DNA from: Cnuibacter physcomitrellae
Lineage (GTDB): Bacteria > Actinomycetota > Actinomycetes > Actinomycetales > Microbacteriaceae
Length of the DNA: 64,000 nt
Direction: 5' to 3'
Assembly: GCF_014640535.1 (NCBI RefSeq)
Contig: NZ_BMHD01000001.1
Location: forward strand, 2,544,214-2,608,213
The notes beneath the pieces were generated by a model. That model saw only the letters and a program-made list of their open reading frames with translations. It was not told the origin of the DNA and searched no databases. Positions 1 through 64,000 of the stretch are shown here, piece by piece (positions within the stretch are counted from its first letter, which is position 1; each line of letters starts with the position of its first letter). A program made the translations under genes and the position numbers.

Positions 1-13
1 ACACTCGGACGTC

Positions 14-649
14 ATGGACCCTCACGAGGCGCTCGGCGCCGGCATCGTCGCGGGCCTCGCCCTCGCGCTCCCTTTGGGGGCGATCGGGATCCTGCTCCTC
101 CAGGAGGGCGCGTCCCGGGGCCTGGTCGGCGGGGTTCCGGCCGCGTTGGCGGTCGCCGTGGTCGACGTCCTCTACTGCGCGGCCGCCGTGTCGGTGGGTG
201 CGGCCGCTGCACCCCTGATCGCCTCGTGGTCGCCCTGGCCCGGGGTGATCGGCGGTGTCGCCCTTCTCGCGATCGCCACCCGGGGCTTCGTCCGCGCTGC
301 CAGGCCCGGAGCGATCGATGTCGGGGCCGACATGCGGCGCCCGCGCTCCCGCCACCGCTTCCTGCTCTTCTTCGGTCTCACCGCTCTCAACCCGGCGACC
401 CTGCTGTACTTCACGGCCCTCGTCGCAGGGCAGGGCGCCGCACCGTCCCCGGCCGGCGGCGTGCTCTTCGTCGCGGGCGTCGGCCTGGCCTCGGCGACGT
501 GGCAGCTCGTCCTCGTCCTGACGGGAGCGCTCGTGGGTCGGCGGGCGGGCCCACGTCTCGCCCGCGTGACCCCCCTGGCCGGCAACGCCGCGGTCGCCAC
601 CCTGGGTGTCGTCATGCTCGCCGGTGCCTGGTCCGCCTCCGGAAGCTGA
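14..649 (+). CDS. LysE/RhtB-family exporter
   Basis: Predicted cytoplasmic-membrane exporter of the LysE/RhtB type, a family that moves amino acids and similar small solutes out of the cell; the substrate cannot be told here. The 211-residue product is nearly all hydrophobic helices (about six), with one charged loop around residues 95-118. A conserved-looking FGLTALNPATLLYF stretch follows the loop and holds the Asn-Pro typical of the family. The ATG is 13 bases from the window edge, so its promoter is not visible. Its 3' end overlaps the convergent surface-protein gene by 38 bases. Length is usual for the family (about 205-215 residues). Confidence 0.85.
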   Translation: MDPHEALGAGIVAGLALALPLGAIGILLLQEGASRGLVGGVPAALAVAVVDVLYCAAAVSVGAAAAPLIASWSPWPGVIGGVALLAIATRGFVRAARPGAIDVGADMRRPRSRHRFLLFFGLTALNPATLLYFTALVAGQGAAPSPAGGVLFVAGVGLASATWQLVLVLTGALVGRRAGPRLARVTPLAGNAAVATLGVVMLAGAWSASGS

Positions 650-2162
650 GGCCCGCACCCAGACCCGCGACGATGAGGAGGACGGCCGCCGCTCCCAGCC
701 CCCTCGGATCCAGACCCGTGGCCGCAAGACCGTCTCGGCCGGTCTGCGCGACGGTTCCGATGGCGCCACCGGAAGCCGACGGCGAGGGGGTCGGGTCGGG
801 AGTAGTCACCGCCCTGAAGCCCGCGTAGACCTGCCACACCAGGACGATCGGCGGCGTCGGCACAGTCACCAGGCCATCTGTCCGAGCGGTGAAGGCGTAT
901 CCCGATCCGTCCGGTGCCACCGACACATCACCTGCACCACGCCCTGATAGCCGCCCGGGATCGGAGACGTCGACGCTCTCTCCGCTCACCACACCCGTCG
1001 ACGGGTCCCAGCTGTAGATCTCCGGGTCACCCGTCCCCCTCGGCGAGGTCGTCAGGTCGACCGCGCGTGAATCGAAGACGACGTAGGTGCCATCGGAGGA
1101 GATCCCGGAGCTGCCGACGTCGGCCCGGGAGGACGTGGTCGCCGACGCGGCCGTGTGCGTGATGAGGATCGATGTCCTGGTGGGCGATCCCGGTGCAGCG
1201 CCGGAGACGTGATAGAGCTGCGTGAACGCGGGGTCGAGGGTGAGGCCGGGCGCGAGGTTCGCCGCCGACGTCGAGACGAGGGCTGTGCCGTCGTCGAGCA
1301 CGGCGCTCACGAGGGCGTCCTTGTCGGCCGAGGCAGAACCGTCCGGCGAGGTGGAGATCATGACGGTGGTGCCGCTGTCGAGGTACCGGGCGTAGGACTG
1401 CAGCCGTGAACCGTTGGCCGGGGAGGCGCTGAGCTGATCGAAGGAGGTGAATGCCACGATCCGCCCGTCGGGCGAGAGGAGCCCTTCCTCCGTGCCCATC
1501 GTCCCTCCTACCGTCCCGGTGGGGTCCACGCTCGCCATCTGGACCGTGCCGGATCGCCAGACGTAGACCTGTCCGACCCCCTTGCCGGTCACGGACGTCA
1601 GCTCGCCCGCGGTATCGAAGGAGACGGTGTCGCCGGCGTCGTCGATGTCGACGTTCCTCACCTGCTTCGACGACGGTGCTCCCATGGCGTCATGGCTCAG
1701 GAGGATCGTCTGCCCGGTCGACCTGTCGTGCAGGTACGCCTGGGAGACACCGGGTGTGAGCCCCGGGATGATGTCGGCGCCGGCTGAGGTGAAGGCGACC
1801 TTCTGACCGTCGGCCGAGATGGCCACCGATTGTGCGTCGCCCACCGCCGGCTTGCCTCCCGTGCCGACGGTGATGAGTTCGAGCCGTCCGCTCTCGCGAT
1901 CACGTACGTAGACCTGAGCGTCACCGTTGGACGGTGCATCGAGGTCGCTCGCGCTGGAGATGAACGCGATCGACTGCATGCCGGAGCTCGCCGATGACCG
2001 GTCCGAGTCCGCATCGCCGTATCCGCCCGCGACGTCGTGGCTGACGAGCTCGATCGGCGGCTTCACGATCGCTGCCGACGCCGCGCCCGCTCCCACAACC
2101 GCCGCGCTCACCGCCACGCTCGCCGCCATCGCGAGACAGTGACGCATCCTCATCTTCTGCAT
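612..2162 (-). CDS. Secreted PD40/TolB-like repeat protein with LAATG sorting tail
   Basis: Predicted exported cell-surface protein of 516 residues; function unknown. It has an N-terminal signal peptide (basic start, hydrophobic to about residue 30, ending ASAA). The body repeats units such as SVAISADGQKVAFTS and GYAFTARTDG, which resemble the PD40/TolB propeller blade, so a beta-propeller is likely. The C-terminus is a sortase signal: LAATG at about 479-483, a hydrophobic segment, then a basic RRRTRHRRA tail. LAXTG is the pattern linked to class E sortases, and one such enzyme is encoded at 52909. The ATG at 2162 has a TAGCAT -10 element six bases upstream, so the transcript may be leaderless. 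Confidence 0.8.
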   Translation of the reverse strand: MQKMRMRHCLAMAASVAVSAAVVGAGAASAAIVKPPIELVSHDVAGGYGDADSDRSSASSGMQSIAFISSASDLDAPSNGDAQVYVRDRESGRLELITVGTGGKPAVGDAQSVAISADGQKVAFTSAGADIIPGLTPGVSQAYLHDRSTGQTILLSHDAMGAPSSKQVRNVDIDDAGDTVSFDTAGELTSVTGKGVGQVYVWRSGTVQMASVDPTGTVGGTMGTEEGLLSPDGRIVAFTSFDQLSASPANGSRLQSYARYLDSGTTVMISTSPDGSASADKDALVSAVLDDGTALVSTSAANLAPGLTLDPAFTQLYHVSGAAPGSPTRTSILITHTAASATTSSRADVGSSGISSDGTYVVFDSRAVDLTTSPRGTGDPEIYSWDPSTGVVSGESVDVSDPGRLSGRGAGDVSVAPDGSGYAFTARTDGLVTVPTPPIVLVWQVYAGFRAVTTPDPTPSPSASGGAIGTVAQTGRDGLAATGLDPRGLGAAAVLLIVAGLGAGLSFRRRTRHRRA

Positions 2163-2168
2163 CCGGCG

Positions 2169-2174
2169 ATGCTA
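2169..2174 (-). promoter_or_regulatory. -10 element (TAGCAT) of the LAATG surface-protein gene
   Basis: TAGCAT on the minus strand ends six bases before the ATG at 2162, which places the likely transcription start at or next to the start codon. No Shine-Dalgarno sequence fits in the gap and no clear -35 was seen. Confidence 0.5.
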
Positions 2175-2242
2175 GCCGCACCCTCATTCCCGTGCAAGCC
2201 CGCGCCCCCTGCCCGCCCACGCCGACCGCGGCGCCTCACGCA

Positions 2243-2276
2243 CTGAGGAAGCGGCGGCGTGACGTCGCTTCCTCAG
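2243..2276 (-). terminator. Hairpin downstream of bkdC
   Basis: Perfect 11-bp inverted repeat (2243-2253 with 2266-2276) in the gap between the end of the E2 gene and the start of the next minus-strand gene. It has no T-tract. With the hairpin at 2318-2344 it could end transcription of the dehydrogenase operon. Confidence 0.4.
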
Positions 2277-2317
2277 CAGACCCGCGGCGCAACCCGAGCA
2301 GCGCAACAGATCGCGGC

Positions 2318-2344
2318 AGGACGCCGCAGGGGCGGCGGCGTCCT
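2318..2344 (-). terminator. Hairpin at the end of the bkd operon
   Basis: Perfect 10-bp G+C-rich stem (2318-2327 with 2335-2344) that overlaps the stop codon of the E2 gene. It lacks a T-run, like many terminators of high-G+C actinobacteria, so the assignment is tentative. Confidence 0.45.
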
Positions 2345-3632
2345 AATCAAGCAGCAGCGCGGGTTCCTCGAGGATGGAGGCGACGTCGGCGACGAAACGG
2401 CTCGCGACGTCGCCGTCGACGACGCGGTGGTCGAAGCTCGCGCCCACCGTCGTCACGTAGCGGGGTCGCACCTCGCCGTCGACGACCCAGGGCCGCTGCT
2501 TGATGGTGCCGAGGGCGATGATCCCCACCTCGCCGGGGTTGAGGATGGGGGTGCCGGTGTCCATCCCGAACACACCGATGTTGGTGATCGTGATGGTCCC
2601 GTTGGCCTGGTCGGCGGGGGTGGTGCGGCCCTCGCGCGCGGTCTGGGTGAGCTGCTGCAGCGACTCGGCGAGGAGCCGCAGCGACATGTCGTGGGCGTCC
2701 TTGATGTTGGGCACGATCAGTCCGCGGGGGGTGGCCGCGGCGATGCCGAGGTTCACGTAGTTGCGGACGATGATCTCCTGGTCGGTCCACGCGGAGTTCA
2801 CCATCGGGTTGCGGCGCACCGCCCAGATGACGGCCTTGGCCATCATGAGCAGCGGGGAGACCTTGATGCCGGCGAAGTCGGGCGAGGTCTTGAGCCGCTG
2901 CACGTACTCCATGGTCCGGGTGGCGTCGACGTCGACGAAGAGGCTGACGTGGGGCGCCTGGAACGCGCTGGTCGTCATGGCCTGGGCGATCTGCTTGCGC
3001 ACGCCCTTCACGGGGATGCGCTCCTCGCGCACGGGCGCCCACTGCGGCGTCTCGATGTTCTGGAACACCTTCGCCTGGTCGGCGTGGAGGATGACGTCCT
3101 CCCGGGTGACCTCGCCGCCGGGCCCGGTGGGGGAGACCTCCTCGAGGGCGACCCCGAGGTCTTTCGCGAGCTTGCGGATGGGGGGCTTGGCGAGCACGGG
3201 CATGCCCGGGACCGGGTGGTGACGGCCCGGTCGCGCACGGGGCCCGCCCTCCTCCTCGCCGATGGCGCGGATGGTCGCCTTGCCGCGTCCGGCGCGACGG
3301 CTGGTGATGCTGCCGTGGTTGCCGTATCCGACGAGGACCGAGCCGCCGCCGACCTCGTCCTCGGGCGTGACGACGGGCGCCTCCTCGCCATCGACCGCGT
3401 CGACCGTGATGAGGGCGGTGCCCACGTCGACGGTGGTTCCCTCGTCGACGAGGATGCCCGAGACGACGCCCGCGTAGGGGGAGGGCAGCTCGACGAGCGA
3501 CTTGGCGGTCTCGATCTCGACGATGACCTGGTTGATCTCGACGGGGTCGCCTGGCGCGACCTTCCAGGAGACGATCTCGGCCTCGGTGAGGCCCTCGCCG
3601 ACGTCCGGGAGGTGGAACTGGGTGCTGCTCAT
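2343..3632 (-). CDS. bkdC: 2-oxoacid dehydrogenase E2 (dihydrolipoyl acyltransferase)
   Basis: E2 core of a 2-oxoacid dehydrogenase complex, which passes the acyl group from lipoate to CoA in the cytoplasm. The 429 residues hold one lipoyl domain ([11 protein letters not shown], lipoylated Lys at 44), a subunit-binding domain around 165-200 ([10 protein letters not shown] ... GEVTREDV), and a C-terminal acyltransferase domain ending in the SFDHRVVDG active-site motif. A single lipoyl domain and three adjacent genes for E1alpha, E1beta and E2 point to a branched-chain ketoacid complex rather than the AceE-type pyruvate complex. Pyruvate or acetoin as substrate cannot be excluded. It lies 14 bases after the E1beta stop and is last in the operon; no E3 gene is nearby. 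Confidence 0.88.
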
Positions 3633-3646
3633 GCGGATCCTCGTGA

Positions 3647-4672
3647 TCAGTAGGCCATGGCCCGGTCGACCGCCTCGAGCACGCGGTCGGCGTCGGGGAG
3701 GTGGAGCTTCTCGAGCTTCGCGGGCGGGAACGGGATGTCGAAGCCGGAGACGCGGAGCACCGGCGACTTCAGCGAGTAGAAGGCCCGTTCGGTGACGGTG
3801 GCGGCGATCTCAGAGCCGAGGGACACGAATCCGGACGCCTCCTGGGCCACGACGAGCCGCCCGGTCTTGGTGACCGACTCGACGATCGGGCCGTAGTCGA
3901 CGGGGCTGAGCGACCGCAGGTCGATGACCTCGGCGCTGATGCCCTCCTCCTGGGCGACCTCGGCGGCCTGCATGAGCACGCTGACCATGGCCCCGTGGGC
4001 GACGAGCGTGACGTCGGTGCCCTGGCGGACGACCCGGCTCGCGTGGAGCGGGGTGGTGCTGCCTCCGAAGTCGACGGCGCCCTTGGGCCAATAGCGGCTC
4101 TTGGGCTCGAAGAACATCACGGGGTCGTCACTGCGGATCGCCTCCTGGATCATCCAGTACGCGTCGTGCGGGGTGGACGGGCTGACCAGCCGCAGGCCCG
4201 CGGTGTGGGCGAAGTACGCCTCCGGGCTCTCCTGGTGGTGCTCGACGGCGCCGATGTGGCCGCCGTAGGGCACCCGGATCACGACGGGCAGCGAGAAGGC
4301 GCCCTGCGCCCGGTTGGTGAGCTTGGCCAGCTGCGTGGTGATCTGGTCGAAGGCGGGGAAGATGAACCCGTCGAACTGGATCTCGCACACCGGTCGGTAT
4401 CCGCGCATCGCCAGCCCGATGGCGGTGCCGACGATGCCCGACTCGGCGAGCGGCGTGTCGAACACGCGCTTCGCGCCGAACTCCGCCTGCAGCCCCTCGG
4501 TCACCCGGAAGACGCCACCGAGCGTGCCGATGTCCTCTCCCATGAGGAGGACCTTGTCGTCGTCGGCGAGCGCCTGGCGGAGGCCGGCGTTGAGGGCCTT
4601 CACCATGGGCAGCTCCTCCACCGCGGCGCGCGTCGGCGCGGCGGGGGCGGTCGCCTGATCCTGGATGGTCAC
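3647..4672 (-). CDS. bkdB: 2-oxoacid dehydrogenase E1 beta subunit
   Basis: Beta subunit of the thiamin-diphosphate-dependent E1, which decarboxylates the 2-oxoacid with the alpha subunit. Family features include [20 protein letters not shown] near the N-terminus, the [20 protein letters not shown] segment, and the C-terminal transketolase domain. The start chosen is GTG at 4672. It overlaps the E1alpha stop as GTGA, follows an AGAAGGAG ribosome site by five bases, and gives 341 residues, the usual length. The frame stays open far upstream of this start, but that part is only the shadow of E1alpha. Translational coupling with E1alpha should keep the two subunits in balance. Confidence 0.9.
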
Positions 4673-5793
4673 TGCACTCCTTCTGCGTACGAGGCCTCGT
4701 AGCGCTCCAGCCAGAGCTTCTGCTCCGTCATGACCGGATGCGGTTCTGCGTACACGTGGTCGAACATGGTCGCGGGGTCGGGCGACCCCGCGGTGAGGAT
4801 GCGGCGGCGCATCCGGTCGGCGAACTCCTCCGCCTCGGCGACGACGTCGGTGAAGAAGGCGTCGCCCTCGCCGAGCAGGCGGAGGTGCTTCTCGAAGCGC
4901 ACGATCGGGTCGCGGGCGACCCAGTACGCGTACTCCTCGGGATCGCGGTACTTCGTCGGGTCGTCGGAGGACGTGTGAGCGCCGAGGCGGTAGGTGAGCG
5001 CCTCGATGAACCGGGGCCCGCGCGCCTCGCGCGCGTCGTCGAGGAAGGACCGGGTGACCGCGTAGCTCGCCAGCGGATCGTTGCCGTCGATGCGCACCCC
5101 GGGGATGCCGAACCCGGTCGGCCGCAGCGCGAGGGGGACGGGGGACTGCACCCGCACGGGCACGGAGATGGCCCACTGGTTGTTCTGCACGAAGAAGACG
5201 GTGGGCGCCTGGGAGCTCGCGGCGAAGACGAGCGCCTCGCTCACGTCGCCCTGCGAGGTGGCGCCGTCGCCGAAGTAGCAGAGCACGGCGGCGTCGCGCT
5301 CGAGGTCGCCGGTGCCGACCACGCCGTCGAGCTGGAGTCCCTGCGCATAGCCCACGGCGTGCAGCGAGTGCGCGCCGATGACCAGCGTGTACCCGTGGAC
5401 GTTGCCGTTCGCAGGGTCGGTGGGATCCCATCCACCGTGCGTCTCGCCGCGCAGCAGGCGGAGGACCTCGTAGAGGTCGACGCCGCGCACGAGTGCGACG
5501 ACGTGCTCGCGGTAGGCCGGGAAGATGTGGTCCTGCGCGCGGGCCGCCATCGCGGAGCCCACCTGCGCGGCCTCCTGGCCGTGGGAGGGGATCCACAGCG
5601 CGAGCTGGCCCTGTCGCTGCAGGTTCGAGGCCTCGGCGTCGAAGTGCCGGGCGAGCTGCATCGAGCGGTACATCGACCGGAGGTCGTCGTCGGTCAGCTC
5701 GGCGAGCCGATCCGCGAACTCCTCGGCGGCGTCGGTGGGTCGCAGTTCACCCTCGAGGGAGAGGAACTGGACGGTCGGCGTCGTGTCGGACAA
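4669..5793 (-). CDS. bkdA: 2-oxoacid dehydrogenase E1 alpha subunit
   Basis: Alpha subunit of the thiamin-diphosphate-dependent E1. The 374-residue protein carries the cofactor motif starting GDGATSQGDVSEALVFAA and ending NNQWA, and a phosphorylation-loop-like region RLGAHTSSDDPTKYR. The start is a TTG at 5793, preceded seven bases upstream by a perfect AGGAGGT ribosome site, which decides the start despite the rare codon. The gene follows hisC by 27 bases and overlaps E1beta by four bases. Whether the complex uses branched-chain oxoacids or pyruvate is inferred from its single-operon three-gene form. Confidence 0.88.
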   Translation of the reverse strand: MSDTTPTVQFLSLEGELRPTDAAEEFADRLAELTDDDLRSMYRSMQLARHFDAEASNLQRQGQLALWIPSHGQEAAQVGSAMAARAQDHIFPAYREHVVALVRGVDLYEVLRLLRGETHGGWDPTDPANGNVHGYTLVIGAHSLHAVGYAQGLQLDGVVGTGDLERDAAVLCYFGDGATSQGDVSEALVFAASSQAPTVFFVQNNQWAISVPVRVQSPVPLALRPTGFGIPGVRIDGNDPLASYAVTRSFLDDAREARGPRFIEALTYRLGAHTSSDDPTKYRDPEEYAYWVARDPIVRFEKHLRLLGEGDAFFTDVVAEAEEFADRMRRRILTAGSPDPATMFDHVYAEPHPVMTEQKLWLERYEASYAEGVQ

Positions 5794-5820
5794 CGGCGGT
5801 ACCTCCTGACAACGTCGGAT

Positions 5821-6906
5821 CTACCGTACCGGCAGCCGCAGGCCCTTCCCTTGGAGAGTCTGCACAATCTCTTCCGCTGCAGCCAGGACGTGCTCCACAG
5901 CCTCGTCCTCTCCGATGGTCACCCGGACGCCGTCCGGCATGTACGCCCGGACGATCACCCCGTGCTGCGAGAACACCTCGGCGGCACGCTCGCTGTGCTC
6001 GCCCGTGGCGAGCCAGACGAAGTTGCCGTGCGGCTTCGGCACGTCCCACCCCTGGTCGACGAGAGCCGCCCACACGCGGTCTCGGCGAGCGGCGATGTGG
6101 GCGACGCGCTCGTGCAGCTCGTCGACCCGGTCGAGGGAGGCGACAGCGGCCTGCTGGGCCGCATCCGTCACGCTCAGGGGGATGATCGTGGTGCGCGCGG
6201 CGGCGAGGATCGAGGCCGGGCCCACCCCGTAGCCGATGCGGAGGCCGGCCAGGCCGTAGGCCTTGGAGAACGTGCGCAGCACGACGAGGTTCGGATGGCG
6301 CAGCGCCAGGGTGCGCCCGTTCACGGCGGCGACGTCGGTGACGAACTCGGCGTACGCCTCGTCGAGGATCACGAGCACGTCGTCGGGCACCTTCGCGAGG
6401 AACTCGTCGAACTCGGCCTGGGTGACGATCGTGCCGGTCGGGTTGTTCGGGCTGCAGACGATCACGAGGCGGGTGCGGTCGGTGATCGCCGCGGCCATCG
6501 CGTCGAGGTCGTGGCGCTCGTCCGGGGTGTTGGGCACCTTGATCGCCGTGGCCCCCGGGAGCACCGCCATCCACGGGTACGCCTCGAACGAGCGCCAGGA
6601 GAACACGATCTCGTCGCCGGGGCCGGCGGCCGCCAGGGTGAACTGCACGAGGAGCGCCACCGAGCCCGCGCCGATGATGACCTCGTCCTCGGCCACACCC
6701 CAGGTGGCGGCGACGCGGGCGGTCAACTCCGGTGCGGCGGCGTTCGGGTAGCGGTGCAGCGACCGGGTCGCGCGGTCGACCGCCTCGAGCACGCCCGGCA
6801 GCGGATCGAAGGGGTTCTCGTTCGACGAGAGCTTGTAGCCGCCCTCCGCCGCCTTGCCCTGCTTGTAGGCCGGAAGGGCGAGGATCTCGGGGCGCAGCTT
6901 CACCAT
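5821..6906 (-). CDS. hisC: Histidinol-phosphate aminotransferase
   Basis: PLP-dependent class I/II aminotransferase of the HisC type, which converts imidazole-acetol phosphate to histidinol phosphate using glutamate. The 361 residues include SSNENPFDPLPGV near residue 27, VCSPNNPTGT at 150-159, DEAYAEF at 182-188 and the PLP lysine K215 in RTFSKAYGLAGLRIGYG. It is not next to other his genes, so a related role (aromatic amino acid transaminase, as for some actinobacterial HisC/Pat proteins) remains possible. The ATG at 6906 follows a TAGGAT -10 element by six bases, and the same promoter may read on into the dehydrogenase genes. Confidence 0.85.
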   Translation of the reverse strand: MVKLRPEILALPAYKQGKAAEGGYKLSSNENPFDPLPGVLEAVDRATRSLHRYPNAAAPELTARVAATWGVAEDEVIIGAGSVALLVQFTLAAAGPGDEIVFSWRSFEAYPWMAVLPGATAIKVPNTPDERHDLDAMAAAITDRTRLVIVCSPNNPTGTIVTQAEFDEFLAKVPDDVLVILDEAYAEFVTDVAAVNGRTLALRHPNLVVLRTFSKAYGLAGLRIGYGVGPASILAAARTTIIPLSVTDAAQQAAVASLDRVDELHERVAHIAARRDRVWAALVDQGWDVPKPHGNFVWLATGEHSERAAEVFSQHGVIVRAYMPDGVRVTIGEDEAVEHVLAAAEEIVQTLQGKGLRLPVR

Positions 6907-6912
6907 CCCGTC

Positions 6913-6918
6913 ATCCTA
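6913..6918 (-). promoter_or_regulatory. -10 element (TAGGAT) of hisC
   Basis: TAGGAT on the minus strand is six bases before the hisC ATG, which suggests a leaderless mRNA that may also carry the dehydrogenase genes. No convincing -35 was found. Confidence 0.5.
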
Positions 6919-6987
6919 CGACCGGGGCCGGAGGGAGCAGGAGGCGCGACCCTGGCCTCCGGCCGTCGGCTCTGGGATAGTGAGGCC

Positions 6988-7395
6988 ATGCGCAGATTCC
7001 TCGTGTCGCTCGTGGCCAACGCGATCGCCCTCTGGCTGACGACACTGATCGTGAGCGGAGGCATCCATCTCGATTCCTACGACTCCGGTGTCCTGCCGTC
7101 GATCCTGACCCTCCTGCTGGTCGCCTTGATCTTCGGAGTCGTCAACGGCATCCTCGGCTCGATCATCCGGGTCGTCGCCTTCCCGCTGTACATCCTCACG
7201 CTCGGCCTCCTCGCGCTCATCGTGAACGGACTGCTGCTCATGCTCGTGAGCTGGCTGTCGACGACGATCTTCGGCTTCGGCCTCGTGGTCGACGGGTTCT
7301 GGTGGGCGGTGCTCGGGGCCCTCGTGATGGCGATCCTGTCCGCCATCATCGGCGCGATCCTGCGGCCGCTCGCCCGGAGCCGCCGCGACCGCTGA
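6988..7395 (+). CDS. Phage-holin-4 (YvlD-like) family membrane protein
   Basis: Small integral membrane protein of 135 residues with about four hydrophobic helices, short loops and a basic C-terminus (RPLARSRRDR). The pattern VNGILGSIIRVVAFPLYILT is typical of the phage_holin_4_2/YvlD family. These are ordinary chromosomal membrane proteins despite the name; their role is unknown. The ATG at 6988 was chosen because the family profile begins there and GATAGT, a weak -10, lies six bases upstream. It is divergent from hisC and co-directional with the phosphatase and purB genes. Confidence 0.82.
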   Translation: MRRFLVSLVANAIALWLTTLIVSGGIHLDSYDSGVLPSILTLLLVALIFGVVNGILGSIIRVVAFPLYILTLGLLALIVNGLLLMLVSWLSTTIFGFGLVVDGFWWAVLGALVMAILSAIIGAILRPLARSRRDR

Positions 7396-7473
7396 TCCGC
7401 GAGGCTCGACCGAAGGAGCGCCTCGGCCGCCACCGGGCGCGCCACCGCAGGACGGGATGGGAGAATGAAGGCC

Positions 7474-8001
7474 ATGGCCGATCCGTTCCGCATCTGCATG
7501 GTGTGCACCGGGAACATCTGCCGGTCCCCGATCGCCGAGGTGGTCCTCCGCCGCATGGCCGAGGATGCCGGTCTCGGCGACGCGATCCGCGTCACGTCCG
7601 CCGGCACGGGTGAGTGGCACGTCGGCGAGCAGGCCGACCCGCGCACCCTCGCGGCGCTCGAGGACGCCGGCTACGACGGCCGCACGCACCGGGCGCGGCA
7701 GTTCGACCCGAGCTGGTTCGACGACCTCGACCTCGTCGTCGCCCTCGACCGCAGCCACGAGCGGATCCTGCGCTCCTGGGCCCGATCCGACGAGGACCGC
7801 TCCAAGATCCGCCTGCTGCTCTCCTTCGATCCGGAGGCGCGCGGCGCGTCCGACGTCGCGGACCCCTACTACGGCGATGCGGCGATGTTCGATGCGGTGC
7901 TCGCCGAGATCGAGCGCGCCGATCGAGCCCTGTTCCACCAGATCGCGCCCGCCATGCGGGCGACGCACCACGACGAAAGGCCGACGGTCAGCCCCTCATG
8001 A
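7474..8001 (+). CDS. Low-molecular-weight protein-tyrosine phosphatase
   Basis: Cytoplasmic phosphotyrosine phosphatase of the LMW-PTP family, which uses a phosphocysteine intermediate. The 175-residue protein has the P-loop CTGNICRSP (Cys11, Arg17) at the extreme N-terminus and the general-acid motif DPYYG near residue 130. The start at 7474 puts the P-loop at the usual distance and has GAGAAT seven bases upstream. An alternative ATG at 7465 would add three residues. The stop overlaps the purB start as ATGA, so purB translation is probably coupled. Substrates are unknown; secreted or polysaccharide-linked roles known for relatives are not supported here. Confidence 0.88.
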   Translation: MADPFRICMVCTGNICRSPIAEVVLRRMAEDAGLGDAIRVTSAGTGEWHVGEQADPRTLAALEDAGYDGRTHRARQFDPSWFDDLDLVVALDRSHERILRSWARSDEDRSKIRLLLSFDPEARGASDVADPYYGDAAMFDAVLAEIERADRALFHQIAPAMRATHHDERPTVSPS

Positions 8002-9380
8002 CCCTCCCCCCTCAGCCCATCAGCCCGCTCGACGGCCGCTACCGTCCCGCCGTCCAGGCGCTCGGCGACCACCTGTCCGAGGCGGGCCTCAACCGCGCTC
8101 GCGTCCTGGTCGAGATCGACTGGCTGATCTACCTCACCGACCACGGCATGTTCGGCACCACCCCGCTGACCCAGGAGCAGCAGCGGTCGCTGCGCTCCCT
8201 CGTGGACGGCTTCGACCAGGCGTCGATCGACGAGCTCGCCTCCCTCGAGGCGACCACCCGCCACGACGTGAAGGCCGTCGAGTACTTCATCCGCCGGCGT
8301 CTGGACGAGCTGGGCCTGACCTCGATCGCCGAGCTCACCCACTTCGCCTGCACGAGCGAGGACATCAACAACCTCTCCTACGCGCTCACGATCCGCTCGG
8401 CCGTCTCCTCGGTGTGGCTCCCCGCGTTCGACGCGGTGATCGCCGAGCTCACCCGCCAGGCCGAGCTCTACCGGGATGCGCCCATGCTGGCGCACACCCA
8501 CGGCCAGCCGGCGACCCCGACCACCATGGGCAAGGAGCTCGCGGTGTTCGTCCACCGCCTGCAGCGGGTCCGGGCCCAGATCGTCGCGACGGAGTACCTC
8601 GGCAAGTTCAGCGGCGCGACCGCGACGTTCGCCGCCCACCTCGCCGCCGACCCGGATGCGGACTGGCAGGCGATCTCGAACGAGTTCGTCACCTCGCTCG
8701 GGCTCACGTGGAACCCGCTGACGACGCAGATCGAGTCGCACGACTGGCAGGCGGAGCTGTACGCGCGGATCAGCCACGCCAACCGCATCCTGCACAACCT
8801 CTGCACCGACGTGTGGACGTACATCTCGATGGGCTACTTCACCCAGATCCCGGTCGAGGGCGCGACGGGCTCGTCGACGATGCCCCACAAGGTGAACCCC
8901 ATCCGCTTCGAGAACGCGGAGGCGAACCTCGAGCTCTCCAGCGCGCTCCTGGACTCCCTCGCCTCGACGCTCGTGACCTCGCGGCTCCAGCGCGACCTCA
9001 CCGACTCGTCCGCACAGCGGAACATCGGTGTCGCGCTCGGCCACTCGGTGCTCGCGCTCGACAACATCCGCGGCGGCCTCGGACAGATCTCCCTCAACAC
9101 GGCGGCGCTCGAGGCCGACCTCGACTCCAACTGGGAGGTGCTCGGCGAGGCCATCCAGACCGTGGTCCGCGCCGAGGTCACCGAGGGCCGATCGTCGATC
9201 GCCGACCCCTACGCCCTGTTGAAGGAGCTGACCCGCGGCCGTCGCGTCGGCGCCGCGGAGATGGCGGAGTTCATCCGGGGCCTCGACATCGGCGACGCCG
9301 CCAAGGAGCGGCTGCTCGCGCTCACCCCCGCGCGCTACGTCGGGCTCGCCTCGCAGCTCGTCGACCACCTCGCCGACTGA
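7998..9380 (+). CDS. purB: Adenylosuccinate lyase
   Basis: Fumarase/aspartase-superfamily enzyme that releases fumarate from SAICAR and from adenylosuccinate, giving two steps of purine synthesis. The 460 residues contain the superfamily signature GSSTMPHKVNP near 290-300, HDVKAVEYF near 85-95 and a TSEDINN region near 115-122. The true start is ATG 7998, which overlaps the phosphatase stop by four bases; the open frame upstream is a shadow of that gene. It converges with the small membrane-protein gene only 12 bases downstream, with no evident terminator between them. Confidence 0.95.
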   Translation: MTLPPQPISPLDGRYRPAVQALGDHLSEAGLNRARVLVEIDWLIYLTDHGMFGTTPLTQEQQRSLRSLVDGFDQASIDELASLEATTRHDVKAVEYFIRRRLDELGLTSIAELTHFACTSEDINNLSYALTIRSAVSSVWLPAFDAVIAELTRQAELYRDAPMLAHTHGQPATPTTMGKELAVFVHRLQRVRAQIVATEYLGKFSGATATFAAHLAADPDADWQAISNEFVTSLGLTWNPLTTQIESHDWQAELYARISHANRILHNLCTDVWTYISMGYFTQIPVEGATGSSTMPHKVNPIRFENAEANLELSSALLDSLASTLVTSRLQRDLTDSSAQRNIGVALGHSVLALDNIRGGLGQISLNTAALEADLDSNWEVLGEAIQTVVRAEVTEGRSSIADPYALLKELTRGRRVGAAEMAEFIRGLDIGDAAKERLLALTPARYVGLASQLVDHLAD

Positions 9381-9392
9381 CGCGCCTCCTGG

Positions 9393-9644
9393 TCAGTGTC
9401 CGGTGGGGCGCTGGGAGTCGTCGTCGTCGATCTCGTGCCGTTCGGTCTCGTTCGGCTTGAAGGTCAGCGCGAACATCGCGATCACGACGAGGGTGACGAT
9501 GAAGGCGACACCCGCGAAGATGCCCGCGAGGGAGAGCTCGCGGGTCGACATCAACACCACGAGCCCGACGAAGGCGGCCATCACGGCCGAGAGGACCAGC
9601 AGTTCGACCGGGCGCAGCCGGTCGCGTCTCGAGGGTGCGTTCAC
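9393..9644 (-). CDS. Small two-helix membrane protein
   Basis: Protein of 83 residues with two hydrophobic segments (about 13-32 and 40-61) and a charged C-terminal tail rich in Asp, EIDDDDSQRP. No function is recognised. GTG at 9644 overlaps the TGA of the upstream HdeD-like gene as GTGA, which supports both the start and co-expression. The wider open frame on this strand is not coding upstream of that point. Confidence that it is a gene rests on the overlap and the clear membrane pattern. Confidence 0.72.
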   Translation of the reverse strand: MNAPSRRDRLRPVELLVLSAVMAAFVGLVVLMSTRELSLAGIFAGVAFIVTLVVIAMFALTFKPNETERHEIDDDDSQRPTGH

Positions 9645-10240
9645 GATGTCTTCCGGGTTCGGGTGGTGGAGATCTGGTGCCCGCCCCAGCGCAGCGAGAA
9701 GCCCGCGATGACGAGGAAGAGGCCGACGATGATCGCGTAGGCGCCGACGATGCCGATGGCCAGCACGGGATCGCCCGGGGGGAGGAGCAGCGTCACGACC
9801 GCGAGCACGACCGTCGCGCCGCCCACGACCATCCAGTCGCGGTGAGCGGCGTGCTTGGATCGCAACCCGGTGTAGAGCTCGAGGAACCCGCCGATCGCGG
9901 CGTTCATGCCGACGACGAAGACGAACGCCTCCAGGCCCGCACCCCCGCCGACGCCCGCGAAGACGAGGGCGAGCACACCCAGCACCACTCCCACCACGGA
10001 CTGGATGAGGAAGAGCAGTCGAGCGGACCGGTCGCGTGGCTCGGTGAGCGTCCGCAGCGTGAGCACGCCGACGAGCACGCTCGCGACGAGGGAGAGCAGG
10101 CCGTAGCTGACCAGGCCCATCACGGGGGAGTGGTCGGACACGAACGTGATGACGAGTCCGGTGACGAGATAGGGGATGGCTCGCGCCAGCGGCACGCCCC
10201 AGTAGGGCGATCTCTCGGCGGCGCTCGTCGCGTCGTTCAC
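9641..10240 (-). CDS. HdeD/DUF308-like membrane protein
   Basis: Polytopic membrane protein of 199 residues with about six hydrophobic helices, arranged in two similar halves of paired helices as in the HdeD/DUF308 family. Family members are linked to acid or stress tolerance in enterics, but no such role is shown here. The GTG at 10240 is preceded by AGAAGGA at a normal distance. It overlaps the downstream two-helix gene by four bases and is divergent from the MarR-type gene at 10344, which could control it. Confidence 0.78.
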   Translation of the reverse strand: MNDATSAAERSPYWGVPLARAIPYLVTGLVITFVSDHSPVMGLVSYGLLSLVASVLVGVLTLRTLTEPRDRSARLLFLIQSVVGVVLGVLALVFAGVGGGAGLEAFVFVVGMNAAIGGFLELYTGLRSKHAAHRDWMVVGGATVVLAVVTLLLPPGDPVLAIGIVGAYAIIVGLFLVIAGFSLRWGGHQISTTRTRKTS

Positions 10241-10330
10241 TACGGCATCCTTCTTCGTTCCGACCGTTCGAGTGTAGTCGGCGCTGCCTGGACGCCCACC
10301 CGGGCGGGGCGCCGGGCGACGGGTGAGGTC

Positions 10331-10336
10331 TACCAT
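10331..10336 (+). promoter_or_regulatory. -10 element (TACCAT) of the MarR gene
   Basis: TACCAT ends seven bases before ATG 10344. This geometry matches other starts in the window and argues for 10344 rather than the upstream ATG 10335 or GTG 10323. Confidence 0.4.
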
Positions 10337-10343
10337 GGCTCCC

Positions 10344-10829
10344 ATGGCCGACAGCGCGCGAGACGCGACCGCACTCGCGGCGACGCACGGCATCCCCGAG
10401 CCGACCACCCTCGGTACCCAGCTGCGCGAGATCCTCACGCTGGCGCACGCCTTCGAGCGGCGACTCGGGTCGCATCTCTCGGTGAACCCCACCGATCTCG
10501 CGGCGATGGAGCACCTCATCGAGGAGGGGCCCCTCACCCCGAGCGACCTGGCCACACGCCTCGGCATCTCGACGGCCGCGTCGACCCTCGTCGTCGACCG
10601 GCTCGTCTCGCTCGGGCACGTGTCGCGCAGCCCGCATCCGCACGACCGTCGGAAGATCGTCGTCGTGCCCTCGCCCGACTCGATCGCCAGGGCGATGAGC
10701 GAACTCGTCCCCGTCATCTCGAGCGTGAACGACGTCGTCGCCTCGCTCGACCCGGAGGAGCGCGAGACGATCGAGCGCTTCCTCGGTCGGGTGGCGGATG
10801 TCTACCGCTCGGCGGTCGACGCCCCCTGA
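10344..10829 (+). CDS. MarR-family transcriptional regulator
   Basis: Winged-helix dimeric regulator of the MarR family, 161 residues. The HTH is visible as LTPSDLATRLGISTAASTLV (near 70-89) followed by the wing VSRSPHPHDRRKIVVV, which contains the conserved DRR. The ligand is unknown. The nearest possible target is the divergent HdeD-like membrane operon, starting at 10240. Start choice is uncertain among 10323, 10335 and 10344; the last fits a leaderless promoter. Its 3' end overlaps the convergent LPNTG gene by 28 bases. Confidence 0.85.
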   Translation: MADSARDATALAATHGIPEPTTLGTQLREILTLAHAFERRLGSHLSVNPTDLAAMEHLIEEGPLTPSDLATRLGISTAASTLVVDRLVSLGHVSRSPHPHDRRKIVVVPSPDSIARAMSELVPVISSVNDVVASLDPEERETIERFLGRVADVYRSAVDAP

Positions 10830-11392
10830 CGTCGGCGGACCGAGGCCGTCGCGAGCGCGCCCCCGATCAGCCCGGCGAGGCCGATGGCGCCCAGTTCGTA
10901 GAAGACGAAGGAGTCGGTGCCGGTGTTCGGCAGCGTGCCTCCAGCGGACGAGCCATCTGCACCCGCGGGCGAGTCGACGGAGAACGCGCCGCTGTAGACC
11001 CTTCCGCTGGTGAGGCCCTGGAGTTCGACCACATAGTTCCCTCGGCCATCGGGCGGAGCGGTCACGGTGACGACCAGGGCACCGGTCGGCGAGGCCGACC
11101 CGGTCGTGGCGGTGGTCTCGCTCACGGGCGCCTCGACGACGCTGGCGGTGACCAGCAGCCCCAGTGCGGCCTGCTGCGCGGCGTATCCGTTGACGGCGAC
11201 CCGCACCGGTTCACCCGCGAGGAATGAGTCGGCGGACGCACTGACGGTGACCACCCCACCGGGTGAGACGCTGGCCGGACTGATCGAGACCTGGCCGTCC
11301 GGCACGTACGCCGACGCCGCTGAGCCCGCGGCGAGGAAGGTCGCCGCGACCGCGACGCCGATGAGAGCGGATACGAAGATTCTGCCCACCAT
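10802..11392 (-). CDS. LPXTG-anchored secreted surface protein
   Basis: Exported protein of about 196 residues with an N-terminal signal peptide (hydrophobic to about residue 27, ending ASAYVPDG) and a C-terminal sorting signal: LPNTG at about 154, a hydrophobic helix, and a basic tail RRRQGASTAER. The middle resembles an Ig-like or beta-sandwich domain (VSISPASVSPGGVVTVSASA). It should be attached to the wall by a sortase. The start is uncertain: ATG 11392 gives a standard signal peptide, while an in-frame GTG at 11428 would add 12 residues. Function beyond surface display is not apparent. Confidence 0.8.
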   Translation of the reverse strand: MVGRIFVSALIGVAVAATFLAAGSAASAYVPDGQVSISPASVSPGGVVTVSASADSFLAGEPVRVAVNGYAAQQAALGLLVTASVVEAPVSETTATTGSASPTGALVVTVTAPPDGRGNYVVELQGLTSGRVYSGAFSVDSPAGADGSSAGGTLPNTGTDSFVFYELGAIGLAGLIGGALATASVRRRQGASTAER

Positions 11393-11466
11393 GATGACCC
11401 CCGACGGTGTGATGAGATTTCCTCGCACACTACCGAGTGATCCTCAGGTCTGTCAATGAATGGATC

Positions 11467-12603
11467 TCACGGCCGGTACGGTTCGAAGAACGACGTGATC
11501 TCCGTCACGTACGACTCCGGCACCTCGAACGGCGCGAAGTGGCCGCCGCGTTCCGGTCTCGTCACCCGGGCGACCTCCGCCATCCGCTGCAGCCACTCGT
11601 CCGGCGGCGTGGCGATGTCTCCGGGGTAGAGGGAGAAGCCCGACGGCACCTCCACGCGCCGCATCAGCTGCTCCGCGGGGATGGCGGCGTTCGCCTGATA
11701 CATGCGGAGCGAGGACGCGATGGTCCCGGTGTGCCAGTAGATCGAGACCGCCGTGAGCAGCTCGTCGCGCGAGTACACGTCCTCCAGCGCACCGCCGGGG
11801 CCGAGGTCGCTCCAGGCGTGCAGCTTCTCCAGGATCCAGGCGGCCACCCCCGCGGGAGAGTCCGTCAGGCCGACGGCGGCCGTGTCGGGCTTGGTGCGCT
11901 GCATGGCCGCGTACGCGCCCTCGGCGGCACTCCACTCGCTCGCCCGCGCCATCCACACCCGCTCGGGGTCGGACAGCGTCGACGGATCCAGCGTGGCCGG
12001 CGGGAGTCCCGCATCCGTCCTGTGCACTGCGGCGACCCTCTCAGGATGATCAAGGGCGAGGTAGCGGGCGACGTGGCTGCCGATGTCGCCCCCGGCGACG
12101 AGGAACCGGTCGTAGCCCAGCGTGGTCATGAGCTCGGCCCACAGCGCGGCGACGGCCCGAGAGTCGAGCACGCGATCCCGGGGTGCCTCGGAGTACCCGA
12201 AGCCGGGCATGTCGGGCACGATCACGTCGTAGCCCGCCTCCGTCAGCGGGCCGATGACCTTCGTGTAGCGCCAGAACGAGTCGGGCCAGCCGTGACAGAG
12301 CAGCAGGGGAGTGCCGTGCCGTCCGTCCCCGTTCCCCGCGCTCAGGGCGTGCACGACATGGATGCGCAGACCGCCGACCTCGACGAGGTGCCTCGGCAGC
12401 CGGTTGAGCGCATCCTCCTGGGCACGCCAGTCGAAGCCGTCGGCCCAGTACGCGCAGAGGTCGCGCAGCCACACGACGTCGATGCCGCGCGTCCACCCGG
12501 ATCCCTCGATCACGTCGGGCCACCGCGTCCACCGCAACCGCGCCCTGAGCTCCTCGAGCTCGTCGTCGCCCACCCGTGGCGCGAACTCCACCGCCTTCGT
12601 CAT
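11467..12603 (-). CDS. Epoxide hydrolase (alpha/beta hydrolase with EHN domain)
   Basis: Soluble epoxide hydrolase of 378 residues. It has the N-terminal EHN segment (RLRWTRWPDVIEGSGW near residues 22-37), the oxyanion-hole motif CHGWPDSFWRY near 103-113, nucleophile Asp173 in GGDIGSHVARYL, and the C-terminal catalytic His in RGGHFAPFEVPE. This arrangement is that of bacterial enzymes related to microsomal epoxide hydrolase, which open epoxides to diols; the natural substrate is unknown. A TAGCGT -10 element lies six bases upstream of the ATG. It is divergent from the dienelactone-hydrolase-like gene at 12817. Confidence 0.86.
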   Translation of the reverse strand: MTKAVEFAPRVGDDELEELRARLRWTRWPDVIEGSGWTRGIDVVWLRDLCAYWADGFDWRAQEDALNRLPRHLVEVGGLRIHVVHALSAGNGDGRHGTPLLLCHGWPDSFWRYTKVIGPLTEAGYDVIVPDMPGFGYSEAPRDRVLDSRAVAALWAELMTTLGYDRFLVAGGDIGSHVARYLALDHPERVAAVHRTDAGLPPATLDPSTLSDPERVWMARASEWSAAEGAYAAMQRTKPDTAAVGLTDSPAGVAAWILEKLHAWSDLGPGGALEDVYSRDELLTAVSIYWHTGTIASSLRMYQANAAIPAEQLMRRVEVPSGFSLYPGDIATPPDEWLQRMAEVARVTRPERGGHFAPFEVPESYVTEITSFFEPYRP

Positions 12604-12609
12604 GCCCTC

Positions 12610-12615
12610 ACGCTA
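12610..12615 (-). promoter_or_regulatory. -10 element (TAGCGT) of the epoxide hydrolase gene
   Basis: TAGCGT on the minus strand lies six bases before the ATG. Just upstream are three GTCGCG hexamers at 12633, 12643 and 12654, about one helical turn apart, which could be an operator in the divergent promoter region. Confidence 0.4.
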
Positions 12616-12816
12616 CGCCCGGGCCCGGCTCCGTCGCGTCCTGTCGCGGCTCTGTCGCGCCGGTGCGTGGGCTGCTACTGTGCGGGGACACCGTGAGCGA
12701 GGACGAGGAGGTGGTACCCGTGAAGCAGACGACAGGGGTGCTCCCCTCGGAGGTCACGGTCGGGCGATAGGTCGTCCGGGAGCACCGCACATCCAGCGCT
12801 CCCGAAGGGCACGACC

Positions 12817-13578
12817 ATGACCTTGCAGATCCTCTCCGAACGCCGACTCGACGGCGATCTCCTCGAACGCTCCCTCCTCGTGGGCGACGTCCCGGGCATC
12901 CTGTGGATGCCTCCCCTCGATCCCTCGGGGTCCGCCCCGCTGATCCTCCTCGGTCATCCCGGCGGTCTCGACGCCCAGCATCCTCGACTGATCGCGCGCG
13001 CCCGGCGCAGCGCGCAGGACGGGTTCGCGAGCGCGGCCCTCGAGCTGCCCGGCAGTGGCTCTCGGCCGCGGCTGTCGGCGCTAGAGGAAGCGCGGGCGGA
13101 GCTTCGGACGGCTCTCGGGGCGCGCGAGCCGGTGGCCGACGCCACGGTGGACCGGCTCGTCCTGCCGCTCGTCGACGCCGCCGTGCCCGAGTGCCGTGCG
13201 GCGCTCGACGCGTTGTCCGCGCTCCCGGGGCTCGGCGGCCCCGTCGGGTACTCGGGCGGGATCATCTCGCTCGGCGTCCGGCTCGCCCTCGCTGATCCTC
13301 GGATCGCCGCGGCCGTGCTCTTCGCCGGCAGCTGGATCCCGCGGGTCATCCTCGAGGAGGCCCGCGCCATGCGCATCCCGATCCACATGCTGCTGCAGTG
13401 GGACGACGTCGACAATCCTCGCCAGGCCGCGCTCGACCTCTTCGACGCGTTCGGCTCGCCGGAGAAGTCGCTCGCGGCGAACCTGGGCGGCCACACGGGC
13501 GTCCCCGCGTACGCGGGCGACGAGGCCGCGAGGTTCCTCGCCCGCCACCTCGGCGTCGCCTCTTCCCGCGCGGCATAG
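12817..13578 (+). CDS. Alpha/beta hydrolase, dienelactone-hydrolase-like
   Basis: Cytoplasmic alpha/beta hydrolase of 253 residues. The nucleophile elbow is GYSGG with Ser146; a candidate acid lies in LLQWDDVDNP and the His in LGGHTGVP, completing a Ser-Asp-His triad. LILLGHPGG near 43-50 forms the oxyanion region. Substrate and pathway are unknown. The ATG follows GAAGGGC by a few bases. The 200-base gap to the divergent epoxide hydrolase gene holds the promoter region but no convincing gene. A palindromic repeat lies directly after the stop. Confidence 0.8.
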   Translation: MTLQILSERRLDGDLLERSLLVGDVPGILWMPPLDPSGSAPLILLGHPGGLDAQHPRLIARARRSAQDGFASAALELPGSGSRPRLSALEEARAELRTALGAREPVADATVDRLVLPLVDAAVPECRAALDALSALPGLGGPVGYSGGIISLGVRLALADPRIAAAVLFAGSWIPRVILEEARAMRIPIHMLLQWDDVDNPRQAALDLFDAFGSPEKSLAANLGGHTGVPAYAGDEAARFLARHLGVASSRAA

Positions 13579-13581
13579 GTG

Positions 13582-13644
13582 CGAGTGCACCCGGAAACCG
13601 CGGATGCGCCGCGCGTGCAACCGTTCTTTCCGGGTGCACTCGGA
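13582..13644. repeat. REP-like palindromic repeat, copy 1
   Basis: Perfect 16-bp inverted repeat (13582-13597 with 13627-13642) around a 29-base loop. Positions 13587-13644 match the second copy at 13900-13957 in about 52 of 58 bases, in the same orientation. It lies between the 3' ends of the hydrolase gene and a convergent small membrane-protein gene, where it could also act as a two-way terminator. Confidence 0.75.
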
Positions 13645-13646
13645 CT

Positions 13647-13871
13647 TCAGGGTTCGCGCCGACGCGCCGCCATCATGCGCGGCGCGATCACGAACAGCGA
13701 GATCGTGCCGACTACAGCCCGCAGCGCGGCGAACAGCAGCACCCACCACCCCACGCCGTTCCCGTCGAGCAGCAGCCACACCCCGATGACCACCAGCCCC
13801 GCGTCGGCCACGTAGGGCACGCGCAGCCAGAACAGCAGCCTCCGCGTCGCGACGTCCCGCTCGTCACTCAC
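13647..13871 (-). CDS. Small membrane protein
   Basis: Protein of 74 residues with two hydrophobic helices (about 19-37 and 41-63) between a charged N-terminus (MSDERDVATRRLLFW) and a basic end (ARRREP). No function is recognised. It starts at GTG 13871 with TAGCGT six bases upstream, which supports a real leaderless gene. It is flanked on both sides by copies of the same palindromic repeat. Membrane character and promoter fit are the only evidence. Confidence 0.6.
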   Translation of the reverse strand: MSDERDVATRRLLFWLRVPYVADAGLVVIGVWLLLDGNGVGWWVLLFAALRAVVGTISLFVIAPRMMAARRREP

Positions 13872-13877
13872 ACTCTG

Positions 13878-13883
13878 ACGCTA
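13878..13883 (-). promoter_or_regulatory. -10 element (TAGCGT) of the small membrane-protein gene
   Basis: TAGCGT on the minus strand, six bases before the GTG at 13871. It repeats exactly the -10 sequence and spacing seen at the epoxide hydrolase gene. Confidence 0.4.
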
Positions 13884-13893
13884 CTCTTGCGGC

Positions 13894-13957
13894 GCGAACG
13901 CACCCGGCAACCGTGGATGCGCGGCGTATGCAACCGCTCTTTCCGGGTGCACTCGGA
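13894..13957. repeat. REP-like palindromic repeat, copy 2
   Basis: Second copy of the 58-base palindromic repeat (13900-13957). The left arm has drifted, so the inverted repeat is imperfect. It ends seven bases from the dnaB stop codon, where the hairpin may end dnaB transcription. Confidence 0.7.
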
Positions 13958-13963
13958 CAGACG

Positions 13964-15340
13964 CTAGATCGCGGGCATGTCGGCGAAGCGAGAGAAGTGG
14001 CCGTGGAAGCCGACGGTGATGGTGTCGGTGGGGCCGTTGCGGTGCTTCGCGACGATGAAGTCGGCCTCGCCGGCGCGGGGGTTGTCCTTGTCGTAGGCGC
14101 CCTCACGGTGGAGGAGGATCACCATGTCGGCGTCCTGCTCGAGCGATCCGGACTCGCGGAGGTCGCTGATCGCGGGCTTCTTGTCGGCGCGCTGCTCGGG
14201 ACCACGGTTCAGCTGCGAGAGGGCGATGACCGGCACCTGGAGCTCCTTCGCCATGAGCTTGAGGGCACGCGAGAACTCGCTGACCTCCTGCTGACGGCTC
14301 TCGACGCGCTTGCCCGAGGTCATCAGCTGGAGGTAGTCGATGACGACGAGCTTGAGGCCCACCTTCTGCTTGAGCCGACGGCACTTGGCCCGGATCTCGA
14401 CGAGCGACATGTTGGGGCTGTCGTCGATGTAGAGCGGAGCGTCGTTGATGCGGCCGCGCGTCGAGGCGATCGTCGTCCAGTCCCGCGAGTCGACCTTGCC
14501 CTTGCGCATGCTCTGCAGGGGGACCGACGCCTCGGCCGACAGCAGACGCATCGCGATCTCGCTGCGACCCATCTCGAGGGAGAAGAAGATGGCGGGCATG
14601 TCGTTCTTGATGGCGGCGGCACGCGCGAAGTCGAGAGCGAGCGTCGACTTTCCGAGGGCCGGTCGCGCGGCCACGATGATCATCTGGCCGGGGTGGAAGC
14701 CGTTGGTGAGGTTGTCGAGGTCGGCGAAGCCCGTGGGCACGCCGGTCATCTGACCGTCCTTGCCGGCGGCGGCCTCGATCTCGTCCATCGCCGCGGTGAC
14801 GGCGTTGGAGAGCGGCACGTAGTCCTCGGTCTCGACACCGCCGTTGACGTTGTAGATCTCGGCCTGCGCGTTGTTGACGAGGTCGATGACCTCGCCCTCG
14901 CTCGCGTATCCCATCTGCACGATGCGCGTGCCGGCCTCGACGAGGCGTCGGAGCACGGCCTTCTCGGCGACAATCGAGGCGTAGAAGCCCGCGTTGGCGG
15001 CCGTGGGAACGAGGCTGGTGAGCGTGTGGAGGTACTCGGCGCCGCCCGCTCGGGTGAGCTCGCCCGTCTTGGTCAGCTCGTCGGTGACGGCGATGACGTC
15101 GGTGGGCTCACCGTGCGAGTACAGGTTGAGCACGGCCTCGAAGATGACCTCGTGCTTCGGGATGTAGAAGTCGACCGAGCGGACCGTCTCCACGACGTCG
15201 GCCACGGCATCCTTGCTCAGCAGCATGCCGCCGAGAGCGCTCTGCTCGGCGAGGAGGTCGTGCGGAGGGACGCGGTCGGTCGCGGGACCACGGGAATCGT
15301 TGCCCTGACGGGACTCGAGACCGAGGTGAGCGATCGACAC
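13964..15340 (-). CDS. dnaB: Replicative DNA helicase
   Basis: Hexameric replicative helicase that unwinds DNA at the fork. The 458 residues comprise the N-terminal DnaB domain (PHDLLAEQSALGGMLL near 25-40), a linker, and the RecA-like motor with Walker A ARPALGKST, VVIDYLQLM as Walker B, and the SQLNRGPEQRADKKP arginine-rich region. There is no intein. Start: GTG 15340 lies five bases after AGAAGGAG, whereas an in-frame GTG at 15346 overlaps that ribosome site and is rejected. It follows the ribosomal-protein and ssb operon but is separated by 392 bases, so it is probably transcribed on its own. Confidence 0.96.
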   Translation of the reverse strand: MSIAHLGLESRQGNDSRGPATDRVPPHDLLAEQSALGGMLLSKDAVADVVETVRSVDFYIPKHEVIFEAVLNLYSHGEPTDVIAVTDELTKTGELTRAGGAEYLHTLTSLVPTAANAGFYASIVAEKAVLRRLVEAGTRIVQMGYASEGEVIDLVNNAQAEIYNVNGGVETEDYVPLSNAVTAAMDEIEAAAGKDGQMTGVPTGFADLDNLTNGFHPGQMIIVAARPALGKSTLALDFARAAAIKNDMPAIFFSLEMGRSEIAMRLLSAEASVPLQSMRKGKVDSRDWTTIASTRGRINDAPLYIDDSPNMSLVEIRAKCRRLKQKVGLKLVVIDYLQLMTSGKRVESRQQEVSEFSRALKLMAKELQVPVIALSQLNRGPEQRADKKPAISDLRESGSLEQDADMVILLHREGAYDKDNPRAGEADFIVAKHRNGPTDTITVGFHGHFSRFADMPAI

Positions 15341-15732
15341 GGGCACTCCTTCTGTGGTCGCCTGACCGGTGTGGTGACATGACGCAGTATCGCGCCCACG
15401 ACCGACATCCGACGGGTTCCCCCTGGGCGCGCCTCACCCTACGGAACGTCGTCCCTCGGCTTCAACACGGCCTGTGGACAGAAGTGTGGAGGACGTGGGC
15501 AAAACGCCGGGCGGGTTGTGCACAAGCTGTGGGAACGACTGTGGAAAGATGACGCAGCCACTGAACGATATCCGCTCTGACCAGGGATTCCATCCATCCC
15601 AACCCTGTGCACATCGAAAAGGTTCGACTGGTAGTGGAGACTTCTGTGAAGTGTCGTCACCTGTGGATGGATCTGGGGAAAACAAAGGTGGCAAGAGCCG
15701 TTTCGGCTCTTGCCACCTGGCAGCGGGAGCTG
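15341..15732. other. dnaB-rplI intergenic region with TGTGGA-rich sites
   Basis: No gene seen. The stretch holds the rplI terminator and several sequences close to the DnaA box (TTGTCCACA), for example TGTGGACAG at 15473-15481 with one mismatch, plus CTGTGGAAAG near 15538 and CTGTGGATG near 15661. It is also the likely site of the dnaB promoter. DnaA control of dnaB is possible but unproven. Confidence 0.45.
15687..15717 (-). terminator. Rho-independent terminator of the rpsF-rplI operon
   Basis: Perfect 14-bp stem (15687-15700 with 15704-15717) with a three-base loop. On the minus strand it is followed by TTTGTTTTCC and sits 16 bases after the rplI stop. This is one of the clearest intrinsic terminators in the window. 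Confidence 0.9.
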
Positions 15733-16185
15733 CTACTTTGCTGCGACCACCTGGAGGGTGATCGAGGCGGAGATGTCGTCGCGGAGACGCACCGTGGCCT
15801 CGTGGGTGCCGACCGACTTGATGGCGGTCGGGATCTCGATCTTGCGACGGTCGAGGTCGCCGATGCCGGCCGCCGACACCGCGTCCGCGATGTCGGAGGT
15901 CTTCACCGAGCCGAAGAGACGACCCTCCTTGCCGGCCTTGACGGTCAGCTTGACGGTGGTGTCCTCCAGCTTGGCCTTGAGCGACTGCGCCTCCTCGAGG
16001 GTGGCGAGCTCACGAGCGGCGCGGGCCGACTTGATCTGCTCGACCTGCTTCTCGCCACCGCGGCTCCACGCCACGGCGAAGCCCTGAGGGATGAGGTAGT
16101 TGCGGGCGTAGCCGTTCTTGACGTCGACGACGTCACCGGCGGAGCCGAGCCCGGTCACCTCGTGGGTGAGGATGAGTTTCGACAT
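15733..16185 (-). CDS. rplI: 50S ribosomal protein L9
   Basis: Ribosomal protein bL9, which sits at the L1-stalk side of the large subunit. The 150 residues begin [20 protein letters not shown] and contain the family signature [13 protein letters not shown] at about 25-37, then the long helix and C-terminal domain. Last gene of rpsF-ssb-rpsR-rplI, 11 bases after rpsR, and followed by a strong terminator. The ATG at 16185 is preceded by AAGGAG. The longer open frame upstream is a shadow of ssb and rpsR. Confidence 0.97.
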
Positions 16186-16196
16186 GCGTGCGCTCC

Positions 16197-16460
16197 TTAG
16201 TTGCGGCCAGAGCCTGCGTAGGGCAGGAGCGCCATCTCGCGCGCGTTCTTGACGGCGCGGGCGATGAGGCGCTGCTCCTGCACGGAGACACCGGTGATGC
16301 GGCGAGCACGGATCTTGCCGCGCTCGGAGATGAACTTGCGAAGAGTGGCGACGTCCTTGTAGTCGATGACGCCGACACGGATCGACTTCGCGGGCGCTGC
16401 GTTCTTCGCGCCCTTGCCGCGGAGCGGCTTGCGGCGATCGCCGCTCGACTTTCCAGCCAT
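16197..16460 (-). CDS. rpsR: 30S ribosomal protein S18
   Basis: Ribosomal protein bS18, partner of S6 on the small-subunit platform. The 87 residues show the conserved [19 protein letters not shown] and [22 protein letters not shown] blocks. There are no CXXC-type cysteines, so this is the zinc-free form. It lies 30 bases after ssb in the operon. Confidence 0.97.
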
Positions 16461-16490
16461 GAGAAGTGTCCTGTTCTGAGGAAGAAGTGT

Positions 16491-16997
16491 TTAGAAGGGG
16501 GTGTCGTCGGCGTAGCCGCCGCCACCGCCGGGGTTGCTCCAGGGGTCGCTCGACGAGGTCGCGGGGGCGGATGCCGCCCACGGCTCGCTCGACTGGCTCA
16601 CCTGACCGCGGCCGCCACCGCCACCGCCGCCACCCGAGGTGCGGGTGACCTGAGCGGTCGCGTAGCGCAGCGAGGGGCCGATCTCGTCCACCTCGAGCTC
16701 GATCGAGGTGCGCTTCTCGCCCTCTTTCGTCTCGTAGGAGCGCTGACGCAGACGACCGGTCGCGATGACTCGGCTTCCCTTGGTCAGCGACCCGGCGACG
16801 TGCTCGGCGAACTCGCGCCACACGCTGGCACGGAGGAAGAGCGCCTCTCCGTCCTTCCAGTCGTTGGACTGGCGGTCGAAGGTGCGCGGCGTCGACGCGA
16901 TGGTGAAGTTCGCGACAGCGAGCCCGTTCTGCGTGTAGCGCAGCTCGGGGTCGGCCGTGAGGTTGCCCACCACGGTGATGACGGTCTCACCTGCCAT
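16491..16997 (-). CDS. ssb: Single-stranded DNA-binding protein
   Basis: Essential OB-fold SSB that coats single-stranded DNA at forks and recruits repair proteins. The 168 residues have the OB domain ([19 protein letters not shown] to about residue 110), a Gly-rich linker with a run of eight or so glycines near 120-128, and the acidic tip DDTPF, a variant of the usual DDIPF partner-binding tail. It lies six bases after rpsF and is co-transcribed with the S6/S18 genes, as is usual. Confidence 0.97.
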
Positions 16998-17003
16998 GAC
17001 GGA

Positions 17004-17396
17004 CTACTTGCTCGCCGCCGCCGCACGGGGAGCCGACTTCGGGCCGGCCGCCTTGCGGGCGGCCTTCTCCTCGGCCAGCTTCTGGGCTGCCGCGACCTGG
17101 GCGAAGCCCTCCTCGGCACGCAGCACCTTGGTGCGCATGACGGCCTCGGAGAGGTTCAGCTGGCGGTCGAGCTCCTTGGTCGACTCCGACGTCGCGGTGA
17201 GGTTCACCACGGCGTAGATGCCCTCGGACTTCTTGTTGATCTCGTAGGCGAGACGGCGGCGACCCCAGATGTCGACGTTGTCCACGGTGCCACCGTCGTT
17301 GCGGATGACGTTGAGGAACTTGTCGAGGCTCGGGGCCACGGTGCGCTCATCGATCTCGGGGTCGAGGATCACCATGAGTTCGTACTGATGCGTCAC
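17004..17396 (-). CDS. rpsF: 30S ribosomal protein S6
   Basis: Ribosomal protein bS6, 130 residues, which pairs with S18. It begins [20 protein letters not shown] and has the [16 protein letters not shown] core; a Lys/Ala-rich C-terminal extension follows residue 100. First gene of the operon, starting at GTG 17396 (codons GTG ACG CAT) after a strong GAAGGAGGTGGG ribosome site. A perfect palindrome lies in its 5' leader and may be regulatory. Confidence 0.96.
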
Positions 17397-17422
17397 AAAC
17401 CCACCTCCTTCGGACTAGAACG

Positions 17423-17441
17423 GTCACAGACGGTCTGTGAC
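17423..17441 (-). promoter_or_regulatory. Palindrome in the rpsF leader
   Basis: GTCACAGAC-G-GTCTGTGAC, a perfect 9-bp inverted repeat with a one-base centre, about 26 bases upstream of the rpsF start. As RNA it would form a stem just before the ribosome site. S6:S18 autoregulatory leaders are known in several phyla, but I cannot confirm this one; a protein operator is the alternative. Confidence 0.5.
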
Positions 17442-17558
17442 AGGAGGGTGTATCTGCATCTGTCCGCGTCCGCGTGGCGATCGCCACTGGGCGCAGGACA
17501 ACCTGTACATGCTAGCAGAGCCGCGGATCCCCGACCAGGGAGGGACGGGATCCGCGTC

Positions 17559-17564
17559 TACTCT
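17559..17564 (+). promoter_or_regulatory. -10 element (TACTCT) of mshA
   Basis: TACTCT ends six bases before GTG 17571, which would give a leaderless or near-leaderless transcript for the mshA-deacetylase pair. GGTGGGG just before the start could instead serve as a weak ribosome site. Confidence 0.4.
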
Positions 17565-17570
17565 GGTGGG

Positions 17571-18767
17571 GTGAGCATCCGCGTCGCCCTCGTCTCGATG
17601 CACACGTCCCCCCTCGACGTGCCGGGGGAGGGGGACGCCGGCGGCATGAACGTCTACCTCGCCGGCCTCGCGGATGCGCTCACCGCTCGCGGAGCGGACG
17701 TCGAGCTGCTCACTCGACGGACGTCCGCCGACCAGCCCCGCGGCGACCTCCACACCACTCCGGGCGGGGCCCCTGTGCGTCACCTCCCCGCAGGGCCTCC
17801 GGCGCCGGTGCCGAAGTCCGAGCTCCCCGCCCTCACCGCCGAGTTCGGCGCCGCCCTGGGCGCGCTGCCGCGCTTCGACCTGATGCACTCGCACTACTGG
17901 CTGAGCGCGGCCGCCGCCCTGCCCGTGGCGGAGGCCCAGGGCATCCCGCACATCACGAGCCTCCACACCGTGGCCACGGTGAAGAACGCGCTCCTCGCGC
18001 CGGGGGACCGGCCCGAGCCGCAGACCCGCATCGACGCGGAGCACGAGGCCGTGCGCCGGTCGGCCTTCACGATCGCCGCGAGCCGCTTCGAGGCGGCGGC
18101 CGTCGTGCGCGACTACGGCGCATCCGAGTCCTGCGTCGACGTGGTCGAACCCGGCGTCGACAGCCATCTCTTCCATCCGGTCGACCCCGCACCGGTCGGC
18201 GGCCCCCTGCTCCTCCTGGCTCGACTGCAGCCGCTCAAGGGGGCCGACCTCGCGATCGAGGCCCTCGCCCGCATCCCCGCCCCGGCGCGACCCCGCCTCG
18301 TGATCGCGGGCGGTGTGAGCCCCGGACACGAGGAGTACGGCAGGATCCTGCGCGCCCGCATCGCCGCGCTCGGCCTCGATCCGTGGGTCGAGCTGCTGCC
18401 GGCCCGCCGACGGGCCGACGCGGCGGAGCTGCTCAGACGCTCAGCGGCCCTCCTCGTGCCCTCGTTCTCCGAGACCTACGGCATCGTCGCGCTCGAGGCC
18501 GCCGCCAGCGGCGTCCCCGTGATCGCCTCGGGTGCGGGCGGCCTGTCCGAGTCGGTGATCGACGGGGTGACCGGGCTCCTCGTGCCCGAGCGCGATCCGG
18601 AGGCCTGGGCGGCCGCCATGCTGCGGATGACGCGTGACGACCTCGAGCGCATCCCGCTGCGACGCGGCGCCCTGGCTCACGCCGCCTCGCGCACCTGGGA
18701 TCGCGCGGCGGAGCAGATGCTCAACGACTACGACCGTGTGGTCTCGCTCCGGACGGCGTGCGCATGA
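17571..18767 (+). CDS. mshA: MshA-like glycosyltransferase (GT4)
   Basis: GT-B fold, family 4 glycosyltransferase of 398 residues. By similarity to MshA it would join N-acetylglucosamine from UDP-GlcNAc to inositol 3-phosphate, the first step of mycothiol synthesis. Visible features are the Gly-rich acceptor loop DVPGEGDAGGMNVYLAGLA, HSHYWLSAA near 105, and the donor-binding block PSFSETYGIVALEAAASGVPV in the C-terminal half. The next gene is a PIG-L deacetylase (the type that does step two) and the one after that makes inositol phosphate, which supports the assignment. A different GT4 role is still possible. The start at GTG 17571 fits the -10 spacing. Confidence 0.78.
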   Translation: MSIRVALVSMHTSPLDVPGEGDAGGMNVYLAGLADALTARGADVELLTRRTSADQPRGDLHTTPGGAPVRHLPAGPPAPVPKSELPALTAEFGAALGALPRFDLMHSHYWLSAAAALPVAEAQGIPHITSLHTVATVKNALLAPGDRPEPQTRIDAEHEAVRRSAFTIAASRFEAAAVVRDYGASESCVDVVEPGVDSHLFHPVDPAPVGGPLLLLARLQPLKGADLAIEALARIPAPARPRLVIAGGVSPGHEEYGRILRARIAALGLDPWVELLPARRRADAAELLRRSAALLVPSFSETYGIVALEAAASGVPVIASGAGGLSESVIDGVTGLLVPERDPEAWAAAMLRMTRDDLERIPLRRGALAHAASRTWDRAAEQMLNDYDRVVSLRTACA

Positions 18768-19498
18768 CCGACCTGCTGACCGCACTCGGCGATCGCGTCC
18801 TGTTCGCCCACGCGCATCCGGACGACGAGACCATCTCCACGGGCGGCACGATCGCCGCCCTCCTCGCCCGAGGTGCGGCGGTGCTCGTCGTCACGGGCAC
18901 GCGGGGCGAGCGCGGCGAGGTCGTGCCCGGCCCGCTCCACGCCTTCGAGGGCACTCCGGCCCTCGCACCCCACCGCGAGCGCGAGCTCGCCGCCGCCCTC
19001 ACCGCGCTCGGCCGCCCGCAGCACGCCTGGCTGGGCGAGGAGCGCGACCGGAGGTACGTCGACTCGGGCATGGCCTGGGGGCCGGACGGCTTCGCGGTCG
19101 CGGCTGAGGACGCGCCGGGCGACGCGCTGAGCCTCGCCCCCCTCGACGAGGTCGTCGCCGACCTGACCGCTCTCGCGACCGCCTTCGAGCCCACGTCGAT
19201 CGTCAGCTACGACGTGCGGGGCGGATACGGGCACCCCGATCACGTGCGGATGCGCGAGGCCGCGGGCGCCGTCGCCGAGCGTCTCCGCCTGCCGCTCGTC
19301 GAGATCGTGGAGCCCCGGGTCGACGACGGCCCGGGCGAGAGCGCGCTCGACCTGCTGACCCTCGGCTCGCTCGCAGCGAAGCGGGCCGCGATGACCGCCC
19401 ACGCCTCGCAGCTGACCCTCGACGGCGACGACTTCGTACTCAGCGGCGGTCAGCGTCACCCGGTCGGCGTCGTCGAGCGGTACCGCAGCGCTCGGTAA
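18764..19498 (+). CDS. PIG-L family deacetylase, MshB/Mca-like
   Basis: Zinc-dependent N-acetylglucosaminyl deacetylase-type enzyme of 244 residues. The metal-binding motif AHPDDE is at 17-22 and the second site GHPDH at 156-160. In mycothiol synthesis MshB removes the acetyl group from GlcNAc-inositol; Mca, a close relative, cleaves mycothiol conjugates. Position directly after mshA favours the MshB role, but length (about 50 residues shorter than typical MshB) leaves room for a related substrate. The ATG overlaps the mshA stop as ATGA, so the two are translationally coupled. Confidence 0.8.
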
Positions 19499-19500
19499 GC

Positions 19501-19520
19501 TCGTTGCGTTTGTGCAACGA
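19501..19520 (+). promoter_or_regulatory. Palindrome upstream of ino1
   Basis: TCGTTGC and GCAACGA form a perfect 7-bp inverted repeat (19501-19507 with 19514-19520) around a six-base spacer, 17 bases before the ino1 ATG. The size and place suit a repressor operator. Corynebacterial ino1 is known to be controlled by a LacI-type regulator, but I cannot tell whether this site belongs to one. Confidence 0.5.
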
Positions 19521-19536
19521 CGTGGGAAGAGGTCCG

Positions 19537-20610
19537 ATGAGCGTCAAGGTCGCGATCGCGGGTGTCGGCAACTGCGCCAACTCGCTGGTGCAGGGTGTCA
19601 CCTACTACCGGGACGCTCCCGACGACGAGGTGGTGCCGGGCCTCATGCACGTGCGCTTCGGACCCCACCACGTCGGCGATCTGGAGTTCGTGGCCGCGTT
19701 CGACGTGGATGCGGCGAAGGTCGGCGTCGACCTCGCGGAGGCCATCTGGGCGAGCGAGAACAACACGCTGAGGTTCGCCGACGTCGCCGAGACCGGCGTG
19801 CTGGTGCAGCGCGGCCCCACCCTCGACGGGCTGGGCGAGTACTACGTCGACATGATCGAGGAGTCCGACGCCCAGCCGGCCGACGTCGCGGAGGCGCTGC
19901 GCGCATCCGGAGCGGACGTGCTCGTCAGCTACCTGCCCGTCGGCTCGGAGGAGGCGACCCGCTTCTACGCGCAGGCGGCCCTGGATGCGGGTGTCGCGTT
20001 CGTCAACGCCATCCCGGTCTTCATCGCCAGCGATCCGGAGTGGGCGGCGAAGTTCGTCGCGGCGGGCCTGCCGATCGTGGGCGACGACATCAAGAGCCAG
20101 GTCGGCGCGACCATCACCCACCGGGTGCTCGCCCGCCTGCTCGAGAGCCGGGGCATCCAGATCGACCACACCTACCAGCTGAACGTCGGCGGCAACATGG
20201 ACTTCAAGAACATGCTCGAGCGTCGCCGCCTGTCGAGCAAGAAGATCTCGAAGACCCAGGCCGTCACGAGCAACATCGACATCGACCTGCCCGCGCACGA
20301 CGTGCACATCGGGCCGAGCGATCACGTGCCGTGGCTCGACGACCGCAAGTTCGCGTTCGTCCGGCTGGAGGGTCACGGCTTCGGCGGGGCCCCGATGAGC
20401 CTGGAGTACAAGCTCGAGGTGTGGGACTCGCCGAACTCCGCCGGCGTCATCATCGACGCCGTGCGTGCGGCGAAGATCGCGAAGGACGCCGGCCTCGGCG
20501 GTCCACTCGAGGCGGCCAGCGCCTACTTCATGAAGAGCCCCGCCCGGCAGATGCCCGACGATGAGGCCCGTGCCGCCTTGGAGGACTTCATCGCCGCCCA
20601 CCTCTCCTGA
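19537..20610 (+). CDS. ino1: Inositol-3-phosphate synthase
   Basis: NAD-dependent isomerase that turns glucose 6-phosphate into inositol 3-phosphate, the precursor for phosphatidylinositol and mycothiol. The 357-residue product is the short actinobacterial form; it has the Rossmann motif [16 protein letters not shown] near the N-terminus, [17 protein letters not shown] near 130, and the [22 protein letters not shown] catalytic region starting near 225 with its lysines. The ATG follows GGGAAGAGG. It lies 38 bases after the deacetylase gene on the same strand and has its own palindromic upstream site. A hairpin after the stop separates it from convergent pcnA. Confidence 0.93.
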
Positions 20611-20632
20611 CCCCCCACGTTTCGCCATGCTC

Positions 20633-20672
20633 GTGACCTTTCGCCACGCTCATGCGCATGGCGAAAGGTCAC
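20633..20672. terminator. Hairpin between ino1 and pcnA
   Basis: Perfect 14-bp inverted repeat (20633-20646 with 20659-20672; core GACCTTTCGCC) between two convergent genes. It may act as a terminator in both directions. A partial copy of the left arm (CGTTTCGCCATGCTC) precedes it, so it may instead be a dispersed palindromic repeat. Confidence 0.6.
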
Positions 20673-20715
20673 CAGGGTGGCGATCCGGGGTGGGGTCATG
20701 AGAGTGCGGCCGTGC

Positions 20716-22143
20716 TCAGGCGCGGGAGGCCCACCAGGCGCGGAGGCGCTGCTCCGCCTCCTCGCGGGGGAGAGGGCCCTCGTCGAGGCGGACCTCGAGC
20801 AGGTACGCGTACGCCTGACCCACCTCGCGGCCGGGGCCGATGTCGAGGATGCGCATGATGTCGTTGCCGTCGAGGTCCGGCCGCACGGCGGCGAGCTCCT
20901 CCTCCTCGGCGAGCACGCGGATGCGCTCCTCCAGGTCGTCGTACGCGAACTGCAGCCGGTCGGCCTTGCGCCGGTTCCGGGTCGTCACGTCGGCTCGGGT
21001 GAGGATGTGCAGACGCTCGAGCTGGTCGCCGGCGTCGCGCACGTACCGACGCACCGCGGAGTCGGTCCAGGCGCCGTCGGTGTATCCGAAGAAGCGGAGG
21101 TGCAGCTCGATGAGCCGCGACACCGCCGCGATCGTGTCGTTGTCGAACCGCAGCGCACGCAGCCGCTTGCGCGCCATCTTCGCGCCGATCACGTCGTGGT
21201 GGTGGAAGCTGACCTGTCCGCCGGGCTCGTTGCGCTTCGTCGCCGGCTTGCCGATGTCGTGGAGCAGCGCGGCGAGGCGCAGCACCAGATCGGGCGGGGA
21301 TCCCGGGTGCCGGCTCCGCTCGAGGTCGATGGCCTGGTCGAGCACTGTGAGGCTGTGCTGGTAGACGTCCTTGTGGTGGTGGTGCTCGTCGATCTCGAGC
21401 TGCAGCGCGGGGATCTCGGGGATGATCAGGTCGGCCAGGCCGCTCTCGACCAGCAGCTCGACGCCGCGCCGGGGCGCATCCGTCTTCAGGAGCTTCGAGA
21501 GCTCCTCCTTGATCCGCTCGACCGAGATGATCTCGATGGTGTCGCGCAGCTCCGAGATGGCCACCGCGGTGTCGACGTCGACCCGGAAACCGAGCTGCGC
21601 GCTGAACCGGATCGCGCGGAGCATCCGCAGCGGATCGTCGCCGAACGAGCGCTCGGGAGCGCCGGGGGTGCGCAGGACGCCGGCGATCAGGTCGTCCATG
21701 CCGCCGGAGGGATCGACGAGCTTGAGCTCGGGCAGCCGGAGCGCCATCGCGTTCACCGTGAAGTCGCGACGGGTGAGGTCGTCCTCGAGCGTGTCGCCGA
21801 ACTCGACCTCCGGCTTGCGGGTCCGGCCGTCGTAGACGTCGCTGCGGTAGGTGGTGATCTCGACGCTCTCGCCGTCGATGCGAGCGGCGATCGTGCCGAA
21901 GGCCCGTCCGACGTCCCACTGCGCCTGCGAGATCGGGGTGACGATCCGCAGGATGTCGTCGGGTCGCGCGTCGGTCGTGAAGTCGAGATCGGTGATCGGC
22001 CGGCCCAGGAAGGCGTCGCGCACCGGCCCGCCGACGAGAGCGAGCTCGTAGCCGGCCTCGGCGAAGGCGGCCGCGAGGGTCGCGACCGGCCCTTCGGAGG
22101 CCAGTCGCGAGAGGAACTCGAGCGACTGCTGGACCGACTGCAC
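20716..22143 (-). CDS. pcnA: CCA tRNA nucleotidyltransferase
   Basis: Class II nucleotidyltransferase that adds or repairs the CCA end of tRNAs. The 475 residues show the nucleotidyltransferase head LVGGPVRDAFLGRPITDLDF near 36-56, RRDFTVNAMAL, the RSFGDDPLRMLRAIRF neck, and an HD phosphohydrolase-like domain (LLHDIGKPATKRNEPGG) typical of actinobacterial proteins. It starts at GTG 22143, six bases after TACACT. The same gene occupies the position before the murJ region in mycobacteria. Divergent from the DUF6049 gene. Confidence 0.93.
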   Translation of the reverse strand: MQSVQQSLEFLSRLASEGPVATLAAAFAEAGYELALVGGPVRDAFLGRPITDLDFTTDARPDDILRIVTPISQAQWDVGRAFGTIAARIDGESVEITTYRSDVYDGRTRKPEVEFGDTLEDDLTRRDFTVNAMALRLPELKLVDPSGGMDDLIAGVLRTPGAPERSFGDDPLRMLRAIRFSAQLGFRVDVDTAVAISELRDTIEIISVERIKEELSKLLKTDAPRRGVELLVESGLADLIIPEIPALQLEIDEHHHHKDVYQHSLTVLDQAIDLERSRHPGSPPDLVLRLAALLHDIGKPATKRNEPGGQVSFHHHDVIGAKMARKRLRALRFDNDTIAAVSRLIELHLRFFGYTDGAWTDSAVRRYVRDAGDQLERLHILTRADVTTRNRRKADRLQFAYDDLEERIRVLAEEEELAAVRPDLDGNDIMRILDIGPGREVGQAYAYLLEVRLDEGPLPREEAEQRLRAWWASRA

Positions 22144-22149
22144 CGGGAC

Positions 22150-22155
22150 AGTGTA
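22150..22155 (-). promoter_or_regulatory. -10 element (TACACT) of pcnA
   Basis: TACACT on the minus strand lies six bases before GTG 22143. A second TACACT at 22209-22214 on the plus strand could serve the divergent DUF6049-murJ genes. Confidence 0.45.
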
Positions 22156-22254
22156 GCCGCGACGGCCCTCCCAGCTCTCGCCTCCCGGGTCTCCCGGCGG
22201 GGTCGTCCTACACTTGTCACGGATGCGCGGCGAGCGCCGGTGTCCCCAGCCCCC

Positions 22255-24372
22255 ATGCACGAAGCGCGCCGATCCCCTCGAGTCGCGCCCGCGATCGCAG
22301 CTGCAGCGCTCGTCGCCGGCGCGGTCTTCGCGACCCCGGGCGCCGCGTTCGCCGACTCGACCCCCACGCCGACGCCCACCCCCACCGCGTCGCCCGGCCC
22401 GCTGAACGACGGGACGGTGTCGGTCCAGATGTCGCCCTCGGCCAACGGCGTCGTCACCCCCGGCGCGGCCTACTCCGTGCAGGTCCAGGTGACGAACGGC
22501 ACGGCGTCCACGCTCGCTCCCGGCGCGGTCGAGGTGGAGCTCGACCGGACCCGCCTCGCCGACGATGCCGCCCTGTCCTCGTGGCTCGCCCCCGCGGACG
22601 GCGTCACGGCGACGACCGTGCCGGTGGGCTCGGCGTCGATGCCCTCCGTGCCCTCCGGCGCGACCCACTCCGTCTCCGTCACCATCGACCCGGGGGCGTT
22701 CGGTCTCACCGAGTGGGGTGCGTACGGCGTGTCGGCCGAGGTGACCGTCGCGGGCGACGTGGAGGCGACCAGTCGATCGGCGGTGGTCTGGAACCAGGGC
22801 GGGGCCCCGACGGCCGATCCCGTCGCCCTCGTCGCACCGATCACCGTGCCGGTCACCACATCCGCACTCCTCAGCAGCGACGAGTTGAAGGCCTACACGG
22901 CGCCCGACGGGGTGCTCACGGCCCAGCTCGACGCCTACGCCGATCGTCCGGTCGCGCTGGCGATCGATCCCCGCATCATCGCGTCGATCCGGGTCCTCGG
23001 CACCCGTGCGCCCGAGTCGGCGTCGGCCTGGCTCGCCCGGTTGGCGGACGTCTCGAACGACACCTTCGCCCTCCAGTACGGCGATGCGGACCTGTCGGCG
23101 CAGGCGCAGGCCGGCCTCCCCTCCGCCCTCACGCCGACCTCCTTCAGCTGGGCCCTGGATGCGTCGGACTTCGCCTCCGGGACCGTTCCCACGACGGATC
23201 AGCTCCTGGCCTGGAACTGGACCAGCACGGGCGTGGCGTGGCCCCGGGACGGCACGGTCGTCGCGGACGACTTCGGCTTCTACCTCGCCTCGGGTCTCGA
23301 GACACCGCTGATCGGCTCGAGCCAGCTCACCGACTCCTCCGGGGGCGAGTTTCCCGGATCCTCGGCGCTGATCGGAGACAGCCCGGTCCTCGTCTCGGAC
23401 CGCGCCGCCTCGGTCGCCGCGCGGGGGAGCGTGAGCGACACCGACGAGATCACCAGGGGCCAGTCGATCGCGGAGCTCTCCGCCGCCCTCGCCGTCGACG
23501 CTCAGCGCTCCGCGTCGACGGGCGACCGGGGGACCCTCATCGTGCTCGATCGCGACAGCACGCCGCCGGCGTCGACCGACCGCCTCTTCTCGGCGCTCGA
23601 GTCCGTGCCGTGGGCGGGCACCACCGACTTCAGCGACCTCGTCGACTCCGTCCGCAGCACCACGGCGTCGGCGACCCTGGTCGACTCCGCCGAGCCCGCC
23701 GAACGCGTCGACCAGGTGCGTTCCGTGCTCGGCACGATCCCCCGGCTCGACACGTTCTCCAGCGTCCTCGACGACCCGCAGCTGATCCAGGGCCGATCGC
23801 GCGCCGTCGCGCTCAGCACCCTCGCGAACGCCTGGGCCGATCGGCCCGCCGCGTTCGCGACCGCGACCTCCGACGTCGTGAACGCCACCGCCAAGACCCT
23901 CGAGTCGGTGCAGATCGTCGACGGATCGAGCATCACCATGGTGAGCAACCAGTCCGAGCTGCCGATCACGCTGGCCAACGATCTGCCCTATCCCGTGAGC
24001 GTGGTGCTCCATGCGGTGCCGTCGAATGGCCGGCTGGTGGTCGGGCAGACCGACACCCCCGTGACCCTGGAGGCGAGCTCGCGGAAGAGCGTGAAGATCC
24101 CGCTCGAGGCCCAGGTCGCGAACGGGCAGGTCCTGCTGCGGCTCCAGCTGCTGGCTCCCGACGGGACCGTGCTGTCGTCGCCGCCCGCGCGGCAGGTGAC
24201 GGTGAGCGCCGACTGGGAGACCGTCGGCACCGCGGTGGCCGGCGGCCTGGTCGTCGTGCTGTTCGGCATCGGCATCACCCGCGAGATCATCAAGCGCCGC
24301 AGGCGCCACGCGGCGCAGAGCGCCGAGGACGAAGCGGCGCAGAGCACCGCCCACGAGGAGGTCGCCGAGTGA
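22255..24372 (+). CDS. DUF6049 family membrane-anchored protein
   Basis: Large exported protein of 705 residues found next to murJ across actinobacteria (Rv3909 position). It has a signal peptide (hydrophobic to about 33, ending AAFA), a Thr-Pro linker ([13 protein letters not shown]), a long extracellular region with beta-sandwich-like segments, then a C-terminal helix (VAGGLVVVLFGIGI) and a basic cytoplasmic tail RRRRHAAQ. Function is unknown; position argues for a role in envelope growth alongside the lipid II flippase. Start chosen at ATG 22255; an in-frame GTG at 22240 is a fair alternative. The stop overlaps murJ by four bases. Confidence 0.82.
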   Translation: MHEARRSPRVAPAIAAAALVAGAVFATPGAAFADSTPTPTPTPTASPGPLNDGTVSVQMSPSANGVVTPGAAYSVQVQVTNGTASTLAPGAVEVELDRTRLADDAALSSWLAPADGVTATTVPVGSASMPSVPSGATHSVSVTIDPGAFGLTEWGAYGVSAEVTVAGDVEATSRSAVVWNQGGAPTADPVALVAPITVPVTTSALLSSDELKAYTAPDGVLTAQLDAYADRPVALAIDPRIIASIRVLGTRAPESASAWLARLADVSNDTFALQYGDADLSAQAQAGLPSALTPTSFSWALDASDFASGTVPTTDQLLAWNWTSTGVAWPRDGTVVADDFGFYLASGLETPLIGSSQLTDSSGGEFPGSSALIGDSPVLVSDRAASVAARGSVSDTDEITRGQSIAELSAALAVDAQRSASTGDRGTLIVLDRDSTPPASTDRLFSALESVPWAGTTDFSDLVDSVRSTTASATLVDSAEPAERVDQVRSVLGTIPRLDTFSSVLDDPQLIQGRSRAVALSTLANAWADRPAAFATATSDVVNATAKTLESVQIVDGSSITMVSNQSELPITLANDLPYPVSVVLHAVPSNGRLVVGQTDTPVTLEASSRKSVKIPLEAQVANGQVLLRLQLLAPDGTVLSSPPARQVTVSADWETVGTAVAGGLVVVLFGIGITREIIKRRRRHAAQSAEDEAAQSTAHEEVAE

Positions 24373-26003
24373 GCCCGTCCAGCATCGGACGCTCGAGCGT
24401 GCTCCTCGCGTCGGGCACCTTCGTCTCCCGGATCATGGGCTTCGTCCGCTCGATCGTGCTCGCAGCGACGATCGGCGCGGTCAACAGCGCGAGCGCCGAC
24501 GCGTTCGCCGTCGCGAACCAGCTGCCCAACAACATCTACGCGATCATCGCCGGAGGAACGCTCTCTGCGGTGCTCGTGCCTCAGATCGTCCGGGCGATGC
24601 TGCATTCGGATGGGGGCAGCGCCTACATCAACAAGCTGCTCACCATCGCGATGGTGATCCTGGGCGCCACGACCCTCGTCGCCACGCTGGCCGCACCGGC
24701 GCTGGTCTGGATCTCGACGACGACATGGACCGGCGACCAGCGGGCCCTGGCGGTCGTCTTCGCCTACTGGTGCCTGCCGCAGATCTTCTTCTACGGCCTC
24801 TATACAGTGCTCGGAGAGGTCCTGAACGCCAAGAACGCGTTCGGTCCGTTCACCTGGGCGCCGGTGCTCAACAACGTCGTCTCGATCCTCGGGCTCGTGG
24901 CGTTCATGGTGCTCTTCGGCGCCGACAGCGAGGGCGTCCGCGCGGTGACCGACTGGTCGCCGAGCATGGTGGTCCTGCTCGGCGGGTCCACCACGGTCGC
25001 GGTCGCCGCCCAGGCGCTCATCCTCTTCGTGGCGTGGCGACGGGTCGGCGTGCGCTACCGCCCCGACTTCCGCTGGCGCGGCGTCGGCCTGGGCAGCGCC
25101 GGTCAGCTCGCCGGCTGGACGTTCGCGATGCTCCTGGTCACCCAGGCCGCCGGTCTCTTGGAGACGAACATCGCCGCGATCGCCTCGGGCCAGGGCGCGT
25201 CCGTCGCCGCCGTGAGCTATGCCTGGCTGATCTTCATGCTCCCGCACTCGCTCGTGACGGTCTCGATCGCCACGACGTTCTTCACCCGGATGAGCACCCA
25301 CGCCAGCAAGGGCGACATGGGGTCCTTCCGGGTCGACGTGTCCACCCTGCTGCGCACCACCGCGGCGTTCATGGTGCTCGCCAACGTGGTGCTCGCCGTG
25401 GTCGCCTATCCGTTCGCGAGCCTGTTCAGCGACACCGCCGCCGACGCCGTCGCGATGGGCAACGTGCTGATCGCGTTCCTGGTCGGGCTCATCCCGTTCA
25501 CCGTGCTGTTCATCCTGCAGCGGGTGTACTACGCGCTCAGCGACACCCGGACCCCGTTCTTCCTCCAGGTGCTGCAGGCGTCGATCTTCGCCGTCCTCGC
25601 CCTGCTGTCGGGGCTGCTCCCCGTGCAGTGGATCGCCATCGGCCTGGCGCTGTCGCTGTCGGCGGCGACCGGGGTCCAGACCCTCGTCGCGGCCCTGCTC
25701 GTGCGGCGCAAGCTCGGCGGAGCGGGGGGCCGCACCGTCCTCGTCAGCTTCGCCCGCTTCGTCGGCGCGGCCGTGCCCGCCGGCATCGTCGGGCTGCTCG
25801 TGATGTGGGCGCTGCAGCAGCTCTTCGGGACGGACTTCATCACGGGCGGATACCTGACCCCGATCCTCACCATGCTGATCGTCGGCGTCGTGATGCTCGC
25901 CGTCTACGCCGGCGCCCTCCTCCTGCTCCGCTCGCCCGAGGTGCACGAGGCCCGCGCACTTGTGATGTCGCGCATCCGGCGCCGTCGTCCCGACCCCTCC
26001 TGA
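24369..26003 (+). CDS. murJ: Lipid II flippase
   Basis: MOP-superfamily flippase that moves lipid II across the cytoplasmic membrane for peptidoglycan synthesis. The 544-residue protein is polytopic (about 14 helices) with family motifs SGTFVSRIMGFVRSIVLAA near the N-terminus, ADAFAVANQLPNNIY near 43-57, and LQRVYYALSDTRTPF near 375. Unlike the mycobacterial protein it has no large cytoplasmic pseudokinase extension; the C-terminus is only a short basic tail. GTG 24369 overlaps the DUF6049 stop, so the pair is coupled. Confidence 0.93.
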   Translation: MSPSSIGRSSVLLASGTFVSRIMGFVRSIVLAATIGAVNSASADAFAVANQLPNNIYAIIAGGTLSAVLVPQIVRAMLHSDGGSAYINKLLTIAMVILGATTLVATLAAPALVWISTTTWTGDQRALAVVFAYWCLPQIFFYGLYTVLGEVLNAKNAFGPFTWAPVLNNVVSILGLVAFMVLFGADSEGVRAVTDWSPSMVVLLGGSTTVAVAAQALILFVAWRRVGVRYRPDFRWRGVGLGSAGQLAGWTFAMLLVTQAAGLLETNIAAIASGQGASVAAVSYAWLIFMLPHSLVTVSIATTFFTRMSTHASKGDMGSFRVDVSTLLRTTAAFMVLANVVLAVVAYPFASLFSDTAADAVAMGNVLIAFLVGLIPFTVLFILQRVYYALSDTRTPFFLQVLQASIFAVLALLSGLLPVQWIAIGLALSLSAATGVQTLVAALLVRRKLGGAGGRTVLVSFARFVGAAVPAGIVGLLVMWALQQLFGTDFITGGYLTPILTMLIVGVVMLAVYAGALLLLRSPEVHEARALVMSRIRRRRPDPS

Positions 26004-26118
26004 AGGCGCGCCGAGCGTCCGCCGACGGCGGAATAGCGCGAGATTAGGATGTGTTCTACTGCACGAGGACCGCGATCGGCGGTCCAGATCCGTGGTCTCC
26101 ACGAGGAGTAGGACTCAC

Positions 26119-27105
26119 ATGCGCGACATCGTCATCATCGGCTCCGGCCCCGCCGGGTACACCGCTGCGATCTACGCGGCCCGCGCCGGCCTCAAGCCCG
26201 TGGTGCTCGCCTCCAGCGTCGAGGCCGGCGGCGACCTGATGAACACCACCGAGGTCGAGAACTTCCCCGGCTTCCCGGAGGGCGTGATGGGTCCCGACCT
26301 GATGTCCAAGCTGCAGGAGCAGGCCGAGAAGTTCGGTGCCGAGGTCATCCTCGACGACGTCACCAGCGTCGACCTCACGGGCGACGTCAAGCACGTCGAG
26401 ACCGGGTACAGCGGGTCCTACGACTCCCGCTCGCTCATCTTCGCCACCGGGTCGGCCTACCGGAAGCTCGGCCTCCCCGACGAAGAGCGTCTGTCGGGTC
26501 GCGGTGTCTCGTGGTGCGCGACCTGCGACGGGTTCTTCTTCAAGGGCAAGACGATCGCCGTCGTGGGCGGTGGCGACTCGGCCATGGAGGAGGCGACCTT
26601 CCTCACCCGCTTCGCCGAGAAGGTCTACGTCGTGCACCGCAAGGACTCGCTGCGCGCCTCGAAGATCATGCAGGAGCGCGCGATGACGAACGAGAAGATC
26701 GAGTTCGTCTGGAACTCCGAGGTGACCGGCATCACGGGCGAGAACGCCGTCGAGGCGCTCACCCTCCGAGACACCATCACCGGTGAGACCCGCGAGCTGC
26801 CGGTGCAGGGGCTCTTCGTCGCCATCGGGAACGACCCCCGGGTCCACCTCGTGCACGGTCAGCTCGACCTCACCGCCGACGGCACCATCGCGGTCGAGGG
26901 CCGCTCCTCGAAGACGAACCTCCGCGGCGTGTTCGCGGCGGGCGACGTCATCGACCCGAGCTACCGCCAGGCGGTCACGGCCGCGGCGTCGGGCACCGTC
27001 GCTGCTCTCGACGCCGAGCACTACCTCGCCGCGCTCGACCAGATCGAGGTCGAGAAGGCGGCGGGCATCCCGCTCGAAGCGGAGCAGCTCGTCAGCGCGG
27101 AGTAG
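26119..27105 (+). CDS. trxB: Thioredoxin reductase
   Basis: FAD- and NADPH-dependent flavoprotein that reduces thioredoxin. The 328 residues contain the FAD-binding GSGPAGYTAAIYAARAG at 8-24, the redox pair Cys133 and Cys136 in SWCATCDGFF, the NADPH motif GGGDSAMEEATFL near 151, and the C-terminal FAD motif FAAGDVIDPSYRQ. The ATG follows GAGGAGTAGGACTC. It lies 64 bases before trxA, forming the usual redox pair; a TAGGAT at 26045-26050 may be its -10 element. Confidence 0.95.
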   Translation: MRDIVIIGSGPAGYTAAIYAARAGLKPVVLASSVEAGGDLMNTTEVENFPGFPEGVMGPDLMSKLQEQAEKFGAEVILDDVTSVDLTGDVKHVETGYSGSYDSRSLIFATGSAYRKLGLPDEERLSGRGVSWCATCDGFFFKGKTIAVVGGGDSAMEEATFLTRFAEKVYVVHRKDSLRASKIMQERAMTNEKIEFVWNSEVTGITGENAVEALTLRDTITGETRELPVQGLFVAIGNDPRVHLVHGQLDLTADGTIAVEGRSSKTNLRGVFAAGDVIDPSYRQAVTAAASGTVAALDAEHYLAALDQIEVEKAAGIPLEAEQLVSAE

Positions 27106-27169
27106 GGCTCACCGAACCATCTCGCCGCCGACGGCGACGAGCATCACAGACCATCAGAGAGAAGGAACC

Positions 27170-27493
27170 ATGTCCAACGCAAAGGCAGTCACCGACGCCA
27201 GCTTCGCCTCCGACGTCCTCGGCAACGAGAAGACCGTCCTGGTCGACTTCTGGGCCGAGTGGTGCGGTCCGTGTCGTGCGGTCGCCCCCATCCTCGACCA
27301 GATCTCCGCCGAGCACGGCGACAAGATCGAGATCGTCAAGCTCAACGTCGACGACAACCCCGAGACGGCCATGAAGTACCAGATCACCTCGATCCCGGCG
27401 CTCAAGGTCTACAAGGGCGGAGAGGTCGTCAAGACGATCATCGGCGCGAAGCCGAAGGCGGCCCTCGAGGCCGATCTCGCCGACTTCATCTGA
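27170..27493 (+). CDS. trxA: Thioredoxin
   Basis: Small cytoplasmic dithiol carrier of 107 residues with the active site WCGPC at 31-35 in VDFWAEWCGPCRAVAP, and the cis-Pro loop ITSIPALKVYKGG. It would accept electrons from the trxB product encoded just upstream. The ATG follows GAGAGAAGGAACC. A hairpin with a T-rich tail lies about 70 bases downstream. Confidence 0.97.
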   Translation: MSNAKAVTDASFASDVLGNEKTVLVDFWAEWCGPCRAVAPILDQISAEHGDKIEIVKLNVDDNPETAMKYQITSIPALKVYKGGEVVKTIIGAKPKAALEADLADFI

Positions 27494-27561
27494 CCTCGCG
27501 CCGGCCTCGCCGGCTCCGCAGCCATCCCCGGCGCGCCCGTCGGGGGTGGCCACGCGCATCC

Positions 27562-27595
27562 AAGTGGCCCGTCGCACCTCGTGCACGGGCCACTT
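27562..27595 (+). terminator. Terminator after trxA
   Basis: Perfect 11-bp stem (27562-27572 with 27585-27595), extended by inner pairs, followed by TTCGTCT. It sits between trxA and the next gene and should end the trxB-trxA transcript. Confidence 0.75.
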
Positions 27596-27631
27596 TCGTC
27601 TGCCCTAGCATGGGATCTCGGTCAACATGGG

Positions 27632-28963
27632 ATGAGTGCAGTGAGCAGTCACACGTCAACGCAGTCTTCGGGCAACAACCTCGACCCCTGGTACGGCAAC
27701 TACGCCGCCCGTACCGCCGGGCTCGCCGCCTCCGAGGTCCGCGCCCTGTTCGCCGTGGCCTCGAGGCCCGAGGTGGTGTCGCTCGCCGGCGGGATGCCGG
27801 CCGTCTCCGCGCTTCCGCAGGAGCTGGTGACCGAGTCGTTCAACCGCGTCATGGCCGAGCGGGGCTCGGTCGCGCTCCAGTACGGCTCCGGGCAGGGGGT
27901 GCCCCGTCTGCGGGAGCAGATCCTCGACGTGATGGCGATGGAGGGCATCCGGGCCAGCGCCGACGACGTCGTCATCACCACCGGATCGCAGCACGCGCTC
28001 GAGCTCGTGAGCAAGCTGTTCCTCGACCCCGGCGACGCCGTGCTGGCGGAGGGTCCCACCTATCTCACCGCCATCGTCATCTTCAAGTCGTTCCAGGCCG
28101 ACGTGTTCCACGTGCGGAGCGACGAGCACGGGATGATCCCCGAGTCGCTCCGCGAGGAGATCGCGCGCCTGAAGGGTCTGGGCAAGCGACTGAAGCTGCT
28201 CTACATGATCCCGTCGTTCCAGAACCCCGGGGGAGTGACTCTCACCTGGGAGCGTCGTCTCGAGATCCTCGAGATCGCCCGCGACAACGGCATCCTCGTC
28301 CTCGAGGACAACCCGTACGGCCTGCTGCACTTCGACACGCCTCCGCCTCCGGCGATGAGGTCCGTCGAGGAGGACGGGGTCATCTACCTCGGTACGTTCT
28401 CCAAGACGTTCGCGCCCGGTTTCCGGGTCGGATGGGCCGTCGCACCGCACGCGATCCGAGAGAAGCTCATCCTGGCCAACGAGGCGGCCATCCTCTCTCC
28501 GTCCTCCTTCTCGCAGCTCGTGATCTCGGAGTACCTCGAGACCGTGGACTGGCGGGCCCAGGTCGACCGGTTCCGCGGGGTGTACCGCGAGCGGAAGGAG
28601 GCGATGATCTCCGCGCTGCAGGAGTACCTCCCCGAGCTGAGCTGGACCGATCCGCAGGGCGGCTTCTACGTGTGGTTGACCCTTCCGCCGTACCTCGACT
28701 CCAAGAAGATGCTGCCCCGTGCCGTCAAGGAGCTCGTCGCCTACACCCCGGGAACCGCGTTCTTCGCCGATGGGGGAGGGCACGACAACATCCGACTGTC
28801 GTTCTGCTATCCGACGCCGGAGATGATCCGGGTCGGTGTCCGCCGTCTCCAGACGGTGATCAGCGGCGAGACCGACCTCGTCAGCACGTTCTCCTCCGGC
28901 GCACCCGTGCCGCTCCGATCCGCCTCGACCTCGTTCTCCGCGCCGCCCCCGAACCTGGACTGA
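27632..28963 (+). CDS. PLP-dependent aminotransferase (class I, 2-aminoadipate-like)
   Basis: Fold-type I aminotransferase of about 443 residues. It begins with a polar Ser/Thr-rich leader and then resembles the 2-aminoadipate/MocR-catalytic group: VVSLAGGMPAVSALP, ALQYGSGQGVPRLREQI, IPSFQNPGGVTL, and the PLP lysine in TFSKTFAPGFRVGWA. No N-terminal DNA-binding domain is present, so it is an enzyme, not a MocR regulator. Substrate unknown. The gene directly after encodes a D-Ala-D-Ala-ligase-like protein two bases downstream, so they form an operon. Start ATG 27632 or GTG 27641; TAGCAT at 27606-27611 is a likely -10. Confidence 0.83.
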   Translation: MSAVSSHTSTQSSGNNLDPWYGNYAARTAGLAASEVRALFAVASRPEVVSLAGGMPAVSALPQELVTESFNRVMAERGSVALQYGSGQGVPRLREQILDVMAMEGIRASADDVVITTGSQHALELVSKLFLDPGDAVLAEGPTYLTAIVIFKSFQADVFHVRSDEHGMIPESLREEIARLKGLGKRLKLLYMIPSFQNPGGVTLTWERRLEILEIARDNGILVLEDNPYGLLHFDTPPPPAMRSVEEDGVIYLGTFSKTFAPGFRVGWAVAPHAIREKLILANEAAILSPSSFSQLVISEYLETVDWRAQVDRFRGVYRERKEAMISALQEYLPELSWTDPQGGFYVWLTLPPYLDSKKMLPRAVKELVAYTPGTAFFADGGGHDNIRLSFCYPTPEMIRVGVRRLQTVISGETDLVSTFSSGAPVPLRSASTSFSAPPPNLD

Positions 28964-28964
28964 C

Positions 28965-29939
28965 ATGACCTCCAAGACCCCTCGCACGGTACTCGTCCTC
29001 GCCGGAGGCATCTCGCACGAACGCGACGTCTCGCTCCGCTCCGGGCGCCGCGTCGCCGAGGCCCTGGCCGCCCGCGGGCACCGGGTCGTCGTGCGCGATC
29101 CCGACGCCACCCTCCTTCCGTACCTCGAGGAGTCCCGTCCCGATGTGGTGTGGCCGGCGCTCCACGGCGCGAGCGGTGAGGACGGCGCGCTCCGCGCACT
29201 GCTCGCCGCGCAGGGGGTGCCGTATGTGGGCTCGACCGCCGACGCCTCGCGCCTGGCGTGGCACAAGCCGGTCGCGAAGGTGCTCGTGTCGCGCGCCGGG
29301 TTCAGCACGCCCCTCTCGTTGACCCTCACCCGCGACTCGGTTCGCGAGCTCGGCGGCGCCCAGGTCCTGTCGCGCGTCCACTCGTCGTTCCCGGGACCCG
29401 TCGTCGTGAAGCCCGCGACCGGCGGCTCGGCGCAGGGTGTGACCTCGGTCCATGCGGAGGACGAGCTGCCGCGAGCCATCGTCGACGCCTTCACCTACGT
29501 CGAGACCGCGCTGGTCGAGACGAAGGTCGCCGGCACCGAGGTGTCCGTCGGCATCCTCGATCTCGGTGAGGGCCCGCAGCCGCTGCCGATCGTGGAAATC
29601 GTGCCCCGATCAGGGGTTTATTCCTTCGAGGCACGCTACAACGCGGGGGAGACGAGCTTCTTCACGCCCGCTCGGCTCGACGACTCCGTGGCCGCGGCCG
29701 TGAGCGATGCCGCCCTGCGCATTCACGACGTGCTGGGCCTCCGGCACATCTCCCGTGTCGACTTCATCGTCGACGAGGCAGGCGTCCCGTGGTTCCTCGA
29801 GGCGAACGTGCTCCCCGGTCTCACGGAGACGTCCATCGTGCCCCAGGCTCTGGTGGCGGCCGGACTCGAGCTCGGCGAGGTGTACGAGACCCTCGCCGAG
29901 GTCGCGATCCGCGACGCCGGCGAGCATCCCCTCGACTAG
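28965..29939 (+). CDS. D-alanine--D-alanine ligase-like ATP-grasp protein
   Basis: ATP-grasp enzyme of 324 residues related to D-Ala-D-Ala ligase: LAGGISHERDVSLRSGRRVAEAL at the N-terminus (in two pieces, Gly-rich loop then SxxSG), LHGASGEDGALRALL, VVVKPATGGSAQGVTSV for nucleotide binding, and the metal site WFLEANVLPGLTETS. It is shorter than typical Ddl and lies away from murF, so it may be a second ligase with another amino acid or a divergent role beside the aminotransferase. The stop codon TAG shares bases with the stop of convergent parB, a four-base 3' overlap. Confidence 0.8.
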   Translation: MTSKTPRTVLVLAGGISHERDVSLRSGRRVAEALAARGHRVVVRDPDATLLPYLEESRPDVVWPALHGASGEDGALRALLAAQGVPYVGSTADASRLAWHKPVAKVLVSRAGFSTPLSLTLTRDSVRELGGAQVLSRVHSSFPGPVVVKPATGGSAQGVTSVHAEDELPRAIVDAFTYVETALVETKVAGTEVSVGILDLGEGPQPLPIVEIVPRSGVYSFEARYNAGETSFFTPARLDDSVAAAVSDAALRIHDVLGLRHISRVDFIVDEAGVPWFLEANVLPGLTETSIVPQALVAAGLELGEVYETLAEVAIRDAGEHPLD

Positions 29940-30958
29940 GCCCGGCCGAATCCGTCCTCGCCGATCTCCCCCAGGATTCGGTTGAGGTCATCGATCGTCG
30001 CGAAGTCGATCACGATCTGACCCTTCGTGCGGCCGAGGCTGACCCGGACCCGGGTGTTGAGACGGTCGCCCAGACGGTCGCCGATCTCGTCGAGGTGTCC
30101 GCGCTTGGTCCCCGCCGTCGGCTTCGATCGGTTCTGCTTCGGCGTCTCGGCCGCGAGGGCCTCCGCAGCACGGACCGAGAGCTCTTCGTTGACGATCTTG
30201 TCGGCGAGCTTCGTCATGGCCTCGACGTCGCCCACCGACAGGACCGCTCGCGCGTGCCCGGCACTCAGGACGCCGGCCGCCACACGCTTCTGCACCTCGG
30301 GAGGGAGCCTCAGCAGGCGGATCGTGTTGGTGATCTGAGGACGCGAGCGACCGATCCGCTCGGCCAGCTGGTCCTGCGTGATGCCGAAGTCGTCGATCAT
30401 CTGCTGGTAGGCGCTGGCCTCTTCCAGCGGGTTCAGCTGCGATCGGTGCAGGTTCTCGAGGAGCGCATCACGCAGCATGTCCTCGTCGGCCGTGTCGCGG
30501 ATGACGGCGGGGATGCGATCGAGGCCCGCCGCCTTCGTCGCACGGAGTCGACGCTCGCCCATGACGAGCTCAAAGCGGGGCTCGTCGCCGTCCGCGTCCT
30601 TCGGGAGCTCGCGCACCACGATGGGCTGGAGGACCCCGATCTCGCGGACGGAGTGAATGAGCTCCTGAAGGTCGTCCTCATCGAAGACCGAACGCGGCTG
30701 CTTCGCGTTCGGGACGATGGACGCGGGGTCCAGCTGGACGAGACGCGCGCCAGGAACCGCGACCAGGTCGGGTGCGTCATCGGGAGCAGGTCCCTGCGTG
30801 GTGGCCTCGGCGATTCCCGGCACCGCTGCGGAGACCGCGACCGCCCTCGAATCAGGGAAGAAGACGTCGACGGGACGGCTGCCGTCACTGCTGGTCGGCT
30901 CGGTCGGTATCAGGGCGCCGATGCCTCGACCGAGGCCGGTTCGCTTCTTAGTGGCCAT
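29936..30958 (-). CDS. parB: Chromosome-partitioning protein ParB
   Basis: CTP-dependent clamp that loads at parS and spreads on DNA near the origin. The 340 residues include the start MATKKRTGLGRGIGALIP, the CTP-binding motifs GERRLRATKAAG and ENLHRSQLNPLEEA, the HTH ITQDQLAERIGRSRPQITNTI, and the C-terminal dimerisation domain. It overlaps parA by 11 bases. Three matching parS sites lie 0.9-1.4 kb upstream, beyond parA. Confidence 0.96.
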   Translation of the reverse strand: MATKKRTGLGRGIGALIPTEPTSSDGSRPVDVFFPDSRAVAVSAAVPGIAEATTQGPAPDDAPDLVAVPGARLVQLDPASIVPNAKQPRSVFDEDDLQELIHSVREIGVLQPIVVRELPKDADGDEPRFELVMGERRLRATKAAGLDRIPAVIRDTADEDMLRDALLENLHRSQLNPLEEASAYQQMIDDFGITQDQLAERIGRSRPQITNTIRLLRLPPEVQKRVAAGVLSAGHARAVLSVGDVEAMTKLADKIVNEELSVRAAEALAAETPKQNRSKPTAGTKRGHLDEIGDRLGDRLNTRVRVSLGRTKGQIVIDFATIDDLNRILGEIGEDGFGRA

Positions 30959-31856
30959 GTGCTGCTCCTCTGTCTGCGATCTCGCCTGCTGCCTCGAGGT
31001 AGGAGACGGATCCGGTCGATCCTGGGTCGAAGGTGATGACGGTCTGCCCGTAGCTGGGCGCCTCGGAGATCCGCACCGTACGAGGGATCACCGTGGCGAG
31101 CGTCTGGGTGGGGAAGTGGGTGCGGACATCCTCGGCGACCTGGAACGCCAGTCTGGTTCGCGCGTCGTACATCGTGAGCAGGATCGTGCTCACGGTCAGA
31201 GCGGGGTTGAGGTGCCGTTCGATGAGCTGGATGTTGCTGAGCAGCTGACTCAGTCCCTCCAGCGCGTAGTACTCGCACTGGATGGGGATGAGCACCTCGC
31301 GCGCGGCGACGAACGCGTTGATCGTCAGCAACCCTAAGGACGGCGGGCAGTCGATGAAGACGTAGTGGATCGGATCGCCCTCCGCCGCTCGCTTGGAGAT
31401 GTATTCGTCGAGGGCGGTGCGCAGCCGCTGCTCCCTGGCCACCATGGGCACGAGCTCGATCTCGGCGCCCGCGAGGTTGATGTTCGACGGAAGGCACCAC
31501 AGGGTCTCGAACTCGGGGCTCTTGGCGACGACCTCCGCGACGTCATCGTCGTGGATGAGGACGTCGTAGATGCTGGGCGTGTCCGCTCGACGCTCGATGC
31601 CCAGCGCCGTCGACGCGTTGCCCTGGGGATCGAGGTCGATCACCAGGACGGTCGCCCCGTGCTTGGCCAGCGCCGCAGCGAGGTTGACCGTGGTCGTCGT
31701 CTTGCCGACGCCGCCCTTCTGGTTGGCGACAGTGAAGATCCGCGTGGTCTCCGGGAAGGGGAAGGTGCGTGACGCCAGTCGACGTTTGCGCTCCGACAGG
31801 TCGGCGAGCTCACGGGCCAGGGGAGTGGTCTCGTCGAAGGCTGATTCAGACGGCAT
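30948..31856 (-). CDS. parA: Chromosome-partitioning ATPase ParA
   Basis: Deviant Walker ATPase that drives origin segregation with ParB. The 302 residues have ANQKGGVGKTTTTVNLA at 44-60 with the signature lysine, VLVIDLDPQGNASTALG, and FIDCPPSLGLLTINA. Start ATG 31856 was chosen because the protein family begins about here and GATGGAGAAC lies upstream. The frame stays open through the parS site at 31879-31894, where a start reading MFHVKR is possible and would add 19 residues. TAGCAT at 31927-31932 (minus) is a likely -10, so the leader would contain a parS site. Confidence 0.93.
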   Translation of the reverse strand: MPSESAFDETTPLARELADLSERKRRLASRTFPFPETTRIFTVANQKGGVGKTTTTVNLAAALAKHGATVLVIDLDPQGNASTALGIERRADTPSIYDVLIHDDDVAEVVAKSPEFETLWCLPSNINLAGAEIELVPMVAREQRLRTALDEYISKRAAEGDPIHYVFIDCPPSLGLLTINAFVAAREVLIPIQCEYYALEGLSQLLSNIQLIERHLNPALTVSTILLTMYDARTRLAFQVAEDVRTHFPTQTLATVIPRTVRISEAPSYGQTVITFDPGSTGSVSYLEAAGEIADRGAAHGH

Positions 31857-31878
31857 GCGGTGCAGTTCTCCATCACGA

Positions 31879-31894
31879 CGTTTCACGTGAAACA
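31879..31894. promoter_or_regulatory. parS site 1
   Basis: CGTTTCACGTGAAACA, 15 of 16 matches to the parS consensus TGTTTCACGTGAAACA. It lies 23 bases upstream of the chosen parA start, inside the likely parA leader, so ParB bound here could also repress parAB. Confidence 0.95.
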
Positions 31895-31969
31895 TCCGGG
31901 TCTCGACTCGGTCACTGAGCCCTCCGATGCTATCCAACGAACCTGTGCGCGGATGCGCCCCTCACGCGA

Positions 31970-31985
31970 TGTTTCACGTGAAACG
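31970..31985. promoter_or_regulatory. parS site 2
   Basis: TGTTTCACGTGAAACG, 15 of 16 matches to the parS consensus, 91 bases from site 1. Confidence 0.95.
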
Positions 31986-32301
31986 TGGGGTGGGGTTCGG
32001 AGCGCCGATAGCCCGTGTGACGGTCTCGGCGACCGGCGCAGGCGAGTGGGAGGAGTCCAAGATGGGCTTCACCGACCCGGCGAGCGTTCGATGGCGCGAG
32101 ATGACCACGGAGCACGCCGTTGGCGCCACTAGAACCCCAGGTCAAGGGCCGAAGTTCACCAGGAGCCATCCTAAGCTCGTGATGGACACCTTGCCGGGTG
32201 AGCTGCAGGCCTTATGACTGGGTCATTGCGTTCCACAGAGAGCAGTTTGGCCCGTCTCAGCCGCTCCTCGCCGCACTTGCCATGCTCAACCGCCCACTTG
32301 A

Positions 32302-32317
32302 TGTTTCACGTGAAACA
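32302..32317. promoter_or_regulatory. parS site 3
   Basis: TGTTTCACGTGAAACA, a perfect parS, about 300 bases before the first recognisable unit of the repeat array. Confidence 0.97.
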
Positions 32318-32611
32318 CGACCAAGCCCTCATGATCAAGAACGATCTCTAAAGACACACGACGGCCAGTTCTTTTCACGCGCTCGGCCCATGCGCAGGTG
32401 ATCGAGTCCGGAAGGCGCACTCCTCCCGCCGCCGCGAGGAACACCGCTCACCTGAAACCGCCTCCCTATCACCACGCACGGACACCCAGCCGACGGCGTG
32501 CATTCCCCACAAAACCGAGGGGCCGCGACGCATCACGGTAAGAGCGAGATGACGAGACGTACAGGGGGAGCGCCGTCAGGACCCGGTGTCGATTCAACCG
32601 ACTCGATCACC

Positions 32612-35050
32612 GCCCGAGTGACCCCTCGACACGAACTACAACCAACTCCCCGCTTATGTGCCGGAGGCCCCGCAGCTTCGGCGCTGGACCAACCTCCGCG
32701 GCCATCCAACACAGCCACCGCCCGACGCGGAACCCTACCCTCCCGCACACCGCCGCACTCCCTGCGCGAACAGCGAATGGCCTGCCCCATATGACGGGGA
32801 GTCCGGAACAAGCGCAACAACCACCCAAGGCAGCTCGACCTACGCGACTGCTACTTCGATGTCCTTCGACACGGAATACACGCAGGTCTCCGCCTAGACG
32901 CCGAAGGTCTGGCCTATTCGGTGCTGAAGCGGCCGCCGCGATCCCCGCCACAGCCACTACTCGCCCCGCGACCTCACACACAACCCGCCGACCCGGCTGG
33001 ACCAACGGGGGAGTGATCCACTCAGGAGCCACCGAGACACGGCACGAGCGCGACGATCATCCGGAACGCCTCGACCTAAACGATCGATACCCGCGTGAAC
33101 CCTTCAACGAGACGATCAGTTCCCGCATGACGCCTCAACATGGAACACACGCAAGTACCCGCCTAAACGCCGATGTCCTCATTGATTCCGCGGTGAAACG
33201 ACCACCGAGGCCACCAAGCACGGCCGCCATCCCGCTCGCGACCGCGCACGCACACGCAACCCGCCGATCACTCGCCGTGAACGGGGGAGCGGTGCGCTCA
33301 GGGACCGAGGAGGCGCGGCACGAGCGCGACGATCATCCAGAACGCCTCGACCTAAACGATCGCTTCCCGCGTGACGCCTCGACACGGAATACACGCAAAT
33401 CCGCGCCCATACGCCGAAGGTCGCGCCAATCCGGCGCTGCAGCGCGCACACCGCCACCGAGTACGGCACCGACACGACATCGAGCCGGGTGTGCTCCGGC
33501 TGGTGAACAAGGACTCCAGGCAGACGGGCGAGTGGCCCCGCCAAGGGGCTGGGACGCACGGTCGGCTCGGCTACGCGATCGCACCCTACATGTCGGCTCG
33601 TCACGAAATACGGGAAAGGCTCCCTCCCACACGCCGAGCTTCCACCAAATCCGCGATGAAGCGACAACCGAGTACACCGAACAAGTACTGACACAACGCA
33701 CAGGCCCGTCGGCTTCCGCCCGCCGCACGAACGCACAACCGACTGCCCGAGAGGACAGGATCCATGGAGCTGCCTCGACCTACGGGATCGCACCCCACGT
33801 GGCGCTTCGTCGCGGGATACCGGCAAGTCCCCGCCTATATGCAGAGGTGTCGCGAATTAGGTGATGAAGCGACAGCCGCGGACCCCGAACACCACACTGA
33901 CACAACGCAAAGCGCGGTCCGCTTTCCCCCTGCGCCAGCGGGGCAGTCGGCCCGCACGAGAGGGGCGAGCTTCGGAGCGAGCCCGGTGACGACAGCACCG
34001 GCTCGACCTACGCGATAGCACCCGATGCGTCGCTTCATCACGGAATATGGGCAAGCCCCCGTCTATACGCGGAGGTGTTCCGAAATCCGTGATGAAGCGA
34101 CAGCCGTCGCGGCTAAGAAGGGTGTCGACACAACGCAGCGCCGAGTCCGCTTTCACCTGCCTGCACAAACCGGGGCCGGTCAGCCCGAGAGGACAGGAAC
34201 TGCGGGTAGCTCGACCTGCGCGATTGCAGTCGACGTGTCGGTTCGTCACGGAATATGAGCAAGCACGCGGCTATACGCGGAGGTGTCACGGAATCCGTGA
34301 TGAAGCGACAGCCGCGGTGCGGAGGACGACAACCACACCACGCAGAGCAGCGTCCACGTCCCCCCGAGAGGAGAAGAGCCCCAGGCTGGCTCGACCTGCG
34401 CGATCGCAGTCGACGTGTCGCTTCGTCACGGAATTCGGGCAAGCACGCGGCTATACGCGGAAGTGTCACGGAATCCGTGATGAAGCGACAGCCGCGGCGC
34501 GGAACACGACAACCACACCACGCAGAGCAGCGTCCACGTCCCCCCGAGAGGAGAAGAGCCATAGGCCGGCTTGAACTGCGCGATCGCAGCCGACATGTCG
34601 CTTCGTCACGGAATTCGGGCAAGCACGCGGCTATACGCGGAAGTGTCACGGAACCCGTGATGAAGCGACAGCCGCGGCGCCGAGCGCGGCATCACGACAC
34701 AGAGCCGCGTCCGATTCCACGCGCCCCACCCGAGACGGGAAGAGCCATACGCCAGCTCGAACTGCGCGATCGCAGTCGACGTGTCGCTTCATCACGGAAA
34801 ATCGGCAAGCCCCCGGCTATACCCGGAGGTGTCACGGAATCCGTGATGAAGCGACAGCCGCGGCGCCGAGCGCGGCACCACGACGCAGAGCCGCATCCGC
34901 TTCCACGCGCCCCACCCGAGAACGGAAGAGCCCTAGGCCGGCTCGACCTACACGATCGCAACGGGCGTGGCGCTTCATCACCGAATACGGGCAGGCCCCC
35001 GGCTATACGCGGAGGTGTCACGGAATCCGTGATGAAGCGACAGCGGCCGC
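32612..35050. repeat. Degenerate tandem array of about 12 inverted-repeat units
   Basis: About twelve related units fill this 2.4-kb gap between parS and rsmG. Conserved cores lie near 32612, 32845, 33125, 33365, 33590, 33798, 34026, 34235, 34415, 34595, 34780 and 34965, so spacing falls from about 280 to 180 bp. The core is an inverted repeat, TGTCGCTTCATCACGGA ... TCCGTGATGAAGCGACA, around a loop of about 40 bases containing GGCTATACGCGG. It is perfect over 16-17 bp at 34029-34101 and 34782-34856, and keeps pairing through G-T wobble at 34415 and 34595. Most units also carry CTCGACCT-type sequence before the core and a GAGAGGA or GAGAGGAGAAGAGCC block after it. No gene with a ribosome site or protein-like composition was found on either strand. 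Function unknown: non-coding RNA units, a binding array near the centromere, or drifting tandem duplications. Confidence 0.85.
34210..34755. repeat. Near-identical 180-bp tandem units within the array
   Basis: Three successive units starting at 34210, 34390 and 34570 are spaced exactly 180 bp and share long identical stretches, for example ACCACACCACGCAGAGCAGC in the first two. The neighbours at 34756 and 34942 are spaced 186 bp. These are the youngest-looking copies. Confidence 0.85.
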
Positions 35051-35100
35051 CGCCGAGAGCCGAGCCCACCCGCGCACCCACGCGACAGCGGAGGGGGGAA

Positions 35101-35742
35101 CTACGGAACGAGGGCGGTGATCACGCGGGTCGGCTCGACCGGAAGGTCCGCGCCGAGCACCGACACCGCCACGTCGCGGAGACGGAAGCGCGCGATCACC
35201 TTCGCCGCCGCGGTGATCTCCGCCTCGGCGTTGGCGCCCTTCATGAAGACCAGGCGCCCGCCGTCGCGGGTCAGCGGCACCGTCATGGGGACGAGCTTCG
35301 AGAACGCGCTCACCGCTCGGGCCGTGACGACGTCGTAGGAGCCCGTCGCATCCTGGGCACGGGCACGGATGACGGTCACGTTGTCGAGTGCGAGCAGGGA
35401 CTTCTGCTCCTCGAGCCAGGCCACCCGTCGCTCCATCGGTTCGATCAGGGTGAACGCCACATCAGGACGAGCGATCGCCAGCACGATCCCCGGCAGCCCC
35501 GCCCCGCTTCCGATGTCGGCCACGGAGGTGTCCGCCTCGAACAGGGGAGCGGGGAGGGCGCAGTTCACGATGTGCCTGCTCCACAATCGCGGAAGCTCCA
35601 GCGGACCGATCAGGCCGAGCGTCTCCCCGCGCGCAGCGAGGTCGGCCGCGAAGGCGCGCGCCTTCTCGATCCCGTCGCCGAACAGCGAAGCCGCGACCGC
35701 GGGCTCCGCCTCGACCTCGACAGCGGGGGAGTCCATGCTCAC
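35101..35742 (-). CDS. rsmG: 16S rRNA (guanine-527-N7) methyltransferase
   Basis: SAM-dependent methyltransferase that modifies G527 of 16S rRNA. The 213 residues contain the SAM-binding VADIGSGAGLPGIVLAIARPD near 70-90 and a conserved RAVSAFSKLVP segment. GTG 35742 overlaps the jag stop as GTGA. In mycobacteria this gene directly adjoins parA; here the repeat array separates them by more than 3 kb, on the same strand, so read-through transcripts would cross the array. Confidence 0.94.
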   Translation of the reverse strand: MSMDSPAVEVEAEPAVAASLFGDGIEKARAFAADLAARGETLGLIGPLELPRLWSRHIVNCALPAPLFEADTSVADIGSGAGLPGIVLAIARPDVAFTLIEPMERRVAWLEEQKSLLALDNVTVIRARAQDATGSYDVVTARAVSAFSKLVPMTVPLTRDGGRLVFMKGANAEAEITAAAKVIARFRLRDVAVSVLGADLPVEPTRVITALVP

Positions 35743-36233
35743 GCGCGGGTGATCACCGTGTGACGATCGCGCCCCTCGCCCTCCGACTCCGAGCCGAAGC
35801 CACGGCCGGCGGCGATGTCGTGCACCAGCTTGCGCTCGTACGACGACATGGGCTCGAGGTGAGCCTCCTCGGCACCGGCGTCCAGCTGACCGATCGCGCG
35901 GTCGACCATCGCCTCGAGCTCACGCTGGCGAGCGTCGCGGCTGCCGCCCACGTCGAGGATGAGCCGGCTGAACTCGCCGGTCTTCGCCTGGACGGCGAGA
36001 CGCGTGAGCTCCTGGAGAGCCGTCACCGTCTCGGGGTTCGACAGGACGTGGAGGTTGCTGTCGCCGGAGGCCACGACCGAGACATAGGTCCGGCCATCGC
36101 GGACCTCGATGTCGATGTCGCCGTCGATGTCGCAGATGTCGAGGAGCTCCTCGATGTAGTCGGCGGCGATGTCGCCGTCGTCCTGGACGGCGGCGTCCAC
36201 GGTCTCGGTCTCCGTCACGTCGGTCTCGGTCAC
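35739..36233 (-). CDS. jag: Jag/KhpB RNA-binding protein (R3H domain)
   Basis: Cytoplasmic RNA-binding protein of 164 residues with an acidic N-terminus, a KH-like middle (IDIEVRDGRTYVSVV ... LTRLAVQAKTGEFSRLILDVGG) and a C-terminal R3H motif (ERKLVHDIAAGRGFGSESEGEG RDRHTV, in two parts). Family members bind mRNAs and affect cell elongation. It starts at GTG 36233, overlapping the yidC stop, and ends overlapping rsmG, so it is coupled on both sides. Confidence 0.92.
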   Translation of the reverse strand: MTETDVTETETVDAAVQDDGDIAADYIEELLDICDIDGDIDIEVRDGRTYVSVVASGDSNLHVLSNPETVTALQELTRLAVQAKTGEFSRLILDVGGSRDARQRELEAMVDRAIGQLDAGAEEAHLEPMSSYERKLVHDIAAGRGFGSESEGEGRDRHTVITRA

Positions 36234-37195
36234 TTCTGACCCCCCTGCTTCTTCGCTCGTGCCTTGCTGATCGGCTGCTGGCGCTGAGTGCTCTGCTTCG
36301 GCTGCTCGATCTCCTCGACGCCGGGATCGTCCTTCTGGACCAGCTTGCCCCGCTTGGCCAGACGGGCCTCACGGGCCTTCGCGGCCTCGCTGCCCGGGGT
36401 CGGCATGTTGCGGATGACGAGGAACTGCTGACCCATCGTCCAGAAGTTCGACGTGAGCCAGTAGAACATCACGCCCAGCGGGAAGGCGACACCCGAGAAG
36501 ACGAACACCAGCGGGAGGATGTAGAGCAGGATGCGCTGCTGGCGGTACATCGGGCTCGCCTTGGCCTCCGGCGACTGGTTCTTCGCCATGATCTGCAGCT
36601 GGGTGTAGAACTGCGAGGCCGTCATGAGAACGACCATCAGACCGGCGATCACCATGACCTGCCACGGTCCGCCCGCGTTCCAGGACCCGATGAAGGTGTC
36701 GTGCAGCGGAGCCACGCCGAACAGCGTCGCGTCGCCGAACTGCTTGCCGAGCTCAGCGTTCAGGGGGCCGACGCCCGCCTGACCTTTCTGAGCATTGTTC
36801 AGCACAGAGAAGAGGCTGAAGAAGATCGGCATCTGGATCAGCAGCGGCAGACACGACGAGAGCGGGTTCGTCCCCGTGCGGCGGTAGAGCTCCATGGTCT
36901 CGCGAGACATCGCCTCGCGGGAGAACTGGTCGCGCTTGCCCTTGTACTTGTCCTGGATCTTCTTGAGCTGTGGCGCGACCTCGAGCATCTTGCGCTGGCT
37001 CTTGATCTGGCGCACGAAGATCGGGATGAGCGCGGCGCGGACCACGATCACCAGACCGACGATCGAGAGCACCCAGGTCAGGCCGGCGGCCGGGTCGAGG
37101 CCGATGCTCGTCCACAGCCAGTGCCAGGCCACCAGGATCAGCTCCACCACCCACTTGATGGGCCAGAGGATCGTATCGATGAAGGGGATTTCCAT
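36230..37195 (-). CDS. yidC: Membrane protein insertase YidC
   Basis: Oxa1/YidC-type insertase that places proteins into the cytoplasmic membrane. The 321 residues have the Gram-positive layout: an N-terminal hydrophobic helix, VRAALIPIFVRQIKSQRKM with the conserved groove arginine, the coiled cytoplasmic hairpin, three more helices (including LLYILPLVFVFSGVAFPLG) and a basic C-terminal tail rich in Gln and Lys. There is no clear lipobox. It lies 11 bases after yidD. Confidence 0.95.
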   Translation of the reverse strand: MEIPFIDTILWPIKWVVELILVAWHWLWTSIGLDPAAGLTWVLSIVGLVIVVRAALIPIFVRQIKSQRKMLEVAPQLKKIQDKYKGKRDQFSREAMSRETMELYRRTGTNPLSSCLPLLIQMPIFFSLFSVLNNAQKGQAGVGPLNAELGKQFGDATLFGVAPLHDTFIGSWNAGGPWQVMVIAGLMVVLMTASQFYTQLQIMAKNQSPEAKASPMYRQQRILLYILPLVFVFSGVAFPLGVMFYWLTSNFWTMGQQFLVIRNMPTPGSEAAKAREARLAKRGKLVQKDDPGVEEIEQPKQSTQRQQPISKARAKKQGGQK

Positions 37196-37206
37196 GGTGG
37201 TGAGCG

Positions 37207-37518
37207 TCAGCCCTTTCCGTGGCTAGCTGAGACGACGAAGCCGAATGGCGTGGTGCGGTAGCGCGGCCGACGAACCGGCGGGACGTCGTCGACACCGCCC
37301 TTCGCCCAGGGGTGGCAGCGTGCGATGCGGTACACGCCGAGCGCGGAGCCCACGACCAGACCGCGCTGCTGGATGGCCTGCAGCGTGTAGGCGGAGCACG
37401 AGGGGTAGTAGCGGCAGACGTCGCCGTAGAGGGGAGAGATCACCGCGCGATATCCGCGAAGCAGGAGCACCGCCAGGTTGCGGGGGAGAAGCAGGATCGT
37501 CGTCAGCAGCATCCTCAT
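37207..37518 (-). CDS. yidD: Membrane protein insertion efficiency factor YidD
   Basis: Small membrane-associated protein of 103 residues with the family core YRAVISPLYGDVCRYYPSCS (conserved Cys pair) and RIARCHPWAKGGVDDVP. It helps YidC-dependent insertion in other bacteria. The ATG at 37518 overlaps the rnpA stop by four bases. Confidence 0.93.
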   Translation of the reverse strand: MRMLLTTILLLPRNLAVLLLRGYRAVISPLYGDVCRYYPSCSAYTLQAIQQRGLVVGSALGVYRIARCHPWAKGGVDDVPPVRRPRYRTTPFGFVVSASHGKG

Positions 37519-37853
37519 GCGAGCACTGATCCTTTTCTGAGCGACGTGGAGAGCTCGTCGAACAGTACCCCGTAAGGCTGGGACGAAGCTCCGGGCAGCG
37601 CCCGGACCACCACGTCGAGTCCGCCGGACACCGCGGGGAGCAGGTCGTAGCTCGCCGCCTTGAGCCGACGCCGGACCCGGTTGCGCACCACGGCCCCGCC
37701 GACGTTCTTCGCCACGATGAAGCCGAAACGCGCATCCGACGAATCGGATGCGCGAATGTAGGTGACGGTGTGAGGGCCGACGAAGCGCCGACCGCGCCTC
37801 ACCGTGGAGCGGTACTCCTCACCCGTGGTGAGTCGATTGCGTCTCGCCAGCAC
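37515..37853 (-). CDS. rnpA: Ribonuclease P protein component
   Basis: Basic protein subunit of RNase P, which with the P RNA matures tRNA 5' ends. The 112 residues include GRRFVGPHTVTYIR, RFGFIVAKNVGGAVVRNRVR and the RNRVRRRLKAA helix that contacts the RNA. It lies 28 bases after rpmH and overlaps yidD by four bases. Confidence 0.95.
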   Translation of the reverse strand: MLARRNRLTTGEEYRSTVRRGRRFVGPHTVTYIRASDSSDARFGFIVAKNVGGAVVRNRVRRRLKAASYDLLPAVSGGLDVVVRALPGASSQPYGVLFDELSTSLRKGSVLA

Positions 37854-37881
37854 CGCTCCGCACCGTCAGGGCAGGGTCGGA

Positions 37882-38019
37882 CTAGGCCGAGAGCTCGGTG
37901 CGGCCCTTGGAGCGGCGCGCCGAGAGGATGGCACGGCCGGCGCGGGTGCGCATGCGGGCGCGGAAGCCGTGCACCTTGGCGCGGCGGCGGTTGTTGGGCT
38001 GGAAGGTTCGCTTGCTCAT
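37882..38019 (-). CDS. rpmH: 50S ribosomal protein L34
   Basis: Ribosomal protein bL34, 45 residues: [20 protein letters not shown] then [22 protein letters not shown]. First gene of the rpmH-rnpA-yidD-yidC-jag-rsmG cluster, divergent from dnaA. The ATG at 38019 follows a GGAGAAAAT site. The frame is open further upstream but only the 45-residue form matches the family. Confidence 0.97.
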
Positions 38020-38169
38020 GATTTTCTCCGTGTCCAGGCGCGGTACGAGACGCACACCCGGCGAATAGAAAGGGGGACGGGCTCGGCAGAACCCATAAGT
38101 CAACTGATTAAAGCTACGTGCACAACGCGGAATGGTCAAATGTCAGTGTCCGCCGACGTTCTCCACACC

Positions 38170-38178
38170 TGTGGACAA
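38170..38178 (-). promoter_or_regulatory. DnaA box upstream of dnaA
   Basis: TGTGGACAA, the reverse complement of the DnaA box TTGTCCACA, about 40 bases upstream of the -35 of the dnaA promoter. Suits autoregulation. Confidence 0.85.
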
Positions 38179-38216
38179 CATCTGTGTATGACACACCTCC
38201 GGTCAATACCGCAAAC

Positions 38217-38245
38217 TTGCCACCGACCATGGCAGTGGCTAGCTT
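38217..38245 (+). promoter_or_regulatory. Candidate dnaA promoter
   Basis: TTGCCA (38217-38222), a 17-base spacer, then TAGCTT (38240-38245). Best -35/-10 pair seen between rpmH and dnaA. Confidence 0.55.
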
Positions 38246-38351
38246 AGGTGCTCACAGTTGCTGCCAGCCGGGGTCTGACCGACTGGCACATGTTCGCAAT
38301 CTCGCACGCGACGGCCGTCGTCGTTCGGCAGTCGTCCCGACAGGAGTTCCG

Positions 38352-39809
38352 TTGGCTGAGGTAGGAGATTCCACCGAAGACAACTGGCGCACCGTCCTCT
38401 CCGTCCTGGCCGCCGACGAGCGCATCACCCCCCAGCTGAAGGGCTTCCTCTCGCTGGTCGTCCCCAAGGGGATCATGGGCGGCGCCTTCTACCTCGAGGT
38501 GCCCAACGACTTCACCCGCGACATGCTCGAGCAGCGTGTCCGGCCCGCTCTCATCCAGGCGCTCAGCTCGCTCGACGGCGAACTCGGCGTCAGCACCTTC
38601 GCCGTCGTGGTGAACCCCGAGATCGACGGCTATCGGCTCGCCGAGTCCTCCGTCCCTCTCCCCGCGCGCGAGGAGACGCAGGCCGTCGCCGTGTCTGAGG
38701 CCGCCTACGTCGAGGCTCTGCCCGCTCCGGTGCAGGAGACCGCGGTCGGGCCGCAGCGCAACAACGACACCAGGCTCAACCCGAAGTACAGCTTCGACAA
38801 CTTCGTCATCGGCGGATCCAACCGCTTCGCCCACGCCGCGGCGGTCGCCGTGGCCGAGGCGCCGGCGAAGGCCTACAACCCCCTCTTCATCTACGGCGAC
38901 TCCGGCCTCGGCAAGACGCACCTGCTCCACGCCATCGGCCACTACGCGATGAGCCTCTACCCCGGGGTGCGCGTCCGGTACGTCAGCTCCGAGGAGTTCA
39001 CGAACGACTTCATCAACTCGATCGCCAACAACCGCGGAGCGGCCTTCCACTCCCGGTACCGCGACATCGACCTGCTGCTGATCGACGACATCCAGTTCCT
39101 GCAGGGCAAGGCGGAGACGCAGGAGGCGTTCTTCCACACCTTCAACACCCTGCACGACCACAACAAGCAGGTCGTCATCACCTCCGACCTCCCTCCGAAG
39201 CACCTCACCGGCTTCGAGGATCGGATGCGCACCCGCTTCGAGTGGGGCCTCATCACGGATGTGCAGACACCAGACCTCGAGACCCGCATCGCGATCCTGA
39301 GGAAGAAGGCGCAGAGCGAGCGACTCCGTGTGCCCGACGACATCCTCGAGTTCATGGCGTCGAAGGTCTCGTCCAACGTGCGCGAGCTCGAGGGCACGCT
39401 CATCCGGGTCACCGCCTTCGCCAGCCTCAACAGGACGCCCGTCGACATGCAGCTGGTGCAGACCGTGCTGAAGGACGTCATCACGCTCGACGACGACAAC
39501 GTCATCGCGCCGGTCGACATCATCAACAACACCGCCGAGTACTTCAAGCTCTCGGTCGACGACCTCTACGGGTCGTCCCGCTCGCAGGCCATCGCGACGG
39601 CACGCCAGATAGCGATGTACCTGTGCCGCGAGATGACGAGCCTCTCGCTCCCCAAGATCGGTCAGCTGTTCGGCGGACGAGACCACACCACGGTGATGTA
39701 CGCCAACAACAAGATCGGCAAGCTCATGACGGAGAAGCGGTCGATCTACAACCAGGTCACCGAGATCAGCAACCGCATCAAGCACGACCAGCGCTACAAG
39801 GGCGCCTGA
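38352..39809 (+). CDS. dnaA: Chromosomal replication initiator DnaA
   Basis: AAA+ initiator that melts oriC and recruits the helicase. The 485 residues comprise domain I (DNWRTVLSVLAADERITPQ), a short linker, the ATPase domain with Walker A YGDSGLGKTHLLHA and Walker B LLLIDDIQFLQG, and domain IV with the DnaA signature GGRDHTTVMYANNKIGKL. The start is TTG 38352, chosen because AGGAG lies five bases upstream and the family N-terminus (AEVGDSTEDNW) begins there; the frame is open for 78 further codons upstream but that part is not protein-like. Domain II is short compared with streptomycete DnaA. Confidence 0.96.
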   Translation: MAEVGDSTEDNWRTVLSVLAADERITPQLKGFLSLVVPKGIMGGAFYLEVPNDFTRDMLEQRVRPALIQALSSLDGELGVSTFAVVVNPEIDGYRLAESSVPLPAREETQAVAVSEAAYVEALPAPVQETAVGPQRNNDTRLNPKYSFDNFVIGGSNRFAHAAAVAVAEAPAKAYNPLFIYGDSGLGKTHLLHAIGHYAMSLYPGVRVRYVSSEEFTNDFINSIANNRGAAFHSRYRDIDLLLIDDIQFLQGKAETQEAFFHTFNTLHDHNKQVVITSDLPPKHLTGFEDRMRTRFEWGLITDVQTPDLETRIAILRKKAQSERLRVPDDILEFMASKVSSNVRELEGTLIRVTAFASLNRTPVDMQLVQTVLKDVITLDDDNVIAPVDIINNTAEYFKLSVDDLYGSSRSQAIATARQIAMYLCREMTSLSLPKIGQLFGGRDHTTVMYANNKIGKLMTEKRSIYNQVTEISNRIKHDQRYKGA

Positions 39810-39825
39810 CGCCCTTCCCCGACAC

Positions 39826-39863
39826 AGCCCCGACCTCGGCCACGACGGCCCGAGAGAGGGGCT
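39826..39863 (+). terminator. Terminator after dnaA
   Basis: Imperfect 14-bp stem (39826-39839 with about 39850-39863, two mismatches) followed by TTCGTC, 16 bases after the dnaA stop. Confidence 0.6.
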
Positions 39864-39883
39864 TTCGTCATGTTTCCACACAG

Positions 39884-39892
39884 TGTGGACAA
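39884..39892 (-). promoter_or_regulatory. DnaA box in oriC
   Basis: TGTGGACAA, a perfect box in reverse orientation, with a second weaker TGTGGAGAA three bases on. Confidence 0.88.
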
Positions 39893-40051
39893 CCTGTGGA
39901 GAACCGAATGACAATTGTGAGTCCGTCGCGTCGAGTTGTGGATCCGTTCATCTCGCCGCCGGATGCGGTTTCCTCGGCACACGGTGTCATTCACACGTCA
40001 TCGACAACTTACAGAGTTGTAGTTTCCAGAATCCGCGCGGCGGGACGAGAC

Positions 40052-40060
40052 TTGTCCACA
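40052..40060 (+). promoter_or_regulatory. DnaA box in oriC
   Basis: TTGTCCACA, a perfect box, directly followed by TATCCACAG. The pair borders the A+T-rich stretch. Confidence 0.88.
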
Positions 40061-40208
40061 TATCCACAGCGGTTAACACCATTAACGATCTCTCTCTCAT
40101 TAATGGCTCCCCACAACCTTGGGGATCGGCGAACCCGATCGGCGGCGGCCGACCGCACCAGATAACATGAGTCGACCCAGCGTCTACCGTGCACTCAGAG
40201 GTGACTTC

Positions 40209-41354
40209 GTGAAGTTCCAAGTAAATCGAGACGTCTTCAGCGAGGCGGTCTCGTTCGCGGTGAAGCTCCTCCCGCAGCGCACCACCCTCCCCATCCTGAG
40301 CGGCGTGCTCATCGAGGCCGAGGGCGGAGAGCTCACCCTGTCGTCCTTCGACTACGAGGTCTCCGCTCAGACGCAGATCCCCGCGGAGGTCGAGGAGTCG
40401 GGCGTGGTCCTCGTCTCGGGGCGCCTCCTGAGCGACATCGCCTCGCGCCTGCCCAACGCGCCCGTGCAGTTCTCCACGGAGGACTCGCACATCGTCGTGC
40501 GCTGCGGCTCCGCTCGCTTCACCCTGCTGAGCATGCCCGTCGAGGAGTACCCGACCCTCCCGCAGGTCGGCGCCCAGAGCGGCGTCCTCCCGGCCGACAC
40601 GTTCTCCACCGCGGTGGCGCAGGTCGCCGTCGCCGCGTCCCGCGACGACGTCACGCCCGTCATCACCGGCGTCCAGCTCGAGATCGCCGACAACTCGCTC
40701 TCGCTCGTCGCCACCGACCGCTACCGCGTCGCGGTCCGCGACATCGACTGGGACGGCAGCGACGGAGGAGTCCAGCAGGCGACGGCGCTCGTGCCGGCGC
40801 GCACCCTCCACGAGGTCGGTCGCACGTTCGGCAACGCGGGCACGATCTCGGTGTCGATCACGGGCACCGACGACCGCGAGCTCATCGCCTTCAGCGCCGA
40901 TCGCAAGACGGTGACGACGCTGCTCATCAAGGGCAACTTCCCGCCGGTCAAGAGACTGTTCCCCGAGAGCGTCGAGAACTACGCGGTCATGAACACCGCT
41001 GAGCTCATCGAGGCGGTCAAGCGCGTCTCCCTGGTGCTCGAGCGCGAGGCCGCGCTCCGCTTCAGCTTCACCCTCGACGGCGTGACCCTCGAGGCGATCG
41101 GATCCGAGCAGGCGCAGGCATCCGAGACCATCGACGCCCTCCTCACCGGGGAGGACACCGTCGTGTCGCTCAAGCCGCAGTTCCTCCTCGACGGACTCGG
41201 CGCCGTGCACTCCGAGTTCGTCCGGATCTCGTTCACCAAGACCGACAACCCGAACAAGCCCGGCCCGGTGCTGATCACCAGCCAGTCGTCGAAGGACCAG
41301 CCCGGGTCCGACGACTACCGCTACCTGCTGCAGCCCAACCTGCTGCTCCGCTGA
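40209..41354 (+). CDS. dnaN: DNA polymerase III beta subunit (sliding clamp)
   Basis: Ring-shaped clamp that holds the polymerase on DNA. The 381 residues begin MKFQVNRDVFSEAVSFAVKL and show the three repeated clamp domains (LLPQRTTLPILSGVLIEAE; TPVITGVQLEI; and the C-terminal PQFLLDGL). GTG 40209 follows AGAGGTGA by four bases. The open frame further upstream runs into oriC and is not coding. Confidence 0.97.
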   Translation: MKFQVNRDVFSEAVSFAVKLLPQRTTLPILSGVLIEAEGGELTLSSFDYEVSAQTQIPAEVEESGVVLVSGRLLSDIASRLPNAPVQFSTEDSHIVVRCGSARFTLLSMPVEEYPTLPQVGAQSGVLPADTFSTAVAQVAVAASRDDVTPVITGVQLEIADNSLSLVATDRYRVAVRDIDWDGSDGGVQQATALVPARTLHEVGRTFGNAGTISVSITGTDDRELIAFSADRKTVTTLLIKGNFPPVKRLFPESVENYAVMNTAELIEAVKRVSLVLEREAALRFSFTLDGVTLEAIGSEQAQASETIDALLTGEDTVVSLKPQFLLDGLGAVHSEFVRISFTKTDNPNKPGPVLITSQSSKDQPGSDDYRYLLQPNLLLR

Positions 41355-41410
41355 TCCCGGCCCCTCCACCCCACCTCGAACTCGGCACACCTCGAACAAG
41401 GAGAAGGTTC

Positions 41411-42298
41411 ATGCAGATCGGTCTCATCGGACTCGGCAAGATGGGCAACAACATGCGCACCCGTCTGCGCAACGCCGGCATCGAGGTGACGGGATACGAC
41501 CGCAACCCGGCCGTGACCGACGTCCCCGACCTCGCCGCGCTCGCCGCGGCACTGCCTGCGCCGCGCATCGTCTGGGTCATGGTGCCCGCCGGTGAGATCA
41601 CCGACGGCGTGATCCACGACCTGGCCGACGTGCTCGACGAGGGCGACCTCATCATCGACGGCGGCAACTCGAAGTGGACCGAGGACTTCAAGCACTCCGA
41701 GTACCTGGTGCCCAAGGGCATCGAGTTCATGGATGCGGGTGTCTCGGGTGGCGTCTGGGGCCTCGAGAACGGCTACGGGCTGATGGTCGGCGGCACCGCC
41801 GAGAACGTCGAGCGCGCCATGCCGATCTTCGACGCCCTGCGTCCCGAGGGTCCGCGCGAGGAGGGCTTCGTGCACGTCGGCGAGGTCGGCGCCGGCCACT
41901 ACGCCAAGATGGTGCACAACGGCATCGAGTACGGCATCATGCAGGCCTACGCCGAGGGCTACGAGCTGCTCGACACCAAGAAGGACATCATCAAGGACGT
42001 CACCGGGACGTTCAAGGCCTGGCAGCGCGGCACGGTCGTGCGCTCCTGGCTCCTCGACCTCCTGGTCCGCGCACTCGAGGCCGACCCCGAGTTCCACGAC
42101 ATCCAGGGCTACGTCCAGGACTCCGGCGAGGGCCGCTGGACGCTCGAGGAGGCGATCGAGAACGCCGTGCCGATGCCCGCCATCAGCGCCGCGATCTTCG
42201 CCCGCTTCGTCTCGCGCCAGGAGGACTCGCCCTCGATGAAGGCCGTCGCGGCCCTGCGCAACCAGTTCGGCGGTCACGCCGTCAAAGAGCTCGACTGA
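41411..42298 (+). CDS. gnd: 6-phosphogluconate dehydrogenase, short form
   Basis: Pentose-phosphate enzyme that decarboxylates 6-phosphogluconate to ribulose 5-phosphate. At 295 residues it is the short, usually NAD-preferring form. MQIGLIGLGKMGNNMRTRL is the dinucleotide site, with DRN following; VMVPAGEITDGV, IDGGNSKW, DAGVSGGVWG and GHYAKMVHNGIEYGIMQ are catalytic blocks. The place between dnaN and recF is standard in actinobacteria. The ATG follows AAGGAGAAGG. Confidence 0.94.
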   Translation: MQIGLIGLGKMGNNMRTRLRNAGIEVTGYDRNPAVTDVPDLAALAAALPAPRIVWVMVPAGEITDGVIHDLADVLDEGDLIIDGGNSKWTEDFKHSEYLVPKGIEFMDAGVSGGVWGLENGYGLMVGGTAENVERAMPIFDALRPEGPREEGFVHVGEVGAGHYAKMVHNGIEYGIMQAYAEGYELLDTKKDIIKDVTGTFKAWQRGTVVRSWLLDLLVRALEADPEFHDIQGYVQDSGEGRWTLEEAIENAVPMPAISAAIFARFVSRQEDSPSMKAVAALRNQFGGHAVKELD

Positions 42299-42306
42299 TC
42301 GCCTGA

Positions 42307-43488
42307 GTGCACGTCAGTCACCTCCAGCTCACCGACTTCCGCAACTACCGGACGGCGGACGTGGCGCTCGAGCGCGGCGCGAACCTGTTCGTCGGCCGCA
42401 ACGGGCAGGGCAAGACCAACCTCGTCGAGGCGGTGGGGTACCTGGCCACGGTCGGGTCGCACCGCGTCTCGACCGACCAGGCCCTCATCCGCAGCGGATG
42501 CGAGTCGGCGGTGATCAGGGCGAAGCTGACGCACGAGCAGCGTGAGCTGCTCGTCGAGGTGCAGATCAACCGGACGGGAGCGAACCGCGCGCAGGTGAAC
42601 CGCGCGGCGATCAAGCCGCGCGAGCTGCCGCGCTACGCGGCGAGCGTGCTGTTCGCTCCCGAGGATCTCGCCCTCGTCCGCGGCGAGCCGTCGACGAGGC
42701 GTCGGTTCGTCGACGGGCTCCTCGTGCAGCGGAGCCCTCGGCTCTCCGGGGTGCTCTCGGACTACGACCGGGTGCTCCGTCAGCGCAACGCCCTCCTGAA
42801 GTCCGCGCGCGCATCCGGCCTGAAGGCCGAGACGCTGCCGACACTCGAGGTGTGGAACGACAGGCTGGTCGAGCTGGGCGCCGAGATCATGAAGGAGCGC
42901 ATCGCCGTCGTCGCCGCCCTCGGTCCGCGTGTCCGCTCCGCGTATCAGGCGGTGGCCGGGACGGATCAGGAGCCGGCGCTCGGGGTGGTCCTGAGCGTGC
43001 TCGCCGATCATCCGGACTCGGAGGACGCCGACGGCGAGTCCGGGCCGCTGGGCGACGTGTCCTCCTCGATCGACGATCTCCGGGCGATGTTCCGCGCCGG
43101 GCTCGACCGGGTGCGCCGGGCCGAGCGCGATCGAGGGGTGACGCTCTGCGGTCCGCACCGCGACGACGTGCTGTTCACCCTGAACGGGCTGCCCGCCAAG
43201 GGGTATGCGAGCCATGGGGAGTCGTGGTCGTTCGCGCTGTCGCTCCGGCTGGCCAGCGCCGACCTGCTGCGCACCGAGTCGCTCCTCGGAGATCCCGTGG
43301 TGATCCTCGACGACGTGTTCGCCGAGCTCGACTCGGGCCGGCGGGCTCGGCTCGCGGAGGCGGTCCTCGACTACGAGCAGGTGCTGATCACCGCCGCCGT
43401 CTACGACGACGTGCCCAAGGAGCTCACCGCGCACACCGTGCACGTGAACGCCGGGGAGATCGTGGAGACGGAGGCGGCCGATGACTGA
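42307..43488 (+). CDS. recF: DNA replication and repair protein RecF
   Basis: SMC-like ATPase that helps load RecA at gaps. The 393 residues contain Walker A GRNGQGKTN at 30-38, the DFRNYR start motif, an ABC-type signature region near GESWSFALSLRLASADLL, and Walker B VVILDDVFAELDSGRR. GTG 42307 lies eight bases after the gnd stop with no clear ribosome site, so coupling to gnd is likely. It overlaps dciA by eight bases. Confidence 0.95.
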   Translation: MHVSHLQLTDFRNYRTADVALERGANLFVGRNGQGKTNLVEAVGYLATVGSHRVSTDQALIRSGCESAVIRAKLTHEQRELLVEVQINRTGANRAQVNRAAIKPRELPRYAASVLFAPEDLALVRGEPSTRRRFVDGLLVQRSPRLSGVLSDYDRVLRQRNALLKSARASGLKAETLPTLEVWNDRLVELGAEIMKERIAVVAALGPRVRSAYQAVAGTDQEPALGVVLSVLADHPDSEDADGESGPLGDVSSSIDDLRAMFRAGLDRVRRAERDRGVTLCGPHRDDVLFTLNGLPAKGYASHGESWSFALSLRLASADLLRTESLLGDPVVILDDVFAELDSGRRARLAEAVLDYEQVLITAAVYDDVPKELTAHTVHVNAGEIVETEAADD

Positions 43489-43966
43489 GTCGCAGAACGT
43501 CTACCTCCGTCTGAAGGAGGCCCTGGCCGGCGCCCCCGTCCGCCGCACGCGTCGCGGGATCCGCACGAGGGAGGTCGACGACGACGGGACGAACATGCCG
43601 TACGGTCGGGGCCGTGACCCGCGACCCCTCGGCGACGTGGTCGACTCGCTCTCGCAGGAGCTGGGCTGGACGGCCTCGCTGGCGAAGTCCGACATCATGC
43701 TCGACTGGGCCGAGATCGCCGGGCCCGAGACGGCCGAGCACTCGCGGCCGATGGGCGTGACCGACGCCGTGCTCACCATCCAGTGCGACTCGACGGCCTG
43801 GGCGACGCAGCTGCGCACGATGCGTTCGCACCTGCTGGGGAGCATCGCTCAGAGATACCCCGATGCGGGCATCGAGTCCATCCGCTTCGAAGCGCCCCAC
43901 GCCCCCACCTGGAAACGAGGCTCCAGATCGATTCCAGGGCGTGGCCCTCGCGATACCTACGGCTGA
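43481..43966 (+). CDS. dciA: DciA family (DUF721) helicase loader
   Basis: 161-residue protein of the DUF721/DciA family. DciA proteins load or activate the replicative helicase in bacteria lacking DnaC or DnaI; this fits, as no dnaC-like gene is seen near dnaB. The core runs LGWTASLAKSDIMLDWAEIAGPE to VTDAVLTIQCDSTAWATQLR. The N-terminus is basic (PVRRTRRGIRTREV) and disordered-looking. It overlaps recF by eight bases, and its stop lies 122 bases before gyrB. Confidence 0.9.
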   Translation: MTESQNVYLRLKEALAGAPVRRTRRGIRTREVDDDGTNMPYGRGRDPRPLGDVVDSLSQELGWTASLAKSDIMLDWAEIAGPETAEHSRPMGVTDAVLTIQCDSTAWATQLRTMRSHLLGSIAQRYPDAGIESIRFEAPHAPTWKRGSRSIPGRGPRDTYG

Positions 43967-44046
43967 GTGGACAAATCTGGTCGCCAGGAGCGAAAAAGCC
44001 GCTCAGAGGGCCTTTCCAGCCCCGCGATCGGGGCCTCGCTTGATAG

Positions 44047-46110
<2,064 letters not shown>

Positions 46111-46180
46111 CGCCGAGGCCCCGCCTCCCGTCCCCTCTCTCCGCGCCCCGGCGCCCCGCACATCCTGAAAAGAGATCCCT

Positions 46181-48727
46181 GTGACCGACGACATCGAGAC
46201 CACCGGCCCCGCCGGCGACCGGATCGAGCAGGTCGACCTCCAGCTCGAGATGCAGCGCTCGTACCTCGACTACGCGATGAGCGTGATCGTCGGCCGTGCG
46301 CTGCCCGACGTCCGCGACGGCCTCAAGCCGGTGCACCGCCGCGTGGTCTTCACGATGTACGACGGCGGATACCGTCCCGACCGGGCCTTCTCCAAGTGCA
46401 CGCGTGTGATCGGCGACGTGATGGGCCAGTTCCACCCGCACGGTGACAGCTCGGTCTACGACGCGCTCGTGCGACTGGTCCAGCCGTGGTCGCTTCGCTA
46501 TCCGCTGGCGCTCGGACAGGGCAACTTCGGTTCGCCCGGAAACGACGGCGCGGCCGCGCACCGGTACACCGAGACCAAGATGGCTCCGCTCGCCATGGAG
46601 ATGGTGCGCGACATCGACGAGGACACCGTCGACTTCCAGGACAACTACGACGGGCGCACGCAGGAGCCGGTCGTCCTTCCGAGCCGGTTCCCGAACCTGC
46701 TGGTGAACGGCTCCGTCGGCATCGCGGTCGGCATGGCCACGAACATCCCGCCGCACAACCTGCGCGAGGTCTCCGAGGGTGCGCTCTGGGCGCTCGAGCA
46801 CCCCGATGCGTCGCGCGAGGAGCTGCTCGAGGCGCTCATCCAGCGCATCAAGGGGCCCGACTTCCCGACGTCGGCGCAGATCCTCGGCGTCAAGGGCATC
46901 CACGACATGTACCGCACGGGTCGCGGCTCGATCACGATGCGCGCGGTCGTGAACATCGAGGAGGTCCAGGGTCGCACCTGCCTCGTCGTCACCGAGCTGC
47001 CGTACCAGGTCAACCCGGAGAACCTGGCGATCAAGATCGCCGACCTGGTCAAGGAGGGGCGGATCGGCGGCATCGCCGACATCCGCGACGAGTCGTCCGG
47101 CCGCACCGGTCAGCGCCTGGTCATCATCCTGAAGCGCGACGCGGTGGCCAAGGTCGTCCTCAACAACCTGTACAAGCACACGCAGCTGCAGGAGAACTTC
47201 GGCGCGAACATGCTCGCCATCGTCGACGGCGTGCCGCGCACGCTCTCGCTCGACGGCTTCATCCGCGAGTGGGTGACGCACCAGATCGAGGTCATCGTCC
47301 GTCGCACCCGCTTCCGGCTGCGCAAGGCCGAGGAGCGCATGCACATCCTGCGTGCGTACCTCAAGGCGCTCGACGCCCTCGACGAGGTGATCGCCCTCAT
47401 CCGCCGGTCGCCCACGGTCGAGGATGCGCGCGACGGCCTGATCGACCTGCTCGAGATCGACGAGGTGCAGGCCCGTGCCATCCTCGAGCTGCAGCTCCGA
47501 CGCCTCGCGGCGCTCGAGCGGCAGAAGATCCAGGAGGAGGCGGAGCAGCTGGCCGCGCTGATCGAGGAGTACGAGGCGATCCTCGCGTCCGAGATCCGCC
47601 AGCGCACCCTCATCGCCGACGAGCTCCGTGAGATCACGGAGAAGTTCGGCGACGACCGTCGCACCGAGATCATGTTCGGCTTCGACGGCGACATGAGCGT
47701 GGAGGACCTCATCCCCGAGGAGGAGATGGTGGTCACGGTCACGCGCGGTGGGTACATCAAGCGCACGCGGAGCGACAACTACCGCTCGCAGCACCGCGGT
47801 GGCAAGGGCGTGAAGGGCGCGCAGCTGCGCGCCGACGACGTGGTCGAGCACTTCTTCGTCACGACGACGCACCACTGGCTCCTGTTCTTCACGAACACCG
47901 GGCGCGTCTACCGCGCCAAGGCGTACGAGATCCAGGAGGCCGGTCGCGATGCGAAGGGCCAGCACGTCGCCAACCTGCTGGCGATGAGCCCGGACGAGCA
48001 GATCACGCAGATCCTCGACATCCGCGACTACGAGGTCGCCCAGTACCTGGTGCTCGCCACGCGCGACGGTCTGCTGAAGAAGACCGCCCTCACCGAGTAC
48101 GACACGAACCGCTCGGGCGGCATCATCGCGATCAACCTGCGCGAGGGCGACGAGCTCGTCTCGGCGCTGCTCGTGAACGAGGACTCCGACGTCCTGCTCG
48201 TGTCGCGTCACGGCATGTCGATCCGCTTCACCGCCTCCGACGAGACCCTCCGTCCGATGGGGCGCGCGACGTCCGGTGTCATCGGCATGAAGTTCCGCGA
48301 GGGCGACACCCTGCAGGGCGCGTCCGTGGTGAGCCACGACGGATACGTGTTCATCGTCACCGAGGGCGGGTACGCGAAGCGCACCTCGGTCGACGAGTAC
48401 CGGCTCCAGGGCCGCGGCGGACTGGGCATCAAGGTGGCCAAGCTGGCCGAGGCGAGGGGCGATCTCGTGGGCTCGCTGATCGTCGGCGAGGACGACGAGG
48501 TGCTTGTGGTTCTTGCCAGCGGCAAGGTGGTAAGGTCTGCCGTGGCCGAAGTCCCGGCCAAGGGCCGTGACACGATGGGCGTCGTCTTCGCCAGATTCTC
48601 AGACGACGACCGCATCATTGCTGTGGCCAAGAACACCGAACGCAACCTGGACGCCGAGCTCGAATCCGAGCCCGGGGCGGCCGCCGCCGACCTGGCGTCT
48701 GGAGAGGATGTACCGACGGATGAGTAA
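46181..48727 (+). CDS. gyrA: DNA gyrase subunit A
   Basis: DNA-breakage subunit of gyrase, 848 residues. The active-site Tyr129 lies in [12 protein letters not shown]. The quinolone region reads [13 protein letters not shown], with Ser90 and Asp94 at the two main resistance positions, so it looks like a susceptible type. The C-terminal domain has the beta-pinwheel blades and a GyrA box, [10 protein letters not shown]. It starts at GTG 46181 after AAAGAGATCCC. It overlaps the next gene by eight bases. Confidence 0.97.
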
Positions 48728-49127
48728 CGTTGCCGACAAGCTCGCGAAGAAGACCGCGCGAGTGGCGTCGACCAAGCAGGTACGCCTCAAGCTCGTCTAC
48801 ATCGACTTCTGGTCGGTGCTGAAGATCTCGTTCCTGCTCGCGATCATCCTCGGGATCATCACCATCGTGGCGAGCTTCCTGATCTGGTCGGTGCTCAACC
48901 AGACCGGTGTGTTCGACCGCATCAACACGCTGCTGCAGTCGATCGCCGGCCAGGAGAACTTCAACCTGAACGACATCGCGTCGCTCGGTCAGGTCATGGG
49001 CTTCTCGGTCGTCGTCGCGGTGCTCGATGTCATCGTCATCACCGCGCTCGGTGCGATCGCGGCCGCGCTGTACAACCTCGCGGTCCGCATCACCGGCGGC
49101 GTGATGCTCGGGTTCACCAACAAGTGA
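48720..49127 (+). CDS. DUF3566 domain membrane protein
   Basis: Membrane protein of 135 residues with two helices (about 31-55 and 88-112) and the conserved [20 protein letters not shown] start of the DUF3566 domain. It follows gyrA in most actinobacteria; function unknown. ATG 48720 overlaps the gyrA end; an ATG at 48708 is less likely because it abuts GGAGAGG. Confidence 0.85.
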
Positions 49128-49146
49128 GCCGGGCCTCGCGGCCGGT

Positions 49147-49176
49147 TTGGATGACCAGCCGGTCGTGAGGTAGGGT
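49147..49176 (+). promoter_or_regulatory. Candidate tRNA promoter
   Basis: TTGGAT (49147-49152), an 18-base spacer and TAGGGT (49171-49176), 24 bases before the tRNA-Ile gene. Confidence 0.45.
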
Positions 49177-49199
49177 TCTATTCGGCCATTCCGGCCTAC

Positions 49200-49273
49200 G
49201 GGGCTATAGCTCAGGCGGTTAGAGCGCTTCGCTGATAACGAAGAGGTCCAAGGTTCAAGTCCTTGTAGCCCCA
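49200..49273 (+). tRNA. tRNA-Ile (anticodon GAT)
   Basis: Cloverleaf folds by eye: acceptor GGGGCTA with TAGCCCC, D-arm with AGCTCAGGCGGTTAGAGC, anticodon stem CTTCG/CGAAG enclosing GAT at 49234-49236, and T-arm GGTTCAAGTCC. CCA is not encoded. It lies 12 bases before tRNA-Ala, as is common after gyrA in this group. Confidence 0.95.
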
Positions 49274-49285
49274 CTCCATCCCTTC

Positions 49286-49358
49286 GGGGACGTAGCTCAA
49301 TTGGCAGAGCACCTGCTTTGCAAGCAGGGGGTTAGGGGTTCGATTCCCCTCGTCTCCA
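49286..49358 (+). tRNA. tRNA-Ala (anticodon TGC)
   Basis: Acceptor GGGGACG pairs with CGTCTCC (one G-T), anticodon stem CCTGC/GCAGG encloses TGC at 49319-49321, and the T-arm is GGGGTTCGATTCCCC. The last 14 bases of the T-arm and acceptor region are repeated at 49466-49479. Confidence 0.95.
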
Positions 49359-49404
49359 CCGAATGACGAAGGCCCCGCTGGTGCGGGGCCTTCGTCATTC
49401 GGTG
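49357..49404 (+). terminator. Terminator of the tRNA operon
   Basis: Perfect 22-bp stem (49357-49378 with 49383-49404) with a four-base loop, starting at the last bases of tRNA-Ala. The stem is very long and G+C-rich in its upper half. No T-run follows. Confidence 0.8.
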
Positions 49405-49465
49405 CAGATGCGTGGATGAGAAGCCCGACCAGGGGTGGGCCCCTGAGCCATGCTTGGCTCAGGGA

Positions 49466-49479
49466 CGATTCCCCTCGTC
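49466..49479 (+). repeat. Duplicate of the tRNA-Ala 3' segment
   Basis: CGATTCCCCTCGTC occurs here and at 49341-49354 inside tRNA-Ala. A duplicated tRNA 3' end is typical of an integration scar. The region to 49554 otherwise holds two small hairpins (49442-49463 and near 49482-49502) and no gene. Confidence 0.55.
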
Positions 49480-49554
49480 GCAAGCCGGAAGCACCGCTTC
49501 CGGCGCTACTCCGCTCGGCGCGAGCTCTTTCACGCGAGCTCCTTCACGCGAAGC

Positions 49555-49950
49555 TCACGCCCCCGGCGCCACCACATCGAACCCATGTGCCCTGGCGCAT
49601 TCCTGCATCCGGGTGTCGTACGTGACGAAGGCGTGGACTCCATCGCCGATCTCCAGGGCTGTCGCGACGTGGAGCGCGTCGAGCGATCGGACCGACGGTG
49701 GCTCGAGCCACGCGGCCCTGTCGGCGATGCTCGTCGTGATGGACGCCGTCAGCACACCGGAGAGCAGGTGGCGCGCGTCAGGAAGGCGCTGAGGGGCACG
49801 CCGTCTGACTGCGCGCAGGATCTCGGTGTGAAGGAGATCATTGGAGATGGGGCTGAGCGAAGATCCATCGACCCACGCTTTCAACTCCACACTGGCCTCC
49901 TCGGGAATGACCAGCTTCACGAACGCGGACGAGTCGAAGTAGGAGTACAC
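49555..49950 (-). CDS. PIN-domain toxin (VapC family)
   Basis: Predicted ribonuclease toxin of 131 residues. The acidic PIN residues are Asp6 (YFDSSAFVKL), Glu43 (LLHTEILRA), Asp91 (LDALHVATA) and Asp112 (YDTRM). It is encoded one base after the antitoxin gene. The start is GTG 49950. RNA target unknown. Confidence 0.9.
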   Translation of the reverse strand: MYSYFDSSAFVKLVIPEEASVELKAWVDGSSLSPISNDLLHTEILRAVRRRAPQRLPDARHLLSGVLTASITTSIADRAAWLEPPSVRSLDALHVATALEIGDGVHAFVTYDTRMQECARAHGFDVVAPGA

Positions 49951-49951
49951 G

Positions 49952-50227
49952 CTACCGGTCGTCTTCGTCGCGCATCTGCTGCAGCACCTCCGACAACGTG
50001 GGGCCGTCGTCGTCGAGGGGCTTCGGGAGCGGCATGTCGGCCAACGATCGTGTGGCGGGCCTGATCTGGCCCGACGCGATCATCTCCTCGACGCGCGACG
50101 GGCGTATCGGGGTCATGAGCGCGACGGGGCGCCCTCTGTCGGTGATGGTCACTGTCTCACCTGCGGCTACTCGTGCGACGACGGCGGAAGCGTTCTGCTT
50201 CAGCGCCCGAATCCCGACCTCGGCCAT
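49952..50227 (-). CDS. Phd/YefM-type antitoxin
   Basis: 91-residue partner of the PIN toxin. The N-terminus MAEVGIRALKQNASAVVARV and the block GETVTITDRGRPVALMTP are the Phd/YefM DNA-binding fold; the C-terminal part is polar and acidic (LSEVLQQMRDEDDR), as expected for a toxin-neutralising tail. It would repress its own promoter upstream of 50227. The module sits between the tRNA pair and conserved core genes, so it may have been gained. Confidence 0.88.
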   Translation of the reverse strand: MAEVGIRALKQNASAVVARVAAGETVTITDRGRPVALMTPIRPSRVEEMIASGQIRPATRSLADMPLPKPLDDDGPTLSEVLQQMRDEDDR

Positions 50228-50262
50228 GTTCTACAAAGTAGCACATGAGGAAGACACAAGAA

Positions 50263-50292
50263 AGGGGCCGCCCGACGGATCGGACGGCCCCT
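50263..50292 (-). terminator. Terminator of the Lys-rich membrane-protein gene
   Basis: 13-bp stem with one mismatch (50263-50275 with 50280-50292); on the minus strand it is followed by TTTCTTGTGTC. It lies 20 bases after the gene end at 50313. Confidence 0.8.
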
Positions 50293-50312
50293 CTCGAGGT
50301 CAGCGCGGAGGG

Positions 50313-50879
50313 TCAGCCCTCGGCGTTAGGCTTGTCGAGCGAGTCGGGCTCCTCGTCGGCGATCCAGAGCTCGTCGTCGGCACGGAAGGTCTGCCAGACG
50401 GCGTACGCGACGCCGACCGCGACGACGGCACCGAGGCTGATCAGCACGACGGCACCGGCTCCGGGTCCCGACTTCTGCTTCTTGGGGGAGAACGCCGCGA
50501 TGTTCTTCGAGACGTTCTTCTTCAGCTTCTTCGCGCGCTTCTTGGCCAGCTCGGGGTCGCGAGCGGCCTGGAGGACGGCGACGGCCGAGCCGAGGGTGGT
50601 CGCCACAGCGGGCACCACATCCGACGTGAAGCGATCACGGGCAGTGTCGCCCGCGGCCTTGACGGCGGCGACGTTCTTGCTGATGGCCGGCGACACCGAG
50701 TCGGCGGCGGTCTTCACCCGGGGGATGACCTCCTCCGTCGTGAGGTGGCCTGCCTGCAGCTTCGCCTGCTTGAGGACGTCGCTGGCACGCTCGATCAAGA
50801 CCTGCTGGTCGGCCCAGAGCGACTCGGCGGACCCCTTCAGTCGCTTGAGCTCTTTACGGCGTCGGCGGGAGAGAGCCAT
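50313..50879 (-). CDS. Lys/Ala-rich single-helix membrane protein
   Basis: Protein of 188 residues: basic N-terminus (ALSRRRRKELKRLKG), a long Ala/Lys helical middle that could form a coiled coil, a membrane helix around 142-162 (GAVVLISLGAVVAVGVAYAV), then an acidic end. I do not recognise a function. The ATG follows GGAGGTTTCAC, a strong ribosome site. Divergent from ppiA, in the position where mycobacteria carry Rv0010c. Confidence 0.8.
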   Translation of the reverse strand: MALSRRRRKELKRLKGSAESLWADQQVLIERASDVLKQAKLQAGHLTTEEVIPRVKTAADSVSPAISKNVAAVKAAGDTARDRFTSDVVPAVATTLGSAVAVLQAARDPELAKKRAKKLKKNVSKNIAAFSPKKQKSGPGAGAVVLISLGAVVAVGVAYAVWQTFRADDELWIADEEPDSLDKPNAEG

Positions 50880-51006
50880 GTGAAACCTCCATCGGAGTGA
50901 GCACGATCACTGTCATCTTGCCACGCATCCGCACATCGGCCATAGCAGCTCACTGGTCATCCGCCGCAAGGCGGCTGCGGCTTCCCTGGACGACACGGCC
51001 GGTGTG

Positions 51007-51012
51007 GGAGAA
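51007..51012 (+). promoter_or_regulatory. Weak -10 element of ppiA
   Basis: A GAGAAT-like -10 hexamer at about 51008-51013 lies six bases before the ppiA ATG. It is a weaker match to the leaderless pattern seen elsewhere. Confidence 0.3.
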
Positions 51013-51019
51013 TCGGACC

Positions 51020-51559
51020 ATGCCCGCTCACACCCATGTCGCCACCCTCAACACGAACCACGGCCCGATCGTCGTCAACCTCTACGGCTTCCACGCACCG
51101 AAGACCGTGAACAACTTCGTCGGGCTCGCGACGGGTGAGATCGAGTGGACCGACCCGAAGACGGGCCAGCCCTCCACGGCGCCGCTCTACGACGGCGTGG
51201 TCTTCCACCGCATCATCCCGGGCTTCATGATCCAGGGCGGCGACCCCCTCGGCACCGGTACCGGCGGCCCCGGCTTCCGCTTCGACGACGAGATCAACCC
51301 CGAGCTCGACTTCACCCAGCCGTACATGCTCGCCATGGCGAACGCCGGCATCCAGGGCGGCCGTGGCACGAACGGATCGCAGTTCTTCATCACCGTGGGC
51401 CCGACCACCTGGCTCCAGGGCAAGCACACCATCTTCGGCGAGGTCGCCGATGACGCGTCGAAGCGCGTCGTCGACAAGCTCGCGGGTGTCGCCACCGACT
51501 CCTACGACCGTCCGCTCGACGACGTCGTGATCGAGAGCGTCACCGTCGAAGCCGTCTGA
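51020..51559 (+). CDS. ppiA: Peptidyl-prolyl cis-trans isomerase (cyclophilin)
   Basis: Cyclophilin-type proline isomerase of 179 residues that assists folding in the cytoplasm; there is no signal peptide. The catalytic block FHRIIPGFMIQGGDP lies near 66-80, followed by MANAGIQGGRGTNGSQFFIT and the KHTIFGEV end motif. ATG 51020 fits the family start. The same gene follows gyrA and the tRNAs in mycobacteria. Confidence 0.94.
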   Translation: MPAHTHVATLNTNHGPIVVNLYGFHAPKTVNNFVGLATGEIEWTDPKTGQPSTAPLYDGVVFHRIIPGFMIQGGDPLGTGTGGPGFRFDDEINPELDFTQPYMLAMANAGIQGGRGTNGSQFFITVGPTTWLQGKHTIFGEVADDASKRVVDKLAGVATDSYDRPLDDVVIESVTVEAV

Positions 51560-51587
51560 CCCTCCCCGTCGCGCACGCTCGCCGCCC

Positions 51588-52469
51588 ATGACGAGTCTCC
51601 CGGACTCCCCCGACAACTACTGCTACCGGCACCCCAACCGACAGAGCTTCGTCCTCTGTCAGCGGTGCGGTCGCACCATCTGTCCTGAGTGCCAGGTGCA
51701 GGCGGCGGTGGGCGTGCACTGCGTCGAGTGCGCTCGACGCGATCGACAGGAGACCCCGCGAGCGTACAGCGCGTCGCGGCGGCCGTCGTTCCTCCGGAAC
51801 CTCACCGGGCAGGGTGCGCCGGTCATGACGTACGCGATCATCGCCGCGTGCGTGCTCGTCTACATCCTGCAGTCGATCCCCGGACTGGGCGTCACGCAGG
51901 CCCTGCAGTACGCACCGATCTACACCAGCGGTCTGCCGGGGGTGCCCTTCGAGCCCTGGCGCATGATCACCGCGGTGTTCGTGCACTCCCCGTTCTCGAT
52001 CTCAGCGCCGTGGTCGATCCTCCACATCCTGCTGAACATGTACACGCTGTTCATCTTCGGCCCCATCCTGGAGCGGATGGTCGGGCGGTGGCGGTTCCTG
52101 ACCCTCTACCTGGTCGCGGGCTTCGGGGGTTCTGTGGCGGTCGACCTGCTGGCCGACCCCCTGACGGCCGTGGTCGGAGCCTCGGGCGCGATCTTCGGTC
52201 TGATGGGCGCGTTCTTCATCATCAACCGTCACCTGGGCGGCGACAGCGCTCAGATCCTGGTGCTCGTGGGACTGAACCTCGCGATGGGGTTCTTCCTGTC
52301 GAACATCTCGTGGCAGGCGCACGTGGGTGGCCTCGTCGCGGGCGCACTCGTCGCACTGGTCTTCGTGCGCACGAGGCGTCGGCAGCAGAGGTGGGTGCAG
52401 ATCCTGTTGGTGGCGGCGATCGTGGTGGTGCTCATCGCACTCACCGTGGTCAGATCGCTCACCTACTGA
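51588..52469 (+). CDS. Rhomboid intramembrane serine protease with N-terminal zinc-binding region
   Basis: Membrane protease of 293 residues. A Cys/His-rich N-terminus, CYRHPNRQSFVLCQRCGRT then ICPEC and VHCVEC, resembles a B-box zinc finger. The rhomboid part has six or so helices with the catalytic Ser in VVGASGAIFGLMGAF and the His in WQAHVGGLVAGA. Substrate unknown. It lies 28 bases after ppiA on the same strand. Confidence 0.92.
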   Translation: MTSLPDSPDNYCYRHPNRQSFVLCQRCGRTICPECQVQAAVGVHCVECARRDRQETPRAYSASRRPSFLRNLTGQGAPVMTYAIIAACVLVYILQSIPGLGVTQALQYAPIYTSGLPGVPFEPWRMITAVFVHSPFSISAPWSILHILLNMYTLFIFGPILERMVGRWRFLTLYLVAGFGGSVAVDLLADPLTAVVGASGAIFGLMGAFFIINRHLGGDSAQILVLVGLNLAMGFFLSNISWQAHVGGLVAGALVALVFVRTRRRQQRWVQILLVAAIVVVLIALTVVRSLTY

Positions 52470-52475
52470 CGAAAG

Positions 52476-52520
52476 TTATCCACAGCCTTATCCCCATTGG
52501 GGATGATTACACCGGTGTAA
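52476..52520. promoter_or_regulatory. DnaA-box-like site and palindrome between rhomboid and crgA genes
   Basis: TTATCCACA (52476-52484) matches the classic DnaA box. TTACACCGGTGTAA (52507-52520) is a perfect 14-bp palindrome. Both are in the 72-base gap between convergent genes, where neither has an obvious promoter to act on; the palindrome could also be a terminator stem. Confidence 0.5.
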
Positions 52521-52541
52521 CTTGTGGAACCCGGTCGTGGG

Positions 52542-52808
52542 TCAGCGCCACCTGGTGGTCATGATGAAGCCGATGAAGGCGATGCCGAAGCCGATGAGGA
52601 TGTTCCACGTGCCGAGCCCGGGGACGGGCAGGATGCCCTGGCTGACGTAGAAGACGATGATCCAGAGCAGCCCGATCAGCATGAAGCCGAACATGACGGG
52701 CTTGTACCAGACCGGATTCGGGCTCTTCGCCGTCTCGTCGGAAGTGGTGCGCTGCACGTCGCGCGAGCGTCGCGCGACGTCGCTCGAGGATGCTCGGTCT
52801 CTGGCCAT
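52542..52808 (-). CDS. crgA: Cell division protein CrgA
   Basis: Small septum-associated membrane protein of 88 residues, in actinobacteria a partner of FtsZ, FtsI and related proteins. It has a polar N-terminus and two helices (NPVWYKPVMFGFMLIGLLWI ... and LGTWNILIGFGIAFIGFIM), ending TTRWR. TAGACT lies seven bases before the ATG and there is no ribosome site, so it is probably leaderless. Confidence 0.93.
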   Translation of the reverse strand: MARDRASSSDVARRSRDVQRTTSDETAKSPNPVWYKPVMFGFMLIGLLWIIVFYVSQGILPVPGLGTWNILIGFGIAFIGFIMTTRWR

Positions 52809-52815
52809 GGGGAGA

Positions 52816-52821
52816 AGTCTA
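52816..52821 (-). promoter_or_regulatory. -10 element (TAGACT) of crgA
   Basis: TAGACT on the minus strand, seven bases before the crgA ATG. Confidence 0.45.
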
Positions 52822-52896
52822 ACGAAAACGCCTGTGCGCACCCGGGTCGTTCTCCACAGGCAACCATTCCGGAGCAGTCCTTCAGGTAGACGCACC

Positions 52897-52902
52897 TAGG
52901 AT
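52897..52902 (+). promoter_or_regulatory. -10 element (TAGGAT) of the sortase gene
   Basis: TAGGAT ends six bases before ATG 52909, giving a leaderless geometry; no ribosome site is present. Confidence 0.5.
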
Positions 52903-52908
52903 GTCACC

Positions 52909-53736
52909 ATGAGCACGTCTGACGACGTCGCCCCGGGGGCCGACGACCTTCCTCTGCGACCGCGCCGGCCCAAGAAGACCAAGCCCCGTCGCAGCGTCGC
53001 GTCGCGGATCATCGGCGTGTTCGGCGAGCTGCTCATCACGGCCGGCGTGCTGGTTCTCCTCTTCCTCGGCTGGCAGTTCTCGATCAACGGCATCATGCTG
53101 AACAACCAGCAGGCCAGCGACGCGTCCTCCCTCTCGCAGCAGTGGGCCACCGAGACCCCCACGACGGCGCCGACCACGGATGCGAGCCCCACGGCGGCGC
53201 CGAGCCCGGCGAGCGGCCAGTACGGCGATCCGCCCGTCGCCGCCATTCCCGGGGCGGGCCAGGAGTTCGCGGTGCTCTACGTGCCCCGTTTCGGCAGCGA
53301 CTTCCGGAAGACCATCGCTCAGGGCGTCGACCCGAAGGCCGTCCTCAACAACGGAGGCGCCGGTCACTACCCGAGCACCCAGATGCCGGGCGAGGTGGGC
53401 AACTTCGCGATCGCGGCCCACCGCGACGGCTGGGGGAGCCCGTTCCTCAAGATCAACGAGCTCCAGATCGGCGACCCCATCTACATCGAGACGCAGGACG
53501 GGTTCTACACCTATCGCTTCCGTGGGCTCGAGTACGTCACGCCGTACGGTGTGGGCGTCATCGACCCGGTCCCGCAGGCCGACGGTGTCGCTCCGACCGA
53601 CCGCCTGATCACCCTGACCAGCTGCAACCCGCTCTACATCGCCTCTGAGCGCATCATCGCGTACGGCGTGCTGGAGAGCTGGCAGCCGAGGTCGGCCGGG
53701 CCGCCGGCGGAGATCGCAGGGATGGTGGGCGCCTGA
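52909..53736 (+). CDS. Class E sortase
   Basis: Membrane-anchored transpeptidase that joins surface proteins to the wall. The 275 residues have a basic cytoplasmic N-terminus, one helix (about 38-58), a Thr/Pro/Ala linker, and the catalytic domain with His171 (AAHRDGWG), Cys239 (TLTSCNP) and Arg248. This layout and the place beside crgA match class E sortases, which prefer LAXTG. Two sortase substrates in the window, LAATG at 612-2162 and LPNTG at 10802-11392, are candidates. It shares one base with the small gene downstream. Confidence 0.92.
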   Translation: MSTSDDVAPGADDLPLRPRRPKKTKPRRSVASRIIGVFGELLITAGVLVLLFLGWQFSINGIMLNNQQASDASSLSQQWATETPTTAPTTDASPTAAPSPASGQYGDPPVAAIPGAGQEFAVLYVPRFGSDFRKTIAQGVDPKAVLNNGGAGHYPSTQMPGEVGNFAIAAHRDGWGSPFLKINELQIGDPIYIETQDGFYTYRFRGLEYVTPYGVGVIDPVPQADGVAPTDRLITLTSCNPLYIASERIIAYGVLESWQPRSAGPPAEIAGMVGA

Positions 53737-53897
53737 TGTACGCAGCTCTCTGGCGTGTTCTGCCCGGTCCGGTCTGGCTCCGCATCCTCATCCTCGTCGT
53801 CCTCGTCGCGGCGATCCTCTACGTGCTCGCCTTCTACGTGTTCCCGTGGATCGACGAGCTCACCACCCCCACGCAGGATGTGACGGTCGACCAATGA
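53736..53897 (+). CDS. Small single-helix membrane protein
   Basis: 53-residue protein with one hydrophobic helix (about 13-37, LRILILVVLVAAILYVLAFY) and a short polar end. The ATG overlaps the sortase stop as TGATG and its stop overlaps the amidotransferase start as ATGA, so it is tightly coupled on both sides. This supports it as a real gene, in the position of mycobacterial Rv0012. Function unknown. Confidence 0.75.
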   Translation: MYAALWRVLPGPVWLRILILVVLVAAILYVLAFYVFPWIDELTTPTQDVTVDQ

Positions 53898-54532
53898 CCC
53901 GGGTCCTGGTCATCGACAACTACGACAGCTTCGTCTACACGCTGGCGGGCTACCTGCAGCAGCTGGGTGCCGAGGTCGACGTGGTGCGCAACGACTCGTT
54001 CGACGCCTCCGACGCCGCCACGAAGCTCGCCGAGTACGACGCCGTCCTCGTCTCGCCTGGTCCGGGAAAGCCCGCGGATGCGGGGGTGTCGATCCCGGTC
54101 GTGCACGCGGCGATCGAGGCCGACGTGCCCCTGCTCGGTGTGTGCCTCGGCCATCAGGCGATCGCCGAGGCGATGGGCGCGACGGTCACCAACGCCGAGG
54201 AGCTCATGCACGGCAAGACCTCGGTGATCGAGCACGACGGGAGCGCGTTCTACGACGACGTCCCTGCGTCGTTCACGGCAACCCGCTACCACTCGCTCGC
54301 GGTGGTCGACGGCACGGTGCCCGAGTCGCTCGTGATCACCTCACGGACGCAGGGCGGCGTGATCATGGGTCTGCGCCACGTGTCCGCACCGATCTACGGT
54401 GTTCAGTTCCACCCCGAGTCGGTGCTCACCGAGGGCGGCTACGCGATGCTCGGCAACTGGCTCGCGGTCGCGGGACTGGTCGAGGCCAAGGAGCTCTCGA
54501 AGGGTCTCAACCCGCTCCTCCGCGCCGTCTGA
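53894..54532 (+). CDS. Glutamine amidotransferase, anthranilate/aminodeoxychorismate synthase component II
   Basis: Class I glutamine amidotransferase of 212 residues that supplies ammonia to a chorismate-using partner. It starts MTRVLVIDNYDSFVYTLAGY; the nucleophile Cys lies in GVCLGHQAI, and the His-Glu pair in GVQFHPESVLTEGG. TrpG and PabA cannot be told apart by sequence alone, and no component I gene is adjacent; one protein may serve both pathways. The place beside crgA and pknB is conserved in actinobacteria. Confidence 0.9.
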   Translation: MTRVLVIDNYDSFVYTLAGYLQQLGAEVDVVRNDSFDASDAATKLAEYDAVLVSPGPGKPADAGVSIPVVHAAIEADVPLLGVCLGHQAIAEAMGATVTNAEELMHGKTSVIEHDGSAFYDDVPASFTATRYHSLAVVDGTVPESLVITSRTQGGVIMGLRHVSAPIYGVQFHPESVLTEGGYAMLGNWLAVAGLVEAKELSKGLNPLLRAV

Positions 54533-54595
54533 GCTGCCCGGCCTCCGCTCGCAGAGCGATGCGCGGGCCGACCGGACGGGCCGGGCGGATCGGTG

Positions 54596-56299
54596 TCAGC
54601 GTCGGCCGCAGTAGCGGAGTGTGATCTCCGAGCCCTGGGCAGCATCGCCGGGGGCGATCGACTGGCCTGAGACGGGATTTCCCGTGACGGCGTCGCACCC
54701 CATGTCCTGCTCGACCTTGACCGCGAGAGAGAGGCCGGAGAGCGTCGACTGGGCGGCATCGATCGGCTGACCGGTGACGTCGGGCACCGTGACGAGGCCC
54801 GAGGAGACCACGAGGTTGATCGTGTCGCCGGCGTAGCCGTCCGTCGTGCCCGCCGGGTCGGTTCGGATCACGGTGTCGGCAGGGGCCGACGCCGAGTTCT
54901 CCTTGGTGATCTGGCCGACCTTGAACCCCGCCTGCGTGATCTGGGCGGCGGCGTCGGTCGACGACAGCCCCTGCACGGAGGGCACGGGGACGCTCTTCCG
55001 CCCCTGCGACACGTTGACGGTGATCACCGTCTGGGGAGACACGATGGTCCCGGCCGCGGGGTTGGTGTCGACGACCTGGCCCTTGGGCACGGTGTCGCTG
55101 TAGACCTCGAAGCGCGCGGTGACGAGGTCGAGCTGCTGCAGCGTGGACTGGGCATCCTCGAACGTCTGCCCTGTCACGGTCGGCACCTCGCGCGAAGCCG
55201 CGGGCAGCTGATCGGAGGGCTGGAGCGAGAGCACCCAGAACACGATCGCCACCAGGATGACGGCGACGGAGGCGATGCCGGCCCAGATCCAGAGCACCGG
55301 CGGTCGCGACTGGGTGCGGACCGCGTACTGGTCGTCGCCCGCCAGCTGGGTGAGCGGCGACTCCGACCCTGCGGCGAGGCTCGGGGGTGCGCCGAACAGC
55401 GAGGACTGGAAGTCGTCGACGGGGACGCGCTTGGAGGGGATGCGGCCGGAGGCGGCGACCTCGAGATCGGCGCGGAACTCCGCCGAGCTCTGGAACCGGG
55501 CGAAGCGGTCCTTCGCCAGCGAGTGCAGCACCACCTGGTCGACCGCCGGGGAGACCAGCGGATTGAGGGTCGACGGGGCGACCGGTGCCTCGCTGACGTG
55601 CTGATAGGCGACCGCGACGGGGGTGTCGCCGCTGAAGGGCGGTCGCCCGGTGAGCATCTCGAAGAGCACGATCCCCGTGGAGTACAGGTCGGTGCGGGCG
55701 TCGACCGACTCGCCGCGCGCCTGCTCGGGAGAGAAGTACTGCGCCGTCCCGAGGATGGCGGTCGTCTGCGCGACCGTGGCGGACGAGTCGGAGATGGCGC
55801 GCGCGATCCCGAAGTCCATCACCTTCACCTGGCCGCCGTGCGTGATCATCACGTTGCCGGGCTTGATGTCGCGGTGCACGACGCCGGCCCGATGCGAGTA
55901 CTCGAGCGCGGTGAGGATGCCCTCGGTGATCCGGATCGCCTCGGCGACGTCGAGCGGGCCGTCGGACTTGATGACGTCCTTCAGCAGGCGGCCGTCGACG
56001 TACTCCATGACGATGAAGGGCACGACGCCCTCGAAGCCGCCCGGCTCGGCGATCCGCTCCTCGCCCGCGTCGAAGACCCGCACGATGGTCGGATGCGCCA
56101 TGCGCGAGGCCGCCTGCGCCTCCTGCCGGAACCGGGTGCGGAAGATCGGATCGCCCGCGAGCTGCGACCGGAGGAGCTTGATCGCGACCTGACGACCGAG
56201 CCGCTCGTCGCGCCCCATGTAGACGTTGGACATGCCGCCGCGGCCGATGAGGTCACCGAGGCGGTACCTCCCAGCGAGCAGTCGGGTGTCGTCGGTCAC
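54596..56299 (-). CDS. pknB: PASTA-domain Ser/Thr protein kinase
   Basis: Transmembrane kinase of 567 residues that senses cell-wall fragments and phosphorylates growth proteins. The kinase has the Gly loop IGRGGMSNVYMG, Lys41, HRDIKPGN with Asp144, DFG at 162-164, and an SPEQARGE activation end. One helix lies near 338-362, followed by three PASTA repeats (EVPTVTGQTFEDAQSTL, VPSVQGLSSTDAAAQI, VPDVTGQPIDAAQSTL). The last carries two Cys that may pair. Mycobacterial PknB has four PASTA units. It starts at GTG 56299, last in the minus-strand operon. Confidence 0.95.
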   Translation of the reverse strand: MTDDTRLLAGRYRLGDLIGRGGMSNVYMGRDERLGRQVAIKLLRSQLAGDPIFRTRFRQEAQAASRMAHPTIVRVFDAGEERIAEPGGFEGVVPFIVMEYVDGRLLKDVIKSDGPLDVAEAIRITEGILTALEYSHRAGVVHRDIKPGNVMITHGGQVKVMDFGIARAISDSSATVAQTTAILGTAQYFSPEQARGESVDARTDLYSTGIVLFEMLTGRPPFSGDTPVAVAYQHVSEAPVAPSTLNPLVSPAVDQVVLHSLAKDRFARFQSSAEFRADLEVAASGRIPSKRVPVDDFQSSLFGAPPSLAAGSESPLTQLAGDDQYAVRTQSRPPVLWIWAGIASVAVILVAIVFWVLSLQPSDQLPAASREVPTVTGQTFEDAQSTLQQLDLVTARFEVYSDTVPKGQVVDTNPAAGTIVSPQTVITVNVSQGRKSVPVPSVQGLSSTDAAAQITQAGFKVGQITKENSASAPADTVIRTDPAGTTDGYAGDTINLVVSSGLVTVPDVTGQPIDAAQSTLSGLSLAVKVEQDMGCDAVTGNPVSGQSIAPGDAAQGSEITLRYCGRR

Positions 56300-56347
56300 G
56301 GTGATGGGGCTCCTCTGGTGCTGCGGGACGTGGTGGACGCGGGGTGA

Positions 56348-58126
56348 TCAGTTGCCGGAGCCGCCGCCACCGGTGCCGCCGCCGCCGGTGCCGCCGCTGC
56401 TGGCAGCGGGACCGATCGGGACGGTGAGCGTGGGCGAGGAGCCCGACGCCGCACCGGAGCAGCTCACCGCGTAGGTGACGGAGATGGTGGCGCCCTCGGC
56501 GTTCGCGGCCTGCAGCGTCGCGGTGGTGCCCGTACCCGGCTCGATCGTCACGGCAGCGTTGGAGGCCTGGACCGTGTAGCCACTGAGCGTGGTCCCGGAG
56601 GGGCAGCTGTAGGCGGGCCAGCTCACCACGAAGGTGCCGTTGGCCGGCACCTTGCCGCCGGACTCGCCGCTCTGCACCTTGGGGGCGTCCTTGGGCGCGT
56701 CGGGGACGATCTGGGCGCTGTACACCGTCAGCGTGATCGTGGTGCCCTTGTTGACGTTCCCGACTGGGCTCGCCTGGTAGACGACGTCGACCTGGTCGGG
56801 GCTCGTCGCCGGCGCGCCGGCCGCGCGGTCGGCGCTCAGTCCGAGACCGGTCAGGATGGCCGCCGCCTCATCGAAGGTCTTGCCCTTGAGCTCGGCCTCG
56901 CTGACCGCGACCGTGTTCGAGGTGGGCGTCGGAGTGGGAGTCGGCGTGGGGGTGTTCGTCGGCGTGCTGGGCGCCGAGGTCGGGGTGGTCGGCGCCGGCG
57001 TCGGGTTCGAGCTGTTCCCCGTGTTCTGCAGCAGCAGACCCACGATCGTGCCGACGATCACCAGCGCGAGGATGACGATGAGGACGATGAGCGGGACCGT
57101 CCAGGGGCTCCGCTTCTTCTTCTCTGCCTCGGCGGGCGGCTCGGTGGCGACCGGGGCCTGAGCGGTGGGCGTGGGCTGGATGCCCTGCGCACCGAGGACC
57201 GTGGTCGCCGCGGTGGGCGCGGCGGACGACATGACGCGCGTCGCCGACGTCGGCGGGAGCTCGCTGCCGCCGAGGACGGCCGGCACGGCTGCGGCGGCAG
57301 CGGCGATGTCGCCGCGGCGCAGGGCCATCGCCGCGCGGGCGAGGTTCCCGGTGGAGGACGGCCGCTCATCCGGCTTCTTGGCGATGCAGGCGAGCACGAG
57401 GTTGCGCACGGGCTCGGGCACGGTGGTGGGCAGCGGCGGCGGCTGCTCGTTGATCTGAGCCATCGCGATCGCGACCTGGGACTCGCCGGTGAAGGGACGG
57501 CGGCCGGCGAGACACTCGTACGCGACGATGCCCAGGGAGTAGATGTCGGTGGTGGGCGAGGCCGGCTGACCGCTCGCCTGCTCGGGCGAGAGGTACTGCA
57601 CCGTGCCCATGACCTGACCGGTGGCGGTGAGTGGGACCTGGTCGGCGATCCGGGCGATGCCGAAGTCGGTGATCTTCACCCGCCCATCCGGCGTGATCAG
57701 GAGGTTGCCGGGCTTGATGTCGCGGTGGACGAGGCCGGCGGCGTGGGCGGCCTGCAGGGCGAGCGCGGTCTGAGCGACGATGTCGAGGACGCGGTCGGTC
57801 GGGAGGGTGTGCTCACGCTCGAGGATCGTGGAGAGCGCCTCGCCGGGCACGAGCTCCATCACGAGGTAGGCGCTGCCTTCCTCCTCGCCGTAGTCGTAGA
57901 CGTTCGCGATGCCCTCATGGTTGACGAGCGCCGCGTGCCGGGCCTCGGCGCGGAAGCGCTCGAGGAACCCGGGGTCGCCCATGTACTCGTCCTTGAGGAT
58001 CTTGATGGCGACGGTGCGTCCGATGACGAGGTCGGTGGCCTCCCACACCTCGCCCATGCCGCCGATCGCGATCCGCTTGGACAGCTCGTACCGGCCTCCG
58101 AACGTCAGCCCTGCTGTGGGTCTCAT
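56348..58126 (-). CDS. pknA: Ser/Thr protein kinase with a PASTA-like domain and long extracellular tail
   Basis: Kinase of 592 residues in the PknA position. It has [12 protein letters not shown], Lys42, HRDIKPGN with Asp136 and DFG at 154-156. A long Ala/Pro linker leads to a helix ([20 protein letters not shown], near 350), a run of Thr-Pro repeats, one PASTA-like unit ([20 protein letters not shown]), and about 120 further residues that end in a Gly/Ser-rich tail. Mycobacterial PknA has no PASTA unit, so the extracellular half is unusual. ATG 58126 overlaps the pbpA stop by four bases. Confidence 0.9.
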
Positions 58127-59577
58127 TTATTCAGCACCGCCTCTAGTACTTGTTTCGCGATCGGCGCGGCCAGGCTGTTGCCCGTGCCGGACTGCCCTTG
58201 CCCGCCGCCGTTCTCCACCACGACCGCCACGGCGATCCGAGGATTGTCGGCAGGCGCGTATCCGGTGAACCACAGCGTGTAGGGATCGCCGTCCCCGTTC
58301 TCCGCGGTCCCCGTCTTACCGGCCACACTGGTCCCGTCTATTCTTGCATTAGTCGCCGCTCCGGATTGGACCGCCTCGACCATCAGTTGAGAGATCGTCG
58401 ACGCGGTGTCGCTCGTCATCGGGGTGGCGAACTCCTTCGGCTGGAAGCTCTGGAGGCTGCTCAGGTCGGGAGCGTTGATCGAGTCGACGAGGTTCGGGGT
58501 CATGATCTTCCCGCCGTTCGCGACGCCGGCCGAGAGCATCGCGATCTGCAGCGGGGTGGCGACGTCGCTGCCCTGGCCGAAGGACTGCAGGGCGAGCTGG
58601 GCGTCGTCGCCCGCGGTGCTCGGGAACTGGCTCGCCGCGACATCCATCGGGACGGTGAGCTCCTTGCCGAAGCCGAACGCGTTCGCCATGTCGCCGAGGT
58701 CCTTGTCGCCCATCTCCACGCCGAGCTCGGCCATCGGGATGTTGCACGACAGGATGAAGGCGGTCGCGATGCTGACCTGGTCGCCGCCCCCGCAGGTGCC
58801 GCCGCCGGCGTTCGAGACCGTCTGGTCGGATCCGGGCAGCTGGTAGCGGGCGGTGTTCTCGAGGGTGTGGTCGACGGGCAGGCCCGCGTTCTGGAGCGCC
58901 GCGGCGGTGGTGACGATCTTGAACGTGGACCCGGGCGGGTTGAGGTCGTCGATCGTCTTGTTGATGAGCGGATCGCCGGCGGCCTGGAGCAGCTGCTGGT
59001 AGGTGTCGTCGACGGCCTTGGTGTCGTGGACCGCGAGGGCGTTCGGGTCGTAGTCGGGCTTGGAGACCATGGCGAGGATGCGCCCGGTCGACGGCTCGAT
59101 CGCGACCACCGCTCCCTGGAGGTCGCCGAGGGCGTCGTAGGCCGCCTGCTGGGCCACCGGGTCGATGGTGAGCGAGACGGAGGCGCCCTGCGGGTTCTGG
59201 CCGGTGATGATGCGGTTGAGGTAGTCGAGGAACTGGGAGCTCGAGGTTCCGCTGAGGTAGTCGTTCAGGGACTGCTCGATGCCGGTCGACCCCTGGCCGA
59301 GCGTGTAGTAGCCGGTGACCGCGCTGTAGAGCGGACCGTTGGTGTAGACGCGCTGGTACTTGTACTCGTCGCCGCTCGGCACGGACTCGGCGATCGGCTG
59401 GCCCTGCACCAGGATGGATCCGCGCTGGACGTCGTAGCTGGCGTAGATCGTCCGGGCGTTCCGCGGGTTGTCGGCGAGGTTCGAGGCCTGGAAGAACTGG
59501 ATGGTGGTGCTCGACACGAAGAGCGTGACGAACATCAGCACGACCACGATGCTCACGCGCTTGAGTTCTCGGGTCAT
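58123..59577 (-). CDS. pbpA: Penicillin-binding protein, class B transpeptidase
   Basis: Class B PBP of 484 residues that cross-links peptidoglycan with the RodA-type polymerase. An N-terminal anchor helix (about 7-25) is followed by the dimerisation region and the transpeptidase domain. The catalytic triad motifs are SxxK in GSTFKIV, SxN in LSCN, and KTG in GKTGTAENG. It lies between rodA (four bases upstream) and pknA (overlap of four bases). Confidence 0.94.
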
Positions 59578-59581
59578 CCTT

Positions 59582-60964
59582 CTAGATCACCAGCCTTGGC
59601 TGATTGCGAACTGTGTCGGACAGTCGCAGCAGGAGAGCGACGATGATCCAGTTCGCGACGAGCGACGAACCGCCCGCGGCGAGGAACGGGGTGGTCAGAC
59701 CGGTCAGCGGGATCACCCGGGTGACGCCGCCGATGACGATGAAGCACTGCAGCGCGACGGTGAACGACAGCCCGACGCCGAGGAGGCGACCGAAGTCGTC
59801 CTGGCCGGCGAAGCTGATGCGGAAGCCCCGGGCGATGAACAGCATGTAGAGGCAGAAGATCGCGAACAGGCCCGCCAGCCCCAGCTCCTCGCCCAGGCTC
59901 GCGATGATGTAGTCGCTCTGCGCCAGCGGGGTGATGTCGGGGCGTCCCTGCCCGAGGCCCGTCCCGATCAGACCGCCGTTCGCCAGGCCGAAGAGGCCCT
60001 GCACGAGCTGGTAGCTGGCGTTGTCGGGGTCCTTGAACGGGTAGAGCCAGTTGGTGAACCGGTCGTTCACGTACGGCAGGACCTGGCTGGCGATGATCGC
60101 ACCGGCGAGGAACAGCCCGACGCCGAGCACCACCCAGCTCGCCCGCCCGGTCGCGACGTAGAGCATCACGACGAAGAGCCCGAAGTAGAGCAGAGCGGTG
60201 CCGAGGTCGCGCTGGAAGATGATGATCGCCATCGCGACGCCCCAGAGCACCAGGATCGGGCCGAGGTCGCGGGCGCGCGGGAACCGCATCCCGAGGAACT
60301 TGCGGCCCACCATCGAGAGGCTGTCGCGACGCGACACGAGGTACCCCGCGAAGAACACCGCGAGGGCGATCTTGGCGACCTCGCCGGGCTGGAACGAGAA
60401 CTCCCCGATGTGGATCCACACCCTCGCGCCGTAGATCTCCTGGCCCACCACCGGCAGCATCGGCAGCAGCAGGAGCACCGCGGCGACGAGCATCGCGATG
60501 TAGGTGTAGCGCTGCAGGACGCGGTGGTTCCGGATCACGACCACGACCGCGATCGCGATGACGATGGCGATCGCGCTCCACACCACCTGGCGGACGGCGG
60601 TGCTCTCCCAGCCGGTGAGGTCGTTGGCGATGTCGATGCGGTAGATCTCGGCGATGCCGAGGCCGTTCAGGAGCGACGCGATCGGGAGGATGAAGGGGTC
60701 GGCGTTGCTCGCGACGAACCGCAGCGCCACGTGCATCCCGAACACCAGGATGGACAGTCCGGCGCCGAGGAACAGCACGGTCTGGTCGGCGTAGCCCAGC
60801 GCGCCGAACTGCACGAGCACCACCGCGGCCGCGTTGAGCGCGCACGCGAAGAGGAGCATGACCAGCTCGAGGTTGCGGAGCTTCTTCGGCACGCGGATGC
60901 GACGCACGCCCTTGCCGGGCGTCTCGGGTCGTGTGGTGCCGACGGGAGCGGTGACGTCGGTCAT
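59582..60964 (-). CDS. rodA: SEDS peptidoglycan polymerase (RodA/FtsW family)
   Basis: Membrane glycosyltransferase that polymerises lipid II. The 460 residues form about ten or more helices with family blocks GARVWIHIGEFSFQPGEVAK, QRDLGTALLYFGLF, GGLIGTGLGQGRPDITPLAQ and SDYIIASLGEELGLAG, and PLTGLTTPFLAAGGSSL. ATG 60964 overlaps the pstP stop by four bases. Pairing with pbpA makes this the elongation SEDS-PBP unit; much longer open frames on this strand are shadows of neighbouring genes. Confidence 0.95.
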   Translation of the reverse strand: MTDVTAPVGTTRPETPGKGVRRIRVPKKLRNLELVMLLFACALNAAAVVLVQFGALGYADQTVLFLGAGLSILVFGMHVALRFVASNADPFILPIASLLNGLGIAEIYRIDIANDLTGWESTAVRQVVWSAIAIVIAIAVVVVIRNHRVLQRYTYIAMLVAAVLLLLPMLPVVGQEIYGARVWIHIGEFSFQPGEVAKIALAVFFAGYLVSRRDSLSMVGRKFLGMRFPRARDLGPILVLWGVAMAIIIFQRDLGTALLYFGLFVVMLYVATGRASWVVLGVGLFLAGAIIASQVLPYVNDRFTNWLYPFKDPDNASYQLVQGLFGLANGGLIGTGLGQGRPDITPLAQSDYIIASLGEELGLAGLFAIFCLYMLFIARGFRISFAGQDDFGRLLGVGLSFTVALQCFIVIGGVTRVIPLTGLTTPFLAAGGSSLVANWIIVALLLRLSDTVRNQPRLVI

Positions 60965-62295
60965 CCGGTCACCCCCTCGGCGGCGGGCTGCGGGGCCGGC
61001 TGGTCCGCGGGCTGCGGTGTCGGTGTCGGCGTGGGGCTCGGGGTGGCCGGGTCGTCCGGCTGCACCGTCGCGTTCGACAGGCGTTGGACGATCTCGAGGG
61101 CTTCGGTCACCGAGCCCGCGCTGATCGTGTTCGAGACCTGCCCCTGCGCGTACGGCGACAGCGAGTCGACGGGGATGTCGGTCTGCTGGAAGACGTGCGA
61201 GAGGGACACCGGCCCGATCCCCTGCTGGACCCCCTGGTAGACCGCGACGTAGCCGTCGGACTGGCCGACGAAGTAGCGGGTCTGCGTCCACTGGTATCCG
61301 GCGTAGAGGCCGGCCGCGATGATCCCGATCACGACGAGCGCGCCCACGAGCCACGTCGCCTTCCGACGGCGCGACCGGCGGCGATCCTCCTCGATGAGCT
61401 CGTCGAGGTAGCCCTCCGACTCGGGCTCGAAGTGGCTCTCGGGCTGCACCGGGCGCGGGTGCAGGCGCAGGCCCGGCAGGCGGGCCGAACGTCGACCGAC
61501 CTGCTGGTCGAAGACGATCGGCGCCGCGGCCGACCCGACCGTCGTCGGGGTCTGCTCGGTGATTTCGAGGGACTGGTCGACGTCGATCACGATGACGGTG
61601 ACGTTGTCGGGCGCCCCGCGGTCGAGGCTCTCGCGCACGAGGGCGTCGGCGGCCGCATCCGGATCGGACAGCTCCGTCAGCACGCGCTCGATGTCGTCGC
61701 GCTCGACGACGCCGCTCAGTCCGTCGGAGCAGAGCATCCACCGGTCGCCGGGTCGGGTGTCCATCACCTGGAGATCGACCTCGGGTGCGGCGTCGACGTC
61801 GCCGAGCACCCGCATCAGGACCGAGCGGCGGGGATGGGTCTTCGCCTCCTCGGGCGTGATGCGGCCGGAGTCGACGAGCCGCTGCACGAAGGTGTGGTCG
61901 ACGGTGATCTGCGAGAGCACCCCGTCGCGGAGCCGGTAGATGCGCGAGTCGCCGATGTGGGCGATGGCGACGCTCTGGCCCACCCGAACCAGGGCGCTGA
62001 GCGTCGTGCCCATGCCGGTGAGCTCCGGATGCTCGTAGACCGTCTCGGACAGCACCGCGTTCGTGGCGACGATCGCCTCCTGCAGGGCGAACTCCGCATC
62101 CACCGCCGAGCTGTACTCGCCGTCGATCTCGGCGAGCCGGCGCACCGCCAGAGCCGACGCCACGTCGCCTCCCGCGTGACCGCCCATCCCGTCGGCGACC
62201 ACGAACAGGGTCTCCCCGGCGAAGCCGGAGTCCTGGTTGTTCGAGCGGATCTTTCCAGTGTGCGAAACGGCCGCGCTCACGGTCACAATCGCCAC
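60961..62295 (-). CDS. pstP: PP2C-type Ser/Thr protein phosphatase
   Basis: Metal-dependent phosphatase of 444 residues that reverses PknA/PknB phosphorylation. The PP2C domain (about 1-240) has RSNNQDSG, VVADGMGGHAGGD, AHIGDSRIYRL and the DNVTVIVID end motif. A basic linker is followed by one helix (about 318-340) and an extracellular part with a Thr/Pro repeat tail. GTG 62295 fits the family start; it lies three bases after fhaB. Confidence 0.95.
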   Translation of the reverse strand: MAIVTVSAAVSHTGKIRSNNQDSGFAGETLFVVADGMGGHAGGDVASALAVRRLAEIDGEYSSAVDAEFALQEAIVATNAVLSETVYEHPELTGMGTTLSALVRVGQSVAIAHIGDSRIYRLRDGVLSQITVDHTFVQRLVDSGRITPEEAKTHPRRSVLMRVLGDVDAAPEVDLQVMDTRPGDRWMLCSDGLSGVVERDDIERVLTELSDPDAAADALVRESLDRGAPDNVTVIVIDVDQSLEITEQTPTTVGSAAAPIVFDQQVGRRSARLPGLRLHPRPVQPESHFEPESEGYLDELIEEDRRRSRRRKATWLVGALVVIGIIAAGLYAGYQWTQTRYFVGQSDGYVAVYQGVQQGIGPVSLSHVFQQTDIPVDSLSPYAQGQVSNTISAGSVTEALEIVQRLSNATVQPDDPATPSPTPTPTPQPADQPAPQPAAEGVTG

Positions 62296-62298
62296 GGA

Positions 62299-62847
62299 CT
62301 ACCGCCGCAGCTCGAACGTGGTGGCGCCGATGCGGATCGGCGTGTTGAGCGTCACGTGCAGAGGGGAGGTGACGCGCTGCCCGTCGAGGAACGTCCCGTT
62401 GGTGGAGTCGAGGTCCTGGACCACCCACTCCTCGCCCCACACCATCAGGCGGGCGTGGTGCGTGGAGGTGTAGTCGTCTCGGATGACGACGCTGGAGTCG
62501 GAGGAGCGGCCGATCGTGAGCGGCTCGGTGCCGAGAGGGATCTCGGCGCCCGACTTCGGGCCGGAGGTGATGACCAGGCGGCCGGCGTTGCTGGTCGTCG
62601 CCCGCGGCGGTCCGCTCAGCTCGGTGCCGGGTGCGGGGACGAAGGTCGGCACCTTGGGAGCGGGGGCGCCGGAGGGCGGCGTGGTCACCGGTGTCGGGGC
62701 AGGCGCGGCCGCGGCGGGCGCCTCCTTCATGCGGCGGACCCGCGCGCCGAACAGGTCGGAGCGCATCGCGTACACGATCACGAAGACGAAGATCCACAGC
62801 AGCGCCAGGAAGGCGAGCTGGAGGATCAGCAGGGTGAGCTCACTCAT
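62299..62847 (-). CDS. fhaB: FHA-domain membrane protein FhaB
   Basis: 182-residue protein with one N-terminal helix (about 4-27), a Pro/Ala linker, and a C-terminal FHA domain (LTIGRSSDSSVVIRDDYTSTHHARL ... DLDSTNGTFLDG, in separate blocks) that binds phosphothreonine. Mycobacterial FhaB (FipA) links the kinases to division and murein synthesis. It lies six bases after fhaA. Confidence 0.94.
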   Translation of the reverse strand: MSELTLLILQLAFLALLWIFVFVIVYAMRSDLFGARVRRMKEAPAAAAPAPTPVTTPPSGAPAPKVPTFVPAPGTELSGPPRATTSNAGRLVITSGPKSGAEIPLGTEPLTIGRSSDSSVVIRDDYTSTHHARLMVWGEEWVVQDLDSTNGTFLDGQRVTSPLHVTLNTPIRIGATTFELRR

Positions 62848-62853
62848 CGGCCG

Positions 62854-63651
62854 CTACCCCCAGAACCCGCCGGGATCGTGGGCGGCACGCTGACCGCCCG
62901 ACTGCTTCGGCGCGGCAGCGGGCCGCTGGGGCGGAGCGCCCGGCGTCCGGCCCGCGCCCGCGCGGCCCGATCCGCTCGTGCTCGTCGCGCTCGTCTGCGG
63001 GACCACCCGGAAGGTGATGGCGGTACGGCCGATCGTGATGACCGAGTCGGGCTCGAGGGTCGCCTTCTGGAACGGACGCCCGTTCAGCTGCGAGCCGTTG
63101 GTGGAGCCGAGATCGCGCGCCTGGGCGTGCGAGCCGTCCCACACGATCTCGACGTGCTTGCGGCTGGTGCCGGTGTCGTCGATCGTGATGTCGGCGTCGC
63201 TGCCTCGGCCGATCACGGTGCGGGAGCGGAGCGGATGGCGCTTGCCCGCGATGTCGACCACCGGGACCCAGCGCACGTCGTCGGCGAGGTTCGACGACTC
63301 CACCTCGATCATCCCCTTGCTGATCGACTCGTCGCTGACGAGGTCGATGACGACCGGGCCGGCGAACTGGAAGCCCTGCTGCGCGGCGTGCTGCTTCACG
63401 ATGCCGTCGAGCTCGGTGATCAGCGCCGAGCCCAGCGCGGTCATCCGCTCGTGGTCGGCGGGCGAGAGGAGCACGCGGAAGGAGTTGGGCACGAGGATGC
63501 GGTCGCGGGCCACGACGGCGGCCCTGGTGTCGAGCTCGCGCTTGAGAGCGGACGAGATCTCCACCGGCTGGAGCCCCGAACGGAAGGTCTTCGCGAACGC
63601 GCCGTTGACGGCACGCTCGAGACCTCGCTCGAAACTGTCCAGGATTCCCAC
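62854..63651 (-). CDS. fhaA: FHA-domain protein FhaA (DUF3662 + FHA)
   Basis: 265-residue protein with the N-terminal DUF3662 domain (MGILDSFERGLERAVNGAFAK) and an FHA domain after residue 145 (IGRGSDADITIDDTGTSRKH, DLGSTNGSQLNG). The C-terminus is a Gly/Pro/Ala-rich stretch ending DPGGFWG. The linker is much shorter than in the mycobacterial protein. In mycobacteria FhaA binds phosphorylated MurJ pseudokinase; the murJ here lacks that part, so the partner must differ. First gene of the operon, GTG 63651 after CAAGGAGAACGGG. Confidence 0.93.
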   Translation of the reverse strand: MGILDSFERGLERAVNGAFAKTFRSGLQPVEISSALKRELDTRAAVVARDRILVPNSFRVLLSPADHERMTALGSALITELDGIVKQHAAQQGFQFAGPVVIDLVSDESISKGMIEVESSNLADDVRWVPVVDIAGKRHPLRSRTVIGRGSDADITIDDTGTSRKHVEIVWDGSHAQARDLGSTNGSQLNGRPFQKATLEPDSVITIGRTAITFRVVPQTSATSTSGSGRAGAGRTPGAPPQRPAAAPKQSGGQRAAHDPGGFWG

Positions 63652-63833
63652 GTCTGTCCCGTTCTCCTTGCTTCCTCTATCGGTCCTGTCCCTGACGGCG
63701 TCGTCGGCGGCGGGAACGAATGGATGGGGGTTCGCACAGCGGGTGCGTGTCGGTGTTGGGGGTGGATGCTACGACGATGTTACTCAGCTTGACCGATAAA
63801 CCACTGCCAGACCGCCGTCGAGGCACGCGGGGT

Positions 63834-63839
63834 TACGAT
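63834..63839 (+). promoter_or_regulatory. -10 element (TACGAT) of the CoA-binding protein gene
   Basis: TACGAT ends seven bases before ATG 63847. The 195-base gap from 63652 also holds the promoter of the fhaA operon on the other strand; no tRNA or other gene is seen in it. Confidence 0.45.
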
Positions 63840-63846
63840 ACGGGAC

Positions 63847-64000
63847 ATGGGCGACCAGAGCACTGTGGAGAGCATGGACGAGGTGGCTGAGCGCCTCATG
63901 CGCACGTCCCGGACCATCGCGGTCGTGGGCCTCAGCACCGATCCGGCGAAGTCGGCGCACACCGTGCCCGCACGTCTCCAGCAGGTGGGATACCGCGTCA
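63847..64000 (+). CDS. CoA-binding domain protein, truncated by the window edge
   Basis: Only the first 51 residues are visible. They start MGDQSTVESMDEVAERLMRT and then RTIAVVGLSTDPAKSAHTVP, the Rossmann nucleotide motif of the CoA-binding (YccU-like) family. The frame is open to the end of the window. Function unknown. Confidence 0.75.
   Translation, partial: MGDQSTVESMDEVAERLMRTSRTIAVVGLSTDPAKSAHTVPARLQQVGYRV

Follow-up and report, generated by a model that had tools for sequence, protein, structure and literature searches.

The 3.2-kb gap between rsmG and parA in the 4.35-Mb genome of Cnuibacter physcomitrellae carries an array of about 12 related units, and this array was very probably amplified from a lineage-specific palindrome of about 76 bp that is dispersed over the genome: at least 80 copies lie outside the array, at 48 other places on contigs C1 and C2. 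This repetition of the unit core across the genome is absent from an earlier note on the same DNA. We lean towards the wider reading that the array arose when one member of a REP/BIME-like family with a hairpin function at gene 3' ends was amplified locally and in tandem; the functional part of it, taken by itself, is deduced from sequence and is a tentative proposal that we would sooner doubt than assert.

The array between parS and rsmG

Coordinates given without a contig refer to the window, the whole 64-kb stretch of DNA that was analysed (C1:2544214-2608213). The array lies at 32592-35100, within the non-coding rsmG-parA gap. On one side is rsmG (35101-35742, minus strand), with its 3' end 58 bp from the last array unit; on the other is parA (30948-31856, minus strand), whose 5' end faces both the array and three perfect matches to a 14-bp motif at 31880-31893 (GTTTCACGTGAAAC), 31971-31984 and 32303-32316, which we take to be parS cores. 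The core at 32303-32316 is the closest, 0.3 kb from the array as the earlier note had stated, and dnaA is about 3.3 kb away. The same note had described about twelve related units over 32612-35050, spaced 180-280 bp and with no convincing gene: our count is again about 12, with a spacing of 180-269 bp (core start-to-start steps of 240, 269, 244, 219, 209, 228, 208, 180, 180, 186 and 186 bp), and a home-made codon-based caller calls no gene in the 3.2-kb gap. An Rfam search of the 64-kb window at gathering thresholds found two tRNAs and nothing else.

The array consists of two sub-arrays of direct repeats, both given here on the plus strand. The left one (32592-33450; repeat families D5, D6 and D8) has about four decayed units spaced 240-269 bp, with cores at 32619-32694, 32859-32934, 33128-33203 and 33372-33446; one of these units can be assigned to a type (see below), as A-like on one half. 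The right one (33560-35100; repeats D1 and D2) has eight tandem units of 180-228 bp, the last one incomplete, in which the palindrome and a repeated spacer have been copied together: five are of type BB, one is AB and two are typed on one half (B at 33591, A at 33800). On the plus strand the array spacers are enriched in A and C (AT skew 0.41, GC skew -0.13), which would fit weakly constrained sequence and a leading-strand bias. The spacer of the right sub-array (33560-35100) also holds a small palindrome, CTGCGCGATCGCAG, which is perfectly kept in three units and can still be made out in the remaining five.

Folding z-scores were computed against dinucleotide shuffles, on both strands for the four parS-proximal units. 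A strong hairpin is kept only in the six rsmG-proximal units (34028-35042), with plus-strand z-scores of -7.9 for the core at 34028-34102, -5.3 at 34236-34310, -10.2 at 34416-34490, -7.6 at 34596-34670, -7.4 at 34782-34856, which has perfect 17-bp arms, and -3.5 at 34968-35042, the core closest to rsmG. Two further cores form weak hairpins on the plus strand: 33591-33666 has 12 of 17 arm pairs (z -1.4) and 33800-33874 has 11 of 17 plus three G-U pairs (z -2.3). The units starting at 32619, 32859, 33128 and 33372 have z-scores of +0.1, -0.6, +1.4 and +1.1 on the plus strand and of +0.1, -2.2, -1.0 and -0.1 on the minus strand: three of the four have no hairpin and the unit at 32859 is borderline on one strand, the minus. 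The z-scores fade from the rsmG side to the parS side, and the array thus decays in the direction of parS. The hairpin of 16-17-bp arms and a loop of about 40 bases on which every unit had been said to be built is thus found in the four best units (loop of 41-43), but not throughout: on the plus strand the four parS-proximal units have z-scores near or above zero and two more are weak. A strict hairpin finder detects four array units; it misses imperfect palindromes, those of the second family described below included. The G-T pair that the note had seen in some units is poor evidence of compensation: B half-sites carry either A or G there, and among 51 dispersed copies of 76 nt the combination is A-C nine times and G-T eight times, with rows oriented by model score.

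Copies across the genome and their two types

A DNA search with one array unit found eight places in the genome beyond the array. A covariance model, built from seven dispersed and five array copies, gave at least 148 matches in this genome, both strands counted, and a search of 40 stretches around matches together with the window resulted in 92 non-redundant rows. We set aside two matches in the window, at 13578-13645 and at 49346-49416, which we consider ordinary terminators. The latter abuts a tRNA gene: at 49286-49416 a tRNA gene is followed by a strong symmetric hairpin that is matched by the model and that we read as an ordinary tRNA terminator. At least 90 copies were resolved, ten of them model-found array units, in 49 clusters: 30 single copies, 11 clusters of two, three of three, three of four and one of seven, plus the array. 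All of these elements were found through the covariance model itself. A spaced-motif pattern found 162 places, compared to one for the reversed control, with chance coding matches among the rows with three mismatches; it shows more good places beyond the 90 resolved copies, for example at C1:1921830 and 1921967. The seven-element cluster (A, five B, A; L092:2064-3016, G000:C2:178263-179215) lies between the genes of an M23 peptidase and a tyrosine recombinase.

Elements were assigned to two types by a diagnostic step, GACACC for A and RTCACG for B. The halves agree in 71 of the 74 elements that are typed on both sides (36 AA, 35 BB and 3 AB; the array supplies five of the BB and one AB), while 16 of the 90 elements are not typed on both halves. 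Nine of the 11 two-element clusters consist of an A and a B, and the 32 adjacent pairs outside the array comprise 21 A-B, 6 B-B and 5 A-A. This mixing rule is not followed within the array, and the distances differ too: A-B neighbours outside the array are 0-51 bp apart in 18 of 21 cases, whereas array cores are more than 100 bp apart. Half-sites are rarely found alone: in the sampled DNA, elements contain 46 of the 49 exact A 10-mers and 46 of the 53 matches to B.

Stem pairing and covariation

Pairing was tested in a pool of 48 dispersed copies. All are 76 nt long, and of the 51 copies of this length three tandem near-duplicates were omitted. The paired fraction is 80.8% of cells, compared to 70.1 ± 0.8 after shuffling and 35-42% with slid partners, and double changes are present in 202 cells, where shuffles give 106 ± 9 and slid partners 47-63. 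How many pairs have any double change is unremarkable: 26, compared to 23.5 (45 of 500 shuffles). The genome-wide family thus lends some support to preserved pairing, at which the earlier note had hinted from the array, but the pooled excess mostly reflects the split between types A and B, and within the array pairing is lost towards parS. We reject the pooled covariation as plain compensation because the test within types, in which the excess is small, leaves mostly this split.

The within-type test includes near-duplicate tandem copies and its shuffles ignore the relatedness of copies; with this in mind, pairing in type A (n=35) is 78.0% compared to 75.4% shuffled, a value reached by none of 500 shuffles. 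The inner stem holds this entire excess (66.4% versus 61.0%, 0 of 500) and is in register in only 15 of the 35 copies. The outer stem of type A has no excess, neither with all pairs (89.6 versus 89.9) nor with Watson-Crick pairs only (79.7% versus 80.4%, with 423 of 500 shuffles reaching the observed value). Type B copies of 76 nt (n=15) pair in 83.1% compared to 78.7% (0 of 500), with an inner stem of 80.4% compared to 73.9% (0 of 500); in B copies of 77 nt (n=14) the excess is in the outer stem only and the inner register is uncertain. A smaller test, confined to fully typed copies and Watson-Crick pairs, showed less: the observed value was reached in type A by 87 of 500 shuffles and in type B by 8 of 500. 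The inner stem thus has a small excess within both types, but there is none in the outer stem of A, and compensation inside the types is modest. As the A outer stem is without covariation and only 15 of 35 A inner stems are in register, much of the symmetry may be shared descent. Template switching has been reported to create and maintain hairpins (PMC8794818) and is an alternative to selection for the symmetry of the stem. Nearly all of the 48 copies (47-48) have an unaltered CAC/GTG step, which occupies columns 13-15 and 64-66. At the outer end, columns 2-5 pair with columns 74-77 in 35-43 of the 48, leaving no unpaired tag.

Placement at gene 3' ends

Most intergenic regions that hold an element are convergent: of 50, 31 are convergent, 15 co-directional and four divergent, compared to 17, 107 and 32 of 156 regions without an element (Fisher p 3e-12; the control consists of neighbouring genes from the home-made caller, and the 50 regions include the two window terminators, without which 29 of 48 are convergent by subtraction). 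Of the 49 clusters, 44 lie next to the 3' end of a gene, at a median distance of 14.5 bp and within 30 bp in 36 cases. Of 100 flanking proteins listed, 30 were tested; 27 have Pfam matches, which are diverse and have no common theme.

The elements share several features with intrinsic terminators of convergent genes: a hairpin a few bases past facing stop codons and some T after the inner stem. They differ in the missing T-tract after the whole 76-bp element (1.05 T in 8 nt, compared to 1.21 at random places), in a much longer stem and in being repeated in sequence. A terminator scan of the region was at chance level, with 3 found and 2.3 expected. The inner stem is followed by 2.10 T, and by four or more T in 10 of 102 strand-readings compared to none at random; weak intrinsic termination may occur at this position.

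We propose that one member of the family was amplified in tandem beside rsmG, together with its spacer, and that the copies then decayed away from rsmG. On transcription of a flanking gene the palindrome would fold, whichever strand is read, as a long hairpin at the 3' end of the mRNA, and this hairpin could protect or define the end and keep convergent transcripts apart. Proximity to parS would play no part.

Comparison with known repeat systems

The family is like REP/BIME elements, as portrayed in a REP survey (PMC3733652), in its high copy number, its intergenic position at gene 3' ends, mostly between convergent or co-directional genes, and its frequent dimers of unlike units. Its 90 resolved copies, a lower bound, agree with the hundred or so, or more, dispersed intergenic copies of REP/BIME; it adjoins gene 3' ends in 44 of 49 clusters, has convergent or co-directional genes in 46 of 50 regions and forms mixed-type clusters outside the array, with A-B in 21 of 32 adjacent pairs. 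It differs in size, since the REP/BIME elements of the GTAG and CGTC super-families are described there as 20-40 bp and the 76-bp palindrome is modelled as a symmetric stem of 34 pairs. It also differs in form: REPs have an unpaired GTAG or CGTC tag at one end, whereas the palindrome is without tag and close to two-fold symmetry. A further difference is the RAYT (Y1 transposase): the best match to the REP transposase (PF01797) in this genome has an E-value of 0.63, below the cut-off, and at E 0.01 or better there is none in this genome and 19 relatives, in searches whose positive controls were matched in 10 and 6 of 14 control genomes. RAYT transposases are given as the explanation of the GTAG class, while CGTC REPs are described without a dedicated transposase, and REP families are reported mainly in proteobacteria (PMC3733652); the main text of that survey never uses the word actinobacteria. 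We do not file the family as REP because size, tag and RAYT do not agree.

The 76-bp family can also be set beside other repeats and beside what has been published on its hosts, and a literature search gave nothing relevant on such repeats for this bacterial family. ERIC/IRU-like elements and other long palindromic MITEs are long symmetric intergenic palindromes able to fold as RNA, and the 76-bp family resembles ERIC/IRU-like elements in these features. MITEs, by contrast, have a target-site duplication and a related insertion sequence, neither of which is shown for the 76-bp family: inspection by eye of the flanks of the elements revealed no target-site duplication, and there is no close relative with an empty site.

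Relatives and a second palindrome family

Under strict filters, three genomes of a 199-genome sample have any match to the model (at least 24 in this genome, one or two in the others), as do 15 of a 398-genome sample, with this genome counted (at least 12 here, one or two in the others); permissive scoring of 30 genomes gave at least 148 matches here and 0-6 elsewhere. No other genome among the 398 sampled in the bacterial family carries the palindrome in quantity. The genus is represented by this genome only, and none of the relatives listed has an RsmG more than 69% identical to that of this genome.

The rsmG-parA gap was measured in 19 relatives, selected in part for a parA that had not been located close to rsmG; in a twentieth, parA was not matched. 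Its length spans 61-3008 bp and is below 1 kb in 14, and it holds 0-6 parS cores. There is no sign of a conserved protein across the gap, as no gene is called in six of the eight relatives with gaps of at least 500 bp and the calls in the other two, G179 and G126, are marginal. The gaps of G054 (L253), G139 (L255), G179 (L254) and G011 (L258) contain 3-6 perfect parS cores over 1.1-3 kb; no genes are called in those of G054, G139 and G011, and there is the marginal call in G179.

A second palindrome family, TCGATAC...CTACTCRACCAGC, is present in 52 of 199 genomes and absent from this one. It has up to 588 places in one genome, with most in G044, and its members are 26-46 bp long within the search pattern. 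In G078 they are often found as opposed pairs with starts 47-78 bp apart. In 20 stretches from three genomes (L277-L296), 10 of 17 regions with an element are convergent compared to 5 of 28 without (p 0.008). The second family and variants of it are also present in the rsmG-parA gap of G179 and G126, which belong to one genus, beside the parS cores, and a Y1 transposase was found in none of 19 carriers tested. The two families are therefore alike in their gene 3' ends, opposed pairs, presence in the rsmG-parA gap and lack of a detected Y1 transposase, and unlike in sequence, which is unrelated, in length, the second being shorter, and in spread, the second reaching 52 of 199 genomes.

Alternative explanations

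Position is the whole of the case for a centromere role of the array. The earlier note had considered roles in centromere organisation or origin control, and an array that organises ParB/SMC or controls oriC would agree with the distances of 0.3 kb to a perfect parS and about 3.3 kb to dnaA, and with the recurrence of the place in G179 and G126, whose gap holds the other palindrome family beside parS cores. However, the element is present in 48 other clusters across C1 and C2, with ordinary genes beside the copies tested, the parS-proximal units are mostly without hairpin, and the gap in relatives varies between 61 and 3008 bp, holds anything from no parS core to six and is below 1 kb in 14 of 19: we consider this explanation very improbable, and the tempting centromere reading of the array is thereby removed. 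A dedicated dimeric DNA-binding protein that recognises the half-site TCRWCACSGAAT, with the array as a titration or nucleation cluster, would account for the nearly invariant CAC/GTG step, the type-matched halves and the rarity of half-sites beyond the elements, which hold all but three of 49 exact A 10-mers and all but seven of 53 B matches, but a reader of half-sites has no need for a symmetry of about 34 bp and a partly compensated inner stem, which makes such binding sites quite unlikely.

A more serious competitor, to which we give a real but minor chance, is that the palindromes are selfish or passive MITE/REP-like elements, carried about by some enzyme and tolerated only between gene ends, where an insertion would do little damage, and owe their symmetry to descent and template switching and not to function. 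Two families of different sequence with the same placement, the lack of a common theme among the 30 flanking proteins, the decay within the array and the weak or absent covariation within type A are all consistent with this, as is the reported making and maintaining of hairpins by template switching (PMC8794818). The inner stems of both types nevertheless covary, the CAC/GTG step has stayed constant, beyond the needs of pairing, in 47-48 of 48 copies, no enzyme was found and the flanks, looked over by eye, show no target-site duplications. The little covariation within types makes the 3'-end function, our whole explanation and the broad reading at the end of this section somewhat less likely and the passive explanation somewhat more so. 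We still prefer the local amplification of a family with hairpins at gene 3' ends. Either way, one actinobacterial family has two unrelated palindrome families with equal placement at gene ends and no Y1 transposase in the genomes tested, and the placement at convergent ends can now be tested as function versus target choice versus tolerance alone. It is conceivable, if rather unlikely, that Microbacteriaceae-like relatives have undescribed RAYT-free palindrome systems with sequences swapped between lineages, which would mark convergent ends, keep their symmetry through selection or a dedicated enzyme that reads CAC/GTG, and be recurrently amplified in the rsmG-parA gap.

Weak matches in other genomes

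A pattern scan of genome contigs gave at least 119 stretches, among which this genome and near ones may be lacking; among the 80 listed there is one palindromic place each, in many phyla, and we regard these as chance or ordinary hairpins. Weak model matches in relatives (L048-L050 and L244-L252) were likewise set aside, since by eye they resemble other hairpins; the one in G125, for instance, comes straight after a tRNA gene. Distant kin of the palindrome may be present as single copies in relatives such as G243 and G247. The match in G247 (L244) is a palindrome resembling the A half-site, and the one in G243 (L246, near 1501-1544), a member of another genus, is a perfect palindrome with an arm that shares 13 bases with the B half-site, possibly by chance.
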